Assembly: GCA_902801365.1 (NCBI GenBank)
Contig: CADCHY010000010.1
Location: 1 to 64,000, forward strand
Origin: an uncultured Succiniclasticum sp.
Lineage (GTDB): Bacteria; Bacillota; Negativicutes; Acidaminococcales; Acidaminococcaceae
Direction: 5' to 3'
Length of the DNA stretch: 64,000 nt
The notes under the pieces are model-generated. The model did not search any database. It saw nothing but the letters and a program-made list of their open reading frames with translations, and was not told the DNA's origin. Both the position numbers and the translations under genes were made by a program. Positions 1-64,000 of this stretch are shown piece after piece. Each line of letters starts with the position of its first letter. Within the stretch, counting starts at the first letter, position 1.

Positions 1-467
1 AGTACCTGGGGATGAATCACGATAGCCCTGGCCAGGGCCACGCGCTGCTGCTGGCCGCCGGACAGCTGTGTGGGCATACGGTCTTTTAAGTGCCCGATCT
101 TGACTACATCCAGGATTTCAACTACAGCCTTTTCAATTTCCGCCGCAGGCACATTACGCTGCTTCAGACCGAAAGCCACGTTGTCAAAAACGGACATATG
201 GGGAAAGATCGCGTAATTCTGGAACACCATGCCCATATTACGTTTATTGACCGGAATGTTGTTAATTACCTTATTATCGACCTTTATCGTCCCGCCTTCA
301 ATGGAGTTAAAGCCGATGATCATGCGCAACAACGTGGTCTTCCCGCAACCGGACGGACCTAACAGAGTAAAAAACTCTCCCGGATGGATCTTCAGGGACA
401 GACCGTTGATTACTATTGTATCTTCATATTTTTTGATTACATTATCAATATCGATTGAAACGCTCAT
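1..467 (-). CDS. ABC transporter ATP-binding protein, N-terminal part (partial at window edge)
   Basis: This is the nucleotide-binding subunit of an importer, probably for iron(III) or another solute handled by PotA/FbpC-type systems. The visible 155 residues include Walker A (GPSGCGKTT), a Q-loop (MVFQNYAIFPHMSV) and the signature LSGGQQQRVALARA. The Walker B region lies beyond the window edge. The ATG at 467 follows AAGGAGA at good spacing. The gene lies about 110 bp downstream of the solute-binding lipoprotein gene on the same strand, so the two probably form one transporter operon whose permease gene would be farther left. The substrate cannot be set from this fragment. Confidence 0.93.
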   Translation of the reverse strand, partial: MSVSIDIDNVIKKYEDTIVINGLSLKIHPGEFFTLLGPSGCGKTTLLRMIIGFNSIEGGTIKVDNKVINNIPVNKRNMGMVFQNYAIFPHMSVFDNVAFGLKQRNVPAAEIEKAVVEILDVVKIGHLKDRMPTQLSGGQQQRVALARAIVIHPQV

Positions 468-490
468 CAGAATTCTCCTTTGTATAACAA

Positions 491-520
491 AATGGCGCCA
501 ATTCGTTTATTGGCGCCATT
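491..520 (-). terminator. Intercistronic hairpin between binding-protein and ATPase genes
   Basis: There is a perfect 11-bp inverted repeat (AATGGCGCCAA / TTGGCGCCATT) with an 8-nt loop, followed on the minus strand by TTTTG. It lies between the stop of the solute-binding gene and the start of the ATPase gene. Such hairpins often stabilise or attenuate the message so that the binding protein outnumbers the ATPase. Confidence 0.65.
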
Positions 521-580
521 CATAGCTTCAGCACAAATTGATTACGGAATGACCCCGCAGTTCCTTATGCCGTTTTACAA

Positions 581-1606
581 TTACATGGATTTTTTGAATT
601 TTTCTTTGTTTTCGGAAACCCATTTTTCATTGAATTTCGGAGCGATTTTTATCTTGCTGGCAGGAGTCATATAGTCGGCCAGTTTGGCATTTTTCCGCAG
701 CGGACGGACTGTTAACGTGGTACCTACCAGGTTCTGGATTTTTTCGCTCAGCATATAGTCGACAAACTTTTTCGCGTTTTCGGGATGCTTGCAGTTTTTG
801 ATGATCTGTACAGACTGGGGAGCATACAAAGCGCCTTCTTTCGGGAATACAACTTCTACAGGGGCGCCGCTCTTAACCAGTGTCGCAGCAGGATCTTCCC
901 AGGTCAGGCCTACAATATATTCACCGCCTGCAACCCCTTTATACACCTGGCTGGAACTGTTCATCATCTTGCCGTTCAGCTGTTTCAGGAATTTATCGAC
1001 ATAATCCCAGGCATCTTTGCTGAAAGGATCGCCGTTGCCCATATCATACAGCATAACAACGAGAGACTGGAAAGCAGAAGAAGAGTTTACCGGGTCGCCG
1101 AAGGCGATTTTATCTTTCAGCGCCGGGTTCAGCAGATCGCCAAAGCCTTCAATCTTCATATCGCCTTTCATCTTCTTGTTTACGACCATGACTGTAGGAT
1201 CGGAGAATGCCGGTGTGAAGAATTTCGTACTGTTCCGGAACTCATCCATCATGTTCGGATCTTCTTTGGAAACGTATTCCATAAACAGATCTTTTTTGGA
1301 AGCCAGCATTGCTTCACTGCCGGCCCATAAAACGTCGCCCAGCGGATTCGCTTTTTCGGAGGCAACACGTTTTACCACTTCGCCGGTGCCCGCTACCACA
1401 ACATTAACTTTAATGCCGGTATCTTTTTCAAAGTTTTTGATAACCGCATTATTCAGGCTTTCGGAACGGGCGGTATATACAGTCAGTTCTTTTGCCGCGT
1501 TATCTGTTTTCGGACCTTCAGCTTTTTTGTCTCCGCCGCCGCAGCCGCTGAACAACATGGACAGGGACAATAATGCTGTTGCTAAAAATGCTACTGATTT
1601 TTTCAT
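581..1606 (-). CDS. ABC transporter solute-binding lipoprotein (family 1, Fe3+/phosphonate-like)
   Basis: This is a secreted, lipid-anchored binding protein that would deliver substrate to the adjacent ABC importer. Residues 1-21 form a lipoprotein signal with the lipobox LFSGC and acylated Cys22. The mature part begins after a short Gly/Lys-rich linker. Its opening ELTVYTARSESLNNAVIKNF is typical of the family 1 proteins that include iron(III)-binding FbpA/AfuA and 2-aminoethylphosphonate-binding proteins. The length of 341 residues is normal for the family. A good promoter lies upstream at 1679-1707, and GGGAGG precedes the ATG. The ATPase gene follows after a hairpin. Iron is my first guess for the substrate, but phosphonate or other anions are equally possible. 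Confidence 0.9.
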   Translation of the reverse strand: MKKSVAFLATALLSLSMLFSGCGGGDKKAEGPKTDNAAKELTVYTARSESLNNAVIKNFEKDTGIKVNVVVAGTGEVVKRVASEKANPLGDVLWAGSEAMLASKKDLFMEYVSKEDPNMMDEFRNSTKFFTPAFSDPTVMVVNKKMKGDMKIEGFGDLLNPALKDKIAFGDPVNSSSAFQSLVVMLYDMGNGDPFSKDAWDYVDKFLKQLNGKMMNSSSQVYKGVAGGEYIVGLTWEDPAATLVKSGAPVEVVFPKEGALYAPQSVQIIKNCKHPENAKKFVDYMLSEKIQNLVGTTLTVRPLRKNAKLADYMTPASKIKIAPKFNEKWVSENKEKFKKSM

Positions 1607-1678
1607 TCTCTCTTCCTCCCATTTTTAACAAACAATAAAACTTGCACTTATTACGAACCGCAAGTCCTTTATAGTTCG

Positions 1679-1707
1679 ATTATAACACTTCAACGCCAAT
1701 ATCTCAA
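1679..1707 (-). promoter_or_regulatory. Sigma-70-type promoter of the ABC transporter genes
   Basis: The -35 box TTGAGA (1702-1707), a 17-nt spacer and the perfect -10 TATAAT (1679-1684) read toward the solute-binding gene. The leader between it and the gene has a weak ACTTGC/GCAAGT dyad (1640-1665) followed by a T-rich stretch. Confidence 0.8.
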
Positions 1708-1721
1708 ATGTTAATTCAAAT

Positions 1722-1763
1722 AAAAAAACAGCCCGTATCTGTTTAAGAGGACAGGCTGTTTTA
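1722..1763 (-). terminator. Rho-independent terminator of the nitroreductase gene
   Basis: On the minus strand AAAACAGCC pairs with GGCTGTTTT, and a run of seven T residues follows. It lies just after the stop codon of the ferredoxin-nitroreductase gene and before the transporter promoter. Confidence 0.85.
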
Positions 1764-1782
1764 TATATTCCCTGTTTTAAAT

Positions 1783-2604
1783 TTATTCTCTGAATTCACA
1801 TTTTAAATGCTGGCGTTCCGGCATCAGTTTATACTTAACCCGCGGATAGCCGACCATCATACATCCTACCAGTTTCTGTTTCGACGGAATCCCCACCAGA
1901 TCCAGCAGCGGTTTGTATCCGGCAATACCGCAGGCCTGGATGAACCCGGCAATTGTCGTTCCCAGGCCAATGGCCGGCGCAAACAGCTCCGCGTAGGCCA
2001 GGCACTGCTCACTGTTGCTCACCCCTGTCACATTCAGGCGCCTGGTTGACACAAAAATGAGCATCGGTGCATTACGCCCTATAATATCAACCTTTTTTTC
2101 ATGAAATGTATGCAACACCGCTTTGAAATACCGTTTGTTAACCGTTTCCTTTTCGACTTCTTCTGCCATCCACTCCGCAGTCGCCCTGCGGATCGCGGCC
2201 AGCGTGTCCGGATTGGAGATCACCGTAAAATACATGCTCTGACTATTGCCCGCAGTGGGCGCGTACCGACAGATATCCAACAGCTTTAACACATCTTCCT
2301 GCTTCGGCGGCTGCGGTTTGAACAGGCGCACGCTGCGGCGGGAACGGAGGAAGTCATATGCCTGCTTTTCCGAAATGGTTGATGCGGGAACCGGAACCAT
2401 TTCTTCCCGCGGCGTATATTTATTATCCATAGCGCCTGTGGGACAGATTGCAACACAGTGACCGCAGCTCATGCATCCCCGGTCCACATTGCATTCCGGA
2501 CCGTTCTCCCCCATATCCAGGATGCAGGCAGGACAGTCTGCTACACACAGCCCGCACTTTACACATTTATTCTGATCAACTTTTATTAAATCCAATACCG
2601 GCAC
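1783..2604 (-). CDS. Ferredoxin-nitroreductase fusion protein
   Basis: This is a cytoplasmic flavoenzyme with its own electron-transfer module. The N-terminus carries two 4Fe-4S motifs, with cysteines at 14/17/20/24 and 44/47/50/54. From about residue 80 a nitroreductase-type FMN fold begins with the typical SRRSVRLFKPQP and RYAPTAGNSQ stretches. The family reduces nitro compounds, quinones or flavins; the native substrate is unknown. The start is GTG, chosen because GGAGGG stands 8 nt upstream. The gene is a single unit with its own promoter region and terminator. It lies next to the cobalamin operon, but nothing in the sequence ties it to cobalamin synthesis. Confidence 0.9.
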   Translation of the reverse strand: MPVLDLIKVDQNKCVKCGLCVADCPACILDMGENGPECNVDRGCMSCGHCVAICPTGAMDNKYTPREEMVPVPASTISEKQAYDFLRSRRSVRLFKPQPPKQEDVLKLLDICRYAPTAGNSQSMYFTVISNPDTLAAIRRATAEWMAEEVEKETVNKRYFKAVLHTFHEKKVDIIGRNAPMLIFVSTRRLNVTGVSNSEQCLAYAELFAPAIGLGTTIAGFIQACGIAGYKPLLDLVGIPSKQKLVGCMMVGYPRVKYKLMPERQHLKCEFRE

Positions 2605-2672
2605 TCTCTTAACCCTCCAGACACAATGAACTCTCTCTTCCGCTTTTAATGAAAGAAAAAACGATATTTTGT

Positions 2673-2678
2673 ATTATA
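2673..2678 (-). promoter_or_regulatory. Extended -10 element of the nitroreductase gene
   Basis: A perfect TATAAT preceded by TGG reads toward the nitroreductase gene. No convincing -35 box is seen at 16-18 nt, so it would depend on the extended -10. Confidence 0.5.
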
Positions 2679-2777
2679 CCACATCCCGGGAAAAAAGCTA
2701 CTCAAAAAATCAGGAAAAATCTCATGAAGGTCCGGATTCGGTTGTGTTTTGCTGCAAAAGCTGTAATTAAGCGAATC

Positions 2778-2812
2778 ATAAAACGGTCGTGGAATTAAAA
2801 TTCCACGACCGT
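2778..2812 (-). terminator. Terminator at the end of the cobalamin operon
   Basis: Fourteen-base arms (ACGGTCGTGGAATT and its complement) form a near-perfect hairpin followed by TTTTAT on the minus strand. It lies 30 bp beyond the cbiC stop codon and closes the cobalamin cluster. Confidence 0.88.
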
Positions 2813-2841
2813 CATCATCTGTAATCTTTTTTTGTGAAATG

Positions 2842-3489
2842 TTATTTCCTGTTTGTCTGTTCGCTGGTCAGCTTGTACATCAGCGCATTACAGATAGCGG
2901 CCGCCACGTTGCTGCCGCCCTTGCGGCCAACCGCCACGATGTACGGCACGCCGCTGGCCATAATGATTTCCTTCGACTGAACCACGTTAACAAACCCTAC
3001 CGGCACGCCGATGACCAGCGCCGGTTTAATTTTACCCTCTTTTACCAGTTCGTCCAACCGTACCAGCGCAGTGGGCGCATTACCTACCGCAATGATGACC
3101 GGCCCCTCCAGGTTCGCCGCTTTTTCCATGCAGGCCGCGGCACGGGTACTGCCCGCTTCTTTGGCGCGGGCTGCCACATCCGGATCACTCATAAAGCATA
3201 CGGCGTTCCCGTTCAGTTTGGCCAGTGCGGCTTTATTGATACCCGTCTGGGCCATCTTGGTATCCGTCACAATGGTGAAACCGCCATTTTTCATAATGGC
3301 CAGTGTATCCGCTACCACGTTGTCACTGAACCGCATGGTGCGGGCGTAATCAAAATCCGCTGCGGTGTGGATGCAGCGTTTGATGATGCTTTCTTTATCC
3401 GGATCCAATTTTAACTCGCCTAATTCTTCTGTAATAATTTCAAAACTGCGCTTTTCGATATCCATTGGCAGTACATTTTCCAGATTCAT
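2842..3489 (-). CDS. cbiC: Cobalt-precorrin-8 methylmutase
   Basis: The enzyme moves a methyl group from C11 to C12 of the corrin ring to give cobyrinate (cobalt-hydrogenobyrinate series). The 215-residue protein has the conserved IHTAADFDYA stretch whose His41 matches the catalytic histidine of CobH/CbiC. It also has the family motifs CFMSDPD and VGVPVGFVN. The ATG at 3489 is chosen over upstream in-frame starts because AAGGAG lies 7 nt before it. It is the last gene of the cobalamin cluster. It has a good promoter of its own at 3586-3614, so it may be expressed partly apart from the riboswitch. Confidence 0.95.
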   Translation of the reverse strand: MNLENVLPMDIEKRSFEIITEELGELKLDPDKESIIKRCIHTAADFDYARTMRFSDNVVADTLAIMKNGGFTIVTDTKMAQTGINKAALAKLNGNAVCFMSDPDVAARAKEAGSTRAAACMEKAANLEGPVIIAVGNAPTALVRLDELVKEGKIKPALVIGVPVGFVNVVQSKEIIMASGVPYIVAVGRKGGSNVAAAICNALMYKLTSEQTNRK

Positions 3490-3585
3490 TTGATATCTCC
3501 TTGTTTCATGAATTCTTTTCGACGATACGGCTGCCATACGTTTGCACCTTTTGACTCCGGCAAACCGGATTCTGACAACAATACT

Positions 3586-3614
3586 ATTATATGCAAACAA
3601 AAGAATAACGACAA
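3586..3614 (-). promoter_or_regulatory. Internal promoter upstream of cbiC
   Basis: TTGTCG (3609-3614), a 17-nt spacer and TATAAT (3586-3591) read into cbiC. This gives a leader of about 90 nt containing a small AATCCGG/CCGGA hairpin. Confidence 0.65.
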
Positions 3615-3636
3615 TATATCTTCCGTATCATTTCTC

Positions 3637-4182
3637 TTATTTTTCGATTCCTTCCCTGGCAGGAATTCCTTTATCAAAAGGATGCTTCCGTTTGCATATT
3701 TCCGAAACGTAGTCAGCCAGTTCCAACAACTCCGGCAGATGTTCCGGCTTATGTTTCAGAAAATCAATCAGCAGGCTTTCATCCAGCAAATGGGTCCCGC
3801 AGGCGCCGATCACCTCGTCCAGTACCAGCAGGTCTGTTTCTTCTTTCCGGCAGTACGAAGCCAGTTCCTGAATAAATTCATTGTGGCTTTGCAGCACTTC
3901 CGCCTTTTCCTGTTCATTCATCTGGAAAGAAAACTTGGTCAGCGGTTTGCCCCGGAACACCTTTACGCCCGGCAGCATCGAAAGAGTATGCAGTTCTCCC
4001 GTTTCCCTGCCTTTCAGGAACTGCCCCAGAACAACATGCAGGCCACGTCCGCTGGCCCGCAATATCAACCCCAGCGCAGCGGTAGTCTTTCCTTTTCCGT
4101 CACCGGTATAAATATGGATCAGGCCCAGTTTGCTTTTATCCACGTAAAACACTTCCCTTTCTGAACCGTAAGGAAACATCAT
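3637..4182 (-). CDS. cobO: Cob(I)yrinic acid a,c-diamide adenosyltransferase
   Basis: This enzyme uses ATP to attach the 5'-deoxyadenosyl ligand to cob(I)alamin precursors. It belongs to the CobA/CobO/BtuR P-loop family: TGDGKGKTT at residues 26-34 binds the ATP triphosphate. Further family stretches are LGQFLKGRETGE and LLVLDEV. The length of 181 residues is normal. Two adjacent ATG codons follow a GGAG box, so either 4182 or 4179 may be used. The gene sits between cbiP and cbiC, as expected for a late step of the pathway. Confidence 0.94.
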   Translation of the reverse strand: MMFPYGSEREVFYVDKSKLGLIHIYTGDGKGKTTAALGLILRASGRGLHVVLGQFLKGRETGELHTLSMLPGVKVFRGKPLTKFSFQMNEQEKAEVLQSHNEFIQELASYCRKEETDLLVLDEVIGACGTHLLDESLLIDFLKHKPEHLPELLELADYVSEICKRKHPFDKGIPAREGIEK

Positions 4183-4233
4183 TCACTCCATTTTCCCGTA
4201 ATGCGTCCCTCCGGCCGGTAAAACATCCTGCTT

Positions 4234-5772
4234 TTATTCGCCCAGTCCTTTTTCTACGATTTCATACACCTTTTCCATATCGAGATGCTCGCGTACACTC
4301 TGAGCCAGCAGATCGTACTGATGCTGTTTATACTTCTGATAATCAATCACTTTTACATCGTCCATGCTAAGGCCTTTTCTGTCCAGCAGCGCTTCCACGA
4401 TTTTCGCGGCGATGCCTTCCCCGTCAAAAATGCCGTGGATATAGGTGCCGTAAACCTGCATGCCGCCCCGTACCGTCTGGCTGCCTTCCGCAAACGGTTC
4501 CGCCGTTTCGTTAATGGGCTCCACCGTATTCAATGCCTTGGTTTCTTCCAGTTCAGTTATACCGCTGTGGATCTCATACCCGTAAAACTCCCTGCCGCTT
4601 AAGCCGGAGAAAATGCCTTCCACCCGGTTGAAATGTCCTTTCATCTGGATGGTGCGTTTATTCTCCACAAATTCCGTTTCCGTATTCAGCAGGGCCATAC
4701 CGGTGGTTATGCTTCCCGCATGCCCGCTGTCATAGCCAAAGGGATCGGACAGGCTGCGCCCCAGCATCTGATATCCGCCGCAGATGCCAAAGACCACCGT
4801 ACCGTTATTCGCTTTATGCAGCACCGCTGTTTCCAGACCGTTCTGCCGCATCCATTTTAAATCATCTATGGTATTTTTGGTTCCGGGCAGGATAATCATA
4901 TCCGGATTTCCCAGTTCTTCGGTACTCTTAACATAACGTAACGACACGCCTTCAATCAGTTCAAACACATTGAAATCCGTAAAATTGGACATGCGCGGGA
5001 ACTTAATCACGGCGATATCTATTAATGCATTCTTACTTTTTACCTGGGTCAGGCGTTCCGATAAACTGTCCTCATCTTCTATATCTACGTTCATCATGGG
5101 GAGGACACCGATTACGGGTATGCCGGTTTTCTCTTCCAGCATGTCCAGACCGGGTTTCAGGATGCTCACATCGCCGCGGAATTTGTTGATGATGACGCCT
5201 TTTACCATGGCCCGCTCTTCCGGATCCAGCAGCATCAGCGTTCCGTAGATAGAAGCAAACACGCCGCCGCGGTCAATATCGGCCACCAGCAAAACGGGTG
5301 ATTTTGCCATCCTGGCCATACCCATGTTTACGATGTCCTGGGCTTTCAGATTGATTTCCGCCGGGCTGCCGGCGCCTTCAATAACCATGATGTCGCTCTG
5401 GTCTGCCAGGGTATTGTACGCTTTCATGATATCGGGAATGAGCTTTGTTTTAAATTTATAATATTCCACCGCCGGCATCGTGCCGATGGCCACGCCGTTG
5501 ACAATGACCTGGGAACCGCTGTCACTGGTGGGTTTCAGAAGGATCGGGTTCATCAGCACGCTGGGTTTTACTCCGGCAGCCTCCGCCTGCACTACCTGGG
5601 CCCGGCCCATCTCCGCGCCTTCCGCCGTAATAAACGAGTTCAAGGCCATGTTCTGGGATTTAAAGGGGTTCACCCGTTTCCCGTCCTGATGGAAAATCCG
5701 GCACAGCGCCGCTGTTACCAGGCTTTTCCCGGCATTTGACATAGTGCCCTGTATCATGATTGCTTTAGCCAT
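4234..5772 (-). CDS. cbiP: Cobyric acid synthase (glutamine-hydrolysing)
   Basis: The enzyme amidates the b, d, e and g carboxylates of adenosylcobyrinate a,c-diamide, using ATP and glutamine. The N-terminal dethiobiotin-synthetase-like ATPase opens with IQGTMSNAGKSLVTAAL. The C-terminal class I glutaminase shows VFGICGGYQMLG with the nucleophile cysteine, and a late YGYEIHSG stretch. The length of about 512 residues is usual. An in-frame GTG lies nine bases upstream (5781), but the ATG at 5772 is better placed after the AAGAGAG box. The start overlaps the end of the ApgM-like gene by 8 bp, indicating translational coupling. Confidence 0.95.
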   Translation of the reverse strand: MAKAIMIQGTMSNAGKSLVTAALCRIFHQDGKRVNPFKSQNMALNSFITAEGAEMGRAQVVQAEAAGVKPSVLMNPILLKPTSDSGSQVIVNGVAIGTMPAVEYYKFKTKLIPDIMKAYNTLADQSDIMVIEGAGSPAEINLKAQDIVNMGMARMAKSPVLLVADIDRGGVFASIYGTLMLLDPEERAMVKGVIINKFRGDVSILKPGLDMLEEKTGIPVIGVLPMMNVDIEDEDSLSERLTQVKSKNALIDIAVIKFPRMSNFTDFNVFELIEGVSLRYVKSTEELGNPDMIILPGTKNTIDDLKWMRQNGLETAVLHKANNGTVVFGICGGYQMLGRSLSDPFGYDSGHAGSITTGMALLNTETEFVENKRTIQMKGHFNRVEGIFSGLSGREFYGYEIHSGITELEETKALNTVEPINETAEPFAEGSQTVRGGMQVYGTYIHGIFDGEGIAAKIVEALLDRKGLSMDDVKVIDYQKYKQHQYDLLAQSVREHLDMEKVYEIVEKGLGE

Positions 5773-6904
5773 CGTATTCACTCTCTTTCATTAAAAAGTC
5801 TGTTATATCCCGGTATGTTTCAATGTTACGGTTCAACGGATGCCCGGTTCTTGTTTCGGCGGCTATCACCGGACCCCTGCCCCGGGTATGTTTTCCTGTC
5901 ACGCTGCTGGTCACATGGTCGCCGCAGACCACAATACGCAACGGCTCCTCCGCCGTATCCAGCAGTGGTTCCAGAAACTCTTTATCAATACGGGAGATAA
6001 ACTCGGCCTTGCCTTCATAATCATGACGGTGCGCCGCTTCATCCGTCCCGTTGAAATGTGTCATCACAAAGGGGAACCGCGCCAGCATCTTACGGGTTAC
6101 CGCCAGTTTTTCCCTGATATTTGTATCTGTGTCCGCCGTACAGTAAGAAAGTTCCGGCACTTCCATTTTCAGTGCTTTGCCGATGCCCCGGACGATTTCT
6201 GTCTGACAGACCAGAGCGCCTTTCATCCCGTTCAGTGTTTCAAAGGAAGGCATCTCCGTCCGGCAGGAAGCGCCCCAGGGATACAGTCTGTAGGTAAGGT
6301 CATTGCGGTTGTACTGTTCCAGAATCCGGTCCGTTTCCTGCATGAACAGCTTCATAGCCAGGGAAGAAGACTTCAGTTCCGCCAGCAGTTCTTCCACCGG
6401 AAGCCCCATGCTTTCGTGAGGCGGCGCGGTCCGGATCCGCAGCACGCTTTCATTGCGGTCCATCACCAACAGGTTCCGGTAACCGGACAGATGGATGAAC
6501 TCTATCTCCGGAGTCAGGGAACTGAACTGCCCTGCCATGGTTTCCATCTCCCGGAAAGAAAGCCCCATGCCGTTAAAGGAAACCAGGCGGCCGCTGCTGT
6601 CCTGGGAAACCACGTTGCAGCGCAGCACCATCTCATACTCGGAAACATCCCGGTTCTGGGCCAGCAGTTCCAGATACGCCCTGTTGGTGGGAAACGCTTC
6701 TTTCGGAACACCCAGAAGCCGCAGGATGCAGGTCAGACTTTCCGGCACTACATCCGTTTCGCAGATGCTAACCTGTGAAAGGCGCCCTTCCCGGATCAGT
6801 CTGTCCATGTTAGGGTGAAACGCGCGGGTAAAAGGGGTCAGTCCGTTCCAGGCAGGAATCGGATCATCGCCCAGCCCGTCAATTAATATAATTAAACATG
6901 TCAT
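5765..6904 (-). CDS. ApgM-like alkaline-phosphatase-superfamily protein of the cobalamin operon
   Basis: This protein resembles archaeal-type cofactor-independent phosphoglycerate mutase and the related proposed homoserine kinases. Its N-terminus reads LIDGLGDDPIP, with Asp9 in the place of the first metal ligand. PESLTCILRLLG puts Ser56 where the family has its phospho-accepting serine. EYEMVLRCNVV matches the family's RCN stretch. Late metal ligands are visible in NGTDEAAHRHDYEGK and CGDHVTSS...GKHTRGRGPV. The start overlaps the end of cobD by 26 bp and the stop overlaps cbiP by 8 bp, so it is firmly part of the cobalamin operon. Its role is not established. Because cobD needs threonine phosphate and the pathway also needs an alpha-ribazole-phosphate phosphatase, either a threonine kinase or a phosphatase role is plausible. 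Confidence 0.8.
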   Translation of the reverse strand: MTCLIILIDGLGDDPIPAWNGLTPFTRAFHPNMDRLIREGRLSQVSICETDVVPESLTCILRLLGVPKEAFPTNRAYLELLAQNRDVSEYEMVLRCNVVSQDSSGRLVSFNGMGLSFREMETMAGQFSSLTPEIEFIHLSGYRNLLVMDRNESVLRIRTAPPHESMGLPVEELLAELKSSSLAMKLFMQETDRILEQYNRNDLTYRLYPWGASCRTEMPSFETLNGMKGALVCQTEIVRGIGKALKMEVPELSYCTADTDTNIREKLAVTRKMLARFPFVMTHFNGTDEAAHRHDYEGKAEFISRIDKEFLEPLLDTAEEPLRIVVCGDHVTSSVTGKHTRGRGPVIAAETRTGHPLNRNIETYRDITDFLMKESEYDG

Positions 6905-7967
6905 GTTTCACAAGTTCCTTCATAATTTTGATCAGCTTACGGTTATCCCGCCGGGTTTTCACGGCGATCCGGTAATAACCGGCAGACAGGCCTCGAAAGT
7001 TGGAACAGTCCCGGATCAGGATATGGTGCTTCTTCAGCTTCTCCGGCCAGGGATAATTATGCGTTGTTTTAATCAAAAGATAGTTGGCCGCGCCTTCAAA
7101 CACCTGCAGCTTGATGAGTCGCAGCTGTGCAACCAGATAGGCTTTTTCTACTGCAATCAGTTCGCGGGTTTCTTCAAGATAATCTGTTTCATCCAAAGCG
7201 GCAACACCGGCCGCCTGCGCCAGTACGGAAACATTCCAGTCCTGCCCGCATGCATACAGTTTATCCATCAGGGCCGCATCGGAAGTCAGGCAGAAGCCAA
7301 GCCGCACGCCCGGTATCGCAAATATTTTCGTGAAAGCTTTCAGGATGATCAGCTTCGGATGACCGGCTACCTGGTCAACGAGGCTGTACTTGTCTTCATC
7401 CTTTACAAAATCCATGAAACATTCATCTACCAGTAAAGGAATATGCAGTTCCTCGCAATGCCGCAGTACCCTTAAAAGCAATTCTTTATCCATCAGCTTT
7501 CCGGTGGGATTGTTAGGATTGCAAAGCACCACCATCTCTGTCCGTTTGGTGATTGCTTTCAGGATTTCCGGGGTGACGGCGAACTCATTTTTTTCATGTA
7601 ATGTAAAATAATCTATCTTGCTGCCTGCCGACACAGCCGCCTTTTCATAATCGGCAAACGTCGGAGCCAGTACAAGCGTCCGTTTCGGCCGCAGCGCGGC
7701 CATAATCCGGAAAAGGACGTCCGCAGCCCCGTTTCCGCAGTATATCATCTCTGCCGGGAGTGAAAAATACCGGCTGAGTCCGGCACGCAGCTCCCTGCAA
7801 AACGCATCCGGATAATTAACACTGTCTGCCACCGCATTCTTAAGCGCACGACACACGCCGGCAGGGATCCCCAGCGGATTGATATTCGCGGAATAATCCA
7901 GCATTTCTTTATTCTGTTTCAGGGAAGGATCGCTGTAGATATCGCCGCCATGAACATATTGATACAT
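6879..7967 (-). CDS. cobD: L-threonine-O-3-phosphate decarboxylase
   Basis: This PLP enzyme makes (R)-1-amino-2-propanol O-2-phosphate, the linker between corrin and nucleotide loop. It has the fold type I aminotransferase architecture. The N-terminal GGDIYSD...DYSANINPLG is typical of CobD and histidinol-phosphate aminotransferase relatives. NPNNPTGKL and the PLP-binding lysine in KAFTKIFAIPGVRLGF follow. The cobalamin context separates it from HisC. Its stop overlaps the ApgM-like start, and cbiB lies just upstream, so the linker-making genes are grouped. The name follows Salmonella usage, not Pseudomonas usage. Confidence 0.92.
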   Translation of the reverse strand: MYQYVHGGDIYSDPSLKQNKEMLDYSANINPLGIPAGVCRALKNAVADSVNYPDAFCRELRAGLSRYFSLPAEMIYCGNGAADVLFRIMAALRPKRTLVLAPTFADYEKAAVSAGSKIDYFTLHEKNEFAVTPEILKAITKRTEMVVLCNPNNPTGKLMDKELLLRVLRHCEELHIPLLVDECFMDFVKDEDKYSLVDQVAGHPKLIILKAFTKIFAIPGVRLGFCLTSDAALMDKLYACGQDWNVSVLAQAAGVAALDETDYLEETRELIAVEKAYLVAQLRLIKLQVFEGAANYLLIKTTHNYPWPEKLKKHHILIRDCSNFRGLSAGYYRIAVKTRRDNRKLIKIMKELVKHDMFNYIN

Positions 7968-7981
7968 GTAAGATTTCTCCT

Positions 7982-8950
7982 TTATCCTGCCGTAAAGAGG
8001 TAAACAGCCCGTAACAGACTGAACCCAAGCAGACCGGTAATCGAAGTGAAATACATCAGCAGATTCATCTGCTTAATGTGTATGGGAGCAGCCTGCTGCA
8101 GGTCGTCCCCTATCGTTTCCTTATGTACCAGCTTGCCAAAATAATAGTGGTCGCCTCCCAGCATCAGATGCAGCGCCCCGGCTGCCACGGATTCCGTCTG
8201 GGCCGAATTGGGGCTTAAATGGTGATAACGGTCACGCCAGAAAACTCTCCATGCGTTTTTGGTATCCAACCCGGTAAAAAAACTGGCTGCCATCATACAG
8301 AACGCGCAGATGCGCGCCGGAATGAAATTGGCTATGTCGTCAAGTTTCGCAGCATACCGGCCGATATACAGAAATTTTTCATCCTTATAGCCGATCATGC
8401 TGTCCATGGTGTTGATGCCTTTGTATAAAAAGGCCAGCGGCGCGCCGCCGATAAACATATACAGCATAGGCGCTATTATACCGTCCGCCGTATTTTCCGC
8501 AACGGTTTCCACCGCGCCTTTGATCACTTCTTCTTCCGAGAGTTCCGCCGTATCACGTCCCACAATCCAGGACAGCATCTTTCTTCCCAGCGGAAGGTCA
8601 TGGGCTTCCAGCGCATCGTAGACCTTCATGCTCTCATCACGCAGGGAACGGGTGCAGAAAATCTGGTAACACATTATGGTTTCTATGGCAAAGCGCAGCC
8701 AGGGATGCACCTTTCCCGCCGCCAGCAAAATCAGGTACGGAATCGAAAAGGATAAAAAGCAAACCACTGCGACTATGATAAAACCGCCCCGCAGCAATTT
8801 GTCCGGATCCGTGCCGCAGACATCCCTCACCCGTTTTTCCAGCCAGCTGATCAGGTTGCCGATCAAAATAATGGGATGGGGCCAGCCGTGGGGATCACCG
8901 ATTGCCAGGTCCAGCAGAAATCCGCAGACAATGGCGCCTAACAACATCAT
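7982..8950 (-). CDS. cbiB: Adenosylcobinamide-phosphate synthase
   Basis: This membrane enzyme joins aminopropanol phosphate to adenosylcobyric acid. The 322-residue protein starts with a hydrophobic segment followed by the family signature LDLAIGDPHGWPHPI. It contains VETVAENTADGIIAPM and a conserved C-terminal stretch HLSPNSAQTESVAAGAL, with several hydrophobic helices. The ATG follows AAAGAGG at suitable spacing. It lies 14 bp upstream of cobD. A gap of about 100 AT-rich bases separates it from cbiA and could hold a weak internal promoter. Confidence 0.94.
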   Translation of the reverse strand: MMLLGAIVCGFLLDLAIGDPHGWPHPIILIGNLISWLEKRVRDVCGTDPDKLLRGGFIIVAVVCFLSFSIPYLILLAAGKVHPWLRFAIETIMCYQIFCTRSLRDESMKVYDALEAHDLPLGRKMLSWIVGRDTAELSEEEVIKGAVETVAENTADGIIAPMLYMFIGGAPLAFLYKGINTMDSMIGYKDEKFLYIGRYAAKLDDIANFIPARICAFCMMAASFFTGLDTKNAWRVFWRDRYHHLSPNSAQTESVAAGALHLMLGGDHYYFGKLVHKETIGDDLQQAAPIHIKQMNLLMYFTSITGLLGFSLLRAVYLFTAG

Positions 8951-9054
8951 ATATAAAACGCCTCTTTAATAAAAGGATTGGTAGTTTTGTTACTATAATC
9001 TAATCAAAAAAACTTATTTGAACACAAAAGCAAAATCTTATGCGGCAAGATATA

Positions 9055-10434
9055 TTATTGTACAGAATGCTCCTGCCGGTAGCGGATGCAGGCCTTCACG
9101 AAATTTTCCGCGAAGCCGGTATTGCCCCACAGATGCAGATGGGGATACCCTGCATACAGCGTTCCGTTTGCCTGGGCCGCAGGCCAGGAAAGCGTTTTTC
9201 CTGCTTTTTGCGCTGTAAAAGAGTCACCGTTCTGATCGCTGTCAGAATAGTGGAACTCATGGGCATGAATTGAATCGCCGGCTTTGCACATCACATTGTC
9301 TGTATTCGCAGTCATCTTCACATAACCGAAACGTACCAGCCGGTCCGTCATCCAACAGGTGCCCTGCACTGCGCCTACCCAGGGATACAATGTACCGTTA
9401 TCCCGGTACCCTTCCATCAGATACATGAAGCCGCCGCACTCCGCGTAACAGGGCAACCCTGCCGCCAGCTTTTCACGCAGTTCGGCAAGCAGCGCCGCAT
9501 TCTCACTTAACTGTTTCGCATATAACTCCGGATAACCGCCGCCCAGGAATACACCGTCACATTCCGGCAGTTTTGCATCCTGCAGAGGGCTGAAGGGAAC
9601 GATTTCCGCTCCCATCATGGACAGCAGATCTAATGAATCCTGATAATAAAAACAAAACGCTTTGTCCTGCGCTACCGCGATTTTAACGTTTCCTAACGGT
9701 TTAATATCCAAAGGTTCGAATTGCAGGGAAAGAGCTGAACGGGCAATCGCCAGCAACCCATCCAGGTCCAGCGATTCCTCCGCCTGTTCAGCCAGACGCG
9801 CTACGATGGTTTCCAGCGTACCGATTTCTCCCGCAGTCACAAGTCCCAGATGCCGGCTCTCCAGATTGCATTCCGGCAAATGCGGGAAATAACCGCACGC
9901 CTTAACGCCCGTCTCCTTTTCAATCACGTCTTTATAGAACAGGTATGTCATCTTCTTTACATTGTTTAAGATAACTCCCTGTACGTTACTGTCGCTGCGG
10001 AAATCTTTGAACCCTTTAATAAGGGCAGCCATGGAAAGCGCTGCGCCTTTGCCGTTTATAATCAGCACCACCGGCGCATTTACGGTACGCGCCAGATCAT
10101 AGGCGCTGGCTTCCGAGGTCTTGCCCATGCCGTCGTAAAAGCCCATGGCCCCCTCCAGAATGGCCACATCAGAATCTTTGCTGTTTTTTGCCAGCAGCCG
10201 TTTCACATTCTCCGGGCCGGTAAGGAACAAATCAAGGTTCCGGGATTTTGCTCCAATCACTTTTGAATGGAACATAGGATCAATATAGTCAGGACCGCTT
10301 TTGAACGCGGTAACCCGCAGTTGTCTGTTCAGCAGGGCCCGCAGCACCGCGCAGACTACCGTGGTCTTGCCGCTGCCGCTCTGGGGCGCCGCAAATAAAA
10401 GCCGGGGAATGTCAAGAAACGCTTTTTCCGCCAT
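9055..10434 (-). CDS. cbiA: Cobyrinic acid a,c-diamide synthase
   Basis: This ATP- and glutamine-dependent enzyme amidates the a and c side chains of cobyrinate. The N-terminal ATPase domain has APQSGSGKTTV near residue 17 and the substrate-binding stretch FKSGPDYIDPMFH. The C-terminal glutaminase has FLGGGYPELYA and CYAECGGFMYLM with the catalytic cysteine. The length of 459 residues is normal. AAGGGGGAAGG precedes the ATG. The 97-bp gap from cbiET contains a lone TATAAT on this strand, so a weak internal start of transcription is possible. Confidence 0.95.
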   Translation of the reverse strand: MAEKAFLDIPRLLFAAPQSGSGKTTVVCAVLRALLNRQLRVTAFKSGPDYIDPMFHSKVIGAKSRNLDLFLTGPENVKRLLAKNSKDSDVAILEGAMGFYDGMGKTSEASAYDLARTVNAPVVLIINGKGAALSMAALIKGFKDFRSDSNVQGVILNNVKKMTYLFYKDVIEKETGVKACGYFPHLPECNLESRHLGLVTAGEIGTLETIVARLAEQAEESLDLDGLLAIARSALSLQFEPLDIKPLGNVKIAVAQDKAFCFYYQDSLDLLSMMGAEIVPFSPLQDAKLPECDGVFLGGGYPELYAKQLSENAALLAELREKLAAGLPCYAECGGFMYLMEGYRDNGTLYPWVGAVQGTCWMTDRLVRFGYVKMTANTDNVMCKAGDSIHAHEFHYSDSDQNGDSFTAQKAGKTLSWPAAQANGTLYAGYPHLHLWGNTGFAENFVKACIRYRQEHSVQ

Positions 10435-10531
10435 TTTCCTTCCCCCTTCCTGAACACATTCATTGAAAACAATTATAATACAAAAGCACCTGCATACATT
10501 AACGGCATATGTCTTACCGCATCAGCTTCCG

Positions 10532-11758
10532 TCACGTCCGTCCCGGCGATGCTTTTTTCACAGCCGTAATGATATAAATCGGATTCTGCGCCATCATCAG
10601 GTTATACCTTCCCAGCTTTTTGTTATAAGCCGATGCGATGTGTACCACATCCAGCTCATAATCCGGTCTTTCTTTGTAATAGTCCACCACCGTGCAAAGG
10701 GTTTCCAATGCAATCACATTAATTACAATACGGCATGCCGCATTGCGGGCGTACAGACTGTCCAGCATTTTCGCCATATTCCCGCTGCTGCCGCCGATAA
10801 ACACACAATCCGGCGCGGGAGTCTTTTCGATTTCTTCCGAAGCTTCCCCTGCTACGATTTCCATATTGCCGCAATGGAAGCGTTCTTTATTTAAACGCAG
10901 GAGTTCCAGCGCGTCTTCCTTCATTTCAAAGGCATACAGTTTCCCTAATGGCGCCTGCAGGGCCAGTTCCACTGAGCATGAACCGGTACCCGCTCCAATG
11001 TCGTATATGATGTCATCCGGACGGGGCTGCAATTTGGAAATGGAAACAGCACGAATCTCCTGTTTGGTCATGGGCGCCTTGCCCCGGAGGAACAGACTGT
11101 CATCCAGGCCATGCACACTCTGCCGCAATGGCCCGCCTGCCTTTTCATTCAAAATCATCATCACCGACAGGGATGGGAATTTACCTTCAGCAATTTCCGC
11201 CGCTGTCCCGGTTACGATTTCTTCTTCGGGATATGACAGGTTAGAACCCACATGAACCGTTACCTCGCCCAGTCCCTGTTCGCATAACTGCCGGCACAGG
11301 GCTTGCGGTGAATTGTCCCCGCCGGTGAGGGAAAACACCTTTTTATATTGCAAAACAGCAGAAACCAGATTCTGCTGCCGTCCGTGCATGCTGATGATTT
11401 TCGCGTCGTCCCAGGACAGCTGCAGACGGGATGCGAAATATACCAGGCTGCTGATACCGCAAAACCGCTTCACTTCGCATTGAGGCAGTTTGCCTGCAAT
11501 GGTTTTGGCCAGGCTGAAGAAGCCCACGTCACCGGAAACCAGAATGCCTAACACATCCTTCTCCGCATCCGCATTGGCAGCCAATTCCGCCAGTTCCGCC
11601 AGTTTGATCGTCGGGCAGACTCTTTTCCCTGTCCCAAACTGGCCGACCATCCGTTTATCCCCGGCCAGGACCGTGCTTTCGGCAATGGCCTGCCGGGCTT
11701 CTCCTGTCAGAAGATCCGGGTTGCCCGGGCCGATTCCGATTACATTCACTTTCAGCAT
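10532..11758 (-). CDS. cbiET: Cobalt-precorrin-7 (C5)-methyltransferase / cobalt-precorrin-6B (C15)-methyltransferase fusion
   Basis: This bifunctional protein methylates C5 and C15 of the corrin ring and decarboxylates the C12 acetate. Residues 1 to about 200 form a CbiE domain of the tetrapyrrole methylase fold, opening with VIGIGPGNPDLLTGEA. From about residue 210 a CbiT domain follows, with DIGAGTGSCSVELAL as the SAM-binding loop. The same fusion is known as CobL in aerobic organisms. The ATG at 11758 is preferred because GAGGAG lies 7 nt before it; an in-frame GTG at 11773 lacks such a site. It starts 18 bp after the cbiJ stop. Confidence 0.95.
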   Translation of the reverse strand: MLKVNVIGIGPGNPDLLTGEARQAIAESTVLAGDKRMVGQFGTGKRVCPTIKLAELAELAANADAEKDVLGILVSGDVGFFSLAKTIAGKLPQCEVKRFCGISSLVYFASRLQLSWDDAKIISMHGRQQNLVSAVLQYKKVFSLTGGDNSPQALCRQLCEQGLGEVTVHVGSNLSYPEEEIVTGTAAEIAEGKFPSLSVMMILNEKAGGPLRQSVHGLDDSLFLRGKAPMTKQEIRAVSISKLQPRPDDIIYDIGAGTGSCSVELALQAPLGKLYAFEMKEDALELLRLNKERFHCGNMEIVAGEASEEIEKTPAPDCVFIGGSSGNMAKMLDSLYARNAACRIVINVIALETLCTVVDYYKERPDYELDVVHIASAYNKKLGRYNLMMAQNPIYIITAVKKASPGRT

Positions 11759-11775
11759 CGCCTGTCTCCTCACTA

Positions 11776-12534
11776 TTAATTAAGCGCGAATTTTTCTTTC
11801 AGTTCCGCCAGTACCTGTTCCAGATCTTCGCCGGTCTCCGGATTCCTGTCAATCAGGATCAGTTTAGCCCCTACTTCGGCGGCCGCCTCCAGTTTGTCTT
11901 CAAACCCGCCGGCTTTTCCGGAATCTTTGGAAACGATATATTTCGCACCAGAACGGCGGAACATGGCTATATTCAAATCCTTTGCAAACGGTCCCTGCAT
12001 GCAGATGATCTGTGCAGGCTTGTACCCAAGGTTAAGCGCGTTATCCAGAGAGTCACGCAAAGGTAAGATCCGGCAGGTAATGCGTTCCGCATAGCCGGGA
12101 AGCTTTGTAAAATCAACCAGGTTCTTGCTGCCGGTCGTTAAAAACACCGGCCCTTCCGTACCGCTCAAAAGTTCTATGGCTTCCCCGAAATCTTTCACCG
12201 TGATACAGCCGGGGTGTTCGCTGGCAGGCCGCAGCATCCGTTTATAAGGGAAACCGGTCTCCCTGCAGGCCTTCTGTATGGTCTCCGTAACCACTACCGC
12301 ATAGGGATGGGTGGAGTCCAGCACCAGGTCCGGCTGCACCTCACGTAAAAAAGCGCACATATCTGCTAAGGTCATGCGTTTTGTCTGTACATGGATATAG
12401 GGATTTTCAGGATATAAAGACGCACCGTATGCCGTAGCAACGGAGACATAAACATCTACCTGCAGGGCAGCCAATGCGTCAGCAAGCTTTCTTCCTTCTA
12501 TCGTTCCGGCAATCAGCCAGACTTTTCGTTTCAT
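11776..12534 (-). CDS. cbiJ: Cobalt-precorrin-6A reductase
   Basis: This NAD(P)H-dependent enzyme reduces the corrin macrocycle between C18 and C19. The N-terminus WLIAGTIEGRKLADAL is the family's nucleotide-binding motif. LDSTHPYAVVVTETIQKAC is the characteristic CobK/CbiJ stretch. The C-terminal part has YIVSKDSGKAGGFEDKL. The start codon overlaps the cbiH stop as ATGA, so the two are translationally coupled. The length of 252 residues is typical. Confidence 0.94.
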   Translation of the reverse strand: MKRKVWLIAGTIEGRKLADALAALQVDVYVSVATAYGASLYPENPYIHVQTKRMTLADMCAFLREVQPDLVLDSTHPYAVVVTETIQKACRETGFPYKRMLRPASEHPGCITVKDFGEAIELLSGTEGPVFLTTGSKNLVDFTKLPGYAERITCRILPLRDSLDNALNLGYKPAQIICMQGPFAKDLNIAMFRRSGAKYIVSKDSGKAGGFEDKLEAAAEVGAKLILIDRNPETGEDLEQVLAELKEKFALN

Positions 12535-13265
12535 AAATGATAACCCCGGGGCGTTACAATCCGTCCGTTAATCACCTTGCTCTGGGAATTACCGATGATA
12601 ACCGTAGAGAACATATCGACATTCTCGTTATCCCCCAGTTCTTTTAAGGTGGTCAGTTCGTAAGATTCCCCTTCCCGTCCGATATTATGCACGATACCGC
12701 AGGGAATGTCGCCGCTCTGGTTTTTCAGCATGATATCGCAGGCCTTCTTCAGATAATCTTTCCGTTTATGGCTTCTGGGATTATAGAGGGCGATACAGAA
12801 GTCAGCCTGGGACGCGCAGTCCAGGCGCTTTTCGATTTTCTCCCAGGGAGTCAGCAGGTCGCTTAACGAGATAAGGCAAAAATCACAGATCAGCGGAGCG
12901 CCCAGCAGCGCCGCGCCGGAGCAGGCAGCCGTTACGCCGGGAATCACTTCAATTTCCACGTCCGGATAATCGGCAGCAACCTGGCACATAATGCCTGCCA
13001 TGCCGTACACACCGGCATCCCCGCTGCTGATGATAGCAACAGTCTGCCCTTTCAGCGCTTCTTCCAGCGTCGCTTTGCAGCGGTCCACTTCCTTACGCAT
13101 TCCATTGGACACAAACCGTTTGCCCGGGAATTCGTCTTTAATCAGATTCACATACACATTATATCCGGTGATTACATCACAGGACTCCAGCGCTTTTACA
13201 GCGCGCTCTGTCATCTGTTCCCTGCCGCCGGGTCCCAGACTTACCACATAGATTTTAGCTGCCAT
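12531..13265 (-). CDS. cbiH: Cobalt-precorrin-3B C17-methyltransferase
   Basis: This SAM-dependent enzyme methylates C17 and drives ring contraction in the anaerobic route. It has the tetrapyrrole methylase fold. Motifs are VVSLGPGGREQMTERA at the N-terminus, IISSGDAGVYGMAGIM in the middle, and IALYNPRSHKRKDYL, which is specific for CobJ/CbiH. The length of 244 residues matches the single-domain form. A reasonable ribosome site AAAAGGAGC stands before the ATG. It follows cbiG after 33 bp. Confidence 0.94.
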   Translation of the reverse strand: MAAKIYVVSLGPGGREQMTERAVKALESCDVITGYNVYVNLIKDEFPGKRFVSNGMRKEVDRCKATLEEALKGQTVAIISSGDAGVYGMAGIMCQVAADYPDVEIEVIPGVTAACSGAALLGAPLICDFCLISLSDLLTPWEKIEKRLDCASQADFCIALYNPRSHKRKDYLKKACDIMLKNQSGDIPCGIVHNIGREGESYELTTLKELGDNENVDMFSTVIIGNSQSKVINGRIVTPRGYHL

Positions 13266-13298
13266 TTTCTGCTCCTTTTATCGTCAGAACTATTTAAA

Positions 13299-14345
13299 TC
13301 ATTCATTAAAATCCACAACAAAATTCTCAGCAGCCACAGCCAGCGTTACACCGTTCCTGCCAGTCTTGCGCAGTAACAGCTTCCCGCCGTTGCTGTCCAG
13401 CACTGCCGCTCTTTCACAGACATTATCCACGCCCACCGTCTTTGCCACAAAAGCAGAGGGCGTAAAGTCTCCTTCTACAGCATTCAATTCTTCCGCAGAA
13501 TAAAAACGGATGGGAAATGAATTTTCCCCGGCGAAAGCCAGTAACCCTTCCTCATCTTTTTTTACATCGATGGAAGCGATCCCTTTTACCACGCTCATTG
13601 TTACTTTAAGCTTTTTAAGTTCCTGTATGACCAGTTCTTCAATGCTGTCCTTGGAGGTGCCTCTCCGGCAGCCGATGCCCAGGTGAAGAATACGGGGACG
13701 CAGCACAACCGTTTCAACAAATGGCTGTACCGTTTTCCGCAGGGAAATCGCCAAGCCGACAGGCCCCTCTTCAGCCACGACCAGCCCTTTGGGAAGCGGG
13801 CCCCTGATGGGAAATTCGCTCTTGACCCCCACCTTTTTGCAATCTACCAGATACGAAGCAAAGGTTTTGGCGCTCTGCATGTTAAAAATTGACATGTTGT
13901 GCCGGGCTGCCCACTCATCCACAGCAAACAGGTCGTTGACATCCGTTGCCGTAGTAATCACGGGAACCGCTTTCAAAAAAGCCGCAATCCCCGTCGCCAG
14001 CCCGTTCGCGCCGCCAATATGACCCGAAAGCAGGGGGATGACATAATTTCCCCGCTCATCAATGGAAATCACCGCCGGGTCCTTGGTCTTACTGCGGATA
14101 TAAGGAGCGATGCTGCGGATGGCAATCCCCGTCGCGCCGATAAAAACCATCAGGCGGCACCGGGAAAAAGCCTCTTTGCACATTAACTGCAGAGAAGGAC
14201 CGATTTCCTTTAACGCCGGGTCCAGATCTTTGTAGCGCCGGGTGGTATATATCCCGGTTGCGAATCCACAGGAATCCAGATACTTTTGCAGTTTTAAACT
14301 GATCTTCGCCCCGTTACGGGTAAAAGAGAAAACAATTGCATTCAT
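13299..14345 (-). CDS. cbiG: Cobalt-precorrin-5A hydrolase
   Basis: The enzyme opens the delta-lactone of cobalt-precorrin-5A and releases the C20 carbon as acetaldehyde, a step found only in the anaerobic pathway. The N-terminal region has FIGATGIAIRSIAPYIRSKTKDPAV and the central PLLSGHIGGANGLA. The C-terminal CbiG domain starts near residue 220 with LHLGIGCRRGTSKDSIEE. The length of 348 residues is normal. A 76-bp gap separates it from cbiF upstream. Confidence 0.94.
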   Translation of the reverse strand: MNAIVFSFTRNGAKISLKLQKYLDSCGFATGIYTTRRYKDLDPALKEIGPSLQLMCKEAFSRCRLMVFIGATGIAIRSIAPYIRSKTKDPAVISIDERGNYVIPLLSGHIGGANGLATGIAAFLKAVPVITTATDVNDLFAVDEWAARHNMSIFNMQSAKTFASYLVDCKKVGVKSEFPIRGPLPKGLVVAEEGPVGLAISLRKTVQPFVETVVLRPRILHLGIGCRRGTSKDSIEELVIQELKKLKVTMSVVKGIASIDVKKDEEGLLAFAGENSFPIRFYSAEELNAVEGDFTPSAFVAKTVGVDNVCERAAVLDSNGGKLLLRKTGRNGVTLAVAAENFVVDFNE

Positions 14346-14421
14346 ATCAATATACCTAGATCGATATAGCCCTGTTTAACAGGATACACAATGTAACAGC
14401 AAGCTTTAGCAAACAATACTT

Positions 14422-15231
14422 TTATTTCTTATCCGGTTTATGATGCGATCTGGTGATCGGTTTGATCTGCAGCTTGCTTGCATCGGCTTTACGGTATCCG
14501 GTTTCAAAGGTAGGGTTATACAGCTCGCTGCGTTCATAGGCTGAACCGAGAAAACCGCCTACGGTAATCAGGGCCAGATTTTTCACATTATTGGCCGCCG
14601 CCGTTTCCGCAATGGTGCCAACCGTGCAGTGCAGCACCTTTTCATCCGGCCAGGAAGCCTTGTAAACGATGGCCGCCGGTTCATCCGCGCCATACCCGCC
14701 GCTGATCAGTTCCTTCTGCAGTTTTTCCAGCATACCCGCGCTGAGGAAGATGACCATGGTGGCATGATGCTTCGCATAATCTTTGATCTTTTGTTTCGGC
14801 GGAACTCCGGTCCGCCCTTCCATGCGGGTAATAATAACCGACTGGCTTACATCCGGGAGGGTATATTCCGCTTTCAGGGAAGCCGCTGCGGCGCAGAACG
14901 AACTGACGCCCGGCACAACTTCAAAATCCAGGTTATAGCTCTTTAAAAGGTCCATCTGTTCCCTGTGGGCGCCATACACGCTGGGGTCTCCTGTATGCAG
15001 ACGGACCACCAGTTTGCCTTCCTGGGCTGCCGGAACCATAGCCGCAATGACTTCTTCCAGAGTCATCACAGCACTGTTCATAATTTCACATTCAGGTTTC
15101 GCATAGTCCAGCAAAGCCGGATTCACCAGAGATCCGGCATAAATGATCAGATCTGCCTTTTCCAGAAGTTCTTTTCCGCGGACCGTAATCAAATCCGCTG
15201 CTCCGGGACCTGCTCCGATAAAATAGATCAT
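14422..15231 (-). CDS. cbiF: Cobalt-precorrin-4 C11-methyltransferase
   Basis: This SAM-dependent methylase acts at C11 of the corrin precursor. The tetrapyrrole methylase fold is shown by FIGAGPGAADLITVRG, VRLHTGDPSVYGAHREQ and EVVPGVSSFCAAAASL. The C-terminus has a short basic tail after the domain. Its ATG overlaps the cbiL stop in ATGA, so coupling is likely. Family length is about 250-260 residues, so the 269 seen here include that tail. Confidence 0.94.
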   Translation of the reverse strand: MIYFIGAGPGAADLITVRGKELLEKADLIIYAGSLVNPALLDYAKPECEIMNSAVMTLEEVIAAMVPAAQEGKLVVRLHTGDPSVYGAHREQMDLLKSYNLDFEVVPGVSSFCAAAASLKAEYTLPDVSQSVIITRMEGRTGVPPKQKIKDYAKHHATMVIFLSAGMLEKLQKELISGGYGADEPAAIVYKASWPDEKVLHCTVGTIAETAAANNVKNLALITVGGFLGSAYERSELYNPTFETGYRKADASKLQIKPITRSHHKPDKK

Positions 15232-15932
15232 TGCTGTTCAAACTCCTTTTCTTTTACCAGTATCACTGAAAAATAACTGCTCTTATCGTTAACCTTGCTC
15301 AAATCTTTATAAATTTTTTCTCCGGGCAGACCGCAGTTCTCAATCATCTGGGCATGTTTCAGAAGACCGCGCCCTGTCAGTTCATCCCGGACCCTGCCGA
15401 TTTCACTGGCTGATTTCATCAGGATCTTGTTCCCCGGCATATCCAGGAACCGGCTGGATTCTTTATAGCTTCCCGGCAAAATAACCAGCGGTTCCGCTTT
15501 TTCACACAGGGAAACATTTAACTTGGCCGCTACAGCGCAGAAGCTGGTTACACCGGGAACCAGCAACGCTTCATAGCCAGCTTTCAATACAAGTTTATGA
15601 ACATAGATACATGTAGCGTAAACGGTAGGACAGCCAAGCGTAATGAACACTACGTTCTTACCCTGATCCAGATACTTAATAATATCGTCCGCGCCTTTCT
15701 GATGGGCTTTGGATATAACGTCATGATCCTTGACCATGGGCATATAAACCAAAAGCTGTTCTTTTTTGCTCAGGTCGACAATTCCTTCCACGATGTTTTT
15801 AGCGACCAGCACATCACTGTCACCCTGGGGAATCGCCAGCACATCACATTCCTTAATCAGCCGGACCGCTTTCAGTGTCATCAGTTCCGGATCGCCGGGG
15901 CCAACGCCAACACTGTACAATTTACCTTTCAT
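15228..15932 (-). CDS. cbiL: Cobalt-precorrin-2 C20-methyltransferase
   Basis: This enzyme makes cobalt-precorrin-3 by methylating C20. Family motifs are SVGVGPGDPELMTLKAVRLI at the N-terminus and ITLGCPTVYATCIYV. The ATG at 15932 is chosen because AAAGGAG is 9 nt upstream; a longer reading would begin at TTG inside that ribosome site. The resulting 234 residues match the usual size. It lies between cbiD and cbiF. Confidence 0.94.
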   Translation of the reverse strand: MKGKLYSVGVGPGDPELMTLKAVRLIKECDVLAIPQGDSDVLVAKNIVEGIVDLSKKEQLLVYMPMVKDHDVISKAHQKGADDIIKYLDQGKNVVFITLGCPTVYATCIYVHKLVLKAGYEALLVPGVTSFCAVAAKLNVSLCEKAEPLVILPGSYKESSRFLDMPGNKILMKSASEIGRVRDELTGRGLLKHAQMIENCGLPGEKIYKDLSKVNDKSSYFSVILVKEKEFEQQ

Positions 15933-15994
15933 ACCATGCTTCTCCTTTATCGCTTGCAAATTTTAATAACCTTATATTTTCATCAGACGTTACG

Positions 15995-17191
15995 TCAGGC
16001 GTTATTCTGATGTAATTTCAACAGTTCTTCCGCACCGGATGTTTTCCCTAAAATTCCATACACATTGGAAAACAGGATCGCGCCGGTCTTCAGTTTCCCA
16101 TGCACCCGTTTCTGCATATAGAAATCGATTTTCCGGGCTGCCTCTTCTATCACGACGTCAAACAGCCCTTCCCGTTTCAGGATTTTCGTCATTTCATCTG
16201 TCGTCAGGGCCTGATAAATCTCTTTTCCGACGGCAGGACCTGCTCCGTGGAACATAGCCTGTAACGCCAGAAATTCCGAACGGCAGTCAGCGTATTTGGA
16301 GTGGGTGTTCATGACTCCCTGGGCCAGTTTGATCAGTTTACCGGAGTGGCCGATGATCAGCACGCTTTCAAAACCTTTTAACACCGCGTAATCCAGCAGT
16401 TCGCCCACAAAATTGCTGCAGGTCACCGCCGTGCTGATATCAATCTTCATTTCATCCCGGGTAAAATCGGCGCCGTAATTGCCGAAGAACACCAACAAAT
16501 CTTTATAGCCGTTCGCCTTCCGGGAATCCATCTCCGTATACATCGTGTCGATCAGGGCCCGGTCGCTCATAGGCTCCACGATGCCGCTGGTACCCAAAAC
16601 GGAAATACCGCCCTCGATACCCAGTCGCGGGTTAAAGGTTTTGGGGGCGATCGCAGGCCCGTCCGGTATGGATATTACCACACGCAGCGTTTCGTCACAG
16701 TCATACTGTTTCATGGCAGCCAGAACTTCCTGCGTGATCATTTTGCGCGGCACCGGGTTGATGGCCGGTCCGCCCACTTTACAGGCAAGGCCCGGTTTCG
16801 TCACCTTCCCTACGCCGATGCCGCCCCATATTTCAACCCTGTCGTCTAACTGTTCTACAGACGCAGTCATAGGCTGCATCACAAGTTCTTCTTCCGGAAT
16901 CCCGGCACGCGATGAGGATACAGTAGCATAAATCAGCATGCCATTCGTGTCATCCGGGTCGTCGCCGCTGTCCTTGCGGATCGCGCAGCGGGCAAAACCG
17001 GGTCCGCGCAAAATATCCAGAACGTCCAGCGTCAGGGTAATCCCCTTCGGCGTATCCAGTTTAATCGTATCAGTTTCTTCCCCGGACAGAAGCATTACCG
17101 CAGCCGCCTTGGACGCAGCCGCCGCACAGCTTCCGGTGGTATAACCCCGGCGCATAAGCTTACCCTGGGAAACAACAACAGACTGTTCCAT
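15995..17191 (-). CDS. cbiD: Cobalt-precorrin-5B (C1)-methyltransferase
   Basis: CbiD methylates C1 in the oxygen-independent route and is a hallmark of anaerobic cobalamin synthesis. The N-terminus carries the signature RRGYTTGSCAAAASKAA, and the protein has LGTSGIVEPMSD and LIIGHSGKLIKLAQG. It has 398 residues, near the normal length. It is the first gene after the cobalamin riboswitch, so the whole operon should be turned down when adenosylcobalamin is plentiful. Its ribosome site is weak (AAGGTG about 12 nt upstream), so translation may be limiting. Confidence 0.95.
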   Translation of the reverse strand: MEQSVVVSQGKLMRRGYTTGSCAAAASKAAAVMLLSGEETDTIKLDTPKGITLTLDVLDILRGPGFARCAIRKDSGDDPDDTNGMLIYATVSSSRAGIPEEELVMQPMTASVEQLDDRVEIWGGIGVGKVTKPGLACKVGGPAINPVPRKMITQEVLAAMKQYDCDETLRVVISIPDGPAIAPKTFNPRLGIEGGISVLGTSGIVEPMSDRALIDTMYTEMDSRKANGYKDLLVFFGNYGADFTRDEMKIDISTAVTCSNFVGELLDYAVLKGFESVLIIGHSGKLIKLAQGVMNTHSKYADCRSEFLALQAMFHGAGPAVGKEIYQALTTDEMTKILKREGLFDVVIEEAARKIDFYMQKRVHGKLKTGAILFSNVYGILGKTSGAEELLKLHQNNA

Positions 17192-17275
17192 CGTAATATG
17201 AACACCTTCTTAGCGAAAGCACTGATCAAACACAGGACAGCCTTTCCGGCATTTGAATCAGCAGTTTCCAAAATA

Positions 17276-17310
17276 ACAAAAAAGACTTCCGCATCCAAAG
17301 GCGGAAATCT
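17276..17310 (-). terminator. Riboswitch-controlled terminator before cbiD
   Basis: On the minus strand AGATTTCCGC pairs with GCGGAAGTCT (10 bp, one G-U) and is followed by six T residues. It sits between the cobalamin aptamer and cbiD, so it is the likely expression platform. An alternative GGCGC/GCGCC pairing lies just upstream. Confidence 0.88.
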
Positions 17311-17379
17311 TCATAGTTAACCCATGGCGCAGTAACATATTCCATATTCCCGCGCCTATGCGTTACGCCTTTCCATCAC

Positions 17380-17510
17380 TCGTGGATTACGGTGCAGTTG
17401 ATCCGGGCAGGTTGCTGACTATAGACAGAAATTAAAAAACTGTTTGACAGCGACGGGATCGTGACGGAATTGCACCGTCTTGCCTTTTAAACAGACAGTT
17501 ACCCGGACTT
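17380..17510 (-). ncRNA. Cobalamin riboswitch
   Basis: Read on the minus strand, the core has GGTGCAATTCC followed by CCCGTCGCTGT, the standard aptamer spine. The B12 box AGTCAGCAACCTGCCCGG is at 17403-17420. P1 arms TCCGGG (17502-17507) and CCCGGA (17402-17407) pair. A terminal hairpin with GGAT/ATCC arms (17384-17404) exposes TGCACCG, which is complementary to CGGTGCA of L5, the expected kissing loop. The distal arms are short. A terminator follows, so ligand binding should stop transcription of the cobalamin genes. Confidence 0.92.
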
Positions 17511-17536
17511 ATTCATTTGTAACCGATTATTATTGA

Positions 17537-17565
17537 ATTATATCATAGTTACAGTTTCGATACAA
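17537..17565 (-). promoter_or_regulatory. Promoter of the cobalamin operon
   Basis: TTGTAT (17560-17565), 17-nt spacer, TATAAT (17537-17542) with a TGA extended -10. Transcription would start near 17530, just before the riboswitch. Confidence 0.85.
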
Positions 17566-17645
17566 TATTTTAGTTAAGGAAATCTTCATAATATAGTAAG
17601 GTTTTTTTATAATTTTGCTTAAACAATAATTCCCTCGTAAATTCC

Positions 17646-17686
17646 TTGCTTCCATATCGGTTTGTATTGTATAGTAAACTATACAA
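17646..17686 (+). promoter_or_regulatory. Promoter with palindromic operator before the pseudouridine synthase gene
   Basis: TTGCTT (17646-17651), 18-nt spacer and TATAGT (17670-17675) form a plausible promoter. The -10 is embedded in a perfect palindrome with arms TTGTATAGT and ACTATACAA separated by two bases (17667-17686). This is the kind of site bound by GntR- or TetR-type repressors. The regulator is not in this window. Confidence 0.6.
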
Positions 17687-17730
17687 AAGCCCGGCTCTAA
17701 AAAATTATACCTGAAAGAAGTGTACTTAAC

Positions 17731-18474
17731 ATGCTCGACATCCGTTATGAAGATGAAGCGCTCCTGATTGTCAATAAACCGCCCGGCCTCCTTGTCCACC
17801 CCACCACCAAAGATGACGCGGATACTCTGTCTGCCTGGATCAGCCGGCATTATCTGCAACAGGGCTGGCACCTGAACCTGCATCCGGTTTCCCGCCTGGA
17901 CAGGAATACGTCCGGCCTTGTAGTTTTTGCCAAACTTCCTGAAATCCAGGGACAGCTGATCAGGCAGGGCATGCAAAAGGAATACCTTGCTCTGGCAACC
18001 GGGTTGCTTCCCGCCGGGCACGGAATCATAGATTCGCCTATTGCCCGGAAACCCGGCAGCATCATCGAACGGGAAATCAGTGCCGAAGGCAGGCCCTGTA
18101 AAACCGAATACTGGGTTATTTCACCCGCTGACAGGCTTTTGGGAGAAGACGCAAAAGCTGCTGCAGCGGACAGGTGTTCTGCATATCTGTCTTCCGGCGC
18201 TGCAACTTCCGCCGCAACGGCCGAAACGCGTCTTTCCCTGGTACGGTGCCGTCTTTTTACGGGGCGGACCCATCAGATCCGGGTACACTTTGCCAGCATA
18301 GGCTGCCCCCTCTGGCATGATAATTTATACGGAAAAATTCCGGGGCCACCCCTGCGCCATGGGCTTCACGCATATAAAATCTCGTTCAGACATCCCTGGA
18401 CACACACGCTTCTGGAAGTCTCTTCCGCATTGCCGGATGACCTGAACCTGGCATGGCAGAACAGCCGGCCGTAA
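17731..18474 (+). CDS. RluA-family 23S rRNA/tRNA pseudouridine synthase
   Basis: This enzyme isomerises uridine in rRNA or tRNA. The N-terminus has YEDEALLIVNKPPGLLVHPT. The catalytic aspartate lies in HPVSRLDRNTSGLVVFAK. GRTHQIRVHFASIGCPL is the third family motif. At 247 residues it lacks an S4 domain, resembling the short RluA/RluD relatives. An Ala/Ser-rich insert (about 130-160) separates the second and third motifs. It is the only plus-strand gene in this area, divergent from the cobalamin operon. Which uridine it modifies cannot be read from the sequence. Confidence 0.88.
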   Translation: MLDIRYEDEALLIVNKPPGLLVHPTTKDDADTLSAWISRHYLQQGWHLNLHPVSRLDRNTSGLVVFAKLPEIQGQLIRQGMQKEYLALATGLLPAGHGIIDSPIARKPGSIIEREISAEGRPCKTEYWVISPADRLLGEDAKAAAADRCSAYLSSGAATSAATAETRLSLVRCRLFTGRTHQIRVHFASIGCPLWHDNLYGKIPGPPLRHGLHAYKISFRHPWTHTLLEVSSALPDDLNLAWQNSRP

Positions 18475-18543
18475 GACACCGCTTTACTCTTCCGTCATTT
18501 ACTGTAAAATGGCCTGCGGATATTTTCCGCAAAAAAGAAATTT

Positions 18544-18585
18544 AAAAAGGCAGCCGGTATTGACCGGCTGCCTTTTGCCTTTTAT
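18544..18585. terminator. Bidirectional terminator between convergent genes
   Basis: AAAAAGGCAGCCGGT pairs with ACCGGCTGCCTTTT around a 4-nt loop, with A and T runs on both sides. It serves the plus-strand pseudouridine synthase gene and the minus-strand aminotransferase gene. Confidence 0.92.
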
Positions 18586-18590
18586 CTGAT

Positions 18591-19784
18591 TCAGATTTTT
18601 CTTCCCGGATACTGTTTTACCGCTTCCGCCAGCAATGCCATTGCCTTTTCCAGATCTTTACAGTTTAACACATAGGCCAGGCGCGCTTCGTCCACACCTT
18701 TGCCCGGTGTGGCATAAAAGCCGTTGCCCGGGGCGATCATAACTGTTTCGCCGTTTACGTCAAAGTCCTGCAGCATCCAGATAGCAAACTTTTCCGCATC
18801 GTCAACCGGGAATTTTACCATTACATAGAATGCTCCTTTAGGCTGGGAAGAAACCAGTCCCGGAATCTTTGCCAGACCGGCCGCAATAGTATCACGGCGT
18901 TTCTTATACTCTTTGTTGACCTCTTCAAGGTAAGAGGCCGGCGTTTCATATAAGGCAGCCGCGCCAACCTGTTCCACGGCCGGAGCGCACAGACGCCCCT
19001 GACACAGTTTCATGAACTGCGCGCACAATTCTTTATTTTTGCTGATAACGCAGCCGATACGGGCGCCGCAGGCGCTGTACCGTTTGGAAACCGAATCGAT
19101 CATGATAAGGTTTTGTTCCAGCTCTTTATACGTGCCAAAACTGGTGTAAGTTCCGTCATACACAAACTCACGGTAGACTTCATCGGAAATCAGGGCGATA
19201 TCATACTTTTTAACAATTTCCGCAATCATGTCCATTTCCTGCTTACTGTAAACTACGCCGGTAGGATTGCCCGGGTTGGTCAGCAGGATCGCGCGGGTCC
19301 TGTCGTTGATGTATTTTTCAATGGTTGCCATGTCCGGCATGCAATAACCGTCTTCGGCACGGGTAGGCACCGCTGTTATTTTTGCGCTGCCCAGTTTGGC
19401 AAAGGTCGTATAGTTAGCATAGAACGGTTCGAACACCAGAATCTCGTCACCAGGATCGCACAGGCTGAACACCGCAAATTCCAGCGCTTCGCTGCCGCCG
19501 TTTGTAATATAGATATTCCGGGTTTCGTAATGAATGCCCCAGGCTTCGTAGTACTTCTGGATTGCTTTGATCAGGTTCACGTCGCCCTGGGAATTTCCGT
19601 AAGCCACCACCTTCTGATCAAACTTGCGGATGGCTTCCATGAATTTGGGTGACGTCGCAATATCGGGCTGCCCGATATTCAGATGATAAACTTTCTTCCC
19701 TTTCTTTTTGGCAGCCTCCGCATAGGGCGCCAGTTTGCGGATCGGAGATGTCTCCATTCCCAAAGCGCGATTTGAAATTTTCAT
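18591..19784 (-). CDS. Class I/II pyridoxal-phosphate aminotransferase (aspartate-aminotransferase-like)
   Basis: This cytoplasmic PLP enzyme moves amino groups between an amino acid and a 2-oxoacid. Family motifs are LNIGQPDIATSP, YGNSQGDVNLIKAI, NPGNPTGVVYS and ISDEVYREF. The PLP lysine lies in DSVSKRYSACGARIG. The length of 397 residues is standard. It most resembles the AspC/YugH group, but the substrate range cannot be assigned. GGGGGA precedes the ATG. A promoter at 19880-19908 and the terminator at 18544-18585 make it a single-gene unit. Confidence 0.9.
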   Translation of the reverse strand: MKISNRALGMETSPIRKLAPYAEAAKKKGKKVYHLNIGQPDIATSPKFMEAIRKFDQKVVAYGNSQGDVNLIKAIQKYYEAWGIHYETRNIYITNGGSEALEFAVFSLCDPGDEILVFEPFYANYTTFAKLGSAKITAVPTRAEDGYCMPDMATIEKYINDRTRAILLTNPGNPTGVVYSKQEMDMIAEIVKKYDIALISDEVYREFVYDGTYTSFGTYKELEQNLIMIDSVSKRYSACGARIGCVISKNKELCAQFMKLCQGRLCAPAVEQVGAAALYETPASYLEEVNKEYKKRRDTIAAGLAKIPGLVSSQPKGAFYVMVKFPVDDAEKFAIWMLQDFDVNGETVMIAPGNGFYATPGKGVDEARLAYVLNCKDLEKAMALLAEAVKQYPGRKI

Positions 19785-19879
19785 TTTTTATCCCCCTTTA
19801 AAAACAGCAGGCTTAAAGAAACGCGCTTCATCCGGTTTCTTCAAAAATGCAAGCCCTTTGTAATCCCTTATAGTTTTAC

Positions 19880-19908
19880 ATTATAAAGCAAGCCGGGCTA
19901 AGCCGCAA
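19880..19908 (-). promoter_or_regulatory. Promoter of the aminotransferase gene
   Basis: TTGCGG (19903-19908), a 17-nt spacer and TATAAT (19880-19885). The -35 box directly abuts the T-tract of the terminator at 19907-19935. Confidence 0.7.
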
Positions 19909-19935
19909 AAAAAAAAGTGTAATGGATATTACACT
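19907..19935 (-). terminator. Terminator of the EamA transporter gene
   Basis: AGTGTAAT and ATTACACT form an 8-bp stem with a 4-nt loop (19916-19935), followed on the minus strand by ten T residues. The 110 bp between it and the EamA stop codon show nothing else. Confidence 0.85.
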
Positions 19936-20052
19936 ATTTTTAAAAATACACCAGGAACTTTAAAAGTATATTGTACACAAAATACGGTCTTACCTGTCTG
20001 TATATTGAATTTTAGATATCAGTCCCGGTTGTAAGGAAAACACAGCCGTTAT

Positions 20053-21015
20053 TCAGCTCCTGTTATCACCCGGAAGCGGGATCTGCACCAGAATCGTGGC
20101 CGCAAACATTACTACGCACCCCAGCAGTTCCCGTGAACTCATCTGTTCACCCAGTAAAAGCGCCCCGGCGATAACGGCAAATACAGATTCCAGGCTCATA
20201 AGCAGCGACGCAATGGTGGGATCCGTAAATTTCTGGGCGACGATTTGCAGGGTGTACCCGATGCCGCCCGAAACCACGCCGCAATACAGGATAGGAACCG
20301 CGGCAGCCACGATGCCTGCCCGGTTTGGATTTTCAGTAAAAGACGCAATCACAGCGGAAACAACTGCTGCCGTAACAAACTGGATGGCAGCCAGTTCAAC
20401 GGCGCTTGCCAGCTTTACAAAATAGTCACAGCACAAAATGTGTCCGCTGAACATCAGCGCGCAGATACAGACCAGAATATCGCCCCGGGTCAGGCTGAAA
20501 TCTTCTTTCACGCACAACAGATACATGCCGCCCACCCCCAGGAAAACGGCCAGCCACACCAGCCATGAATTTTTCTTTTTAAACAAGAGAAAACTCAGGA
20601 TTGGCACCAGCAGCATGTACATGGCTGTGATAAATCCGGCCTTGCCGGCGGTCGTATACACTACCCCCATCTGCTGGAATACGCTGCCTGCTGTTAAAAA
20701 CAGGCCGCAGCAGATACCGCCCCTCCATGTCCGGCTCCACTGTGACTTACGTTCCCCTGCCTGCATTGGTGTATTCCCTTCCGTTCCGGGTACCGGCATT
20801 CCGGCAGCATTCCGCGACGAAACAGCCTTACTATTCCTCCGTCGCAGGCCGAAGGCCAGCGCACCCACCATCACCGCCGCCAGGGCCATACGCGCCGCAT
20901 TAAACGTTACCGGTTCGATGCTGTCCATGCCCACGCGCTGGAACACAAACGCCGTGCCCCAGATCATCGCCGTCAGCAACAGCAGCAGATTACCTAACAT
21001 TTTTTTATCGTTCAT
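20053..21015 (-). CDS. EamA-family (drug/metabolite superfamily) transporter
   Basis: This is a cytoplasmic-membrane exporter of the ten-helix type. Hydrophobic helices fill the 320 residues. The N-terminal GNLLLLLTAMIWGTAFVFQRVGMD and C-terminal LLMSLESVFAVIAGALLLGEQMSS are typical of the two EamA repeats. A hydrophilic insert near residues 60-95 (Arg/Ser/Gly-rich) interrupts the first repeat after helix 2. The substrate is unknown; relatives export amino acids or metabolites. It is flanked by its own terminator and lies downstream of the metallophosphoesterase gene. Confidence 0.88.
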   Translation of the reverse strand: MNDKKMLGNLLLLLTAMIWGTAFVFQRVGMDSIEPVTFNAARMALAAVMVGALAFGLRRRNSKAVSSRNAAGMPVPGTEGNTPMQAGERKSQWSRTWRGGICCGLFLTAGSVFQQMGVVYTTAGKAGFITAMYMLLVPILSFLLFKKKNSWLVWLAVFLGVGGMYLLCVKEDFSLTRGDILVCICALMFSGHILCCDYFVKLASAVELAAIQFVTAAVVSAVIASFTENPNRAGIVAAAVPILYCGVVSGGIGYTLQIVAQKFTDPTIASLLMSLESVFAVIAGALLLGEQMSSRELLGCVVMFAATILVQIPLPGDNRS

Positions 21016-21100
21016 CGTCTGTATTTCCGCTAAAGCACTTATAAAATAAGAAAACTAAAGAAATGATACTGCCCCGCCGGTATTATCATGCAACAGCCAT

Positions 21101-22204
21101 CTACTTTACTGTAATCACAACGATTTCCGGCGTGCTGCCGATACGCACCGGCGAACCCCACAGACCGTAACCGCAGGAAGCAACGCCAAGCATGCCGCCG
21201 AACTTTTTGCTGCCGTAATCCAGCAGATACATACGTTTTGTTACGAAATTAAGCGGAGCCTGCTGGCCCCCATGCGTGTGCCCTGCCATATATAAATCGT
21301 AGCCGGCCTTCTCTGCTTCCAAAAAGCGCCGGGGCTGATGTTCCAACAGTATATTAGCCTTACCGGGGTCTGTTCCCGCAAGCTTTTCCAGATACGGATT
21401 GCGCGGCTCGCTGCGAAAATCCTCCAGCCCGACCAGATGCACGCCGCAGGGCAGGTCCGCTACTTCGTCCACCAGCATATGGAAGCCAACGGAACGGAAC
21501 AGTTCCAGTTCTTCCCGTACCCGGCCGCTGAAATGGTCGTGGTTTCCCAAAATCGCATAGACTCCGTATTTGCATTTTATATTCTGCAGCGGTTCATAGC
21601 TTTTCTCACGCAACACATACTCCAGGTCATTGTCCACCTGGTCGCCGCCAAAAAGAACCACATCTGCATTCTGGCGGTTAATAAGCTCTGTCAGTTCTGC
21701 CGCGTACTGCCGGCCAAACAGGGACCCCAGATGGATATCCGTCACCAGCACGATTTTCACCGGCCGTGGAAGATTCTTTCCGGTATCATGTTCCACTGCC
21801 CGTACAACAGGATGCAGGGCGTTCCAGCCGCCGTAAACAAGAATTGCCATTACAGCAACAAAAGCCGCTTTTGCATAAAGGGTGTATGCCTGTTGCCAGA
21901 AAGCCCCATTCCCCCCGAGCAACCCGACAATCCGCAATACCAGGTACAAAATACCCGCATAGGCAGAATAATGGAAAAAAGCCAGCCAGTACCCGCCCAG
22001 AAAGGCAAAAGGCCTTATAAACCGGGGATCAACAGCAAGAGAAGGCCCCCATACGTTGACCGCGCAAAACAGCAACGGCAAACACAGAAAGAAACACAAA
22101 ACAAAAGCGTGGTTTAAAAATGAAAAACCACGCCGGTACATCAGCCAATATAGTCCGGTCAGCAATACCCCGACCGCTGACCAAAAATAGAAAAATCTTC
22201 TCAT
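21101..22204 (-). CDS. Membrane-anchored metallophosphoesterase
   Basis: The N-terminal 150 residues hold about four hydrophobic segments, after which a calcineurin-like phosphoesterase domain begins. The metal-binding motifs are visible in order: VTDIHLGS, FGGDQVDN, LGNHDHFSG and AGHTHGGQ. Relatives of the YaeI/YkuE type hydrolyse phosphodiester or pyrophosphate bonds of lipids or nucleotides. The actual substrate is unknown. No strong ribosome site stands directly before the ATG. It lies 53 bp downstream of codY on the same strand and may be co-transcribed with it. Confidence 0.87.
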   Translation of the reverse strand: MRRFFYFWSAVGVLLTGLYWLMYRRGFSFLNHAFVLCFFLCLPLLFCAVNVWGPSLAVDPRFIRPFAFLGGYWLAFFHYSAYAGILYLVLRIVGLLGGNGAFWQQAYTLYAKAAFVAVMAILVYGGWNALHPVVRAVEHDTGKNLPRPVKIVLVTDIHLGSLFGRQYAAELTELINRQNADVVLFGGDQVDNDLEYVLREKSYEPLQNIKCKYGVYAILGNHDHFSGRVREELELFRSVGFHMLVDEVADLPCGVHLVGLEDFRSEPRNPYLEKLAGTDPGKANILLEHQPRRFLEAEKAGYDLYMAGHTHGGQQAPLNFVTKRMYLLDYGSKKFGGMLGVASCGYGLWGSPVRIGSTPEIVVITVK

Positions 22205-22257
22205 GGTCTACTGATCGTCACCTCTAAAAACTCTCAACGAGTTACAAGCAACATCCG

Positions 22258-23031
22258 TTAATTCTCCTGATTCCGGATTTCTTCCAGCAAAAACTCATTT
22301 TTAACTCTAATATAAGTACCTTTCATTCCCAGTGATTTGGTTTCAATCAGATTCGCGCTTTCAAATTTGCGCAGCGCGTTCACGATGACGGACCGGGTAA
22401 TGCCAACCCTGTCGGCAATTTTTGACGCAACCAGAATGCCTTCTGTACCGTTCAGTTCTGCCAGAATGTTAACGATGGCTTCCCATTCGGAAAAAGAAAG
22501 CGTGGAGAAAGCAATCTGTACGCTGGCTTTCTTTTGCGCATTTTCTTTTATCTGAACCTCGCGTTCCCGCAGGATTTCCACGCCGATCACCGCTGCCGCG
22601 TATTCTGCCAGCAACAGGTCATCGTCATTAAAATCCCTGTCATACCGGGCCAGGATCAGGGTCGCAATGCGTTCGCCGTTACCATTGACCGGTACGATCG
22701 TAGTGCGCTTTTCCCCGTACATACACTTCTTTGTGTCAATAAACGAACACTTCTGTTCTTTGTGGCTGATATTGGAATTGGTTTCCGTTGTCTCCTTGAC
22801 AAACTCCATGTACTTTTCCGGGAAACGCTGGTTCACCAGCACCATATCGCGCATCACGTCGCATTCAAACTCATCCAGCAGGCCGTAGCCCATTATTTTC
22901 CCATCTATATCGATTACATAAACATTGCTGGAAATCAGGTTCCGCAGTAATAACGCAACCTCTTTGTACTTGACACGTTCCCCGTTCTGCATCAGTCTGT
23001 TCAGAATACGGGCTTTTTCCAGTAATTTCAT
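22258..23031 (-). CDS. codY: GTP- and branched-chain-amino-acid-sensing repressor CodY
   Basis: CodY is the global regulator of nutrient limitation in low-GC Gram-positive bacteria and their diderm relatives. The N-terminal GAF-type sensor domain opens with LLEKARILNRLMQ. The C-terminal winged helix has ASKIADRVGITRSVIVNALRKFESANLIE, very close to the known recognition helix. The length of 257 residues is standard. GGAGG precedes the ATG. It follows xerC by 32 bp in the conserved dprA-topA-trmFO-xerC-codY order. The hslV and hslU genes that sit between xerC and codY in Bacillus are absent. Confidence 0.96.
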   Translation of the reverse strand: MKLLEKARILNRLMQNGERVKYKEVALLLRNLISSNVYVIDIDGKIMGYGLLDEFECDVMRDMVLVNQRFPEKYMEFVKETTETNSNISHKEQKCSFIDTKKCMYGEKRTTIVPVNGNGERIATLILARYDRDFNDDDLLLAEYAAAVIGVEILREREVQIKENAQKKASVQIAFSTLSFSEWEAIVNILAELNGTEGILVASKIADRVGITRSVIVNALRKFESANLIETKSLGMKGTYIRVKNEFLLEEIRNQEN

Positions 23032-23063
23032 TCACACACCTCCAAACTTAAAACCGTTTACGT

Positions 23064-23981
23064 TTACGCTCTGGGGAAATTTTTCTGATACACTTTATTG
23101 ATTCTCTCGTTGGTAATATGGGTATATATCTGGGTCGTAGACAGGCTTGCATGCCCTAACAGCTCCTGTACCGCACGCAAATCTGCTCCGTGTTCCAGTA
23201 AATGGGTAGCAAATGTATGACGAATCGTATGAGGACTGACGTTTTTCTGCAATGCCAGCTTCTGAACGTATTTATCCAGAATCCGGCGGACGCTCCGGTC
23301 CGTCAGGACTCCCCCCCGGTTATTTACAAACACATACTGATGCTCATCTACATGGTATTTGACCATCAGGGGAGACCTGCTTTGGGCATAATAGCGGAGA
23401 AACGCATCTTTACAGGTATGCCCGATTGGCACGATGCGGTCCTTATTGCCTTTGCCATGTAACAGTACAAAAAGGCCGCTCAGATCCACGTCTGCCAGCC
23501 GCAGGCCTGCCAGTTCCGACACACGGCAGCCGGTGGCATACAGCATCTCCAGAACTGCCTGGTCACGCAATCCTAACGGGGTAGCATCAGGCAGGTCCAG
23601 CAGGGAATCGATTTCCGTTTCTTCCAGAAAAACCGGCAGTCTTTTATCCAGTTTCGGCGTACGGACCTTGGTAAAGGGATTCTGGCCCACGTACTCTTCC
23701 CGCAGTAAAAACTTGTAGAAAGAACGCAGGGATGAAATCCGTCTGGCAATGGTTCGTCTTGCGTAGTTCTCATGATTGAGCCAGGCAAGATAGGAACGGA
23801 TATGAATGACCTGAACCTCATTCCAGTTAAAGTCCGCTCCGGCTTTGGCAGCCATAAACTGTTCGAAATCAGATATATCCCTCCGATAATTCTCGCCGGT
23901 CAGCCTGGAGCCGTTCTTTTCAACCAATAAATAAGTATAAAATTTTTCAGCCCATTCTTTGCGCAACTCTGCTTGCGACAA
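23064..23981 (-). CDS. xerC: Tyrosine recombinase XerC
   Basis: XerC works with a partner to resolve chromosome dimers at dif. The N-terminal SAM-like domain ends near residue 100. The catalytic domain shows Arg in ATGCRVSELAGL, Lys in HGKGNKDRIVP, the HTIRHTFATHLL pair, His in LLGHASLS and the nucleophile Tyr in TQIYTHI. A TTG at 23981 is preferred as start because AAGGGAG lies 8 nt before it; another TTG at 24005 would add eight residues. It is co-transcribed with codY from the promoter at 24059-24087. Confidence 0.93.
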   Translation of the reverse strand: MSQAELRKEWAEKFYTYLLVEKNGSRLTGENYRRDISDFEQFMAAKAGADFNWNEVQVIHIRSYLAWLNHENYARRTIARRISSLRSFYKFLLREEYVGQNPFTKVRTPKLDKRLPVFLEETEIDSLLDLPDATPLGLRDQAVLEMLYATGCRVSELAGLRLADVDLSGLFVLLHGKGNKDRIVPIGHTCKDAFLRYYAQSRSPLMVKYHVDEHQYVFVNNRGGVLTDRSVRRILDKYVQKLALQKNVSPHTIRHTFATHLLEHGADLRAVQELLGHASLSTTQIYTHITNERINKVYQKNFPRA

Positions 23982-24026
23982 AAACTCCACTCCCTTAACA
24001 GCCAAAACAAATATAATAATATATGA

Positions 24027-24050
24027 TTGATTTTATAACTATAAAATCAA
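24027..24050 (-). promoter_or_regulatory. Palindromic operator at the xerC-codY transcription start
   Basis: Eleven-base arms TTGATTTTATA and TATAAAATCAA lie around a two-base centre, with no mismatch. It sits directly at the expected start of transcription, so a bound dimer would block the promoter. The site does not match the CodY consensus. Confidence 0.6.
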
Positions 24051-24058
24051 CCGACTTT

Positions 24059-24087
24059 ATACTACCACGAGTTTAGAAAATAAGCAA
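24059..24087 (-). promoter_or_regulatory. Promoter of the xerC-codY genes
   Basis: TTGCTT (24082-24087), 17-nt spacer, TAGTAT (24059-24064). A partial CodY-box match (11 of 15 positions) lies just upstream at 24112-24126. Confidence 0.72.
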
Positions 24088-24152
24088 ATTTATTTTTTTG
24101 AATCAAAAGTAAATTTTTCGAATTTTCAAACACGGTGTTTTTTTAGAACAAC

Positions 24153-25520
24153 TCAAAGATTCTTAGCTTGTTCTTTGTTCCCCAGTTCAGAACACCGGGT
24201 TGCCACCTGTTCAAATGCCTCCAGCGCCCTCTGGGCCAACATCTCGTTACGGAATCTTCTTTTGCGCACTCTTTTTTCCAGGGGTGGCATGATGCCGTAA
24301 TTCACATTCATAGGCTGGAAATCCGTAATGGCAGGATTACTGATATAATGGGCCAGCGCGCCCATGGCCGTAACCTCCGGAAAGTCTACAGCAGCCAGTC
24401 CCTGCAGCGCGCAGGCTGCCTGAATACCAACCATGAGACCAGAAGCAGCCGATTCCACATATCCTTCTACCCCTGTCATCTGTCCTGCAAAATAGAATCT
24501 GGGGTTTGTCCGCAGGCGGAAATCCGCATTCAGCAGCCGGGGCGAATTCAGGTAAGTATTTTTGTGCATTACGCCGAAGCGTACAAATTCCGCATTTTCC
24601 AGACCGGGAATCATACGGAACACCCGTTTCTGTTCCGGCCATTTCAGATGGGTCTGGAAGCCAACCAGATTATACAGCGTGCCAGCTGCATTATCCTGCC
24701 GCAGCTGTACGACCGCGTATGCTTCCTTCCCATTGCGGGGATCGCGGAGGCCGATGGGTTTCAGCGGGCCGAAACGCATGGTATCCTCACCCCGGTATGC
24801 CATCTCCTCAATAGGCATACAGCCTTCAAACACATTATGTTCAAAATCTTTGACTTCAGCAGTCTCCGCTGTTTTCAAAGCTTCATAAAACGCTAGATAT
24901 TCTTCTTTTGTGTAAAAGGGACAGTTAAGATAAGCAGCTTCCCCTTTGTCATAACGGGAAGCGCGGTAAATAATATCGTAATCCAGAGAATCTCCTTCCA
25001 CAATCGGCGCCGCTGCGTCAAAGAAATGCAGATACTCCGCCTTGATGATACGCTGGATTGCTTCACTCAGCGCCGGGGAAGTCAGGGGGCCGCTGGCAAA
25101 AATCACCAGGCCTTCCAGATTCTCCGGTTCTGTCACCTCTTCTTCCACCACCGTTACTAACGGATGTTCCCGGATAAAAGTTGTTATCGTTTTCGCAAAC
25201 ATGTCCCTGTCTACCGCCAGGGCGCCTCCTGCCGGAACCCGGTTGGCATCGGCAGCCTTCATAATTATGGAGTCCAGCCTGCGCATCTCTTCTTTCAGGA
25301 GACCTACTGCGTTTTCTACGTTGGCAGCCCGGAAAGAGTTGCTGCAAACCAGTTCCGCAAAGAATTCTGTTTTGTGTGCCGGGCTGGATTTGCCCGGGCG
25401 CATTTCATGCAGGATGACCGGTATGCCCCGGCGGACAAGCTGCCAGGTTGCTTCGCTGCCCGCGAGACCGGCCCCGATCACATGGACCGGCCGGCTCGAA
25501 TTTATAAACTGTTCCATCAT
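24153..25520 (-). CDS. trmFO: Methylenetetrahydrofolate-tRNA (uracil-54-C5)-methyltransferase, FAD-dependent
   Basis: TrmFO makes ribothymidine at position 54 of tRNA, using methylenetetrahydrofolate and FADH2. The FAD-binding motif [15 protein letters not shown] is at residues 14-28. [21 protein letters not shown] is the family signature with a conserved cysteine. [19 protein letters not shown] closes the domain. The 455 residues are near the usual length. Two ATG codons start the gene. It is preceded by a structured 225-bp gap after topA. Confidence 0.95.
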
Positions 25521-25550
25521 GTTCTCCCCGTCACAACTGAATTATGATAT

Positions 25551-25636
25551 AAACCGCCGAAAACCTGTGTCCTGTGGTTTTATTCTGCGGTTTTTCTGAA
25601 AATGGACAGGAGGATGGGTCGACTCTCATCCTCCTG
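25551..25636 (-). other. Structured leader between topA and trmFO
   Basis: Two hairpins are visible. One has 10-bp arms CAGGAGGATG/CATCCTCCTG (25607-25636). The other is nested, with outer arms AAACCGC/GCGGTTT and inner AAAACC/GGTTTT (25551-25593). Neither has a strong T-tract on the minus strand. They could attenuate or stabilise the message. Confidence 0.4.
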
Positions 25637-25745
25637 CAGATTAAACCGCTTATTCAGTTATTTTAAAGACACAATACCGTCTGCTGCTGCAGACTCTTTT
25701 AAACAATGTTTCGCGTACTTTACCAATACAGCAAAGCCGCACCAT

Positions 25746-27986
25746 TTATTCTTCCACTTTTTTTACAGCATTCCCGGCACTTTTTTTCCTGGAACCGGTT
25801 TTCTTTGCGCGTTTCTTTTTTGCCGTTTTTCTTTTCGCTGTTTTCTTTTCTGTATCCGCGGTTTCGCCCTCCATAAGCGAGGCCGTTGTCACCTTTTTCC
25901 TGCGACCCACACGTTTAGGCGCGGCATTGGTGCATTCCGGATCAGAACAAAAATACTTTATCCTGCCATTGCCCTCTGTCCGCTCCAGCAACTGCTTACC
26001 GCAAACCGGACAAGGTTTGTCGGTAGGTCTGTCCCAGGAAGTAAAACCGCATTCCGGATAATGTTCGCAACCATAGAAGACGCGGCCCGTTTTAGTCCGG
26101 CGCTGCGTCACCTCGCCGCCGCATTTGGGACAGGGCACACCGATTGTTACCAGCAGCGGTTTGGTATTATGACACTGGGGAAAACCCGAGCAGGCCTGGA
26201 ACTTGCCGAAACGGCCTTCCCGGATGACCATGTCTTTGCCGCACAGTTCACATTTTTCACCGCTTAACTGCAACGGAGGCGGATCCTTGGGGATCACCCG
26301 GTCCGCTTCTTCCAGCAGCTGTTCAAAAGGTTTGTAAAAATCGGCAAGTGTTTTTTCTTTTTCCACCTGATGGGCCGCTATCGCGTCCAGTTCGTTCTCC
26401 ATACGGGCAGAGTACGGGATGTTGATGATGTCACCGAAATGACCCGTCAGCATATCCGCCACTTTGACCCCTAACTCCGTCGCCATAAGCTTTTTACCGT
26501 CCCGGACTACATAACCGCGGGTCTGGATTGTCTGGATAATAGGAGAGTACGTGGAAGGGCGTCCGATTCCCTCCTCTTCCATCTTCTTTACCAGGGAAGC
26601 TTCCGTATAATGAGCCGGGGGCTCGGTGAAATGTTGTTCGCCAGGCAGTACTTTATACAGGGTCAGGACAGTTCCGGATTTAATAAAGGGAACCTCTGCC
26701 TGCTTCTCCGCGTTCAGATCTTTTTTATCCGCCAGGCGCAGATGACCGTCAAAGGTCAGGACAGAGCCTGTTGCTTTTAATTCATAGGCGCCGGCCCCGA
26801 TGGTCAGCGCAGTCTGTTCAAATTCCGCCGGAGCCATCTGGCTGGCAACAGTCCGGTCCCAGATCAGTTTGTACAGACGGTACTGCTCTTTTGTCAGGAA
26901 CGGCTCTATATCCTCCGGCTTTCTTTCGATGGAAGTGGGACGGATAGCTTCGTGAGCGTCCTGGGCATTGCTCTTATTACTGAACACATTGGGTTTTTCC
27001 GGACAGTATTTGTCGCCGAAATCCTGCTTTACCAGTTCGCGGACTGCGTCTACAGCCTCTGCTGCCAGACGGGTGGAGTCTGTTCTCATATAAGTAATAA
27101 GACCGGCAGAACTCTTGCCGATACTGATGCCTTCATACAGCTGCTGGGCCACCATCATGGTCCGGCGGGTCGTGAAGTTCAGCTTATGGGAAGCTTCCTG
27201 CTGGAGCGTGCTGGTCGTGAATGGCGGCAGCGCACGACGGGAAACTTTTTTTCGGAAGGCAGCTTCCACCTTATAGGCCGCCTGTTTCAGATCGTTTTCC
27301 ACGGCCAGCGCTTCCCGGGCGTTATGCATTTCCAGCTTATTGCCGTTCTTTTTGACAGCTTCCGCTTCAAACAAAGGAGATCCGGCTTCCTCACGCAGCT
27401 TTGTCTTAATCGTCCAGAACTCTTCCGGAACAAATTCGGCTATTTGCTTATCGCGGTCAGCAATGATTTTTACCGCCACGGACTGCACACGGCCTGCGCT
27501 CAGGCCTTTGCGAACCTTGCGCCAGAGCAGCGGGCTCAGCTTATACCCTACCAGACGGTCAATAATGCGGCGGGTCTGCTGCGCATCCACCATCGACATA
27601 TTGATGGGACGGGGATGTTTCAGCGCCTCCTTAACCGCGCCGGAGGTAATCTCATGAAACTCTATCCGGCAGGGAGACTTATCATCCAGTCCCAGGATAT
27701 GGGCCAGATGCCAGCTGATCGCTTCCCCTTCCCGGTCAGGGTCAGTTGCCAGATACACGTTATCCGCTTTGGCCGCTTCCGCTTTTAATTCCCGGATCAG
27801 ATCCCCTTTGCCACGGATATTGATGTACTTCGGTGTAAAATCGTTCTCTACATCCACGCCCAGCGTGCTCTTGGGCAGGTCACGCAAGTGACCCATAGAT
27901 GCTTTTACTGCATAATTCTTACCTAAAAACCTGGTAATCGTCTTGGATTTAGTCGGTGATTCAACAATAATCAGATTCTTCTTCAT
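25746..27986 (-). CDS. topA: DNA topoisomerase I
   Basis: TopA relaxes negative supercoils by single-strand passage. The TOPRIM domain opens with IVESPTKSKTITRFLG and has ATDPDREGEAISWHL. The catalytic tyrosine is in LITYMRTDSTRL. Three C-terminal zinc fingers follow, each with a CxxC pair and later cysteines (CELCGKD, CPKCGGE, CPVCGKQ). The protein ends in a long Lys/Arg-rich tail of about 50 residues, suited to DNA binding. The ATG at 27986 is used because GGGAGG stands 4 nt before it. The gene follows dprA, as in Bacillus. Confidence 0.96.
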   Translation of the reverse strand: MKKNLIIVESPTKSKTITRFLGKNYAVKASMGHLRDLPKSTLGVDVENDFTPKYINIRGKGDLIRELKAEAAKADNVYLATDPDREGEAISWHLAHILGLDDKSPCRIEFHEITSGAVKEALKHPRPINMSMVDAQQTRRIIDRLVGYKLSPLLWRKVRKGLSAGRVQSVAVKIIADRDKQIAEFVPEEFWTIKTKLREEAGSPLFEAEAVKKNGNKLEMHNAREALAVENDLKQAAYKVEAAFRKKVSRRALPPFTTSTLQQEASHKLNFTTRRTMMVAQQLYEGISIGKSSAGLITYMRTDSTRLAAEAVDAVRELVKQDFGDKYCPEKPNVFSNKSNAQDAHEAIRPTSIERKPEDIEPFLTKEQYRLYKLIWDRTVASQMAPAEFEQTALTIGAGAYELKATGSVLTFDGHLRLADKKDLNAEKQAEVPFIKSGTVLTLYKVLPGEQHFTEPPAHYTEASLVKKMEEEGIGRPSTYSPIIQTIQTRGYVVRDGKKLMATELGVKVADMLTGHFGDIINIPYSARMENELDAIAAHQVEKEKTLADFYKPFEQLLEEADRVIPKDPPPLQLSGEKCELCGKDMVIREGRFGKFQACSGFPQCHNTKPLLVTIGVPCPKCGGEVTQRRTKTGRVFYGCEHYPECGFTSWDRPTDKPCPVCGKQLLERTEGNGRIKYFCSDPECTNAAPKRVGRRKKVTTASLMEGETADTEKKTAKRKTAKKKRAKKTGSRKKSAGNAVKKVEE

Positions 27987-28023
27987 ATATCCTCCCATAA
28001 AATGATTTGGGTAATTAATCGGT

Positions 28024-28050
28024 TCAAAAACAATCCGTGTGCTGACGGAT
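28024..28050 (-). terminator. Weak terminator after dprA
   Basis: ATCCGT and ACGGAT (28033-28050) form a 6-bp stem followed by TGTTTTTG on the minus strand. The short stem suggests partial read-through into topA. Confidence 0.45.
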
Positions 28051-28092
28051 ACAACCGCCAGTCAGTACCGCTGATTAAAACGATCGGCGTAA

Positions 28093-29199
28093 TCAGACGA
28101 GAAAATACTGCTGTGCGGCATTCATCCCTACAAAGCCCTTCATCTGCAGTTCCAACAGCATGACGCTGGCCTCTCCAATGCCAAGACCGGCTGCTGCCAC
28201 CAGTTGCTCCAGTGTCTGCGGCCCCCCGGTCAGCAGGTCCAGCATCTTCTGCTGCCCTCCGGAGCATTTGCCCGACGGCGCCGCGCCGTTAAGCCCCGCA
28301 AACAGATTGGAATGGACGCTTCCGCATAATTCCGGGAAGACCTCTTCCAGAACATCCTGCGGCCTATCAGCCAGACGCGCCCCTGCCTTGATCAGCCGGT
28401 GAGGTCCGGCGCTTTTATCTGTAAATATGTTGCCGGGAACGCAGAACACTTCGCGCCCCTCATCCATGGCAAACTCAGCGGTGATCAGCGCGCCGCTCCG
28501 CTTCGCTGCCTGCACCAGCACAACACCCTGACAGATGCCGCTGATAATCCGGTTGCGCTCCGGAAAACGGAACCGGTCCGGTTGTGTTCCGGGCGGGTAC
28601 TCGGAAACCAGCGCGCCGTTAGCTTCGATTTTTTCAAACAGTTTACGATTCTCCGGCGGGTAAACAACATCCGGGCTGCAGCCCAGTACCGCCACCGTTT
28701 TTCCCCCGCCCTGCAGCGCCCCTTCGTGGGAAGCTGTGTCGATGCCTTTCGCGCCCCCGCTGACAACGATCACCCCGGCTTCTGCCAGAGCCCTGCCAAA
28801 ACAGGCCGCCGCTTTTTTGCCATAGGCGTCCGCCATACGGGAACCGGCCATGCCTATGCTGTACCGGCAATCCGGCAGTGTTCCTTTCACATACAAAACT
28901 GCCGGCGGACGAAGAATCTGCTTCAGACGTTCCGGATATGCGGAACTGACGACCGGAACAACCGAAATGTGCAACCGTTCACATTGTTCCTGCAGCATTT
29001 CCGGAAGCTTTCTGTTCTTCCTGTTGCTTTCAACAAATTTCGCAGTACGTTCCGGCGAAAGGATTCCCGTAGCAAGGATATCCGCTTCCTCCGCCCCATA
29101 CAGATCCTGTGGGCTGCCAAAAGACCTGACCAGCGCAAGCAGCCGCGCCGCATCAACCCCTTTGGCAGCTCCCAGTGCAGCCCAGTAAAATTGATCCAT
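28093..29199 (-). CDS. dprA: DNA processing protein DprA
   Basis: DprA binds incoming single-stranded DNA during natural transformation and loads RecA. The Rossmann-like domain holds SIGMAGSRMADAYGKKAA, VVSGGAKGIDTASHEGAL and the later SGALITAEFAMDEGREVFCVPG. A C-terminal winged-helix-like domain (about 300-368) is present. The length of 368 residues is typical. A promoter is found at 29286-29315. Together with the pilus genes at the right end and recA, it fits a competent cell, although DprA is widespread. Confidence 0.95.
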   Translation of the reverse strand: MDQFYWAALGAAKGVDAARLLALVRSFGSPQDLYGAEEADILATGILSPERTAKFVESNRKNRKLPEMLQEQCERLHISVVPVVSSAYPERLKQILRPPAVLYVKGTLPDCRYSIGMAGSRMADAYGKKAAACFGRALAEAGVIVVSGGAKGIDTASHEGALQGGGKTVAVLGCSPDVVYPPENRKLFEKIEANGALVSEYPPGTQPDRFRFPERNRIISGICQGVVLVQAAKRSGALITAEFAMDEGREVFCVPGNIFTDKSAGPHRLIKAGARLADRPQDVLEEVFPELCGSVHSNLFAGLNGAAPSGKCSGGQQKMLDLLTGGPQTLEQLVAAAGLGIGEASVMLLELQMKGFVGMNAAQQYFLV

Positions 29200-29285
29200 T
29201 AAACCGCCTCTTTTCTGAAATTTGGGTGCCCTTTACATGAAATATTAAATTTTACAGTGTCACGAAAAATAAGGTTACTTTAATA

Positions 29286-29315
29286 TACATAGCACAACGG
29301 CTGGCATAAAGTCAA
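29286..29315 (-). promoter_or_regulatory. Promoter of dprA (and probably topA)
   Basis: TTGACT (29310-29315), 18-nt spacer, TATGTA (29286-29291) with TGC directly before the -10. Confidence 0.65.
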
Positions 29316-29411
29316 TGTGTTTTTCATTTTTTCTTCATTAAATAGTAAAAAAATGTAAAATATACTGAAGGGAATATTGCCTCAGCAGGCCGGCAGGAAC
29401 AGGGGCCGGAA

Positions 29412-30608
29412 TCAGCGGTCCCGAAGTTTGTCCGTGAGTTCCGCAATCTGTCCTGCCGCTGCCCGGTGTCCGTAATGCTGCTTCCGCATATTCTGCCTTT
29501 GCAACCGTTCCGAAAGAGAAACCTTCTTCTCACGTTCCAGATAATCGTCCAGCTGACGGAGGTCCGTTACAGCCGCAGCGCCATACTCCTGTTGCAAAAA
29601 CACCGTGTTCCCCTGCTCCTGTCCGGGCAACGGGTGATAAATCAGGATATTCGCCCCGCACTCCAGACATTCTGCAAGGGATACGCCGCCGGCTTTGGTG
29701 ATGACTACGTCCGCCGCCTGCATCAACTGCGGCATTTCATCAGTAAAGCCGAGCACTGCCAGGCGGGAGGTACTTTCATCGGATTCAGTCTTCGAAAACC
29801 CCTTTTGCAGCGCTTCCAGTTTTTTACACAGCCCGTCGTTATGTCCCGTAACCGCCACTACATAAATATCTTTAAACTTTTCATTTTGCAGGCTCTTCAC
29901 AATCTCTTCCATTGGCAGCATGCCGCCACCGCCGCCTGCCAGCAGGCAGACAAAAGCACCGGCAGACCAGCCAAATCTGTCGCGTACTTCACGACGTATT
30001 GTTGCAGGTTCCTGTTTTTCCGTAAACCTGCCGCGCACCGGAATGCCCCAGCCATAAAGCGCAGGCTGCGTTTCGGAACGTCCTGCAGCAGAATCTATCT
30101 GCCCAAACAGTTTTTCATCCGCCAAAAAATAGGCGTCCACACCCGGACACACCAGCCAGCGGTGCACGGTAAAATCCGTCACTACAACCCCCAGCCACAG
30201 GCTGCTGTCGTATTTCTGCTTGTACAGGGAGAGAATACCCGTAGGCGTAGCATGTGTACTGAACACTGCATCGGGCTTCACTTCTTCGATAAATGTTTTG
30301 CCCAGACGCAGCAAAATCCCGTTGAGTTGGTTGCGCATCCATAAGGAACCACCGCCCTGATTGCTCCAGCGGTAGGACAAAGCGTACAGCCAGGGGCAAA
30401 CCGCCAGGACGGTTTCATAAAACTTCAGAAACGCTTTCCCGATGGCGGAGGGGAAAAAATCAAATACGTTCCCCTGGACAACTTCCACGTTTTCCAGACG
30501 CAGCAACGCTTCCTCCAGCGCAGAGGCAGCCATCCGGTGACCGCTGCCGATGGGGGCAGACAGGATCAGTATCTTCAGTTTTTTGTTTTTCGCCAGCGGA
30601 AGATTCAT
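29412..30608 (-). CDS. MGDG-synthase-like glycosyltransferase (family 28 type)
   Basis: The protein resembles monogalactosyldiacylglycerol synthases and the UgtP diacylglycerol glucosyltransferase, which add sugars to membrane diacylglycerol, and MurG-like enzymes. The N-terminus has LILSAPIGSGHRMAASALEEAL, typical of the acceptor domain. DAVFSTHATPTGIL and VVTDFTVHRWLVCPGVDAYF follow. The donor-binding half has LLAGGGGGMLPMEEIV and TKAGGVSLAECLECG. The length of 398 residues is usual. No neighbour indicates the lipid or donor, so its role in glycolipid synthesis is inferred from the family only. Confidence 0.82.
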   Translation of the reverse strand: MNLPLAKNKKLKILILSAPIGSGHRMAASALEEALLRLENVEVVQGNVFDFFPSAIGKAFLKFYETVLAVCPWLYALSYRWSNQGGGSLWMRNQLNGILLRLGKTFIEEVKPDAVFSTHATPTGILSLYKQKYDSSLWLGVVVTDFTVHRWLVCPGVDAYFLADEKLFGQIDSAAGRSETQPALYGWGIPVRGRFTEKQEPATIRREVRDRFGWSAGAFVCLLAGGGGGMLPMEEIVKSLQNEKFKDIYVVAVTGHNDGLCKKLEALQKGFSKTESDESTSRLAVLGFTDEMPQLMQAADVVITKAGGVSLAECLECGANILIYHPLPGQEQGNTVFLQQEYGAAAVTDLRQLDDYLEREKKVSLSERLQRQNMRKQHYGHRAAAGQIAELTDKLRDR

Positions 30609-30788
30609 TTGTTGTTTTTTTTACCCATGTTATAATAATGTTAACAAGCCCGTGTCACTAAATCAGGCTTTTAATGTAGTAAACACGCTATACTATACAT
30701 CACCTTTGTAAAATATGCAAGAACAGGATAGCTAAATTTGTAATTATTATTTGCGCTGCCCTCTGACGGCAGCAGAACGGAGCACTAC

Positions 30789-32033
30789 ATGAGCAGCTTA
30801 AACGCAACCCCGGCAGGAGAACGGGTCCATATCGGTTTATTCGGAAAGCGCAATGCAGGAAAGTCCAGTCTGATCAATGCCCTGACAGGGCAGAAGCTGG
30901 CCGTTGTGGCAGACATACCCGGCACCACCACAGACCCGGTACTGAAGGCCATGGAGCTTTTGCCTTTAGGCCCGGTGCTGATGATGGATACCGCCGGCAT
31001 CGACGACACCGGAGAACTGGGACAGCTTCGCGTACAGAAATCCCTGCAGGTGTTAAACAAAACTGACATCGCCATCCTTGTCATAGACAGCGTCGCCGAC
31101 ATTACAGAAGAAGATTTGAAACTGTTGCAGCGCATTCAGGACAAAGAGCTGTCCTGCGTGGTTGTGTTTACGAAAGCAGATGTGGCAGAGAAAAACGCTA
31201 TGCAGGACAACACTGTACCGGAAACAAAACACAATGCGATCCCCTCTTCCATTCCGCAAATTTCCGTCAGTTCCACTACGGGGAAACACATCAAAGAACT
31301 GAAAGATCTGTTAGCCCATCTGGTACCACAAAAAAAAGCGCCCTTCCCTATCTGCGCCGATTTACTCCAACCGGAAGACCAGGTATTGCTGGTAACGCCC
31401 ATTGACAGCGCCGCGCCCAAAGGACGTCTCATTCTGCCCCAGCAGCAAACCATCCGCGACATCATCGACAGAGATGCCGTGGCTATCATCACAAAGGAAA
31501 ACAACGTGGGCAGCGCACTAAAAAATATGAAAAAGCCGCCGGTAATGGTCATCACCGACAGCCAGGCATTTGGGAAAGTCAATCAGGCTGTGCCGCAGGA
31601 AATCAAACTCACCTCTTTTTCGATTTTAATGGCCCGTCACAAAGGCAATCTGGAACAGGCCGTGCTGGGCGTTGCTGCCCTGAAACAGCTGCAGGACGGC
31701 GACCGCATTCTGATTTCCGAAGGCTGCACCCATCACCGCCAGTGCGGTGACATCGGCACAGAAAAACTGCCGAAATGGATCCGGGACTTTACCGGCAGGC
31801 AGTTTAACTTTTCCTGGACCAGCGGCACGGAATTCCCGGCCGACCTGTCTCCCTACCGGCTGATCATCCACTGCGGCGGCTGCATGCTGAACGAACGGGA
31901 AATGCAGTACCGGTACCGCTGTGCCGCCGACCAGAATGTGCCTATGACCAACTATGGACTTTGCATCGCCTATGTCCACGGGATACTGAAACGTTCGTTA
32001 AGCGTGTTCCCGGATCTGGCGGAAAAAGTATAA
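30789..32033 (+). CDS. hydF: [FeFe]-hydrogenase H-cluster maturation GTPase HydF
   Basis: HydF is the scaffold on which HydE and HydG build the diiron subcluster of [FeFe] hydrogenase. The N-terminal GTPase has GKRNAGKSSLINAL, GTTTDPV, DTAG and FTKAD. The C-terminal iron-sulfur domain has the characteristic ligands C313-x-H315 and H361-C362-x2-C365. The length of 414 residues is normal. It stands alone in the window with a strong terminator, so hydE, hydG and the hydrogenase must be elsewhere. Its presence implies an anaerobic, hydrogen-metabolising cell. Confidence 0.95.
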   Translation: MSSLNATPAGERVHIGLFGKRNAGKSSLINALTGQKLAVVADIPGTTTDPVLKAMELLPLGPVLMMDTAGIDDTGELGQLRVQKSLQVLNKTDIAILVIDSVADITEEDLKLLQRIQDKELSCVVVFTKADVAEKNAMQDNTVPETKHNAIPSSIPQISVSSTTGKHIKELKDLLAHLVPQKKAPFPICADLLQPEDQVLLVTPIDSAAPKGRLILPQQQTIRDIIDRDAVAIITKENNVGSALKNMKKPPVMVITDSQAFGKVNQAVPQEIKLTSFSILMARHKGNLEQAVLGVAALKQLQDGDRILISEGCTHHRQCGDIGTEKLPKWIRDFTGRQFNFSWTSGTEFPADLSPYRLIIHCGGCMLNEREMQYRYRCAADQNVPMTNYGLCIAYVHGILKRSLSVFPDLAEKV

Positions 32034-32046
32034 TCAAAAATCTCTC

Positions 32047-32075
32047 TCCGGTCACTTCAGTGACCGGATTTTTTT
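32047..32075 (+). terminator. Terminator of hydF
   Basis: TCCGGTCACT and AGTGACCGGA form a 10-bp stem with a two-base centre and seven following T residues. The 160 bp between it and the next terminator hold an AGACAG/CTGTCT dyad and no gene. Confidence 0.92.
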
Positions 32076-32235
32076 CGCAACTCCAGTGATGGCGCGGTTT
32101 TTCAGCCTGCTTTCTGTTAATATATATAGACAGTCTTATTTATCTGTCTCCAGATAGTATATCTTTCGTTCTTTTTATTGCTTTGTTCGGGAAAGCTGCC
32201 ACTGAGCCGACGCGTTAAAACCGGTTTTTTTACTT

Positions 32236-32270
32236 AAAAAAGAGGAATGGGAATAACCCGTTCCTCTTTT
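32236..32270 (-). terminator. Terminator of the recG-TVP38 unit
   Basis: On the minus strand AAAAGAGGAA...GGG pairs with CCC...TTCCTCTTTT around TTAT, ending in six T residues. Confidence 0.88.
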
Positions 32271-32297
32271 CTGTATCAGCATGTGCCGGTCCGTTCC

Positions 32298-32999
32298 TTA
32301 ATTTTTAAACAGCTTCTTCTTTCCGATATAAAACACCACCGCCACCACAATTACAAGGACCGTCAGGCGGGCCATGCTTTCGCGGAAATGGACCAAGTCG
32401 TGACCAATTACTACCTCCAGCGCCGTGGAAGGAAATTTGCCAATCAGGTTGGCTATGATATAGTCCCTGGTACTCATACGGCTCAGGGCGCCGATAGCGG
32501 TAAGGATGCCGGAAGGAAAATATGGCAGCGCCCGGGCAAAAGTCATCCAGATAATGCCGTTCTTTTCGCTGGCCTTGTCGATGTCCTGCAGGCGGTCGGC
32601 TTTCCGGATCAGTTTTTCCGCCGTGTTGCGGAAGAAGAAACGCATCAGAAGAAAACTCAGCACCACGCCGGTGGTCTCCGCCAGCCAGGACACGGCGATA
32701 CCCAGGGGCAGGCCGAAAATCAGGCCGTTGGCGGTTGACAAAAAGATGGACGGAAAGATACTGCCCGCGTTAATCAGCACGTCAATAAAAAAGCTGATGA
32801 AGACAGCCCAGGGGCCAAAGGAACGCAGGTATTCCGCCAGCGCTTTCACGTTGCCGCTGACCGCCAGCCTGCCCGCCTTGTGCACTACGTCGCCGGCAAA
32901 CAGGTGCATACACAGCAACAGTAACAGCAACAACACAAGGGCCACAACTTTGGTCATCCCGTCCGGGTCCTGATACCATTTCTTTTTATCTTCTGACAT
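32298..32999 (-). CDS. TVP38/TMEM64-family membrane protein
   Basis: This is an integral membrane protein of the VTT (DedA-like) superfamily, whose members are linked to lipid scrambling or membrane homeostasis. About five hydrophobic segments are seen. The first, at residues 17-37, is very Leu-rich. The core has the family stretches FPSIFLSTANGLIFGLPLG and FARALPYFPSGILTAIGAL. The length of 233 residues is normal. It starts 26 bp after the recG stop, so the two genes share a transcript. The link to recG is probably only positional. Confidence 0.87.
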   Translation of the reverse strand: MSEDKKKWYQDPDGMTKVVALVLLLLLLLCMHLFAGDVVHKAGRLAVSGNVKALAEYLRSFGPWAVFISFFIDVLINAGSIFPSIFLSTANGLIFGLPLGIAVSWLAETTGVVLSFLLMRFFFRNTAEKLIRKADRLQDIDKASEKNGIIWMTFARALPYFPSGILTAIGALSRMSTRDYIIANLIGKFPSTALEVVIGHDLVHFRESMARLTVLVIVVAVVFYIGKKKLFKN

Positions 33000-33025
33000 G
33001 TAAAGTCTTCTTTCTGATCCTTATT

Positions 33026-35101
33026 TTATGAGTTAAAAATCCCTGCAAAACGGCTGTCGAACAAATTGGCCGCGCCTTCCAGCATTTCTTTGCGCAGTTC
33101 CGGTTGTGCCAGGACCCGGGTTGCGTCTTTACGGGCCGCCAGCAGCACGTCCGTATCTCTCAGTATATCAGCCAGGCGCAGATCCGGCAAGCCGTGCTGA
33201 CGCAGGCCGAACAGCTGTCCCGCGCCCCGCAGTTCCAGGTCCCGCTGGGCCAGTTCAAAGCCGTCGTTGGAATTATGCAGCACTGTTAAGCGGGCCAGAT
33301 TGTCCTGCTCCTGATTATCCGTCAGCAGCACGCAATAGGACTGTTTATCGCCCCGGCCAACCCGTCCCCGCAGCTGATGCAGCTGGGCCAGGCCGAACCG
33401 GTCTGCGTTCTCCACAATCATCAGGGTGGCGTTTGGCACATTGACGCCTACTTCAATAACAGTCGTAGTCACAAGACATTTCAGTTTCCCTGCTGCAAAG
33501 GCTTCCATGATCTCGTCTTTCTCCGCCGGCTTCAGTTTGCCGTGGAGCAGACCGCAGGGAATGTTCTTCAGCCAGGTCTTTTTCAGTTCGGCATACACAT
33601 CGTTCACGCTGCGGATGCCTTCCATGGCTTCCGATTCCTCAATGGAAGCGCACACCACATATACCTGCCGGCCGGCTTCAATCTGCCGCACCATGCCGGC
33701 ATAGACTTTCTGCCGCATGTCGCCGGTGTAACACAACGTTTCCACTGCTTTCCGGCCCGGGGGCATGCCCTGCATCACGGAAGTTTCCACATCGCCGTAT
33801 ACCGTCAGCGCCAGTGTACGGGGAATTGGCGTAGCCGTCATGATCAGCACGTCCGGCGCGTAGTCCGATTTATTCACCAGCGCCGCCCGCTGGTTCACAC
33901 CGAAGCGGTGCTGCTCGTCTGTCACCACTAACGCCAGATGGGCGAAGACCACGTCTTCCTGCAGCAAGGCATGGGTACCCACCAACACGTTCAGCGTGCC
34001 TTCCGCCAGTTCCTGCAAGATTTCTCGGCGCTCCGCCGCTTTGGTGTTGCTGGTCAATATTTTTATCGTGATACCGGTATCTTTAAAAAATTCTGTCAGC
34101 GTTTCCAGATGCTGCTGGGCCAGAATTCCCGTAGGCGCCATGATGCAGCCCTGGAACCCGTTTTCCGCGGCTTTTGCCAGAGCAAGGGCCGCGATGACAG
34201 TCTTGCCGCTGCCCACGTCGCCCTGCAACAGACGGTGCATCGGCTTCACATCTTCCATGTCGCCGGAAATATCCGCCCAAGCTTTTTGTTGTGCCCCGGT
34301 CAGAGTAAAAGGAAGATTCTGCAAAACCTTTTGCACCGTTTTCCCGTCCCGGGCCAGTTTAATACCCGGGCGTCCGTCGTGATTATGCTCCCGGTTCAGC
34401 ATCAGCCCGCACTGGAGCAAAAACAGTTCTTCATACACCAGGCGCCTCTTTGCTGACCGGAACCGCTCTGTGCTTTCGGGGAAATGAATATTGCTGACCG
34501 CTTCGAGACGGGAGGGGAAACCATACTGTCTGCGAATGCTGTCCGGAACCGTTTCCGGCAGCCCGTATTCTTTCGCCAGCTGCAACGCCTGCCGCACTGC
34601 CCCACGTAAATTCTGCTGGGTCAGCGACTCCGTCAGATTATAAACAGGCAGAATGCCTACCGATCTGTCAAGATTATCTTCATCACAGGGCTGAAGCAAC
34701 ACTTCGCTCACGGCTTTGGCTGTACGCCCCGGTTTCACCCTCCCCGTAATCAGAAGGCGGCTGCCTGCTTTAAAACGGCGGGCCTGAAACCGCTGGGCCC
34801 CGAACAGGAATATTTCCGCGTACCCGGTTTCATCTTTCACGGCGATGACCGCGTAGCGACGTCCGCCGCCGGACACCCTCTCCACCGCACGCAGGGCTTC
34901 CGCTTCAAAAATCTGGCGGCTGCCATCCGTTTTCAGTTCCCGAATTGTTGCCAGATGGGAATAATCGATATAACTGTCCAGCCGGGGATAATAATTCAGC
35001 AAGTCCCCGATCGTTACGATCTCCAGACGGGCAAAGGCTTCTGCCCGTCTGGAACCGATTCCCTTTAAGGCGGTAATCGGTTTCTGCCACCAGTTCTCCA
35101 T
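33026..35101 (-). CDS. recG: ATP-dependent DNA helicase RecG
   Basis: RecG remodels stalled replication forks and branched recombination intermediates. The N-terminal wedge domain (about 1-230) includes an OB-type part. The helicase motor has LLQGDVGSGKTVIAALAL (Walker A), VVTDEQHRFGVNQR (DEQH box), TATPIPRTLA and QLRGRVGRG (motif VI). The ATG at 35101 gives 691 residues and follows AAAGGAC at 8 nt; an upstream in-frame ATG at 35122 lacks a site. An extended -10 TGC-TATAAT at 35136-35141 reads into it. Confidence 0.96.
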   Translation of the reverse strand: MENWWQKPITALKGIGSRRAEAFARLEIVTIGDLLNYYPRLDSYIDYSHLATIRELKTDGSRQIFEAEALRAVERVSGGGRRYAVIAVKDETGYAEIFLFGAQRFQARRFKAGSRLLITGRVKPGRTAKAVSEVLLQPCDEDNLDRSVGILPVYNLTESLTQQNLRGAVRQALQLAKEYGLPETVPDSIRRQYGFPSRLEAVSNIHFPESTERFRSAKRRLVYEELFLLQCGLMLNREHNHDGRPGIKLARDGKTVQKVLQNLPFTLTGAQQKAWADISGDMEDVKPMHRLLQGDVGSGKTVIAALALAKAAENGFQGCIMAPTGILAQQHLETLTEFFKDTGITIKILTSNTKAAERREILQELAEGTLNVLVGTHALLQEDVVFAHLALVVTDEQHRFGVNQRAALVNKSDYAPDVLIMTATPIPRTLALTVYGDVETSVMQGMPPGRKAVETLCYTGDMRQKVYAGMVRQIEAGRQVYVVCASIEESEAMEGIRSVNDVYAELKKTWLKNIPCGLLHGKLKPAEKDEIMEAFAAGKLKCLVTTTVIEVGVNVPNATLMIVENADRFGLAQLHQLRGRVGRGDKQSYCVLLTDNQEQDNLARLTVLHNSNDGFELAQRDLELRGAGQLFGLRQHGLPDLRLADILRDTDVLLAARKDATRVLAQPELRKEMLEGAANLFDSRFAGIFNS

Positions 35102-35135
35102 GCCTTCCCGTCCTTTCTGCATTAAATATATATAG

Positions 35136-35141
35136 ATTATA
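35136..35141 (-). promoter_or_regulatory. Extended -10 element of recG
   Basis: A perfect TATAAT preceded by TGC lies 35 bp upstream of the recG start. No clear -35 box is seen. Confidence 0.5.
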
Positions 35142-35182
35142 GCATTATTTTCACTTTTTTCTTTGACATTTTTGAAAAATGC

Positions 35183-35211
35183 TTGCTTTTCAGTTACACA
35201 TGTGGTAATAT
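35183..35211 (+). promoter_or_regulatory. Promoter of rpmB
   Basis: TTGCTT (35183-35188), 17-nt spacer, TAATAT (35206-35211). The start of transcription would be near 35218, about 50 nt before the rpmB ATG. Confidence 0.75.
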
Positions 35212-35270
35212 ACTCATGTTAATTTAATGAGTAGCTATATGCTTGATTCTGTGAAGGAGGTCGAACCACG

Positions 35271-35459
35271 ATGGCACATATTTGTGAAGTATGCGGCAAG
35301 GGCATCATGTCCGGCAACAACGTAAGCCATTCCAACCGTCACACCAAAGCTGCCTGGAAGCCCAATGTACAGACTGTACGGGCTGTCGTAGACGGCGAAG
35401 TGAAACGCGTGAATGTCTGCACCCGTTGCCTGCGTTCCGGCAAAGTTACCCGCGCATAA
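35271..35459 (+). CDS. rpmB: 50S ribosomal protein L28
   Basis: L28 is a small protein of the large ribosomal subunit. The 62-residue sequence has ICEVCGKGIMSGNNVSHSN and a later CTRCLRSGKV. The two CxxC pairs suggest the zinc-binding form of the protein. A full AAGGAGG ribosome site precedes the ATG. The gene is monocistronic between its own promoter and a UUCG-loop terminator, and is divergent from recG. This is its normal size. Confidence 0.96.
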   Translation: MAHICEVCGKGIMSGNNVSHSNRHTKAAWKPNVQTVRAVVDGEVKRVNVCTRCLRSGKVTRA

Positions 35460-35475
35460 TCAGAAATGATACAAT

Positions 35476-35506
35476 AAGCTGTTCTCTTCGGAGAGCAGCT
35501 TTTTTG
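35476..35506 (+). terminator. Terminator of rpmB
   Basis: AAGCTGTTCTC and GAGAGCAGCTT enclose a stable TTCG tetraloop and are followed by six T residues. Confidence 0.93.
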
Positions 35507-35642
35507 TTTTCCCCTTTTTGTTTTGTGCATTTTGCCTTTCACTTTTTGTTTTGAAGTTTTTGCGTTTTCCCAGAGGCAAAAAAAACTTAACAAATACAAA
35601 AAACGGTTGTGTAATGAAATGCTTTAAAGACATAATAAACAA

Positions 35643-35816
35643 CTGCAGCCGGTAAGGCGTAAGCAAAACATCGCGAACGTTTGCGATATTTCATGAGGCG
35701 AAATTTGCCGTGGTGGCGAGACTGTCTGAGGGCGTAGCCCGAGTTTCGAAGCCACAGGCAAATAAGCCCATGAAATAGCAAACGCGAACGGTTTTGCAAC
35801 GCCTTACCGGCTGCAG
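35643..35816. repeat. 174-bp fold-back (imperfect inverted repeat) element
   Basis: The outer 18 bases (35643-35660, CTGCAGCCGGTAAGGCGT) and their exact complement (35799-35816) bound an imperfect inverted repeat that continues inward. TATTTCATG/CATGAAATA, ATTTGCC/GGCAAAT and a final GGGC-GTA-GCCC hairpin pair in order. It has no coding potential worth calling and no clear target duplication. It sits between the rpmB terminator and the zinc-ribbon gene. It could be a miniature mobile element or a palindromic repeat family. The rest of the 376-bp gap is T/A-rich with no visible gene. Confidence 0.75.
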
Positions 35817-35836
35817 TATTAATAGCATTTTTAAAG

Positions 35837-36310
35837 TTAGTCGTCACTCCGGAAAATAGAATCAAAAATACTCTTCTTCTCATCCGAATTGTCAATCACG
35901 TCTTCATTGAAGTTGAGACGCGTGCCGCATTCCGGACAGAACTTTGTATTGGCCCTTACCTTATGTCCGCAGCTGGTGCAACGGATGAATGCCTTCATCT
36001 CGATGAGGCGCTGCTCATACAGTTTGTAAAACGCGTCCACATCACTGTAATCCGGCTTCCACGTGTACACTTCGATATATTTTTTATGCTGGTCAAAGAA
36101 CAGCTGTACTGCGCCGTCCCCCATGTCCTGCAGGGTAACGTCAAAGAACTTTTTCCGTTTATGTCCGTGAACAACGTGATGTTCATCATCCCGTTCATCC
36201 ACATCAATGCCGATATCGTTCAGGCAGTCAAAAATCAGATCCCAGGCGTCCTGGAACGCAACTTCATAAATACGGATATCCTGGACTCCGCCAGCTCCCG
36301 GTATACGCAT
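35837..36310 (-). CDS. Small zinc-ribbon protein of unknown function
   Basis: The 157-residue protein is not recognised beyond its C-terminal zinc ribbon (CTSCGHKVRANTKFCPECG, about residues 110-129). The N-terminal 105 residues are a soluble alpha/beta-looking region with many acidic and aromatic residues, including DDEHHVVHGHKRKKFFDVTL. The tail is acidic. It follows the rny terminator on the same strand by about 50 bp. An ATG is used at 36310 with a GAAGGTGAG box upstream. No function can be given. Confidence 0.7.
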   Translation of the reverse strand: MRIPGAGGVQDIRIYEVAFQDAWDLIFDCLNDIGIDVDERDDEHHVVHGHKRKKFFDVTLQDMGDGAVQLFFDQHKKYIEVYTWKPDYSDVDAFYKLYEQRLIEMKAFIRCTSCGHKVRANTKFCPECGTRLNFNEDVIDNSDEKKSIFDSIFRSDD

Positions 36311-36325
36311 ATATTCTCACCTTCT

Positions 36326-36361
36326 TAAAAAATGGCTGCGAGCCTTACGGTACGCAGCCAT
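36326..36361 (-). terminator. Terminator of rny
   Basis: ATGGCTGCG and CGCAGCCAT (9 bp) enclose a 12-nt loop and are followed on the minus strand by six T residues. It starts just after the rny stop codon. Confidence 0.9.
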
Positions 36362-36365
36362 ATAT

Positions 36366-37889
36366 TTACTTCGCGTAGTCAACAGCCCGGGTCTCACGAA
36401 TGATGACCACTTTGATCTGTCCGGGATATTCCATTTCTTCCTCAATCTTTTTGGAAATATCGCGGGCCAGCAAAACGGCTTTCGTGTCGTCAATGACTTC
36501 GGGTTTAACCATGATGCGGATCTCGCGGCCAGCCTGAACAGCGTAGCACTTCTCCACACCGTCAAAGGATTCGGAAATCTCTTCCAATCGTGTCAATCGT
36601 TTCAGGTAACTTTCCAGGGTTTCTCTGCGGGCGCCCGGACGGGCAGCAGATACAGCATCAGCAGCGGCAATCAGTACAGATTCCACGCAATTGGGTTCAA
36701 TGTCCCCGTGATGGGATCCGATCGCATTGATCACAAATCCGGATTCACGGAACTTCTTGGCAACTTCCACACCCAGTTCCACGTGGGAACCTTCCATTTC
36801 ATGGTCAATCGCCTTGCCAATATCATGCAGGAGGCCTGCACGTTTTGCCAATGTAACATCCACGCCTAATTCTGAGGCCATGATGCCGGCCAGCTGCGCT
36901 ACTTCTATAGAGTGGTTCAGCACATTCTGTCCGTAGCTGGTACGGTATTTCAGACGTCCCAGCAACTTGATAAGTTCAGGTCTCAGGCCGTTGACTCCAA
37001 CGGTAAAGGTTGCCTGTTCACCGGCTTCCCTGATATTCTGCTCAACCTCTTTCTGGGCTTTTTCAACCATTTCTTCGATACGGGCCGGATGAATCCGTCC
37101 ATCATTGATGAGCTTTTCAAGGGCGATGCGGGCAACTTCCCGGCGTACGGGGTCAAAACCGGAAATAATAACTGCTTCCGGGGTATCATCGATAATCAGA
37201 TCAATGCCTGTCAGGGTTTCCAGTGTGCGGATATTTCTGCCTTCCCGGCCGATGATCCGGCCTTTCATTTCATCATTGGGCAGACCGACTACGGAAACCG
37301 TAGTCTCTGCCACCTGATCGGCAGCACAGCGCTGGATGGCCAGCGCGATGATGTCCCGGGCCTTTTTATCAGCCTCTTCTTTCGCGCGCTGTTCCATTTC
37401 CTTGATCATAACGGCAGTGTCATGCTGTACATCGTCGCGGACTGCAGCCAGCAGTTCCTGCTTTGCGTCTTCGCTGCTTAAACCGGATAACCGTTCCAGT
37501 TCCTGCAACTGTCTCTGGTAAAGGGCGTCGACCTTTTCCTGTGCAGCATTCAGTTTGGATTCTTTTACTGTAAGATTTTCTTCTTTCTTTTCGAAAGCGT
37601 CAATCTTGCGGTCCAGATTTTCCTCTTTCTGTACCAGACGGCGTTCCTGTCTCTGCAGATCGTTGCGCCGTTCTTTATTCTCACGTTCCATATCGGAACG
37701 TAAACGATGAATCTCATCCTTAGCTTCCATTAAGGATTCTTTTTTCTTTGCTTCAATTGTTTCTTCGGCTTCTTTGATCATGCGGCTGGCTTTTTCTTCC
37801 GCTGTGGCCAGCTTTCCTTCCGCCACATTCTTGCGTAACACATAACCTGCGCCGCCGCCAACGGCCAAAGCCACAACTGCAGCAATCAC
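36366..37889 (-). CDS. rny: Ribonuclease Y
   Basis: RNase Y is the membrane-bound endoribonuclease that starts mRNA decay in many Firmicutes. The N-terminus is a single membrane segment ([15 protein letters not shown]). A long charged coiled coil follows (about 20-170). The KH domain has [21 protein letters not shown], and the HD domain has [21 protein letters not shown]. The coordinates use the GTG at 37889 as a conservative start. However, the perfect ribosome site AAGGAGG (37911-37917) is 21 nt from it and 9 nt from an in-frame ATT at 37901. That start would add MIET and complete the membrane segment, giving 511 residues. Confidence 0.95.
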
Positions 37890-37898
37890 TGTTTCGAT

Positions 37899-37917
37899 AA
37901 TTTTCTTTCACCTCCTT
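37899..37917 (-). promoter_or_regulatory. Ribosome site with likely ATT start codon of rny
   Basis: AAGGAGG at 37911-37917 is followed by a 9-nt spacer and ATT (37899-37901), in frame with rny. No ATG, GTG or TTG in the rny frame lies at a proper distance. ATT starts are known in bacteria, for example in infC. Confidence 0.55.
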
Positions 37918-38030
37918 CGTTTACGACATAAAAATAAGGCAACCGATACGGTGGTTCGCCTCGTGAAATACGAAAAATCTTTAATTTTTGGAAATACTGA
38001 TTAATTTTACTTACACGACTGGCAACTATA

Positions 38031-38059
38031 ATTGTAATGAAAAATCCCCAAAAAGTCAA
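38031..38059 (-). promoter_or_regulatory. Promoter of rny, embedded in the recX terminator
   Basis: TTGACT (38054-38059), 17-nt spacer, TACAAT (38031-38036). The -35 and half the spacer form the 3' arm and T-tract of the upstream terminator. The leader of about 120 nt has an imperfect GGCGAACC/GGTTGCC hairpin. Confidence 0.78.
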
Positions 38060-38109
38060 GGCGGCAATGCTGAAATGCGTTGATTTGCCGGCCCCGTCTT
38101 TTTGGGGAT
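38039..38109 (-). terminator. Terminator of recA-recX
   Basis: ATCCCCAAAAAG and CTTTTTGGGGAT form a 12-bp stem around an inner GCCGGCAA/TTGCCGCC stem. Five T residues follow on the minus strand. Confidence 0.8.
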
Positions 38110-38161
38110 ATTACATTTTTAAGATTATAACTGACTGGTCAGCTTACGAATCGTACACGTA

Positions 38162-38650
38162 CTATTCCTGAAACCTTGACATGGCATCTTCTTTTGCCAG
38201 GGCCAGGCCTGCCCGGATCATGGAAGGGCCGAACCCTCTGGCGGAGAAATACCGCGCCAGCGCGGCCACGCCCTTTTCCGTCGTGGCGTCATACTTTTTA
38301 TCGCGTCTGCCGGCAATCTGCCGGTACGCCGCCCGCACACGCTGCGCTTCTTCTTCTTCGCTCAGCATGGCCAGGATGACAGGAATATATGCCTCGCCCA
38401 CCTGCTTTTTCAAGAGTTCCGCCTGCAGGTGCAGCCTGCCGTAAACCTTTCTGGAACGCCAGGATTCAAAGACACGCCTGGCATAGCGTTCTTCATTAAG
38501 CAACTCCCGGATCAGCTCAGCCGATAAACAGCGGCGTTTCAGCTTCTGCACCAGTTCCTTTTCGCCATGCTCCCGCCGGTCCAGCAGGCTCAGGGCATAT
38601 TCGTAGACCTCGCTACTGGTTGTCAGGGATTTGCTGGCGTTCCGGAACAT
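38162..38650 (-). CDS. recX: Regulatory protein RecX
   Basis: RecX binds RecA filaments and limits their activity. The 162-residue protein has a typical first helical repeat: [24 protein letters not shown]. The second repeat, after [19 protein letters not shown], appears about nine residues shorter than usual, because the GYLDD-type turn before the RYAR stretch is missing. The ATG at 38650 is used because AAGGAG stands 9 nt before it. Its start overlaps the end of recA by 38 bp, so expression should follow recA. Confidence 0.88.
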
Positions 38651-39686
38651 CTGCCGCCACTCCTTCCGCATCCTTCGGAGCCATCAGTTTGTTGACAGTG
38701 AGTTCACGGATTTTTGCTTCCACTTCCGCCGCCACTTCCGGATTATCCTGCAAAAATTCCTTGGCTTTTTCACGTCCCTGCCCGATACGCACATCACCGT
38801 ATGAGAACCAGGCGCCGCTCTTCTGCAGGATATCCAGGTCCACGCCCAGGTCCACCAGGCATCCCGTCCGGGAAATGCCCTGTCCGTACATGATGTCGAA
38901 CTCCGCCTGTTTAAAGGGCGGGGCCACTTTGTTCTTGACTACCTTGATACGGGTGCGAGAACCGATGACGTCATTGCCGTTCTTGATGGCTTCCACCTTG
39001 CGCACTTCCATGCGGATGGTCGAATAAAACTTCAGCGCCCGGCCGCCGGTGGTGGTTTCCGGATTACCGAACATAATGCCCACTTTTTCGCGGATCTGAT
39101 TGATAAAGATTGTGGCGCATTTCGATTTCGAAATAATGCCGGTCAGCTTGCGCAGCGCCTGGCTCATAAGCCGGGCCTGCAGCCCCACATGGCTGTCCCC
39201 CATTTCCCCTTCGATCTCGGCCCGGGGTACCAGGGCCGCTACCGAGTCGATGACGATGATATCAATGGCGCCGCTGCGAACCAGCGCGTCACAGATTTCC
39301 AGGGCCTGTTCCCCGTTGTCCGGCTGGGAGATCAGCAGGTTGTCGACATCCACGCCCAGACGCCGTGCATAATCAGGATCCAGAGCGTGTTCCGCATCGA
39401 TAAAAGCCGCATAGCCACCCATCTTCTGGGCTTCCGCAATCATATGCAGCGCTACCGTCGTCTTACCGGAAGATTCCGGTCCGTAAATCTCCACCACACG
39501 TCCCCGGGGAATGCCGCCGACACCTAACGCAATATCCAGAGACAACGCTCCGGTAGGAATGGTTTCCACATTCATCTTGGCGCTGGCTTCGCCCAGACGC
39601 ATGATGGAACCTTTTCCGAAATCCTTTTCGATCTGCCGCATGGCGCTGTCCAGCGCCCGTAATTTATCATTTGAAATGCCTGCCAT
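38613..39686 (-). CDS. recA: Recombinase RecA
   Basis: RecA forms filaments on single-stranded DNA for strand exchange and triggers LexA self-cleavage. Walker A is [31 protein letters not shown] and [22 protein letters not shown] are hallmark stretches. The ATG at 39686 gives 357 residues and follows AGGAGG at 7 nt; a longer in-frame reading to 39755 would run into the promoter. A LexA-type box lies between the -35 and -10 boxes, so it is under SOS control. recX overlaps its end. Confidence 0.97.
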
Positions 39687-39726
39687 AATAAAACCTCCTG
39701 CGTTCGTCGAAAACTTTCCTGCAACC

Positions 39727-39755
39727 ATTATACAAACAGAAGTTCGATTTGTCAA
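39727..39755 (-). promoter_or_regulatory. Consensus promoter and LexA (SOS) box of recA
   Basis: TTGACA (39750-39755), 17-nt spacer, TATAAT (39727-39732): a perfect sigma-70 promoter. The spacer holds CGAACTTCTGTTTG (39733-39746), which has the CGAAC-N4-GTTYG form of the Firmicutes LexA/DinR box. Bound LexA would cover both promoter boxes. Confidence 0.9.
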
Positions 39756-39811
39756 TACAGAGCTGTAACCTTTTTAGCAGTAATTTTTCAACGTTCTCCG
39801 GGAAAGTATGG

Positions 39812-39817
39812 TATTAT
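39812..39817 (+). promoter_or_regulatory. Extended -10 element of the DAHP synthase gene
   Basis: TATTAT preceded by TGG lies about 35 bp upstream of the DAHP synthase start. The -35 box is weak. Confidence 0.45.
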
Positions 39818-39850
39818 ATATACAATTCGAAATGAAACGAGGAAACACAA

Positions 39851-40885
39851 ATGGAAATGCAGATGGAATTCATACGGAAGCTGCCATCGCCCCAGGAACT
39901 GATGCAGGATTATCCTCTCGGGGCTGAGGCTTCCGCCGTCAAAACCGCAAGAGATAAAGAAATCAGGGAGATTATTTCCGGCAGCGATGACCGCTTCATC
40001 CTGGTGATTGGCCCCTGTTCCGCCGACAACGAGGACGCGGTGCTGGACTACGTTCACCGCCTGGCCGGCGTGCAGGAAAAAGTAAAAGAAAAACTGATGC
40101 TGGTCCCCCGGGTTTACACGAACAAGCCCCGGACCATCGGCGTCGGTTATAAAGGCATGCTGCATCAGGCCAATCCGGAAGGCAAGGAAGACATGCTGGC
40201 GGGCATCACCGCCATCCGCAAGATGCACGTGCGTGTGGTACGGGAAACCGGTCTTACCAGCGCGGAAGAAATCCTGTATCCGGAAAACCACCGCTACCTT
40301 TCCGACATTTTATCTTATGCAGCCATCGGCGCACGTTCCGTGGAAGACCAGCTGCACCGGATGATCGCCAGCGGCGTGGGCATTCCCGTAGGCATGAAAA
40401 ACCCTACCGGCGGCGACATCGGCGTTATGATGAACTCCATCGAAGCAGCCCAGCATGAACAGAGTTTTCTGTTCCACGGCTGGGAAGTGCGCACGAAAGG
40501 CAATCCCCTCGCGCATGCAATTCTGCGGGGCTATGTAGATAAGTTCGGCAACAATATGCCCAATTACCATTATGAAGACCTGCAGGGACTGCTGGATGCC
40601 TATCACGAGCGGGAAGTCGTCAACCCGGCGGTCATTGTGGACGCCAACCACTCCAATTCCGGGAAAAAATATCTGGAACAGATCCGCATTTCCAAAGATG
40701 TGATGCACAGCCGTCAGGTTTCCCCCGATATCCGGCATCTGGTGAAAGGCATCATGGTTGAAAGCTACCTGGAAGACGGCAATCAGAAAATCGGCGGCGG
40801 CGTGTACGGCCGCTCCATTACCGATCCCTGTCTGGGCTGGGCCAAGAGCGAGCGCCTGATACTGGAACTGGCAGAATTGGTGTAA
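39851..40885 (+). CDS. 3-deoxy-7-phosphoheptulonate synthase (DAHP synthase, type I alpha)
   Basis: The enzyme joins phosphoenolpyruvate and erythrose 4-phosphate, the first step of the shikimate pathway. Family motifs are VIGPCSADN, RVYTNKPRTIGVGYKG, MKNPTGGDIGVMMNSI and VDANHSNSGKKY. The 344-residue size matches the AroF/AroG/AroH group, which is feedback-inhibited by aromatic amino acids. Which amino acid inhibits this one cannot be read. ACGAGGAAAC precedes the ATG, and an in-frame ATG four codons later is also possible. It is a single gene with a very strong terminator. Confidence 0.94.
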   Translation: MEMQMEFIRKLPSPQELMQDYPLGAEASAVKTARDKEIREIISGSDDRFILVIGPCSADNEDAVLDYVHRLAGVQEKVKEKLMLVPRVYTNKPRTIGVGYKGMLHQANPEGKEDMLAGITAIRKMHVRVVRETGLTSAEEILYPENHRYLSDILSYAAIGARSVEDQLHRMIASGVGIPVGMKNPTGGDIGVMMNSIEAAQHEQSFLFHGWEVRTKGNPLAHAILRGYVDKFGNNMPNYHYEDLQGLLDAYHEREVVNPAVIVDANHSNSGKKYLEQIRISKDVMHSRQVSPDIRHLVKGIMVESYLEDGNQKIGGGVYGRSITDPCLGWAKSERLILELAELV

Positions 40886-40908
40886 ATCATTCTTTATTTA
40901 AAAAATTA

Positions 40909-40985
40909 ACCGAAGCATATATCTCTTTTCCCCTTCACGCTTCGCCCGCCGAGGGGCCCTTTGAGATATATGCTTCGGTTTTTTT
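40909..40985. terminator. Strong, long-stem bidirectional terminator
   Basis: Seventeen-base arms (ACCGAAGCATATATCTC and its complement, 40909-40925 and 40963-40979) enclose a loop with its own CCCC/GGGG pairing. TTTTTT follows on the plus strand and TTAATTTTTT on the minus strand. It ends both the DAHP synthase gene and the riboflavin-hslO-ACT transcript. Confidence 0.93.
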
Positions 40986-41051
40986 ATAAAGGTTTAAGGA
41001 AGCAAATCCTGTCCGCCCTCGCTTCTTCAGCCTGCTTCCTACCCGGGACTG

Positions 41052-41465
41052 TCAGAAACGGTCCAGCAGCCGGTATCCCTTTCCACGCAGGAACGTTTCC
41101 GTTTCCGGTTCGTCGGTACAGAACACCGCAATCGGCGTGCTGTCGCTGCGGTCAAAGGAAATGTACAGGTAACGGATCATCACATTGGCATTCTGCAGAT
41201 CGGAAAGGATCCGGTTCAGGGTGCCCGGCTTATCCGATGCCATGTCAATGGCAAGGACTTTGTCCAGCCGGCACTGGTAACCGGCTTTTTCCAACGCAGA
41301 CTTTGCCTCTTCCGATTTGTCAACGATCAGCCGGACAATGCCGAACTCCGCGCTGTCCGTCGCCAGCATTGTATAAATATTAACATCTGACTGCGCCAGC
41401 ACTCCGGTAATTTTACTTAACGCGCCTTTCGTGTTGGCTGCAAACAATGAAATCTGGTTCAGCAT
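41052..41465 (-). CDS. Tandem ACT-domain protein
   Basis: The 137-residue protein consists of two ACT domains, small ligand-binding modules usually specific for amino acids. The first opens with ISLFAANTKGALSKITGVLAQSDVNIYTM; the second starts near residue 70 with IDMASDKPGTLNRILSDLQNANVMIRYLY. No catalytic part is attached. Such proteins may act as amino acid sensors. It is the last gene after hslO, 17 bp downstream. Its ligand and partner are unknown. Confidence 0.85.
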   Translation of the reverse strand: MLNQISLFAANTKGALSKITGVLAQSDVNIYTMLATDSAEFGIVRLIVDKSEEAKSALEKAGYQCRLDKVLAIDMASDKPGTLNRILSDLQNANVMIRYLYISFDRSDSTPIAVFCTDEPETETFLRGKGYRLLDRF

Positions 41466-41482
41466 GGTAAATTCCCCTCTTT

Positions 41483-42403
41483 CTATTTTTTCGCCTTTTG
41501 CGCAAGTTGTTTTATCTCTTCCCGGGAAAACTCATATTTTGCGTTGCAGTACGGACAGGTAATTTCCGTTTTCTCATCCTCTGCCAGCTGGTTCAGTTCC
41601 TTTTTCGGCAGAGTCTGCAGGACGCCTTCCACCCGCTCCCGGCTGCAGCGGCAGCCAAAGTGCAGGGGATAGCTGTCCAGTATTTCCACCTTCATATCTT
41701 TTCCCAGCATCCGGATGATGCGCTCCGGGGTAAAGCCCATATCAATGAGGCTGGAAACGTACGGCGTGTTCCGCACATTTTTGTCCAGTTGCTCCAGGGT
41801 TCCCTCACTGCAGTTGGGCAGCGCCTGGATAAACCAGCCCCCTGCCGCCTGCACGTCCCCTTTTTCATCCACCAGCACGCCCAGACCTACAGAAGATGGT
41901 GTCTGTTCGGAGGTGTAAAGATATCTTGTCAGGTCATCCGCTATTTCGCCGTCCACCAGTTCCGCCGTTCCCGTAAAAGGCTTGGCTCCGGCTGTATACC
42001 GGGTCACGGAAATGGTGCCGTTCCCTACGGCGCCTCCTACGTCAAGATGTCCGTTTTTCGGAGGCAGATACACATCCGGATTGCCCACATAACCCCTGGC
42101 AATGCCTCCCTGGGCTTCTCCCGTGATTCCCTGAATCGGTCCATCGCCGGTAACCTTGATGCCAACGCCTTCCTCATTTTTCATGGTAGCCGCCAGCAGC
42201 AGCGCGCCGGTCACGGCACGTCCCAGGGCTGCGGTGGCCAGATGGGACGCCTTATGACGCAGGGACAGCTTGCGTACCAGACGGGTGGTGCGCGCCACAT
42301 AAATGCGTGCGTCCCCGACTGTAGCGCGGGTCAGAATATCTGCTTCGCCGGTAAATTTTGCTTTGGCTGTTTTATCAACTGTATTCGTTTTGATTTCTTC
42401 CAT
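41483..42403 (-). CDS. hslO: Redox-regulated chaperone Hsp33
   Basis: Hsp33 is a holdase chaperone turned on by oxidation and unfolding. The zinc-binding redox switch is visible as CRC near residue 245 and CPYC near residue 275. The N-terminal body has AALGRAVTGALLLAATMK and GDGPIQGITGEAQG. The length of 306 residues is usual. It lies 25 bp after ribH and shares its transcript. Placement at the end of the flavin genes may link oxidation stress and flavin supply, but that is only a guess. Confidence 0.95.
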   Translation of the reverse strand: MEEIKTNTVDKTAKAKFTGEADILTRATVGDARIYVARTTRLVRKLSLRHKASHLATAALGRAVTGALLLAATMKNEEGVGIKVTGDGPIQGITGEAQGGIARGYVGNPDVYLPPKNGHLDVGGAVGNGTISVTRYTAGAKPFTGTAELVDGEIADDLTRYLYTSEQTPSSVGLGVLVDEKGDVQAAGGWFIQALPNCSEGTLEQLDKNVRNTPYVSSLIDMGFTPERIIRMLGKDMKVEILDSYPLHFGCRCSRERVEGVLQTLPKKELNQLAEDEKTEITCPYCNAKYEFSREEIKQLAQKAKK

Positions 42404-42428
42404 GGTAATCCCTTATCGTAACTCTGTT

Positions 42429-42890
42429 TTATAATTTTTTGAACAGGTTGGCCATTTCAATCGCGCTCATGGCGGCATCATAGCCCTTATTCCCTGCTTT
42501 GGTTCCGGCACGCTCCACGGCCTGCTGGATGGTTTCCGTAGTCAGGATGCCGAATGCCACCGGCACGCCGGTCTTCATGGACGCCTGGGCCACACCCTTG
42601 GCCGCTTCCGCGCAGACGTAATCAAAATGCGGAGTGGAACCGCGGATAACTGCTCCCAGCGCAATCACGGCGTCAAACTTTCCGCTTTCCGCCAGCTTCT
42701 GCGCAACCAGAGGAATCTCGTACGCACCGGGCACCCACACCAGAACCACATCATCGGTGTTGCCGCCCGTGCGGCGGATCGCGTCTTCCGCGCCGCCCAG
42801 CAGTTTACTGGTGATAAATTCGTTAAACCGGGAAACTACGATCGCCAGTTTCAAACCTTTTGCCGATAACATACCTTCAATCGTTTTCAT
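42429..42890 (-). CDS. ribH: 6,7-dimethyl-8-ribityllumazine synthase
   Basis: RibH condenses 5-amino-6-ribitylaminouracil with dihydroxybutanone phosphate to give lumazine. The 153-residue protein has [57 protein letters not shown] and [28 protein letters not shown], all family hallmarks. AGGAGG precedes the ATG. It follows ribBA by 58 bp. It is expected to form a hollow 60-subunit shell or pentamer, as relatives do. Confidence 0.97.
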
Positions 42891-42948
42891 TTTCAGTCCT
42901 CCTCATATGGTTCATTTTCCTTGTCATAATTATTATGCATTTGCAAAC

Positions 42949-44196
42949 TCATGCTTTATGATTGCCGCAATGACATCCCAGATGCAAATCCGACAGCTCA
43001 TGTCCCATCTTGTTTTCCTTGGTCTCCAGATAAAACTCATTGTACTGGTTGGGCGCAATTTCGATGGGGACCCGGCCGGTGACCGTGATACCGTAACCGG
43101 ACAGGCCGGCCCGTTTTGCCGGATTATTGGTGATAAGCCGCACGCTGGTGAGACCCAGGTCTGACAAAATCTGGGCGCCCATGCCGTAATCACGTAGATC
43201 CGGTGCAAACCCCAGCCGCACATTGGCCTCTACCGTATCCAGTCCCTGTTCCTGCAGCGCGTAGGCCCGGATCTTATTGGCCAGCCCGATGCCCCGGCCT
43301 TCCTGCCGCATATAGACCACCACGCCACAGCCTTCTTTTTCAATCATGCGAAGGGCGGAAGCCAGCTGATCACCGCAGTCGCAACGCAGGCTGCCGAAGG
43401 CATCCCCGGTAAGGCATTCCGAATGGACCCGCACCATCACGTCCTTCTTCCCTGCAACCTCTCCTTTGACCAGCGCAATGTGACACAGGTCGTCCAAATC
43501 GTTTTCATAGGCAATAATTTTGAAAGTGCCGAACTTGGAAGGCAGCTTTGCTTCCGCCACCCGGTGCACCATCTTTTCATGCTGCTTGCGGTAGGCTACC
43601 AGCGACGCCACCGTAATGAAAACCAGATTGTGTTTCTTCGCAAATTCAATCAGCTGGGGCGTGCGCATCATGTAACCGTCTTCATCCATAATTTCGCAAC
43701 AGATGCCTACCGGCGTCAGACCCGCCAGCCTGCACAGATCCGTAGTGGTCTCCGTATGACCGGTCCGCACCAGCACCCCGCCTTTCCGGCTACGCAGCGG
43801 AAACACGTGGCCGGGCCGACGGAAATCTATGGCCTGGGCGCCGGGTTCCGTCACCTTTTTCATGGTGTAGGCCCGCTCGTACGCCGAAATGCCCGTCGTA
43901 GTATCCACATGGTCGATGGAAACGGAAAAGGCCGTTTCGTGATTGTCCGTATTGTGGGAAACCATGGCGCCGAACTGCAGCTTGTCCATGATTTCGGCAT
44001 CCGCCGGCATACAGATGAGCCCCCGGGCTTCCTTCGCCATAAAATTAATGGACTCCCCGGTACAGAACTGGGCCGCCATGATCAGGTCGCCTTCGTTTTC
44101 CCGGTCCTCGTCATCGGTTACCAGCACCATCTTCCCCGCCTTGATGGCAGCGATGGCTTCTTCAATCGTGTTAAATGTAAAGTCGTCTTTCATCAT
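42949..44196 (-). CDS. ribBA: 3,4-dihydroxy-2-butanone-4-phosphate synthase / GTP cyclohydrolase II
   Basis: This bifunctional enzyme supplies both precursors of lumazine. Residues 1-205 are the RibB domain with [17 protein letters not shown] and [16 protein letters not shown]. Residues 206-400 are the RibA domain with [23 protein letters not shown], which carries the three zinc cysteines, and [18 protein letters not shown]. The C-terminus ends in a short Cys/His-rich tail ([10 protein letters not shown]). Two adjacent ATG codons follow GGGAG. It sits between ribE and ribH. Confidence 0.97.
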
Positions 44197-44232
44197 CTTC
44201 TCCCATTCCGCCTTTAATGGAAAAACAGTTTC

Positions 44233-44925
44233 CTAAAATCCGTGTTTCAGCAAAAACTCTTCTGTTAATTCCGGTTCTGGATTTGTGTTCTCAGCAGCAC
44301 CCGGTTGATGCCGGCCGGCAAATCCCTTCCCCTTTTTATCCATTCCCAGCATTTTCTCCACATACCGGGCCAGAATATCTGTTTCCAGATTGACGGCATC
44401 GCCGGCGCTTTTATAACCCAGCGTGGTCATCTTTGCCGTGTGGGGAATCAGGGAAACACCAAAACCCGAATCATCGGCTTCCGTCACCGTCAGACTGATG
44501 CCGTCTATGGCGATGGAACCCTTCTCCACGATGTAACGAAGCAGTTCCCCGGGCGCTTTAATCCGGTACACCCGTGCATTGCCTTCCGGAACGATCTGCT
44601 GAATGACGCCGACACCTTCCACGTGTCCCTGTACAATATGCCCGTCCAGACCGTCCACAGGCCGCAGCGCTTTTTCCAGATTGACTCTGTCCCCCGGCTG
44701 CAGCAGGTGCAATGTGGTCCTGCGTACGGTTTCCGGCATCACGTCCGCCGTAAAAGTATCGCCCCGGAGATGCACTACGGTCAGGCAGACACCGTTCACG
44801 GCAATACTGTCCCCGATTTTTACACCGGACAGCAACCGGGGCGCGCGCACCGTCAGCCGGCAGCTTGTACTTCCTTCCGCCAGGCGTTCCACCGTTCCAA
44901 GGGCGGCAATTAAACCCGTAAACAT
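44233..44925 (-). CDS. ribE: Riboflavin synthase, alpha chain
   Basis: The enzyme dismutates two lumazines to riboflavin. The protein has two homologous barrel domains: MFTGLIAALGTVERL with GDSIAVNGVCLTV, and VQGHVEGVGVIQQI with GSIAIDGISLTVTEADD. The length of 230 residues exceeds the usual 200-220 by a charged C-terminal tail (KGKGFAGRHQPGAAENTNPEPE). It follows ribD by 45 bp. AGAGAGGAC precedes the ATG. Confidence 0.96.
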   Translation of the reverse strand: MFTGLIAALGTVERLAEGSTSCRLTVRAPRLLSGVKIGDSIAVNGVCLTVVHLRGDTFTADVMPETVRRTTLHLLQPGDRVNLEKALRPVDGLDGHIVQGHVEGVGVIQQIVPEGNARVYRIKAPGELLRYIVEKGSIAIDGISLTVTEADDSGFGVSLIPHTAKMTTLGYKSAGDAVNLETDILARYVEKMLGMDKKGKGFAGRHQPGAAENTNPEPELTEEFLLKHGF

Positions 44926-44970
44926 GACAAGTCCTCTCTTTACAATCTATAATGACTGATTATGAATCAT

Positions 44971-46068
44971 TTAAAACGTTACCCTGCCGGTGATCAGCCA
45001 GTCTTTCCCCAGCGTCAACAGTTCCGATTCCGCAACCGTTGCGCATCGGGCCATCCGTTCAATGCCTCTGCCGCCAATGGAAGGAAGCGCATGGGTTCCC
45101 CCTACCAGTTTCGGCGCAATAAAGGCGTAAACCCGGTCGGCCATCTGACTGTCCAGAAACGAGCCCAGCACTTCGCTGCCGCCTTCCACCAAAACAGACG
45201 TAATCCCATGCTCATATAAGGATTGCAGCAAAGCAGAAATAGAAAGATTGCCATTCTCACAGGGAAGCGTTACCACATCCACGTTCTTCAGGCACTGCAG
45301 TTTATCACATGTATCTGCACCCGCATCCGGGCCGGTCATCACTAACGTCTTTGCCTCCCCCTGTAACACCTTTGCCGTCAGGGGTATCCTGGCCCTGCTG
45401 TCCAGCACGATGCGGACGGGATTTTTTCCCTCCACCAGCCTTGTGGTCAGTTCCGGATCATCATCCAGAACTGTACCGATGCCCACCAGAATCGCGTCAT
45501 GGATCTTACGCAGGTAATGGCTGTACGTGTGGGCCTCCTGCCCGGTCACAAAATGGGAATCCCTGGCAGAGGTGGCCAGCTTGCCGTCCAGCGTTTCCGC
45601 AAATTTCAGACTGACAAAAGGACGGTTTTGGGTGACCCACAGCAAAAAGTGTTCATTCAGGCGCCTTGCTTCTTTTTCACAGACGCCAACGATGACTTCC
45701 ACGCCTGCTTCCCGCAGACGGCGAAACCCGTTGCCCGCCACTTTGGGATTGGGATCTTCCATGGCCGCCACCACCCGTTTGATGCCCGCTTTGAGCAGCG
45801 CTTCACAGCAGGGGCCGGTCCGTCCCCAGTGGGAACAGGGTTCCAGCGTGACAAATGCGGTGTGGCCCTGCAGCTGCTTCGCGTTCATGTCCGCGATGGC
45901 GTTCACTTCTGCATGGGGCGTTCCCGCCTTATGGTGCCAGCCCTCGCCGACTATATTGCCCTCAGCGTCGGCAATCACACATCCCACCATGGGATTGGGA
46001 CTGGTACAGCCTTCCGCCCGCCCGGCAAGTTCCAGAGCCCTGCGCATATATTTTTCATAGTCAGACAT
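44971..46068 (-). CDS. ribD: Diaminohydroxyphosphoribosylaminopyrimidine deaminase / 5-amino-6-(5-phosphoribosylamino)uracil reductase
   Basis: RibD catalyses the second and third steps of riboflavin synthesis. The deaminase domain (about 1-145) has the zinc motif HAEVNAI and PCSHWGRTGPCCEALL. The reductase domain follows with RPFVSLKFAETLDGKLA and VLVEGGSEVLGSFL. The ATG at 46068 is preferred because GGGGAG is 6 nt before it; the longer in-frame reading to 46140 runs through the riboswitch terminator. It is the first gene after the FMN riboswitch. Confidence 0.96.
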   Translation of the reverse strand: MSDYEKYMRRALELAGRAEGCTSPNPMVGCVIADAEGNIVGEGWHHKAGTPHAEVNAIADMNAKQLQGHTAFVTLEPCSHWGRTGPCCEALLKAGIKRVVAAMEDPNPKVAGNGFRRLREAGVEVIVGVCEKEARRLNEHFLLWVTQNRPFVSLKFAETLDGKLATSARDSHFVTGQEAHTYSHYLRKIHDAILVGIGTVLDDDPELTTRLVEGKNPVRIVLDSRARIPLTAKVLQGEAKTLVMTGPDAGADTCDKLQCLKNVDVVTLPCENGNLSISALLQSLYEHGITSVLVEGGSEVLGSFLDSQMADRVYAFIAPKLVGGTHALPSIGGRGIERMARCATVAESELLTLGKDWLITGRVTF

Positions 46069-46080
46069 GGCAAACTCCCC

Positions 46081-46123
46081 AAAACAAAAAACCATAGGAA
46101 ACGTCCAGAGGCATTCCCTATGG
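46081..46123 (-). terminator. FMN-riboswitch-controlled terminator before ribD
   Basis: CCATAGGGAA pairs with TTTCCTATGG on the minus strand and is followed by TTTTTTGTTTT. It lies directly after the FMN aptamer and before the ribD ribosome site. Confidence 0.9.
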
Positions 46124-46143
46124 CAAGACAGTTCTCCCATACA

Positions 46144-46292
46144 AGTCTTTTCTCATCCAGACTATACTGTCGGTTCCGGAATCACACCGGATCGTGCGTC
46201 GGCGCGCAAGGCGCTGTCGGCTCGCGGACTGTACCGCCGGTTGGGAATTATGCGCCGGATTCGCCGGACACACTCACCCTGCCCCAAAGACT
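46144..46292 (-). ncRNA. FMN riboswitch (RFN element)
   Basis: On the minus strand the aptamer shows GGGGCAGGGTGA, CCCAACCGGCGGTACAGTCCGCGAGCC, GGTGTGATTCCGGAACCGACAGTATAGTC and GGATGAGAAAAGACT in the proper order. Outer arms AGTCTTT and AAAGACT close P1 (46286-46292 with 46144-46150). FMN binding should favour the following terminator and stop ribD-ribE-ribBA-ribH transcription. Confidence 0.96.
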
Positions 46293-46305
46293 GTTTTCGC
46301 TATAT

Positions 46306-46334
46306 AGTTTAATATGAAATTACGCGTCTGTCAA
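46306..46334 (-). promoter_or_regulatory. Promoter of the riboflavin operon
   Basis: TTGACA (46329-46334), 17-nt spacer, TAAACT (46306-46311). The start of transcription would be near 46299, just before the riboswitch. Confidence 0.82.
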
Positions 46335-46380
46335 TCAGACAGCCTGCTTTCATGCAAAAAGCGTTGCCCTTTGACAGTAT

Positions 46381-46408
46381 AATTTCAAAAGACTTTTTAC
46401 AAAGCCTT
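46381..46408 (-). terminator. Probable terminator after rpe
   Basis: AAGGCTTT (overlapping the rpe stop codon) pairs with AAAGTCTT through a GTAA tetraloop (46389-46408), followed by TTTTG on the minus strand. The T-tract is short. Confidence 0.45.
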
Positions 46409-47051
46409 ACCCGCGTAAACTCTTTATCGCGGCTTTCACGTCCTTCGCCCCGTACACATACGAACCCGCGACAAGCACCGTCGCCCCGGCCCCCACGACC
46501 TGCTGTGCCGTTTCCGCATTGATGCCGCCGTCCACCTGAATGTCGGTACGCAGACCGTCCAGATCTAACATCCGGCGCAGCCGGCTGATCTTCGGCAATA
46601 CGGTAGAGATAAACTGCTGGCCGCCGAAACCCGGATTCACCGTCATCAGCAACACCATATCCACGTCGGGCAGAATTTCTTCAATCAGAGATAAGGAGCT
46701 GGCCGGATTCAACGCCACGCCGGCTTTGATCCCTTTGGCATGGATAGCCTGAATGCAGCGGTGCAAATGTTTTGTGGCTTCCGCATGCACTACGATCTGG
46801 TCTGCACCGGCTGCGGCAAAATCATCAATGTAGGTTTCCGGATGATCCACCATCAGATGGCAGTCAAAAAACATCTTGGTAACGTTCCGGATTTTTTTCA
46901 CCACCGGTGCGCCAAAGGTCAGGTTCGGCACAAAATTACCGTCCATCACATCAATATGTACCCAGTCGGCGCCGGCCTTTTCTATCTTCCGGATCTCGTC
47001 ACCCAGACAGGAAAAATCTGCCGATAATACGGACGGAGCTATTTTGATCAT
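46407..47051 (-). CDS. rpe: Ribulose-phosphate 3-epimerase
   Basis: The enzyme interconverts ribulose 5-phosphate and xylulose 5-phosphate in the pentose phosphate pathway. It is a TIM barrel with IAPSVLSADFSCLGDEI, HIDVMDGNFVPNLTFG, DCHLMV and MTVNPGFGGQQFI. The ATG at 47051 gives 214 residues and overlaps the rsgA stop as ATGA; a longer in-frame reading would lie inside rsgA. GAGGAACC stands before it. The rsgA-rpe pair is common in Firmicutes. Confidence 0.96.
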   Translation of the reverse strand: MIKIAPSVLSADFSCLGDEIRKIEKAGADWVHIDVMDGNFVPNLTFGAPVVKKIRNVTKMFFDCHLMVDHPETYIDDFAAAGADQIVVHAEATKHLHRCIQAIHAKGIKAGVALNPASSLSLIEEILPDVDMVLLMTVNPGFGGQQFISTVLPKISRLRRMLDLDGLRTDIQVDGGINAETAQQVVGAGATVLVAGSYVYGAKDVKAAIKSLRG

Positions 47052-47928
47052 TTTCGGTTCCTCGCTTTGTTTTCTTTTAACTCTTCCAATATGGTTAAAT
47101 AGGATGCGTAACGGGAAGACACGATTCTGTTTTCCTGCACCGCGTCCTTCACGCCGCAAACCGGTTCATGGGTATGACTGCAGGGCGAGAATTTACAGGC
47201 TGCTTCAAACTGCCTGAACTCGGGAAAACAGGCCGGCAAGGCTTCCAGTTCAAGGTTTTCCATCATCACGTTGCCAAAGCCGGGCGTATCCGCCAGGTAG
47301 CCTCCGTTAAAGGGAATGAGTTCCGTATACCGTGTGGTATGCTTACCTCTGCTGATTTTTGAGCTGATCTCCCCTGTGGTCCGCAGGACGCCGGGCTGGA
47401 TGGCATTCAGCCCGGAAGATTTCCCCACCCCGCTGGGCCCGCCGAACGCCGTGACTTTTCCTGCCAGACGCCGACGCAGGGCGTCAATGCCCCGGCCGGT
47501 TTTGGATGAAATCACAAACGTCTCATACCCAATCTTACGATACACCGAAGCAATGGCTTCACCTTGTTCTTCCGTTGTAAGGTCCGCTTTGGTCAGCACC
47601 AGCAGTACCGGAATCTTTGCCGCTTCCGCCAGCACCAGCAGCTTATCCATAATAAGAAAACTGAAGTCCGGCTGTACCAGGGCCAGGGTAATCACCAGCA
47701 GGTCAAGGTTTGCCACCGTAGGTCTTTCCAGATAATTACGGCGGGGCAGCACGGCTGTGATCATCCCCTCGTCCGCCTTATCCGGATTGACTTCCAGTTC
47801 CACCCGGTCGCCGGTGCACAGGGAAAAGCGTTTCTGCTTCATGTGCCCTCTGACCTTACAGGTTATCATGACGCCAGAACAATCCACGTAATAGTATCCA
47901 CTGTAAGACCGCACTACCAATCCCGACG

Positions 47929-47935
<7 letters not shown>
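47048..47935 (-). CDS. rsgA: Ribosome small subunit-dependent GTPase A
   Basis: RsgA helps mature the 30S subunit. It is a circularly permuted GTPase with the motifs in the order LTKAD (G4), GGPSGVGKSSGLNAI (G1) and DTPGFG (G3). An N-terminal OB fold (about 1-70) precedes it. The C-terminal zinc site is seen in CKFSPCSHTHEPVCGV. The length of 295 residues is normal. Its start overlaps the prkC stop by 7 bp, continuing the phosphatase-kinase-RsgA-Rpe order. Confidence 0.96.
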
Positions 47936-50374
<2,439 letters not shown>

Positions 50375-50385
<11 letters not shown>

Positions 50386-51118
50386 CGTGTTCCACCTCCT
50401 TCCGATCCAATTTCAGTATAATGAACGAAATATTGTCTTTGCCTCCCTTTTCCAGCGAAGCGCTTAACAGCGCATCGGCGGAGGCTTCCGTATCTTCCAT
50501 CTGCAGATATCCTGTTATCTCCTTGTCATGCAGCATATCCGTCAGTCCGTCGCTGCATAGCAGGATGATATCGTCTGTATAAATGTCTATGACAAACACG
50601 TCGCCGTTCACGTTCTTGTTGACGCCGATCCCCCGTGTCAGCATATTTTTCTGGGGATGGTTGAAAGCTTCTTCCTGTGTCAGTTCACCATTCTCTACCA
50701 TTTCCGCCACCAGGGAATGGTCCCTGGTGATCTGTTTCAGATGGTTCTGCCGCAACAGGTAGACCCTGCTGTCCCCCACGTTGAACACATATCCTTTTCC
50801 CTTACCGTTAAAATAAATACCGGCAAGAGTCGTTCCCATTCCCTCCAGTGCGGAATCAGACCGGGCTTTATCGTAAACTTCCCAGTTAATATCGCGCATG
50901 ATCTGATACAGTTTGGAAACCAGGGAAAAACCGATTTTTCCGTACAGATCTTCTTTTTCAGCCTTTAGTTTTTCCAAAGCCAGCTTGCTGGCAACCTCTC
51001 CGGCATTATAGCCGCCCATACCGTCTGCTATGGCAAATAAATACGGCCGTTCCAGCAGCAGGCTGTCTTCATTATTCTTCCTGACTCTTCCTTTGTGAGT
51101 CCGGGTCGCTACTGACAC
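50375..51118 (-). CDS. prpC: PP2C-type protein phosphatase, partner of PrkC
   Basis: This phosphatase removes phosphate from PrkC and its substrates. PP2C motifs are visible: RKNNEDSLLL, IADGMGGYNAGEVAS, GDSRVYLLR and LLCSDGLTDML, with metal-binding aspartates. The length of 247 residues is standard. The start is GTG, supported by GGAGGG 7 nt upstream. It lies directly before prkC, the usual order. Confidence 0.95.
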
Positions 51119-51152
51119 AACAATCCCTCCAGTCAGCGTGCATGCGAATCAA

Positions 51153-52217
51153 TCAGTGTTTCCCTGGTACATTATCTCTGGCAAACGCCGCCCGCAGCTG
51201 TCCGCAGGCCGCGTTAATATCTTTTCCCATTTCCCTGCGCACCGTGGCATGCAGACGGTGCCGCTGCAATATGGATAAAAACCTTTCAATACGTTTCTCG
51301 GCCGGCCGGAAAAAGCCTTTCTCCGGAACCGGGTTCACCGGGATCAGATTTACACTGGCCTGTTTAAAACGCAGATACTCCGCCAGCAATTCCGCATCCC
51401 TGTCGCTGTCATTCTTACCTGCCAGCAAAATATATTCATAGGTGACCTGTCTGCCACTGCTGGCCGCATACTCTTCCGCGGCAGCAATCACATCCGGGAA
51501 TGGGTAACCCTTGTTGACCGGCATCAGTTCCGAGCGCAGTTCATTTCTGACAGCATGGAGAGAGACAGCCAGATTGACCGGCAGGCCCAGTCCCTGCATC
51601 TTTTTAATCCCCGGAATGATGCCGCACGTGGACACCGTCATATTGCGGTAGCCGATATTGCCAACATCCGGCTGATGCAGAAACTGCAGGGCCCCGAAGA
51701 CCGCATCAAAGTTCAGCATGGGTTCGCCGCTGCCCATGACCACAATGCGGCTGACCCTTTCATTTTGCAGACGCAGCTGCGCCTGGAACACGTACATCTG
51801 TGCCAGAATTTCCGCAACCGTCAGGTTCCGCACAGCGCCATGCAATCCGCTGGCGCAAAAAGCGCAGTGCATATCGCAGCCGGCCTGGCTGGAAACACAG
51901 ACGCTGTATCCGTAATCATGATGCATCAGGACGGTTTCGATGGCATTCCCGTCAGGCAGCTCCAGTAAAACCTTCTGTGTCAGCCCGTCGGAGGAATCCA
52001 GCCTGCGGACGGTTTTTATTTCCGCCGGCAGCACCGATAAACACTCCTGCAGTAACTGGCGCTCCGCTTTGCCCAGATTACTCATCTGCGCAAAGTCAAA
52101 CACGCATTTCTGATACAGCCAGTCAAATATCTGTTTCGCGCGGAATTTTTTCAATCCCAACTCTGCCAGTGCCGTTTGTAACTGGGGCAAAGGCATACCG
52201 AAAATTTCAGTCTTCAT
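51153..52217 (-). CDS. rlmN: 23S rRNA / tRNA (adenine-C2)-methyltransferase RlmN
   Basis: This radical-SAM enzyme methylates C2 of A2503 in 23S rRNA and A37 in some tRNAs. The cluster motif is AGCDMHCAFCASG (C-x3-C-x2-C). GSGEPMLNFDAV and STCGIIPGIKK follow. The second catalytic cysteine is in the NAACGQLR end stretch. The length of 354 residues is normal. The N-terminal accessory domain includes LKKFRAKQIFDWLYQK. It follows rsmB by 90 bp. Confidence 0.96.
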   Translation of the reverse strand: MKTEIFGMPLPQLQTALAELGLKKFRAKQIFDWLYQKCVFDFAQMSNLGKAERQLLQECLSVLPAEIKTVRRLDSSDGLTQKVLLELPDGNAIETVLMHHDYGYSVCVSSQAGCDMHCAFCASGLHGAVRNLTVAEILAQMYVFQAQLRLQNERVSRIVVMGSGEPMLNFDAVFGALQFLHQPDVGNIGYRNMTVSTCGIIPGIKKMQGLGLPVNLAVSLHAVRNELRSELMPVNKGYPFPDVIAAAEEYAASSGRQVTYEYILLAGKNDSDRDAELLAEYLRFKQASVNLIPVNPVPEKGFFRPAEKRIERFLSILQRHRLHATVRREMGKDINAACGQLRAAFARDNVPGKH

Positions 52218-52306
52218 ACAACGTTTATCAAAATACTATCTGTTATTACTTATCTTTCAATTATCTTTTGTTTTGCAAACAAAATACCGCAACTATTAAA
52301 GGAAAA

Positions 52307-53674
52307 CTACTTCTCTTTTTGAAGCAGCGTAAGGTAAAACCCGTCCACACCATCCCGTTGAGGATACAGCTGCAGTTCTTTCACCACTTCTTTGGAACGG
52401 GGATGGACAAAGCCGGCCTGCTTCCATTCCCTGTGGTTCTGCAGGAAAATCTCTATCTGTTTTCCGTTTTCGTCTTCTTCCATGGTACAGGTACTGTACA
52501 CCAGGACACCGCCGGGTTTGACATACCGGCTGGCGTTTTCCAGAATACACTGCTGCAATGCCGGAAATACCCTTAAATCCTTTTCTTTTTTAGTCCAGCG
52601 CGCTTCAGCCCGGCGCCGCAACACGCCCAGACCGGAACAGGGGGCATCTACCAGAACCCTGTCAAATTTTTCAGTCCATTCTTCCCGAAAAACCGTTCCG
52701 TCCCGGAGTTCCGTTTTAATATTATCCAGCTTCAGGCGTTTTGCATTTTCTTCAATCAGTTTCAGTTTATGCGGATATATGTCACAGGCCGTCACCCGGC
52801 CTTTGTTCTCCATCAGCGCGGCGATGTGGGTGGTCTTGCCTCCCGGCGCGGCGCACATGTCCAGAATCTGCTCGCCTGCCTTCGGCTGCAGCAGCAGGGC
52901 CGGAAGCATGGAGCTTTCGTCCTGCACATAAAAACTGTGGGGAAAGTTTTGCAACAGAGCCGGCAGTCCCGGCGATCTCGTAATCACGATACCATCAGGG
53001 CACCAGAGGGATACCTCCCCTTCGCAGCCCATTTCCCGTAAATCCTGCAAAAAGGCATCTCGCGCTGTCATCAGGGTGTTGACCCTCAGGCACAGACTGG
53101 CCGGTCCGTTATCCCAGCGGCACAGGGCTTCTGTTTCTTCTTCACCGAACTGTTTCCGCCAGCGCTGTACCAGCCACCGGGGATGACTGAGCCGCAGCGA
53201 AACATCGTCCCAGATTTTCTCCCACAGAACTTCTTTCTGCCGGACGCTGCTCCGCATTACCCCGTTCACAAATTTATCCGTACCTTTATGGCTGAACTTT
53301 TTTGCCAGATTCACGCTCTCGTTACAGGCGGCGGAATCCGGGATACGTTCCAGAAAAAAGATCTGGTATAAACCCAGATGGAGGATATAGTGAATCACAG
53401 GCTCCAGCTTCTGAAGCGGACGATCCACCAGCCGGCCAAGGATAAAATCAAGAGTACCCCTGGCTTTCACGGAACCGTTGACCAGTTCCGTGGCGAAGCG
53501 CCGGTCCGGTTCTTCCAGTTTTGCCTGCCGCAGCACACGGTTCAGTGCGATGGCTGTATAAGCCTGTTCTTCCCAAATCTGCAGCAATACCAGCAGAGCC
53601 GCTTCCCTGCCGTTCGCCGGAATATTCTTTCCGGCAGTTCCTTTCGCTGATCCTGAAAACCTTTCTTTACGCAC
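52307..53674 (-). CDS. rsmB: 16S rRNA (cytosine-967-C5)-methyltransferase
   Basis: RsmB methylates C967 of 16S rRNA. An N-terminal NusB-like RNA-binding domain (about 20-150) has AALLVLLQIWEEQAYTAIALNRVL. The methylase domain has DMCAAPGGKTTHIAALM, the DAPCSGLGVLRRRAEARW motif and YSTCTMEEDENGK with the two active cysteines. The GTG at 53674 is chosen because GGAGG lies 6 nt before it. The start overlaps the DUF116 gene by 8 bp. Confidence 0.94.
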   Translation of the reverse strand: MRKERFSGSAKGTAGKNIPANGREAALLVLLQIWEEQAYTAIALNRVLRQAKLEEPDRRFATELVNGSVKARGTLDFILGRLVDRPLQKLEPVIHYILHLGLYQIFFLERIPDSAACNESVNLAKKFSHKGTDKFVNGVMRSSVRQKEVLWEKIWDDVSLRLSHPRWLVQRWRKQFGEEETEALCRWDNGPASLCLRVNTLMTARDAFLQDLREMGCEGEVSLWCPDGIVITRSPGLPALLQNFPHSFYVQDESSMLPALLLQPKAGEQILDMCAAPGGKTTHIAALMENKGRVTACDIYPHKLKLIEENAKRLKLDNIKTELRDGTVFREEWTEKFDRVLVDAPCSGLGVLRRRAEARWTKKEKDLRVFPALQQCILENASRYVKPGGVLVYSTCTMEEDENGKQIEIFLQNHREWKQAGFVHPRSKEVVKELQLYPQRDGVDGFYLTLLQKEK

Positions 53675-54461
53675 TGGCTTCCTCCGGCAGGTCTTCACTT
53701 AACAATCTGATTGCTTCTTCCACTTTATCTAAATTGACCCGTGTATTAAAACAGGGGCCAAAGGGCCGTTCGTTAAAAATCGCTATGACAGGTATCGGAA
53801 AGACATCCTGTATCCCGCTGGTCAAATCCCGCTCGCAGGCCACGGCTATGATTGCCTTTGGCCTTGCCTTAGCCACCATCTGACGGGCCAGCGTCCCGCC
53901 GGTAGCCACCACAAAATGCATATGATATTTGTGACAAAGCCCCAGCAGACCGCCCACACAGCATCCGCCGCATTGCCGGCAGTTCTCAATATTACGGGTA
54001 ATTTTCCGGGGGCAGGTATCCAGTTGCAGGCAATGCGGTGTCAGGATCAGCAGGCGGTCTGAAGGCACCTTCACATGATGCTGTTTCACCAGGGCATTAT
54101 TCACTGCCACAAAACTCTGTTCCACCTTCTCCCGGGGAATATTAAGGATGCGTCCCAGCCCTACGGCAAACGGGAACAAAAAGTTGATGGCTTTCCATGA
54201 CCAGAAATATAAAATTTTCGGCAGGGGCATTCCCATGATTGCCAGCACAATAGCCAGTTCTCCCGCAAACAGGAAGAAAATGGCGCCAAATACCAGCAGC
54301 CCGAATGCCGTGGGCAAAAACTGGCTGATGGCTTCAAAGCCCAGATATGTCACTTTCCAGACAAAAAACAAGATAATGGCCGTCACGATGGCGCTGAACA
54401 ACACCAGCGCCAGAAAAACCCGTTTCTTGGGGTTAACTGCCATTTCCACTGCTGAAACCAT
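53667..54461 (-). CDS. DUF116 family membrane protein
   Basis: This 264-residue protein has two or three N-terminal hydrophobic segments (about 14-100) and a C-terminal soluble domain. That domain is rich in cysteines: PHCLQLDTCPRKITRNIENCRQCGGCCVGGLLGLC. The pattern fits a metal- or iron-sulfur-binding DUF116 domain. The function is not established. Its gene lies between fmt and rsmB and overlaps rsmB, an arrangement I believe recurs in related Firmicutes. The frequent position near tRNA and rRNA modifying genes suggests a role in translation quality, but no direct evidence is visible. Confidence 0.8.
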   Translation of the reverse strand: MVSAVEMAVNPKKRVFLALVLFSAIVTAIILFFVWKVTYLGFEAISQFLPTAFGLLVFGAIFFLFAGELAIVLAIMGMPLPKILYFWSWKAINFLFPFAVGLGRILNIPREKVEQSFVAVNNALVKQHHVKVPSDRLLILTPHCLQLDTCPRKITRNIENCRQCGGCCVGGLLGLCHKYHMHFVVATGGTLARQMVAKARPKAIIAVACERDLTSGIQDVFPIPVIAIFNERPFGPCFNTRVNLDKVEEAIRLLSEDLPEEASA

Positions 54462-54469
54462 AAAACTTC

Positions 54470-55414
54470 TTACTCCTTGCTTCCTAAAACATCTCCGGCT
54501 TTCACGCCATGGCCGTTTAAAAATACGGCGGCCGGCATACGCTTCTTTGATTCGGGCTGTACTGTCAGAACCCGGAGCGCTCCTTCGCCGCAGGCAACGG
54601 AAAACTCTTTTTTGCTGACAGAAACGACTGTACCGGCCGCCGCTTCCGTGCTGCTGCCGTCAACCCGGGTCTCCCAGATTTTCAACAGCTTCCCGTCAGG
54701 CAGGTACGTAAACGCGCCCGGCGCGGGATCGAAGCCCCGTACTCTGTCATGCACTTCCCGGGCAGGACGGGCCCAGTCAATCTTTGCCATCTCTTTGGTG
54801 ATGAGCGTAGCATAAGTGGCTTCCCTGTCGTTCTGCTCTTCCGGCTGCAAACCGCCTGCTATCTCAGGAAGTGTATCTGTCAGAAGTTTCGCCCCTTTTT
54901 CCATCAGTTCGTCATGCAGGCGGGCAAAATTCATTTCTTCATCAATGGGCACCGTCACTTTGCTGTACATCGCTCCGGTGTCCATGCCCTTTTCCATCCG
55001 CATAATGGTTACGCCGGTCTCTTTTTCGCCATTCATGATGGCGTACTGGATTGGCGCGGCGCCCCGGTATCTGGGCAGCAGAGACCCGTGCACATTGATG
55101 CAGCCGTACGCCGGGATATCCAGGATTTCCTGTGTCAGGAACTGGCCGAAAGCCGCGACTACGATAAAATCAGGTTTCCATTCTTTCAGTTTCTGTACAA
55201 ACTCAGGTTCTTTCACTTTCAGGGGCTGAAACACCGGCAGGTCATGCTGCAGGGCAAAGGTCTTCACCGGAGTTTCCACTACCTTCTGCCCCCTGCCTTT
55301 GGGACGGTCCGGCTGGGTCACCACCGCCTGAATATGATACTGTCCTGCTTCCAGCAAAGCCCGCAGGGATCCCACCGCAAAATCCGGTGTACCCATAAAT
55401 ACCACGTTCCACAT
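54470..55414 (-). CDS. fmt: Methionyl-tRNA formyltransferase
   Basis: Fmt formylates initiator Met-tRNA. The N-terminus reads VVFMGTPDFAVGSLRALLEAG. The folate-binding active site is INVHGSLLPRYRGAAPIQYAI, and the motif GVTIMRMEKGMDTG follows. The C-terminal OB-type domain is complete at 314 residues. It starts 3 bp after the def stop, the usual def-fmt pair. Confidence 0.97.
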   Translation of the reverse strand: MWNVVFMGTPDFAVGSLRALLEAGQYHIQAVVTQPDRPKGRGQKVVETPVKTFALQHDLPVFQPLKVKEPEFVQKLKEWKPDFIVVAAFGQFLTQEILDIPAYGCINVHGSLLPRYRGAAPIQYAIMNGEKETGVTIMRMEKGMDTGAMYSKVTVPIDEEMNFARLHDELMEKGAKLLTDTLPEIAGGLQPEEQNDREATYATLITKEMAKIDWARPAREVHDRVRGFDPAPGAFTYLPDGKLLKIWETRVDGSSTEAAAGTVVSVSKKEFSVACGEGALRVLTVQPESKKRMPAAVFLNGHGVKAGDVLGSKE

Positions 55415-55417
55415 GGT

Positions 55418-55891
55418 TCATTCCTCCGGAGCTTTCAGTGTGATGGTTATGGCCTTGTCCGTAAACAGGATGCCGTCCAGATGATCTGTCTCATGCTGCA
55501 GGCAGATGGCCATAAGCCCGTCTGCGGCAATAAACTGTTTTTTGCCGCGGGGATCCGTATACTCACACTCCACATATTCAGCCCGTTCCACTTCCCCTTC
55601 AAAATCAGGCACGGAGAGGCATCCCTCCCCAACGATCCTGGAACCTTCCTTTTTCGTTATAACCGGATTGATCAGCTCCAGCAAACCGTTGCCGTCCTGC
55701 AGATCAATGACCACGATGCGCTGCAGGATACCTACCTGGGGAGCGGCCAGGCCAATACCATTGCCGGATTTATACAGCGTGTCCGCCATGTCTTTCAAAA
55801 TCCGCTTTACTTTTTTATCTATACGCTTCACCGGTTCACAAACTTTCTTAAGAACCGGATCGCCGGCGCGTTTTATCTCCAGAACAGCCAT
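55418..55891 (-). CDS. def: Peptide deformylase
   Basis: The metalloenzyme removes the formyl group from nascent proteins. Its three motifs are GIGLAAPQVG, EGCLSVP with the metal cysteine, and QHETDHLDGILF with the HExxH metal site. The length of 157 residues is usual. GGAGGAAAAATGG precedes the ATG. It lies between priA and fmt, a common Firmicutes order. Confidence 0.97.
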   Translation of the reverse strand: MAVLEIKRAGDPVLKKVCEPVKRIDKKVKRILKDMADTLYKSGNGIGLAAPQVGILQRIVVIDLQDGNGLLELINPVITKKEGSRIVGEGCLSVPDFEGEVERAEYVECEYTDPRGKKQFIAADGLMAICLQHETDHLDGILFTDKAITITLKAPEE

Positions 55892-55962
55892 TTTTCCTCC
55901 AATAAATGATCGATTTCAATAAAATACAGTATATTATATCACATTTTATATGATTTTAAAAC

Positions 55963-58263
55963 TTATATTGCTGTTATGGGATCCACATCAAAATAAATAT
56001 TCTTTACCGTCCTGAACCGGCTGTCTGCCAGGCAGGCCTTCACTTTCTCCATATCCATGGATTTCACTACGATGTTAATACGGTACAGATCCCTTACTTT
56101 AGCTACGCCGGAAGGAAAAGGCCCCATGATCTCCGTACGTTCCCATTGTTCCGTTTCGCACCGGTTCCGTAAAAACATGGTAACCTCATCTCCCAGTTCC
56201 CATGCCTTCTTTTCGTTTTTATCAATAACTGTCAGTTTAATTATTTCGCCGTAAGGCGGATAGTGCAACGCTCTGCGCTGGATCAGTTCCCGTTGTGCAA
56301 AGGTCTCGTAGTCCTGTTTTTTCGCGAAGTTGATAACCTCATTTTCGGGATCATAGGTCTGGAGCACCACCCGTCCCGGTTTGTCTCCCCGTCCGGCCCG
56401 GCCTGCCGCCTGGGTCAGCAGGGCAAAGCCCCGTTCGGAAGCACGGAAGTCCGGAAGGTTCAGCGCGCTGTCAGCTGCTAATATGCCCACCAGGGTAACA
56501 TCCGGTATATCGTGACCCTTGGCGACCATCTGGGTCCCCAACAGTACGTTAGCCTCTTTTTTCACAAAACAGCTGATAATTTCTTCATGGGCCAGCTTCG
56601 CGGCCGTGCTGTCCTGATCCATGCGCAAAACCCGTACACCGGGCATCCGGCTGATTTCCTGTTCCGCTTTCTGGGTACCGCTGCCGAAATATTTAATACG
56701 CCGGCTGCCGCAGGCCGGACATGTCTGAGGGATCGGATAGGTATTGCCGCAGTAGTGGCAGCGCATCACCTGTTCGTCCGCATGGTACACCAGGCTTACG
56801 GCACAATGGGGACAGGTCAGGGTTTCCCCGCAGTCCCTGCACATGACAAAAGTGGAATAACCCCGGCGGTTCAGCAGTACCACGGCCTGCTGTCCTGCAT
56901 GAACCGCCGCAACGATTTCCCGCCGCAGCTTCCGGGAAATGACAGAATAGTTCTTCTGCGCCAGTTCCTCCCGCATATCCACTACATCCACAGCCGGCAA
57001 AACAGAACCGCCCGGCCGGAATGTAAGCTTCAGATGACCAATGCTTCCGGAAACCGCCCGGTAATATGTTTCCAGAGAAGGCGTAGCACTGCCGAGCAGC
57101 AGCACCGCGCCGTTATTTTTACAACGGCAGCGGGCAACTTCCCTGGCATGATAAGCCGGACGTTCTTCCTGTTTGTAACTGTTTTCCTGTTCTTCGTCCA
57201 CGATCACCAGACCCAGGTTTTTAAAAGGCGCAAAGACAGCGCTGCGCACACCGATCAAAACGTTGGCCTCGCCGGTCCGCATCTTATACCATACGTCGCC
57301 CCGTTCATTCTGGGACAGCTTGCTGTGGACCACCGCCACCTCATTTTGGAACCAGGCCTGAAACCGCTGCACGATCTGTGCCGTCAGAGCAATCTCCGGT
57401 ACCAGTACCAAAACCTGTCTTCCCTGTCGCAGCACATAATCAGCGGCCCGCAGATACACTTCTGTCTTTCCGCTTCCGGTAATGCCCTGGAGCAGGAATT
57501 CCTGAGGGCCTGGGACACCAGAATGATCCACCGCAGCCCTGATTGCCGCCACAGCCTGTTCCTGTTCAGAAGTCAGCTGCAGGGTTTCTTTCCGTTCGAC
57601 CTGCCGGTCATAGCTGTTGCGCAACATACGTTTTTCGGTCCGTAGCGCCCAGCCTTTTTCCGCCAGTGCACGCAGCACAGCAGCGCTGATATGTTGCGCC
57701 TCCGCCTCTTTTGCTTCCAGAGGCTCTTCAACCTGCTGCAATATTTCCAAAGCCCGCATCTGCGCTTTGGCCCGCGGGTTCCCTTCATGTAAGGCAGCCC
57801 TGCCCTCCTCCGTAATGCTGTAGGCCAGAACCGTTTTTGCTTTCAGGCGTTCTTCCACAGCATAAGCTATGAGTTTTCCATCCTGATACACCGGTTTACG
57901 TCTGATGCTGGTCTTGCCCGGAATAAACAGGCGCATGGATTCCGCCAGGGAACACAGATAATATTTTGCCAGCCATTTTGCTGTCAGCAGCATCTCGTCA
58001 TTAAACCAGGGACGGGTTCCCAGCGCCGCTGACACTTCTTTCACGCCGGCAAAGGAAAACTCCGGATTCTCCTTTTGCAGTACTGCGGCAGCTTCCTCCC
58101 GGGAAAAAGCGCGTACCACAAAGCCCTCCACCTTTTGCGGTCCGAAGGGCACCACGACGCGCCATCCCTCTCCTACCTGCAGCAGGGTTTCCGGAAGGCG
58201 GTATATAAACTGTCTGAACAGATTTTTTACAGGCAAATTAATTGCTACAAGTACATACTTCAT
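55963..58263 (-). CDS. priA: Primosomal replication restart helicase PriA
   Basis: PriA reloads the replisome at stalled forks. The N-terminal DNA-binding domain (about 1-200) is followed by a helicase with GITGSGKTEVYLRA, VDEEQENSYKQEE and RAGRGDKPGRV. Zinc-binding pairs lie in CRDCGETLTCPHC and CHYCGNTYPIPQTCPAC. The length of 766 residues is normal. The ribosome site is weak. It appears to start the ten-gene run down to rpe. Confidence 0.96.
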   Translation of the reverse strand: MKYVLVAINLPVKNLFRQFIYRLPETLLQVGEGWRVVVPFGPQKVEGFVVRAFSREEAAAVLQKENPEFSFAGVKEVSAALGTRPWFNDEMLLTAKWLAKYYLCSLAESMRLFIPGKTSIRRKPVYQDGKLIAYAVEERLKAKTVLAYSITEEGRAALHEGNPRAKAQMRALEILQQVEEPLEAKEAEAQHISAAVLRALAEKGWALRTEKRMLRNSYDRQVERKETLQLTSEQEQAVAAIRAAVDHSGVPGPQEFLLQGITGSGKTEVYLRAADYVLRQGRQVLVLVPEIALTAQIVQRFQAWFQNEVAVVHSKLSQNERGDVWYKMRTGEANVLIGVRSAVFAPFKNLGLVIVDEEQENSYKQEERPAYHAREVARCRCKNNGAVLLLGSATPSLETYYRAVSGSIGHLKLTFRPGGSVLPAVDVVDMREELAQKNYSVISRKLRREIVAAVHAGQQAVVLLNRRGYSTFVMCRDCGETLTCPHCAVSLVYHADEQVMRCHYCGNTYPIPQTCPACGSRRIKYFGSGTQKAEQEISRMPGVRVLRMDQDSTAAKLAHEEIISCFVKKEANVLLGTQMVAKGHDIPDVTLVGILAADSALNLPDFRASERGFALLTQAAGRAGRGDKPGRVVLQTYDPENEVINFAKKQDYETFAQRELIQRRALHYPPYGEIIKLTVIDKNEKKAWELGDEVTMFLRNRCETEQWERTEIMGPFPSGVAKVRDLYRINIVVKSMDMEKVKACLADSRFRTVKNIYFDVDPITAI

Positions 58264-58329
58264 AAATAGAATTCCATTCCGGCGCCACTCTCCGGCACAC
58301 TAAACAACCAGGAATACGCTTTCAAAAAC

Positions 58330-59196
58330 TCATTCCCGACGATTCGAACCATCAGCGTAATTGATGATAATCCCCGGCTGTACGTTATACACAAACACAT
58401 GGAAATGGACCGCCCTGCCGCCGTCATCAGCAGAAAGGGCTTCCATAGCTACGCCCCGGGCCACAAGCTCGCGCCCTTTAAAAACGGGTGTCACCCTGTA
58501 ATACACATGCTTACGGGTACGGCGTATATAATCCGCCACCCGGTTCTCAAAAGGAAGCATTCCTGTCACGTTGAAATACCTGGTGCCGGTGATTAGATTC
58601 AGTTTGTTGGCATTTTCCCCTGTGAGCTGGAAAGCCAGCAGATGGCACCGGTTATACAGGTATTTCTTATCTATCTCCTCATACTTGCTATAACGCCAGC
58701 CTGTTGGCTTAATCATACCGAGAGCCCCCCTGGGCCGGGTGGGCAGAAATTCCGGTCCCAGCTTGCCGTAAGCGGGACCGCAGCGCCCTAAACCATCCAG
58801 GGGTGAAAAAGAATAGTAAGGATTGTTCTTTGCCTTGAATTCTGCGGAAAACTGCGGTTCGTTCCGGTGCAGTACGATAAAGGTCCGCCCTTCACTTTCC
58901 GGTAAATTTTCCAGGGTCACAAGAGGCGCGCTTTGGGCTAAAGCACTGAAATCGGCAGGAACGTCGGGGAATGCGGGAACGTCTTTCTTTTTCATTCCGT
59001 TTTTAAGGACATCCGCCGCTTCCGACAGACTGTCAGACTGCACGATACGGCGCCCCCAGTCAAAAAACTGACTGGCCCCGTATCGCGGAAAGCCCGCATA
59101 CTCCAGCCCAAAAAGCGCCAAAAACAGCAACAGTACAACGCGCAGCAGGACCCATCTTAACTTTTGCGCCAAACGGGTGCCTTTATGCCCGGCCAT
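58330..59196 (-). CDS. DNA/RNA non-specific endonuclease with membrane anchor (EndA-like)
   Basis: The protein has one hydrophobic helix (about 16-35) and an outside nuclease domain. The core reads YNRCHLLAFQLTGENANKLNLITGTRYFNV, then GMLPFENRVADYI and YYRVTPVF. This matches the ββα-metal nuclease family with an NRCH in place of the DRGH motif; the histidine is the general base. Secreted EndA of streptococci degrades one strand during DNA uptake. A similar uptake or nutrient role is possible here. The ATG at 59196 follows GGGAGG at 8 nt. It starts right behind the terminator of the DUF937 gene. Confidence 0.85.
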   Translation of the reverse strand: MAGHKGTRLAQKLRWVLLRVVLLLFLALFGLEYAGFPRYGASQFFDWGRRIVQSDSLSEAADVLKNGMKKKDVPAFPDVPADFSALAQSAPLVTLENLPESEGRTFIVLHRNEPQFSAEFKAKNNPYYSFSPLDGLGRCGPAYGKLGPEFLPTRPRGALGMIKPTGWRYSKYEEIDKKYLYNRCHLLAFQLTGENANKLNLITGTRYFNVTGMLPFENRVADYIRRTRKHVYYRVTPVFKGRELVARGVAMEALSADDGGRAVHFHVFVYNVQPGIIINYADGSNRRE

Positions 59197-59213
59197 CCGT
59201 CTTACCTCCCGTC

Positions 59214-59254
59214 TAAAAAAGAGGGCGGCTACAGTATACAATTATGCTGTAGCC
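59214..59254 (-). terminator. Terminator of the DUF937 gene
   Basis: GGCTACAG and CTGTAGCC (59227-59254) enclose a 12-nt loop and are followed by GCCCTCTTTTTT on the minus strand. The T-tract lies about 20 bp before the nuclease start, so the nuclease gene may depend on read-through or on a promoter not seen. Confidence 0.75.
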
Positions 59255-59311
59255 ACCGAATACCTTTTGATTCCCTGCGTACAGAAACCTCTGTTTAATC
59301 AGCAGGTTCCT

Positions 59312-59896
59312 TTATTTTAACATGGAGAGAAGTCCCAACAGGTCGCTTCCGTCAAAGGCAGCCTGATTCTGGGGACGTCTCTGCTGGGCACCGCCCTGGG
59401 CCTGGGACATCATCTGCATGAAGCCCATGATGTCTGTCGCGTCGATCCCGTCGCTCAGATCGATAGGAGGTTTCCGGGGCTGTGCCGGCGCCCGGTTGGA
59501 CGCAGCAGACAGACTGTTGAGCAATACCGGAGCCAGCGCTCCCAGGGCAGATCCTACCTGGTCGTTGCTCAGGCCGCTCTGACGGGACAGGCCGTTCATA
59601 ACGGACGAAGAATTGCTGCCCAGGATGTGCTGAAGAATTCTCGCGCCATCATCAATATTGGCCGTTTCAAACTGTTCCGCTACAGAACCGGTTTCCGTAT
59701 GCTCGGTCAGGGCCTGTTGCAGAGACTCTGCGCCGGATTTGGTGGAAGCATTTGCCGTCAGGGCCCGCAGCAGGATCGGCAGCGCAGCTGTAATCAGCGC
59801 GGCCATCTGGTCATTATTGCCGCCGGTCCGTCTGGACATAGTATCCAGGGAAGATGAAGAGGTCATCGATTTTAACAACGTTTCCAGTAAACTCAT
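59312..59896 (-). CDS. DUF937 family protein
   Basis: The 194-residue protein resembles the DUF937/YidB family of helical, cytoplasmic proteins of unknown role. It is rich in Ala, Ser and Gln. Two similar helical units can be seen: NNDQMAALITAALPILLRAL and SNDQVGSALGALAPVLLNSL, which look like an internal repeat. A Gln/Pro-rich linker (QAQGGAQQRRPQNQAAF) precedes the C-terminal LLGLLSMLK. It has its own promoter with an overlapping palindrome (59938-59952) and an AAGGAG site 9 nt before the ATG. No function is assigned. Confidence 0.8.
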   Translation of the reverse strand: MSLLETLLKSMTSSSSLDTMSRRTGGNNDQMAALITAALPILLRALTANASTKSGAESLQQALTEHTETGSVAEQFETANIDDGARILQHILGSNSSSVMNGLSRQSGLSNDQVGSALGALAPVLLNSLSAASNRAPAQPRKPPIDLSDGIDATDIMGFMQMMSQAQGGAQQRRPQNQAAFDGSDLLGLLSMLK

Positions 59897-59937
59897 GATA
59901 GCATCTCCTTTTCATCGTAAAAAATAATAATTAGCAC

Positions 59938-59982
59938 AATACTGTCAGTATTATTATACCTTGAACCGCGGCTGCGACGCAA
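59938..59982 (-). promoter_or_regulatory. Promoter and palindromic operator of the DUF937 gene
   Basis: TTGCGT (59977-59982), 18-nt spacer, TATAAT (59953-59958). Directly downstream, at the start of transcription, lies the palindrome AATACTG-T-CAGTATT (59938-59952). Confidence 0.6.
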
Positions 59983-60007
59983 ATATATTTTGCGGCAAAA
60001 TTGTGAT

Positions 60008-60036
60008 TTTAATTCCTTCACTATACATGGTATAAT
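60008..60036 (+). promoter_or_regulatory. Promoter of the CpXC gene
   Basis: TTTAAT (60008-60013), 17-nt spacer, TATAAT (60031-60036) with TGG directly before the -10. The leader is about 100 nt. Confidence 0.65.
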
Positions 60037-60140
60037 TAAGTATATTTGGCCGCATAACTGCTCAGCAACTGCCAAACAGCAATGAACAGTTCTCCCATTA
60101 CTGTCCGGTATCATCACCTGATTAAAGCAAGGAGTTTTTT

Positions 60141-60878
60141 ATGTCTGACGTTGCAAAACAAATGATAATCTGCCCCCATTGCCATCGCACAGCCTACTTT
60201 AATATCTGGAACAGCATCAATACTAAAACTGATCCGGAAACATACGGACAGGTTCGCAGACTTTCATTATTCAGATTCTGCTGTCCTTACTGCAGGCAGA
60301 CCTCAACCATCAACTACTCGTTTTTATATCATCAAATGGAAAGCGCGCTGATGATTTATTATATTCCGGAAGATGAAGAAGCAGATACTACACAGAACCT
60401 TCTGGATGCAGTTTCTGCCGGAACGCCAAAGGATGAAAAACCAGATTCCGACTCAGGCATGAAAGAAGAGGAAAGAGCATTGGAAAACGCCCTGGCACAT
60501 TACAAATACCGCATTGTACGCACCCACGAAGAATTTCTGGAAAAACTTGCCATTTTCGACGCCGACCTGGATGACAGGATTGTTGAACTTGCCAAAGTCA
60601 TCGTAGGCGCCGAAGCTGAACGCCAGTTATCAGAAACCGGTTTTCGTGTTAAAAGTGCATTTTTCTCTTTTAGTAAAGAAAAAAACGAAAAGAAACTGGT
60701 CTTCCGGGATAAAAACAGCAGCCAGACTGCCACGGTCTCATTTGACCGGTATGTCACAAATGTTTATAACCGGTTAGTTGACCGGTACAGAGCTGCGCTG
60801 GAAGGTCCCCACAAAAAAGATACTGTCATTAACCGGAACTGGGCAGCAGACATTCTGAAAACAGAAACGGCCCTTTAA
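60141..60878 (+). CDS. CpXC-domain protein
   Basis: The protein opens with a zinc-ribbon-like module: ICPHCHRTAYFNIWNSINT, then FCCPYCRQTSTINYSFLYH. This is the CpXC pattern of paired Cys-Pro-x-Cys motifs. The remaining 170 residues are charged and helical, with an acidic linker at about 75-115. The function is not known in the family. It is convergent with pilT, 5 bp apart, with its own promoter. AAGGAG precedes the ATG. No link to the pilus genes can be claimed. Confidence 0.78.
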   Translation: MSDVAKQMIICPHCHRTAYFNIWNSINTKTDPETYGQVRRLSLFRFCCPYCRQTSTINYSFLYHQMESALMIYYIPEDEEADTTQNLLDAVSAGTPKDEKPDSDSGMKEEERALENALAHYKYRIVRTHEEFLEKLAIFDADLDDRIVELAKVIVGAEAERQLSETGFRVKSAFFSFSKEKNEKKLVFRDKNSSQTATVSFDRYVTNVYNRLVDRYRAALEGPHKKDTVINRNWAADILKTETAL

Positions 60879-60883
60879 GCCTG

Positions 60884-61870
60884 TCAGAAGATTCCTCTCC
60901 GCTTTAATTCCCCGATGGCGGATTCCATTGTCTTCATGCCATACTGGCCGCCGGTTTGAATATAAGAACCCATCTGTTGCGTCTTCCCCTCGCGGATCAG
61001 ATTGCGCAACGCGGGTGTAACTATCATTATTTCAAAAGCCGCCGTCCGGCCGCCCTTCTTATCCGGAAAAAGTTGTTGCGAAACCACAGCCTGAAGACTG
61101 CCGGCCAGTTGGACACGGATCTGCCGTTGCTGCTGTTCCGGGAACACGTCAATAATACGGTCAACGGTTTCTACCGCGCTTCGGGTATGGAGCGTAGACA
61201 AAACCAGATGACCGGTTTCCGCTGCTGTAACGGCAATAGAAATCGTCTCCAGGTCACGCAGTTCCCCAACGACGATCACATCCGGATCCTGCCGCAACGC
61301 CGCTTTAAGCCCGGACGTAAAATCCGTGGTATCTCTTCCAATCTCCCGTTGATGAATCAGGCTTCTGTTTGAAGCAAATCTGTACTCAACCGGATCCTCT
61401 AATGTTAAAATGTGTACGGCCCTGTTCCGGTTAATTTCATTAATAAAAGCAGCCAGCGTCGTACTTTTACCGGAACCTGTAACACCGGTAATCAACACAA
61501 GACCGCTTTTTAACTCAGAAAGTTTCCGCAACGTTTCCGGCATTCCCAGCCCATGACAAGTGGGAATACTGTTGGGAATAATCCGGACAGCGGCATCCAG
61601 CCCTTCCATACTGCGGTATAAGTTGATGCGGAAACGGTGCCCGGTAGAAAGCGAGTAAGCAAAATCGCATTCGCCTTCTTTATTTAATGCAGCACGTTGT
61701 TTATCAGACAGTATCGGTTCAAACAGAGATAATACGTCAGACAGCACGCCGCCCGGTTTTGTCAGCGCCCCGGCAATGCGGACCGCGACCGGTTCCCCTT
61801 CGCTGATATGCAGATCGGATGCGTTAATTTTTACCGCTTTCAGTAACAGTTCGTCTATCCTCCAGCTCAT
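60884..61870 (-). CDS. pilT: Type IV pilus retraction ATPase
   Basis: PilT powers pilus retraction, needed for twitching and for DNA uptake. The N-terminal PAS-like part has DLHISEGEPVAVRIAGAL. The ATPase core has LVLITGVTGSGKSTTLAAFI (Walker A), HILTLEDPVEY, the Walker B region DPDVIVVGELRDLETI and TGHLVLSTLHTRSAVETVDRII. The AGSLQAVVSQQL stretch is characteristic of PilT. The ATG at 61870 is immediately behind the pilB stop codon, giving 328 residues. A longer in-frame reading overlaps pilB. Confidence 0.92.
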   Translation of the reverse strand: MSWRIDELLLKAVKINASDLHISEGEPVAVRIAGALTKPGGVLSDVLSLFEPILSDKQRAALNKEGECDFAYSLSTGHRFRINLYRSMEGLDAAVRIIPNSIPTCHGLGMPETLRKLSELKSGLVLITGVTGSGKSTTLAAFINEINRNRAVHILTLEDPVEYRFASNRSLIHQREIGRDTTDFTSGLKAALRQDPDVIVVGELRDLETISIAVTAAETGHLVLSTLHTRSAVETVDRIIDVFPEQQQRQIRVQLAGSLQAVVSQQLFPDKKGGRTAAFEIMIVTPALRNLIREGKTQQMGSYIQTGGQYGMKTMESAIGELKRRGIF

Positions 61871-61871
61871 C

Positions 61872-63152
61872 TCACACCGTCCCCAGCACACGCAGTAATT
61901 CCTGTACAGATGTGATGCCCTGTTTTACCTTTTGCATGCCGTCCTCTTCCAGAGAAGAAATGCCCGGAAATTCTGCTTTAGCTGCATTCCACAGTTCCTG
62001 TTCCGAATCGCCGCAGATGATTTTATTCTTTAGAACCGCATTGACCGGCAGCACTTCATGAACGGCTATGCGTCCCCGGTATCCGGACTGGCGGCATGCG
62101 TCACAACCGGACTGCCGGTACAGTGCAAGACTGTCCGGCGGTTTGCTTTCATCCCGGTCTTTTTCTTCACAGGCCAGATTTCGAAAGCGCTTCCATTCCC
62201 ACATGGCTTTGTCCGCCATGTATTTTTTTTTGCAGGCAGGACACAGCTTCCGTACCAGACGCTGGGCCACGACTCCTCGCAGGGCCGATGCCGCCAGAAA
62301 CGGTTCGATGCCCATGTCCAGCAGCCGTGTAACGGCGCCGGCCGCTGTATTAGTATGCAGTGTGCTGAATACCAGATGCCCGGTCAGCGCTGCCTGAATG
62401 GCTATCTCCGCCGTTTCCCGGTCACGTATCTCCCCTATCATGATAATGTTGGGGTCCTGCCGCAAAATGGAACGCAGTCCGTTGGCAAAGGTCATTCCGA
62501 TTTTCGTGTTGACCGCTACCTGGTTCGCTCCTTCCATATGGTACTCGACGGGATCTTCTATCGTGATGATGTTCCTTTCCGGCTGATTCAGTTCCTCCAG
62601 CGTCGCATACAGCGTGGTAGTCTTTCCGCTGCCGGTAGGACCGGTGACCAGAACCAGCCCGTAGGACGCTCTATACATGATCCGGTACCGGGCCAGGTTT
62701 ACCCCGGTAAAACCCATATCCTCCAGCCGGAGCTGATTCACTTTCGAATTCAGCACACGGATGACGATTTTTTCTCCCTGTATTGTCGGAAGGGAAGAAA
62801 CACGCAGATCGATCTTCTGTCCGTTGTGGGCAATCTGCGACCTTCCATCCTGCGGCTTCCGTTTTTCCGCTATATCCATTCCTGCCATCAGCTTTACACA
62901 GGAAATCAACGCCGTATGGCGTTCCATCGTAATACTTTGCGCCTGCTGCAGCACGCCGTCAATCCGGTACCGGACCCGGTTACGTTCCGTTCCCGGTTCC
63001 AGATGGATGTCGCTGGCCCCTGCTTCCAGCCCCTGTACGATAATCCCGTCCAGCAGACGCAAAATCGGTGCGTCCGCTGCTTTCAGCCGGTATTGTAACA
63101 ACAAATCAACTCCTTTTCCATTTTGTCCGGTTCCCTGAGAACACATTACCAT
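61872..63152 (-). CDS. pilB: Type IV pilus assembly / type II secretion ATPase (PilB/GspE family), short form
   Basis: This hexameric ATPase drives polymerisation of pilins. It has SDIHLEPGTERNRVRYRIDG, VLVTGPTGSGKTTTLYATLEEL (Walker A), ITIEDPVEYHMEGANQVAVN, and the Walker B region DPNIIMIGEIRDRETAEIA. The zinc tetracysteine lies in CPACKK and CDACRQSGYRGR. The ATG at 63152 follows GAGGG at 8 nt, giving 426 residues. This lacks the N-terminal MshEN-type domain of full-size PilB (about 560 residues). It lies directly before pilT. Confidence 0.9.
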   Translation of the reverse strand: MVMCSQGTGQNGKGVDLLLQYRLKAADAPILRLLDGIIVQGLEAGASDIHLEPGTERNRVRYRIDGVLQQAQSITMERHTALISCVKLMAGMDIAEKRKPQDGRSQIAHNGQKIDLRVSSLPTIQGEKIVIRVLNSKVNQLRLEDMGFTGVNLARYRIMYRASYGLVLVTGPTGSGKTTTLYATLEELNQPERNIITIEDPVEYHMEGANQVAVNTKIGMTFANGLRSILRQDPNIIMIGEIRDRETAEIAIQAALTGHLVFSTLHTNTAAGAVTRLLDMGIEPFLAASALRGVVAQRLVRKLCPACKKKYMADKAMWEWKRFRNLACEEKDRDESKPPDSLALYRQSGCDACRQSGYRGRIAVHEVLPVNAVLKNKIICGDSEQELWNAAKAEFPGISSLEEDGMQKVKQGITSVQELLRVLGTV

Positions 63153-63205
63153 GTTACCAGCCCTCTTCTGATTTTTAAATATTGTATAGAGGCATATCGT
63201 AAAAT

Positions 63206-63291
63206 ATTCGTGAACTTTTTTTCCTGGTTTTGGTAATTCTCCCGGTTTTTGTAAAAATCCGCATAAATCAGAAAACAATTTGTGAACTTTT
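63206..63291. repeat. Pair of direct repeats in the divergent pilus promoter region
   Basis: The 14-mer ATTYGTGAACTTTT occurs at 63206-63219 and 63278-63291, same orientation, 72 bp apart, with one difference. The 242-bp gap between pilB and the PilP-like gene holds no gene. A regulator-binding role is possible. Confidence 0.5.
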
Positions 63292-63324
63292 ACGCACCCG
63301 CTTTCCTTTTCTCCCCCGCAGCGC

Positions 63325-63330
63325 TATAAT
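63325..63330 (+). promoter_or_regulatory. -10 element of the PilP-like gene
   Basis: A perfect TATAAT lies 65 bp before the start codon. The -35 region at 63302-63307 (TTTCCT) is poor, so an activator may be needed. Confidence 0.45.
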
Positions 63331-63394
63331 GACACTGTTGCGGCATAAACAACGGCAATACAGACATTGCGTACGCGCTTTCAGGAGGAAACGC

Positions 63395-64000
63395 ATGCGC
63401 GGCATTTTACAATTTTATAAATCTTTTTCCGGAAAACTTACAGCCTTTATGGTTTTTTCTTTTTTTGTATCGGGATGTCACACCGGCGATGAGCCGGTTT
63501 CTGTTACACAGATCACGGTAAAAAAAGAAGCAGACAATCGCAATCAGGCTGGGGAAACACAGGCTTTCGCCATAGCGAAAACACACCAAAAGATACCAGA
63601 GACACCTGTAAATCACAGTGCCTCTGGTATTTTATTGCCTGAAAAGAAGGCGGGCGAAAGCAGACTTTACGTTCCGGCACCGGACGATAAGAATCCGGAT
63701 GCTGCCGGCCGGCGCGATCCCTTTGCTCTGCCTGCGGCATTGCGGAAACAACTGACTGTTACGCAGGGAAAAGGATGCTTTACACCAGGAAATAATCATT
63801 TTGAGACCCCCCTGAAAAAAACTGCTGTACAGCAGTCCGCAACCCCTCCCGCTCCCGGTTCGCAGCAACCATACGTTGCCGGCTTCTTTGACAGTGGAAA
63901 AGATAAACTCGCGTTGCTTCACTGGAAACAGATACAGGGAGCGTTCCGCCGCGGCGAATCCTTAGGGAACGGATATTACGTCAAAGAAATCACAGCTGCG
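63395..64000 (+). CDS. PilP-like pilus assembly lipoprotein (partial, runs off the window)
   Basis: The reading frame opens at an ATG behind AGGAGG and stays open to the end of the window, with 202 residues visible. Residues 1-28 form a lipoprotein signal: basic start, hydrophobic FMVFSFFVSG and Cys28. A long low-complexity, hydrophilic region (about 30-110) follows. Then come GRRDPFALP (about 107-115), which matches the RDPF motif of PilP/GspC proteins, and a beta-rich YVAGFFDSGKDKLALLHWK. The last visible GESLGNGYYVKEIT fits the PilP core. It would link inner- and outer-membrane parts of the pilus machine. It diverges from pilB-pilT. The assignment is by motif and context. Confidence 0.7.
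   Translation, partial: MRGILQFYKSFSGKLTAFMVFSFFVSGCHTGDEPVSVTQITVKKEADNRNQAGETQAFAIAKTHQKIPETPVNHSASGILLPEKKAGESRLYVPAPDDKNPDAAGRRDPFALPAALRKQLTVTQGKGCFTPGNNHFETPLKKTAVQQSATPPAPGSQQPYVAGFFDSGKDKLALLHWKQIQGAFRRGESLGNGYYVKEITAA

Follow-up and report, generated by a model that had tools for sequence, protein, structure and literature searches.

Repeats of the REP/REPIN type are palindromes that carry a tag such as GTAG and have a RAYT transposase as partner. In ordinary bidirectional intrinsic terminators the loop is short and holds no repeated core. REPs are 20–40 bp long according to the available part of PMC3733652. As far as the available parts of two further papers go, template switching homogenises the arms of inverted repeats and inverts the spacer between them in a yeast lineage (PMC8604942), and it maintains RNA hairpins (PMC8794818). 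The fold-back element described here was found in a stretch of 64,000 nucleotides (the window) from an uncultured Succiniclasticum sp. whose genome, G000, is a 2.05 Mb draft assembly, 93% complete.

The element (35643–35816, no strand assigned) lies between the gene for ribosomal protein L28 on its left (35271–35459, plus strand) and a convergent gene for a zinc-ribbon protein (35837–36310, minus strand), the stop codon of which is about 20 nt from the element. It starts with CTGCAGCCGGTAAGGCGT and closes with the exact 18-base reverse complement. As RNA it folds into one hairpin of −103.9 kcal/mol (z −12.35) and as DNA the value is −62.5 (z −11.42); in both cases 0 of 200 shuffles did as well. 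Sequence and folds thus confirm the fold-back with exact 18-bp inverted ends and a GGGC-GTA-GCCC tip that the first-pass annotation had described. More specifically, a left outer arm (35643–35662, plus strand), which differs among copies and is here of the type GCAGCCGGTAAG.CG.AAGC, pairs with its complement, the right outer arm (35798–35816, plus strand). Comparison with copies from the same genome and genus delimits a conserved core between them (35663–35797, plus strand), here with GCAAAAC...GTTTTGC ends. Inside the core lies the tip motif ACTGTYTGAG-(tip)-CGAGTTTCG (35721–35748, plus strand), which served for the pattern scan of class genomes, with the tip hairpin GGGC-GTA-GCCC at 35730–35740 (plus strand), evident from sequence and fold. 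It is important to note that the exact 18-bp ends of the window element are not the conserved part of the family; the conserved part is the core at 35663–35797.

The element was said to carry no gene and to sit in an intergenic gap after a terminator, and both points hold. No supported gene was found in it, and the terminator scan placed a separate intrinsic-terminator-like site 3' of the L28 gene (35476–35501, plus strand). The only ORF that crosses the hairpin in a list of ORFs of at least 80 aa is a 102-aa minus-strand ORF (35587–35895), which appears to be a fortuitous reading frame within the palindrome. At the element itself the terminator scan, limited to loops of 3–8, flagged no terminator, and the T tract of this copy is weak by eye. 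The window hairpin has no Rfam match at the gathering score and none at E ≤ 5. Elsewhere in the window, FMN and cobalamin riboswitches (46141–46295 and 17389–17521, both on the minus strand) score above the Rfam gathering score.

A DNA search of G000 with the element gave 28 matches, i.e. 27 places (window included) and a self-inverse match, which rules out a single-copy curiosity and thereby the condition of one copy everywhere under which the first-pass annotation would have fallen. At least two of these places are partial: one ends at a contig end and the other, L027, has part of the core replaced. With a covariance model built on the core, the count for the same genome is 28. DNA search and covariance model alike detect the family in 11 of 14 genomes of the genus, with 28, 16, 8, 30, 19, 16, 34, 41, 52, 20 and 23 copies by the model, G003 (52) and G001 (41) being the copy-richest. 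Neither method finds a copy in G004, G009 and G010, which are more distant members of the genus, and with stricter filters (E ≤ 1e-4) the covariance model detects the family in none of the 49 genomes searched from elsewhere in the order. A pattern scan of named genomes returned 99 stretches from Succiniclasticum and from MAGs of rumen or gut origin that carry Acidaminococcaceae or Selenomonadales in the title; two of them (L207 and L283), both from the dairy-cattle MAG RGIG982, hold the tip motif without the core in the parts read. A phage or plasmid repeat was considered and rejected, the window element being without match in the plasmids and phages searched. The first-pass description of a miniature mobile or structural repeat stands in outline, as the element is multi-copy, seen in a single genus among 63 genomes of the order, and present or absent at individual sites. 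No report of the family or of the motif letters tried was found in the open literature searched. The sole paper in that literature that combines Succiniclasticum with 'inverted repeat' is, from its available part, a genome announcement of bioreactor MAGs.

For comparison of sequence and pairing, 102 copies were extracted. The core ends GCAAAA and TTTTGC, which form terminal inverted repeats, were recognised in 74 of them; 28 copies in which one of these ends was not found were flagged, and from the remainder 70 distinct copies with full 22-nt arms were aligned. The invariance of the core ends in the alignment is a selection effect because copies without recognised ends were flagged; in several of the flagged copies the ends are altered yet still match each other. 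Across the aligned copies the core measures 134–139 bases and the outer arms about 20 bp. RNAalifold predicts 53 pairs, 34 of them with two-sided change. In the arms, 87.4% of 840 cells (70 copies × 12 arm pairs) are paired, as compared to 59.2% after shuffling (sd 1.0) and 44–59% after sliding. Since pairing is far above the shuffled and slid controls, the arms are differing sequences in which pairing is kept. The arms covary the most; in the same test the covariation is 0.741 vs 0.211. Two-sided changes occur in 12 of 12 arm pairs, where shuffles average 10.1 and 24 of 500 reach 12. In the arms the difference between G–T cells (37) and A–C cells (24) is not significant (p = 0.12). The arm type of the window recurs at four different sites, namely the window and L002 (both G000), L118 (G008) and L109/L038 (one site, G003 and G007). 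One arm type at four sites, two of them in one genome, means that arms are able to travel with the core. A second hairpin type, with the base GTTGAG.GTTG...CAACGCGA.TTCGA and variable inner arms, takes the place of part of the core in L027 (G000, C20:6673-8730, positions 850–1060, reverse strand) and in L103. In L144 a full core is nested in the second hairpin type, which itself lies inside an apparent core remnant, so that this pattern is seen in three distinct cases among the loci examined.

To assign neighbouring genes in 120 longer loci, a crude criterion was used, the longest ORF. Among the 104 copies with both neighbours (18 further copies lack one), 41 lie in convergent, 51 in tandem and 12 in divergent gaps. 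The background, made up of the other gaps of 80 bp or more in these loci, divides into 39, 119 and 55 (213 deduplicated gaps; 215 before), which means that convergent gaps are enriched (p = 1e-4) and divergent gaps are depleted (p = 0.003). A stop codon faces the core in 92 copies at a median distance of 43 nt. As is expected of intrinsic terminators, the family thus forms stem-loops 3' of genes, with 12 of 104 copies looking divergent. A narrow first T-run measure was positive on 24 of 82 convergent sides (background 145/1248), with no excess in tandem copies (7/51 and 8/51 against the same background); the tandem signal is missing partly because the duplex takes in A/T tracts. With a wide measure (run of at least 4, 14–42 nt outside the core), for which the window was picked after the narrow result and which is therefore a second look and not an independent test, T-runs were found on 55 of 82 convergent sides and 5 of 24 divergent sides, as compared to 46 of 208 background windows. 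In tandem copies the wide measure is equal on both sides, 31/51 downstream and 31/51 upstream, which speaks against terminator action, as does the missing tandem excess by the narrow measure. Position, stem and T-runs suggest that the family hairpins are probably two-way intrinsic terminators behind genes. For the window copy, its weak T tract, the scan that left it unflagged and the terminator-like site that the L28 gene already has count against such a role.

On balance it is probable that we are dealing with a non-coding, multi-copy mobile fold-back family of Succiniclasticum, whose members are bidirectional terminator hairpins behind genes and change in place. The unit would be the conserved core of about 137 bases inside arms of about 20 bp, with an arm sequence that is variable but self-complementary. 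Judging from position, stem and T-runs, the unit placed behind a gene would work as a bidirectional intrinsic-terminator hairpin. Copy number, presence or absence at sites and the arm type common to several sites suggest that it spread as a non-autonomous mobile element. Inner deletions, observed between species, leave shorter hairpins and may lead to decay into plain terminators. With much the same arms around it, the core is observed both forward and reversed, e.g. at the L021 site, and template switching may flip it. Arm mutations may be copied to the opposite arm by replication template switching, or pairing may be kept by selection.

Comparison of orthologous sites in relatives, which the first-pass annotation had proposed, reveals the hairpin as either present or absent. 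At the L28 site, G005 and G012 share the outer arms with the window copy; in G005 the core between them is reversed, in G012 its middle part is deleted, and G003 has half an element. G008 carries an element with similar arms, as does G001 (L033, C19), where an extra fold-back insert of about 120 bases lies just before the tip. In G013, G002 and G011 the element is absent and other hairpins occupy the gap. Thirty-eight orthologous sites at 17 further loci were read by eye in G005, G012, G013 and G008; as the sites were largely picked for empty-looking spacing, the counts are not frequencies. The core is present at 13 sites, one of which (L103) carries the second hairpin type. Seven sites (L069, L071, L072, L074, L076, L086, L090) have an inner deletion with the core ends kept and a hairpin still formed, one (L075) has a half end, and five (L077, L078, L084, L088, L089; L084 uncertain) have arms without core ends. 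The hairpin is lacking at 12 sites, among them L066 with an unrelated plain terminator. Presence or absence at a single site can be read as gain or as loss. A search for target duplications was likewise proposed; by eye, the hairpin-free sites are too diverged for the junctions to be defined, and no duplication was defined.

Another possibility, which we consider unlikely, is that the core alone is mobile and enters the loops of existing terminators, so that the variable arms would be host terminators. The arms differ between loci, as would be expected, and different arms stand at the same gene end across species (L002, L004, L010). Moreover, the same arms are found without the core at two loci. 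At L021 the arms AGCGTGCAGGGA are little changed across much of the genus, and the core between them reads forward in G000, G005, G007 and G001 and in reverse in G003, whose counterpart in G011 has a part deleted, with no core at all in G013 and G006; in the core-free G004 and G009 the homologous gene has an unrelated long hairpin 3' of it. At L011 the arms stand without the core in G005, G012 and G007. However, such coreless forms may be deletions, as apparently at 7 of the 38 sites, and we therefore no longer take them to prove that the core inserted into the loops of terminators. The single arm type at four sites, two in the same genome, also speaks against a core that moves alone. Note that by eye an apparent tRNA-Ser and an SRP RNA lie, in G006, G003, G001 and G002 (L353–L356), near the gap of the L011 site that holds the element in G000.

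The matched arms deserve separate consideration. Thirty-six copy pairs share flanks by a short-flank criterion, and some of them may not be true orthologs. Many of these pairs have the same arms with few, mostly one-sided changes, which looks like fresh mutation. In other pairs the arms at a shared gene end differ for the most part, with 5–6 two-sided changes and one one-sided change (e.g. L002/L091, L004/L096, L010/L100), as if the arms had been replaced or a second element had arrived there. Intermediate pairs exist, e.g. L099/L145 and L156/L162, and two pairs with L138 have 9–10 one-sided changes that resemble misalignment. Since close orthologs have mostly one-sided arm changes, arm matching is not immediate. 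Template switching as published would fit both the matched arms and the flipped cores, with selection for pairing as the alternative.

Two-sided arm changes, together with sites common to several species, would also be expected if the hairpins were old, immobile and vertically inherited, with their similarity kept by gene conversion and template switching. We regard this as improbable given that G004, G009, G010 and the 49 other genomes of the order have no copy and that 12 of the 38 orthologous sites, picked non-randomly as they were, were read without hairpin. To the same degree doubtful is a structured non-coding RNA gene or a cis-regulatory RNA in many copies, as had been suggested for the window element. 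The fold is strong, the tip motif is conserved, and in the core G–T cells outnumber A–C cells (91 vs 24), which folding of one strand as RNA would lead one to expect; note that two columns supply 50 of the 91. Against such an RNA stand the lack of an Rfam match and an unbiased orientation, the core in tandem settings pointing along the genes in 30 copies and against them in 21 (p = 0.26). Moreover, no promoter-like site was found in 35440–35860, and the copies are mostly 3' of genes. Our results therefore do not support the RNA suggestion.

A REP/REPIN identity with a RAYT-type enzyme as the transposase, also put forward at first, is very improbable: the family is palindromic, intergenic and multi-copy, but the window element is far longer (174 bp) than REPs of 20–40 bp (PMC3733652, available part), its hairpin foot has by eye no GTAG-like tag, and Y1_Tnp is found in the copy-free G009 and not in the two copy-richest assemblies, G001 and G003, which contradicts the proposal unless the enzyme is missing from these assemblies. 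In general, candidate enzymes do not track the element among the 14 genus genomes: Y1_Tnp is found in 8, IS110 in 3 (2 over the cut-off) and RVT_1 in 3. A RAYT, IS110 or reverse-transcriptase partner was accordingly rejected, as the families do not co-occur with the copies. Of the 31 Y1_Tnp matches in G005 (S. ruminis DSM 9236), most are fragmentary and lie close to or at contig ends, which would fit a high-copy IS200/IS605-like element that interrupts the assembly. As to the proposal of a MITE, which is partly supported, the family is short, non-coding, multi-copy and dispersed and has terminal inverted repeats; these features agree, and a target duplication and a parent element were not found. 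More specifically, the matches in the 93% complete draft G000 are complete or partial elements by eye, with no end pair around a gene.

Beyond the genus, the tip motif was searched in the class Negativicutes and in collections of named genomes, plasmids and phages or viruses. ACTGTYTGAG-N(2-12)-CGAGTTTCG occurs in 19 of 380 class genomes, i.e. the 11 carriers of the family and 8 genomes from 7 other genera (G054, 13 copies; G097, 4; G049, 1; G101, 2; G102, 3; G296, 2; G308, 5; G330, 7). The reversed control pattern occurs in none of the 380. In seven of these eight genomes, folded at one locus each with G330 left out, the motif is at or near the tip of a long, otherwise different hairpin. Flanks resemble each other among the copies of G308, of G097 and of G330, elsewhere flanks differ between genera, and G054 has two flank types, one of them G097-like. 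The fold-back elements of the other genera (L309–L316, L322–L341) are longer, share the tip motif and are multi-copy in several genomes; some have a second strong hairpin after them, e.g. GGTTACTTTTGGGGC.ATGCCAAAAGTAA. Nine of ten proteins beside these elements match ordinary Pfam families (UvrC, isopropylmalate dehydrogenase family, biotin carboxylase etc.), none of these a transposase, and one matched nothing. A known Rfam RNA was rejected for ten other-genus tip-motif loci, where the only matches were ten below threshold: eight microRNA families, one V_AS7 and one IMES-5 (E 0.47). The V_AS7 match is on the dairy-cattle MAG contig (L207, 2092–2260, minus strand), away from the motif, with 60.3 bits against a gathering score of 90 (E 1.9e-9). 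The Sporomusa-type element has one plasmid match, in Sporomusa termitida, and no match among the phages searched. One viral contig has the motif letters, by eye not visibly within a long hairpin.

The shared tip, as a sequence pattern, hints at a common factor that recognises it. We put forward as a tentative idea, one that is much more likely wrong than right, that the tip hairpin is the recognition handle of a trans-acting system in several Negativicutes genera. Such a system would copy or place hairpins by structure, keeping the tip and tolerating any arms that pair, and would so seed gene ends with portable two-way terminators that are later worn into ordinary ones.

If the favoured reading of a mobile terminator family is true, it provides a natural series for the origin of new intrinsic terminators, in which a hairpin reaches a gene end as part of a repeat, then undergoes deletion or flipping of its core and finally persists as a plain terminator. 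The family would also be a test bed for the compensatory evolution of long stems, and it would point to a factor that may recognise a tip motif common to several Negativicutes genera.

In comparison with known systems, the family resembles MITEs, as described in the available part of PMC10969869, in being short, non-coding, intergenic, gene-free and multi-copy with inverted ends. It differs from them in that neither a target duplication nor a parent transposon was found, and in the long, copy-specific self-complementary arms and the placement behind genes. With the REP/REPIN and RAYT system (PMC3733652, available part) it shares intergenic palindromic repeats, whereas the window element has 174 bp as compared to 20–40 bp and no Y1 transposase co-occurs. 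The inverted repeats subject to template switching, so far as the available parts of PMC8604942 and PMC8794818 describe them, are similar in arm homogenisation, spacer inversion and hairpin upkeep; PMC8604942 concerns a yeast lineage, whereas in the Succiniclasticum family the process is one we infer. Bidirectional intrinsic terminators share with the family the stem, the T-runs on both sides as seen with the wide measure and the location at convergent gene ends, but in the Succiniclasticum element a conserved core of about 137 bases fills the loop.
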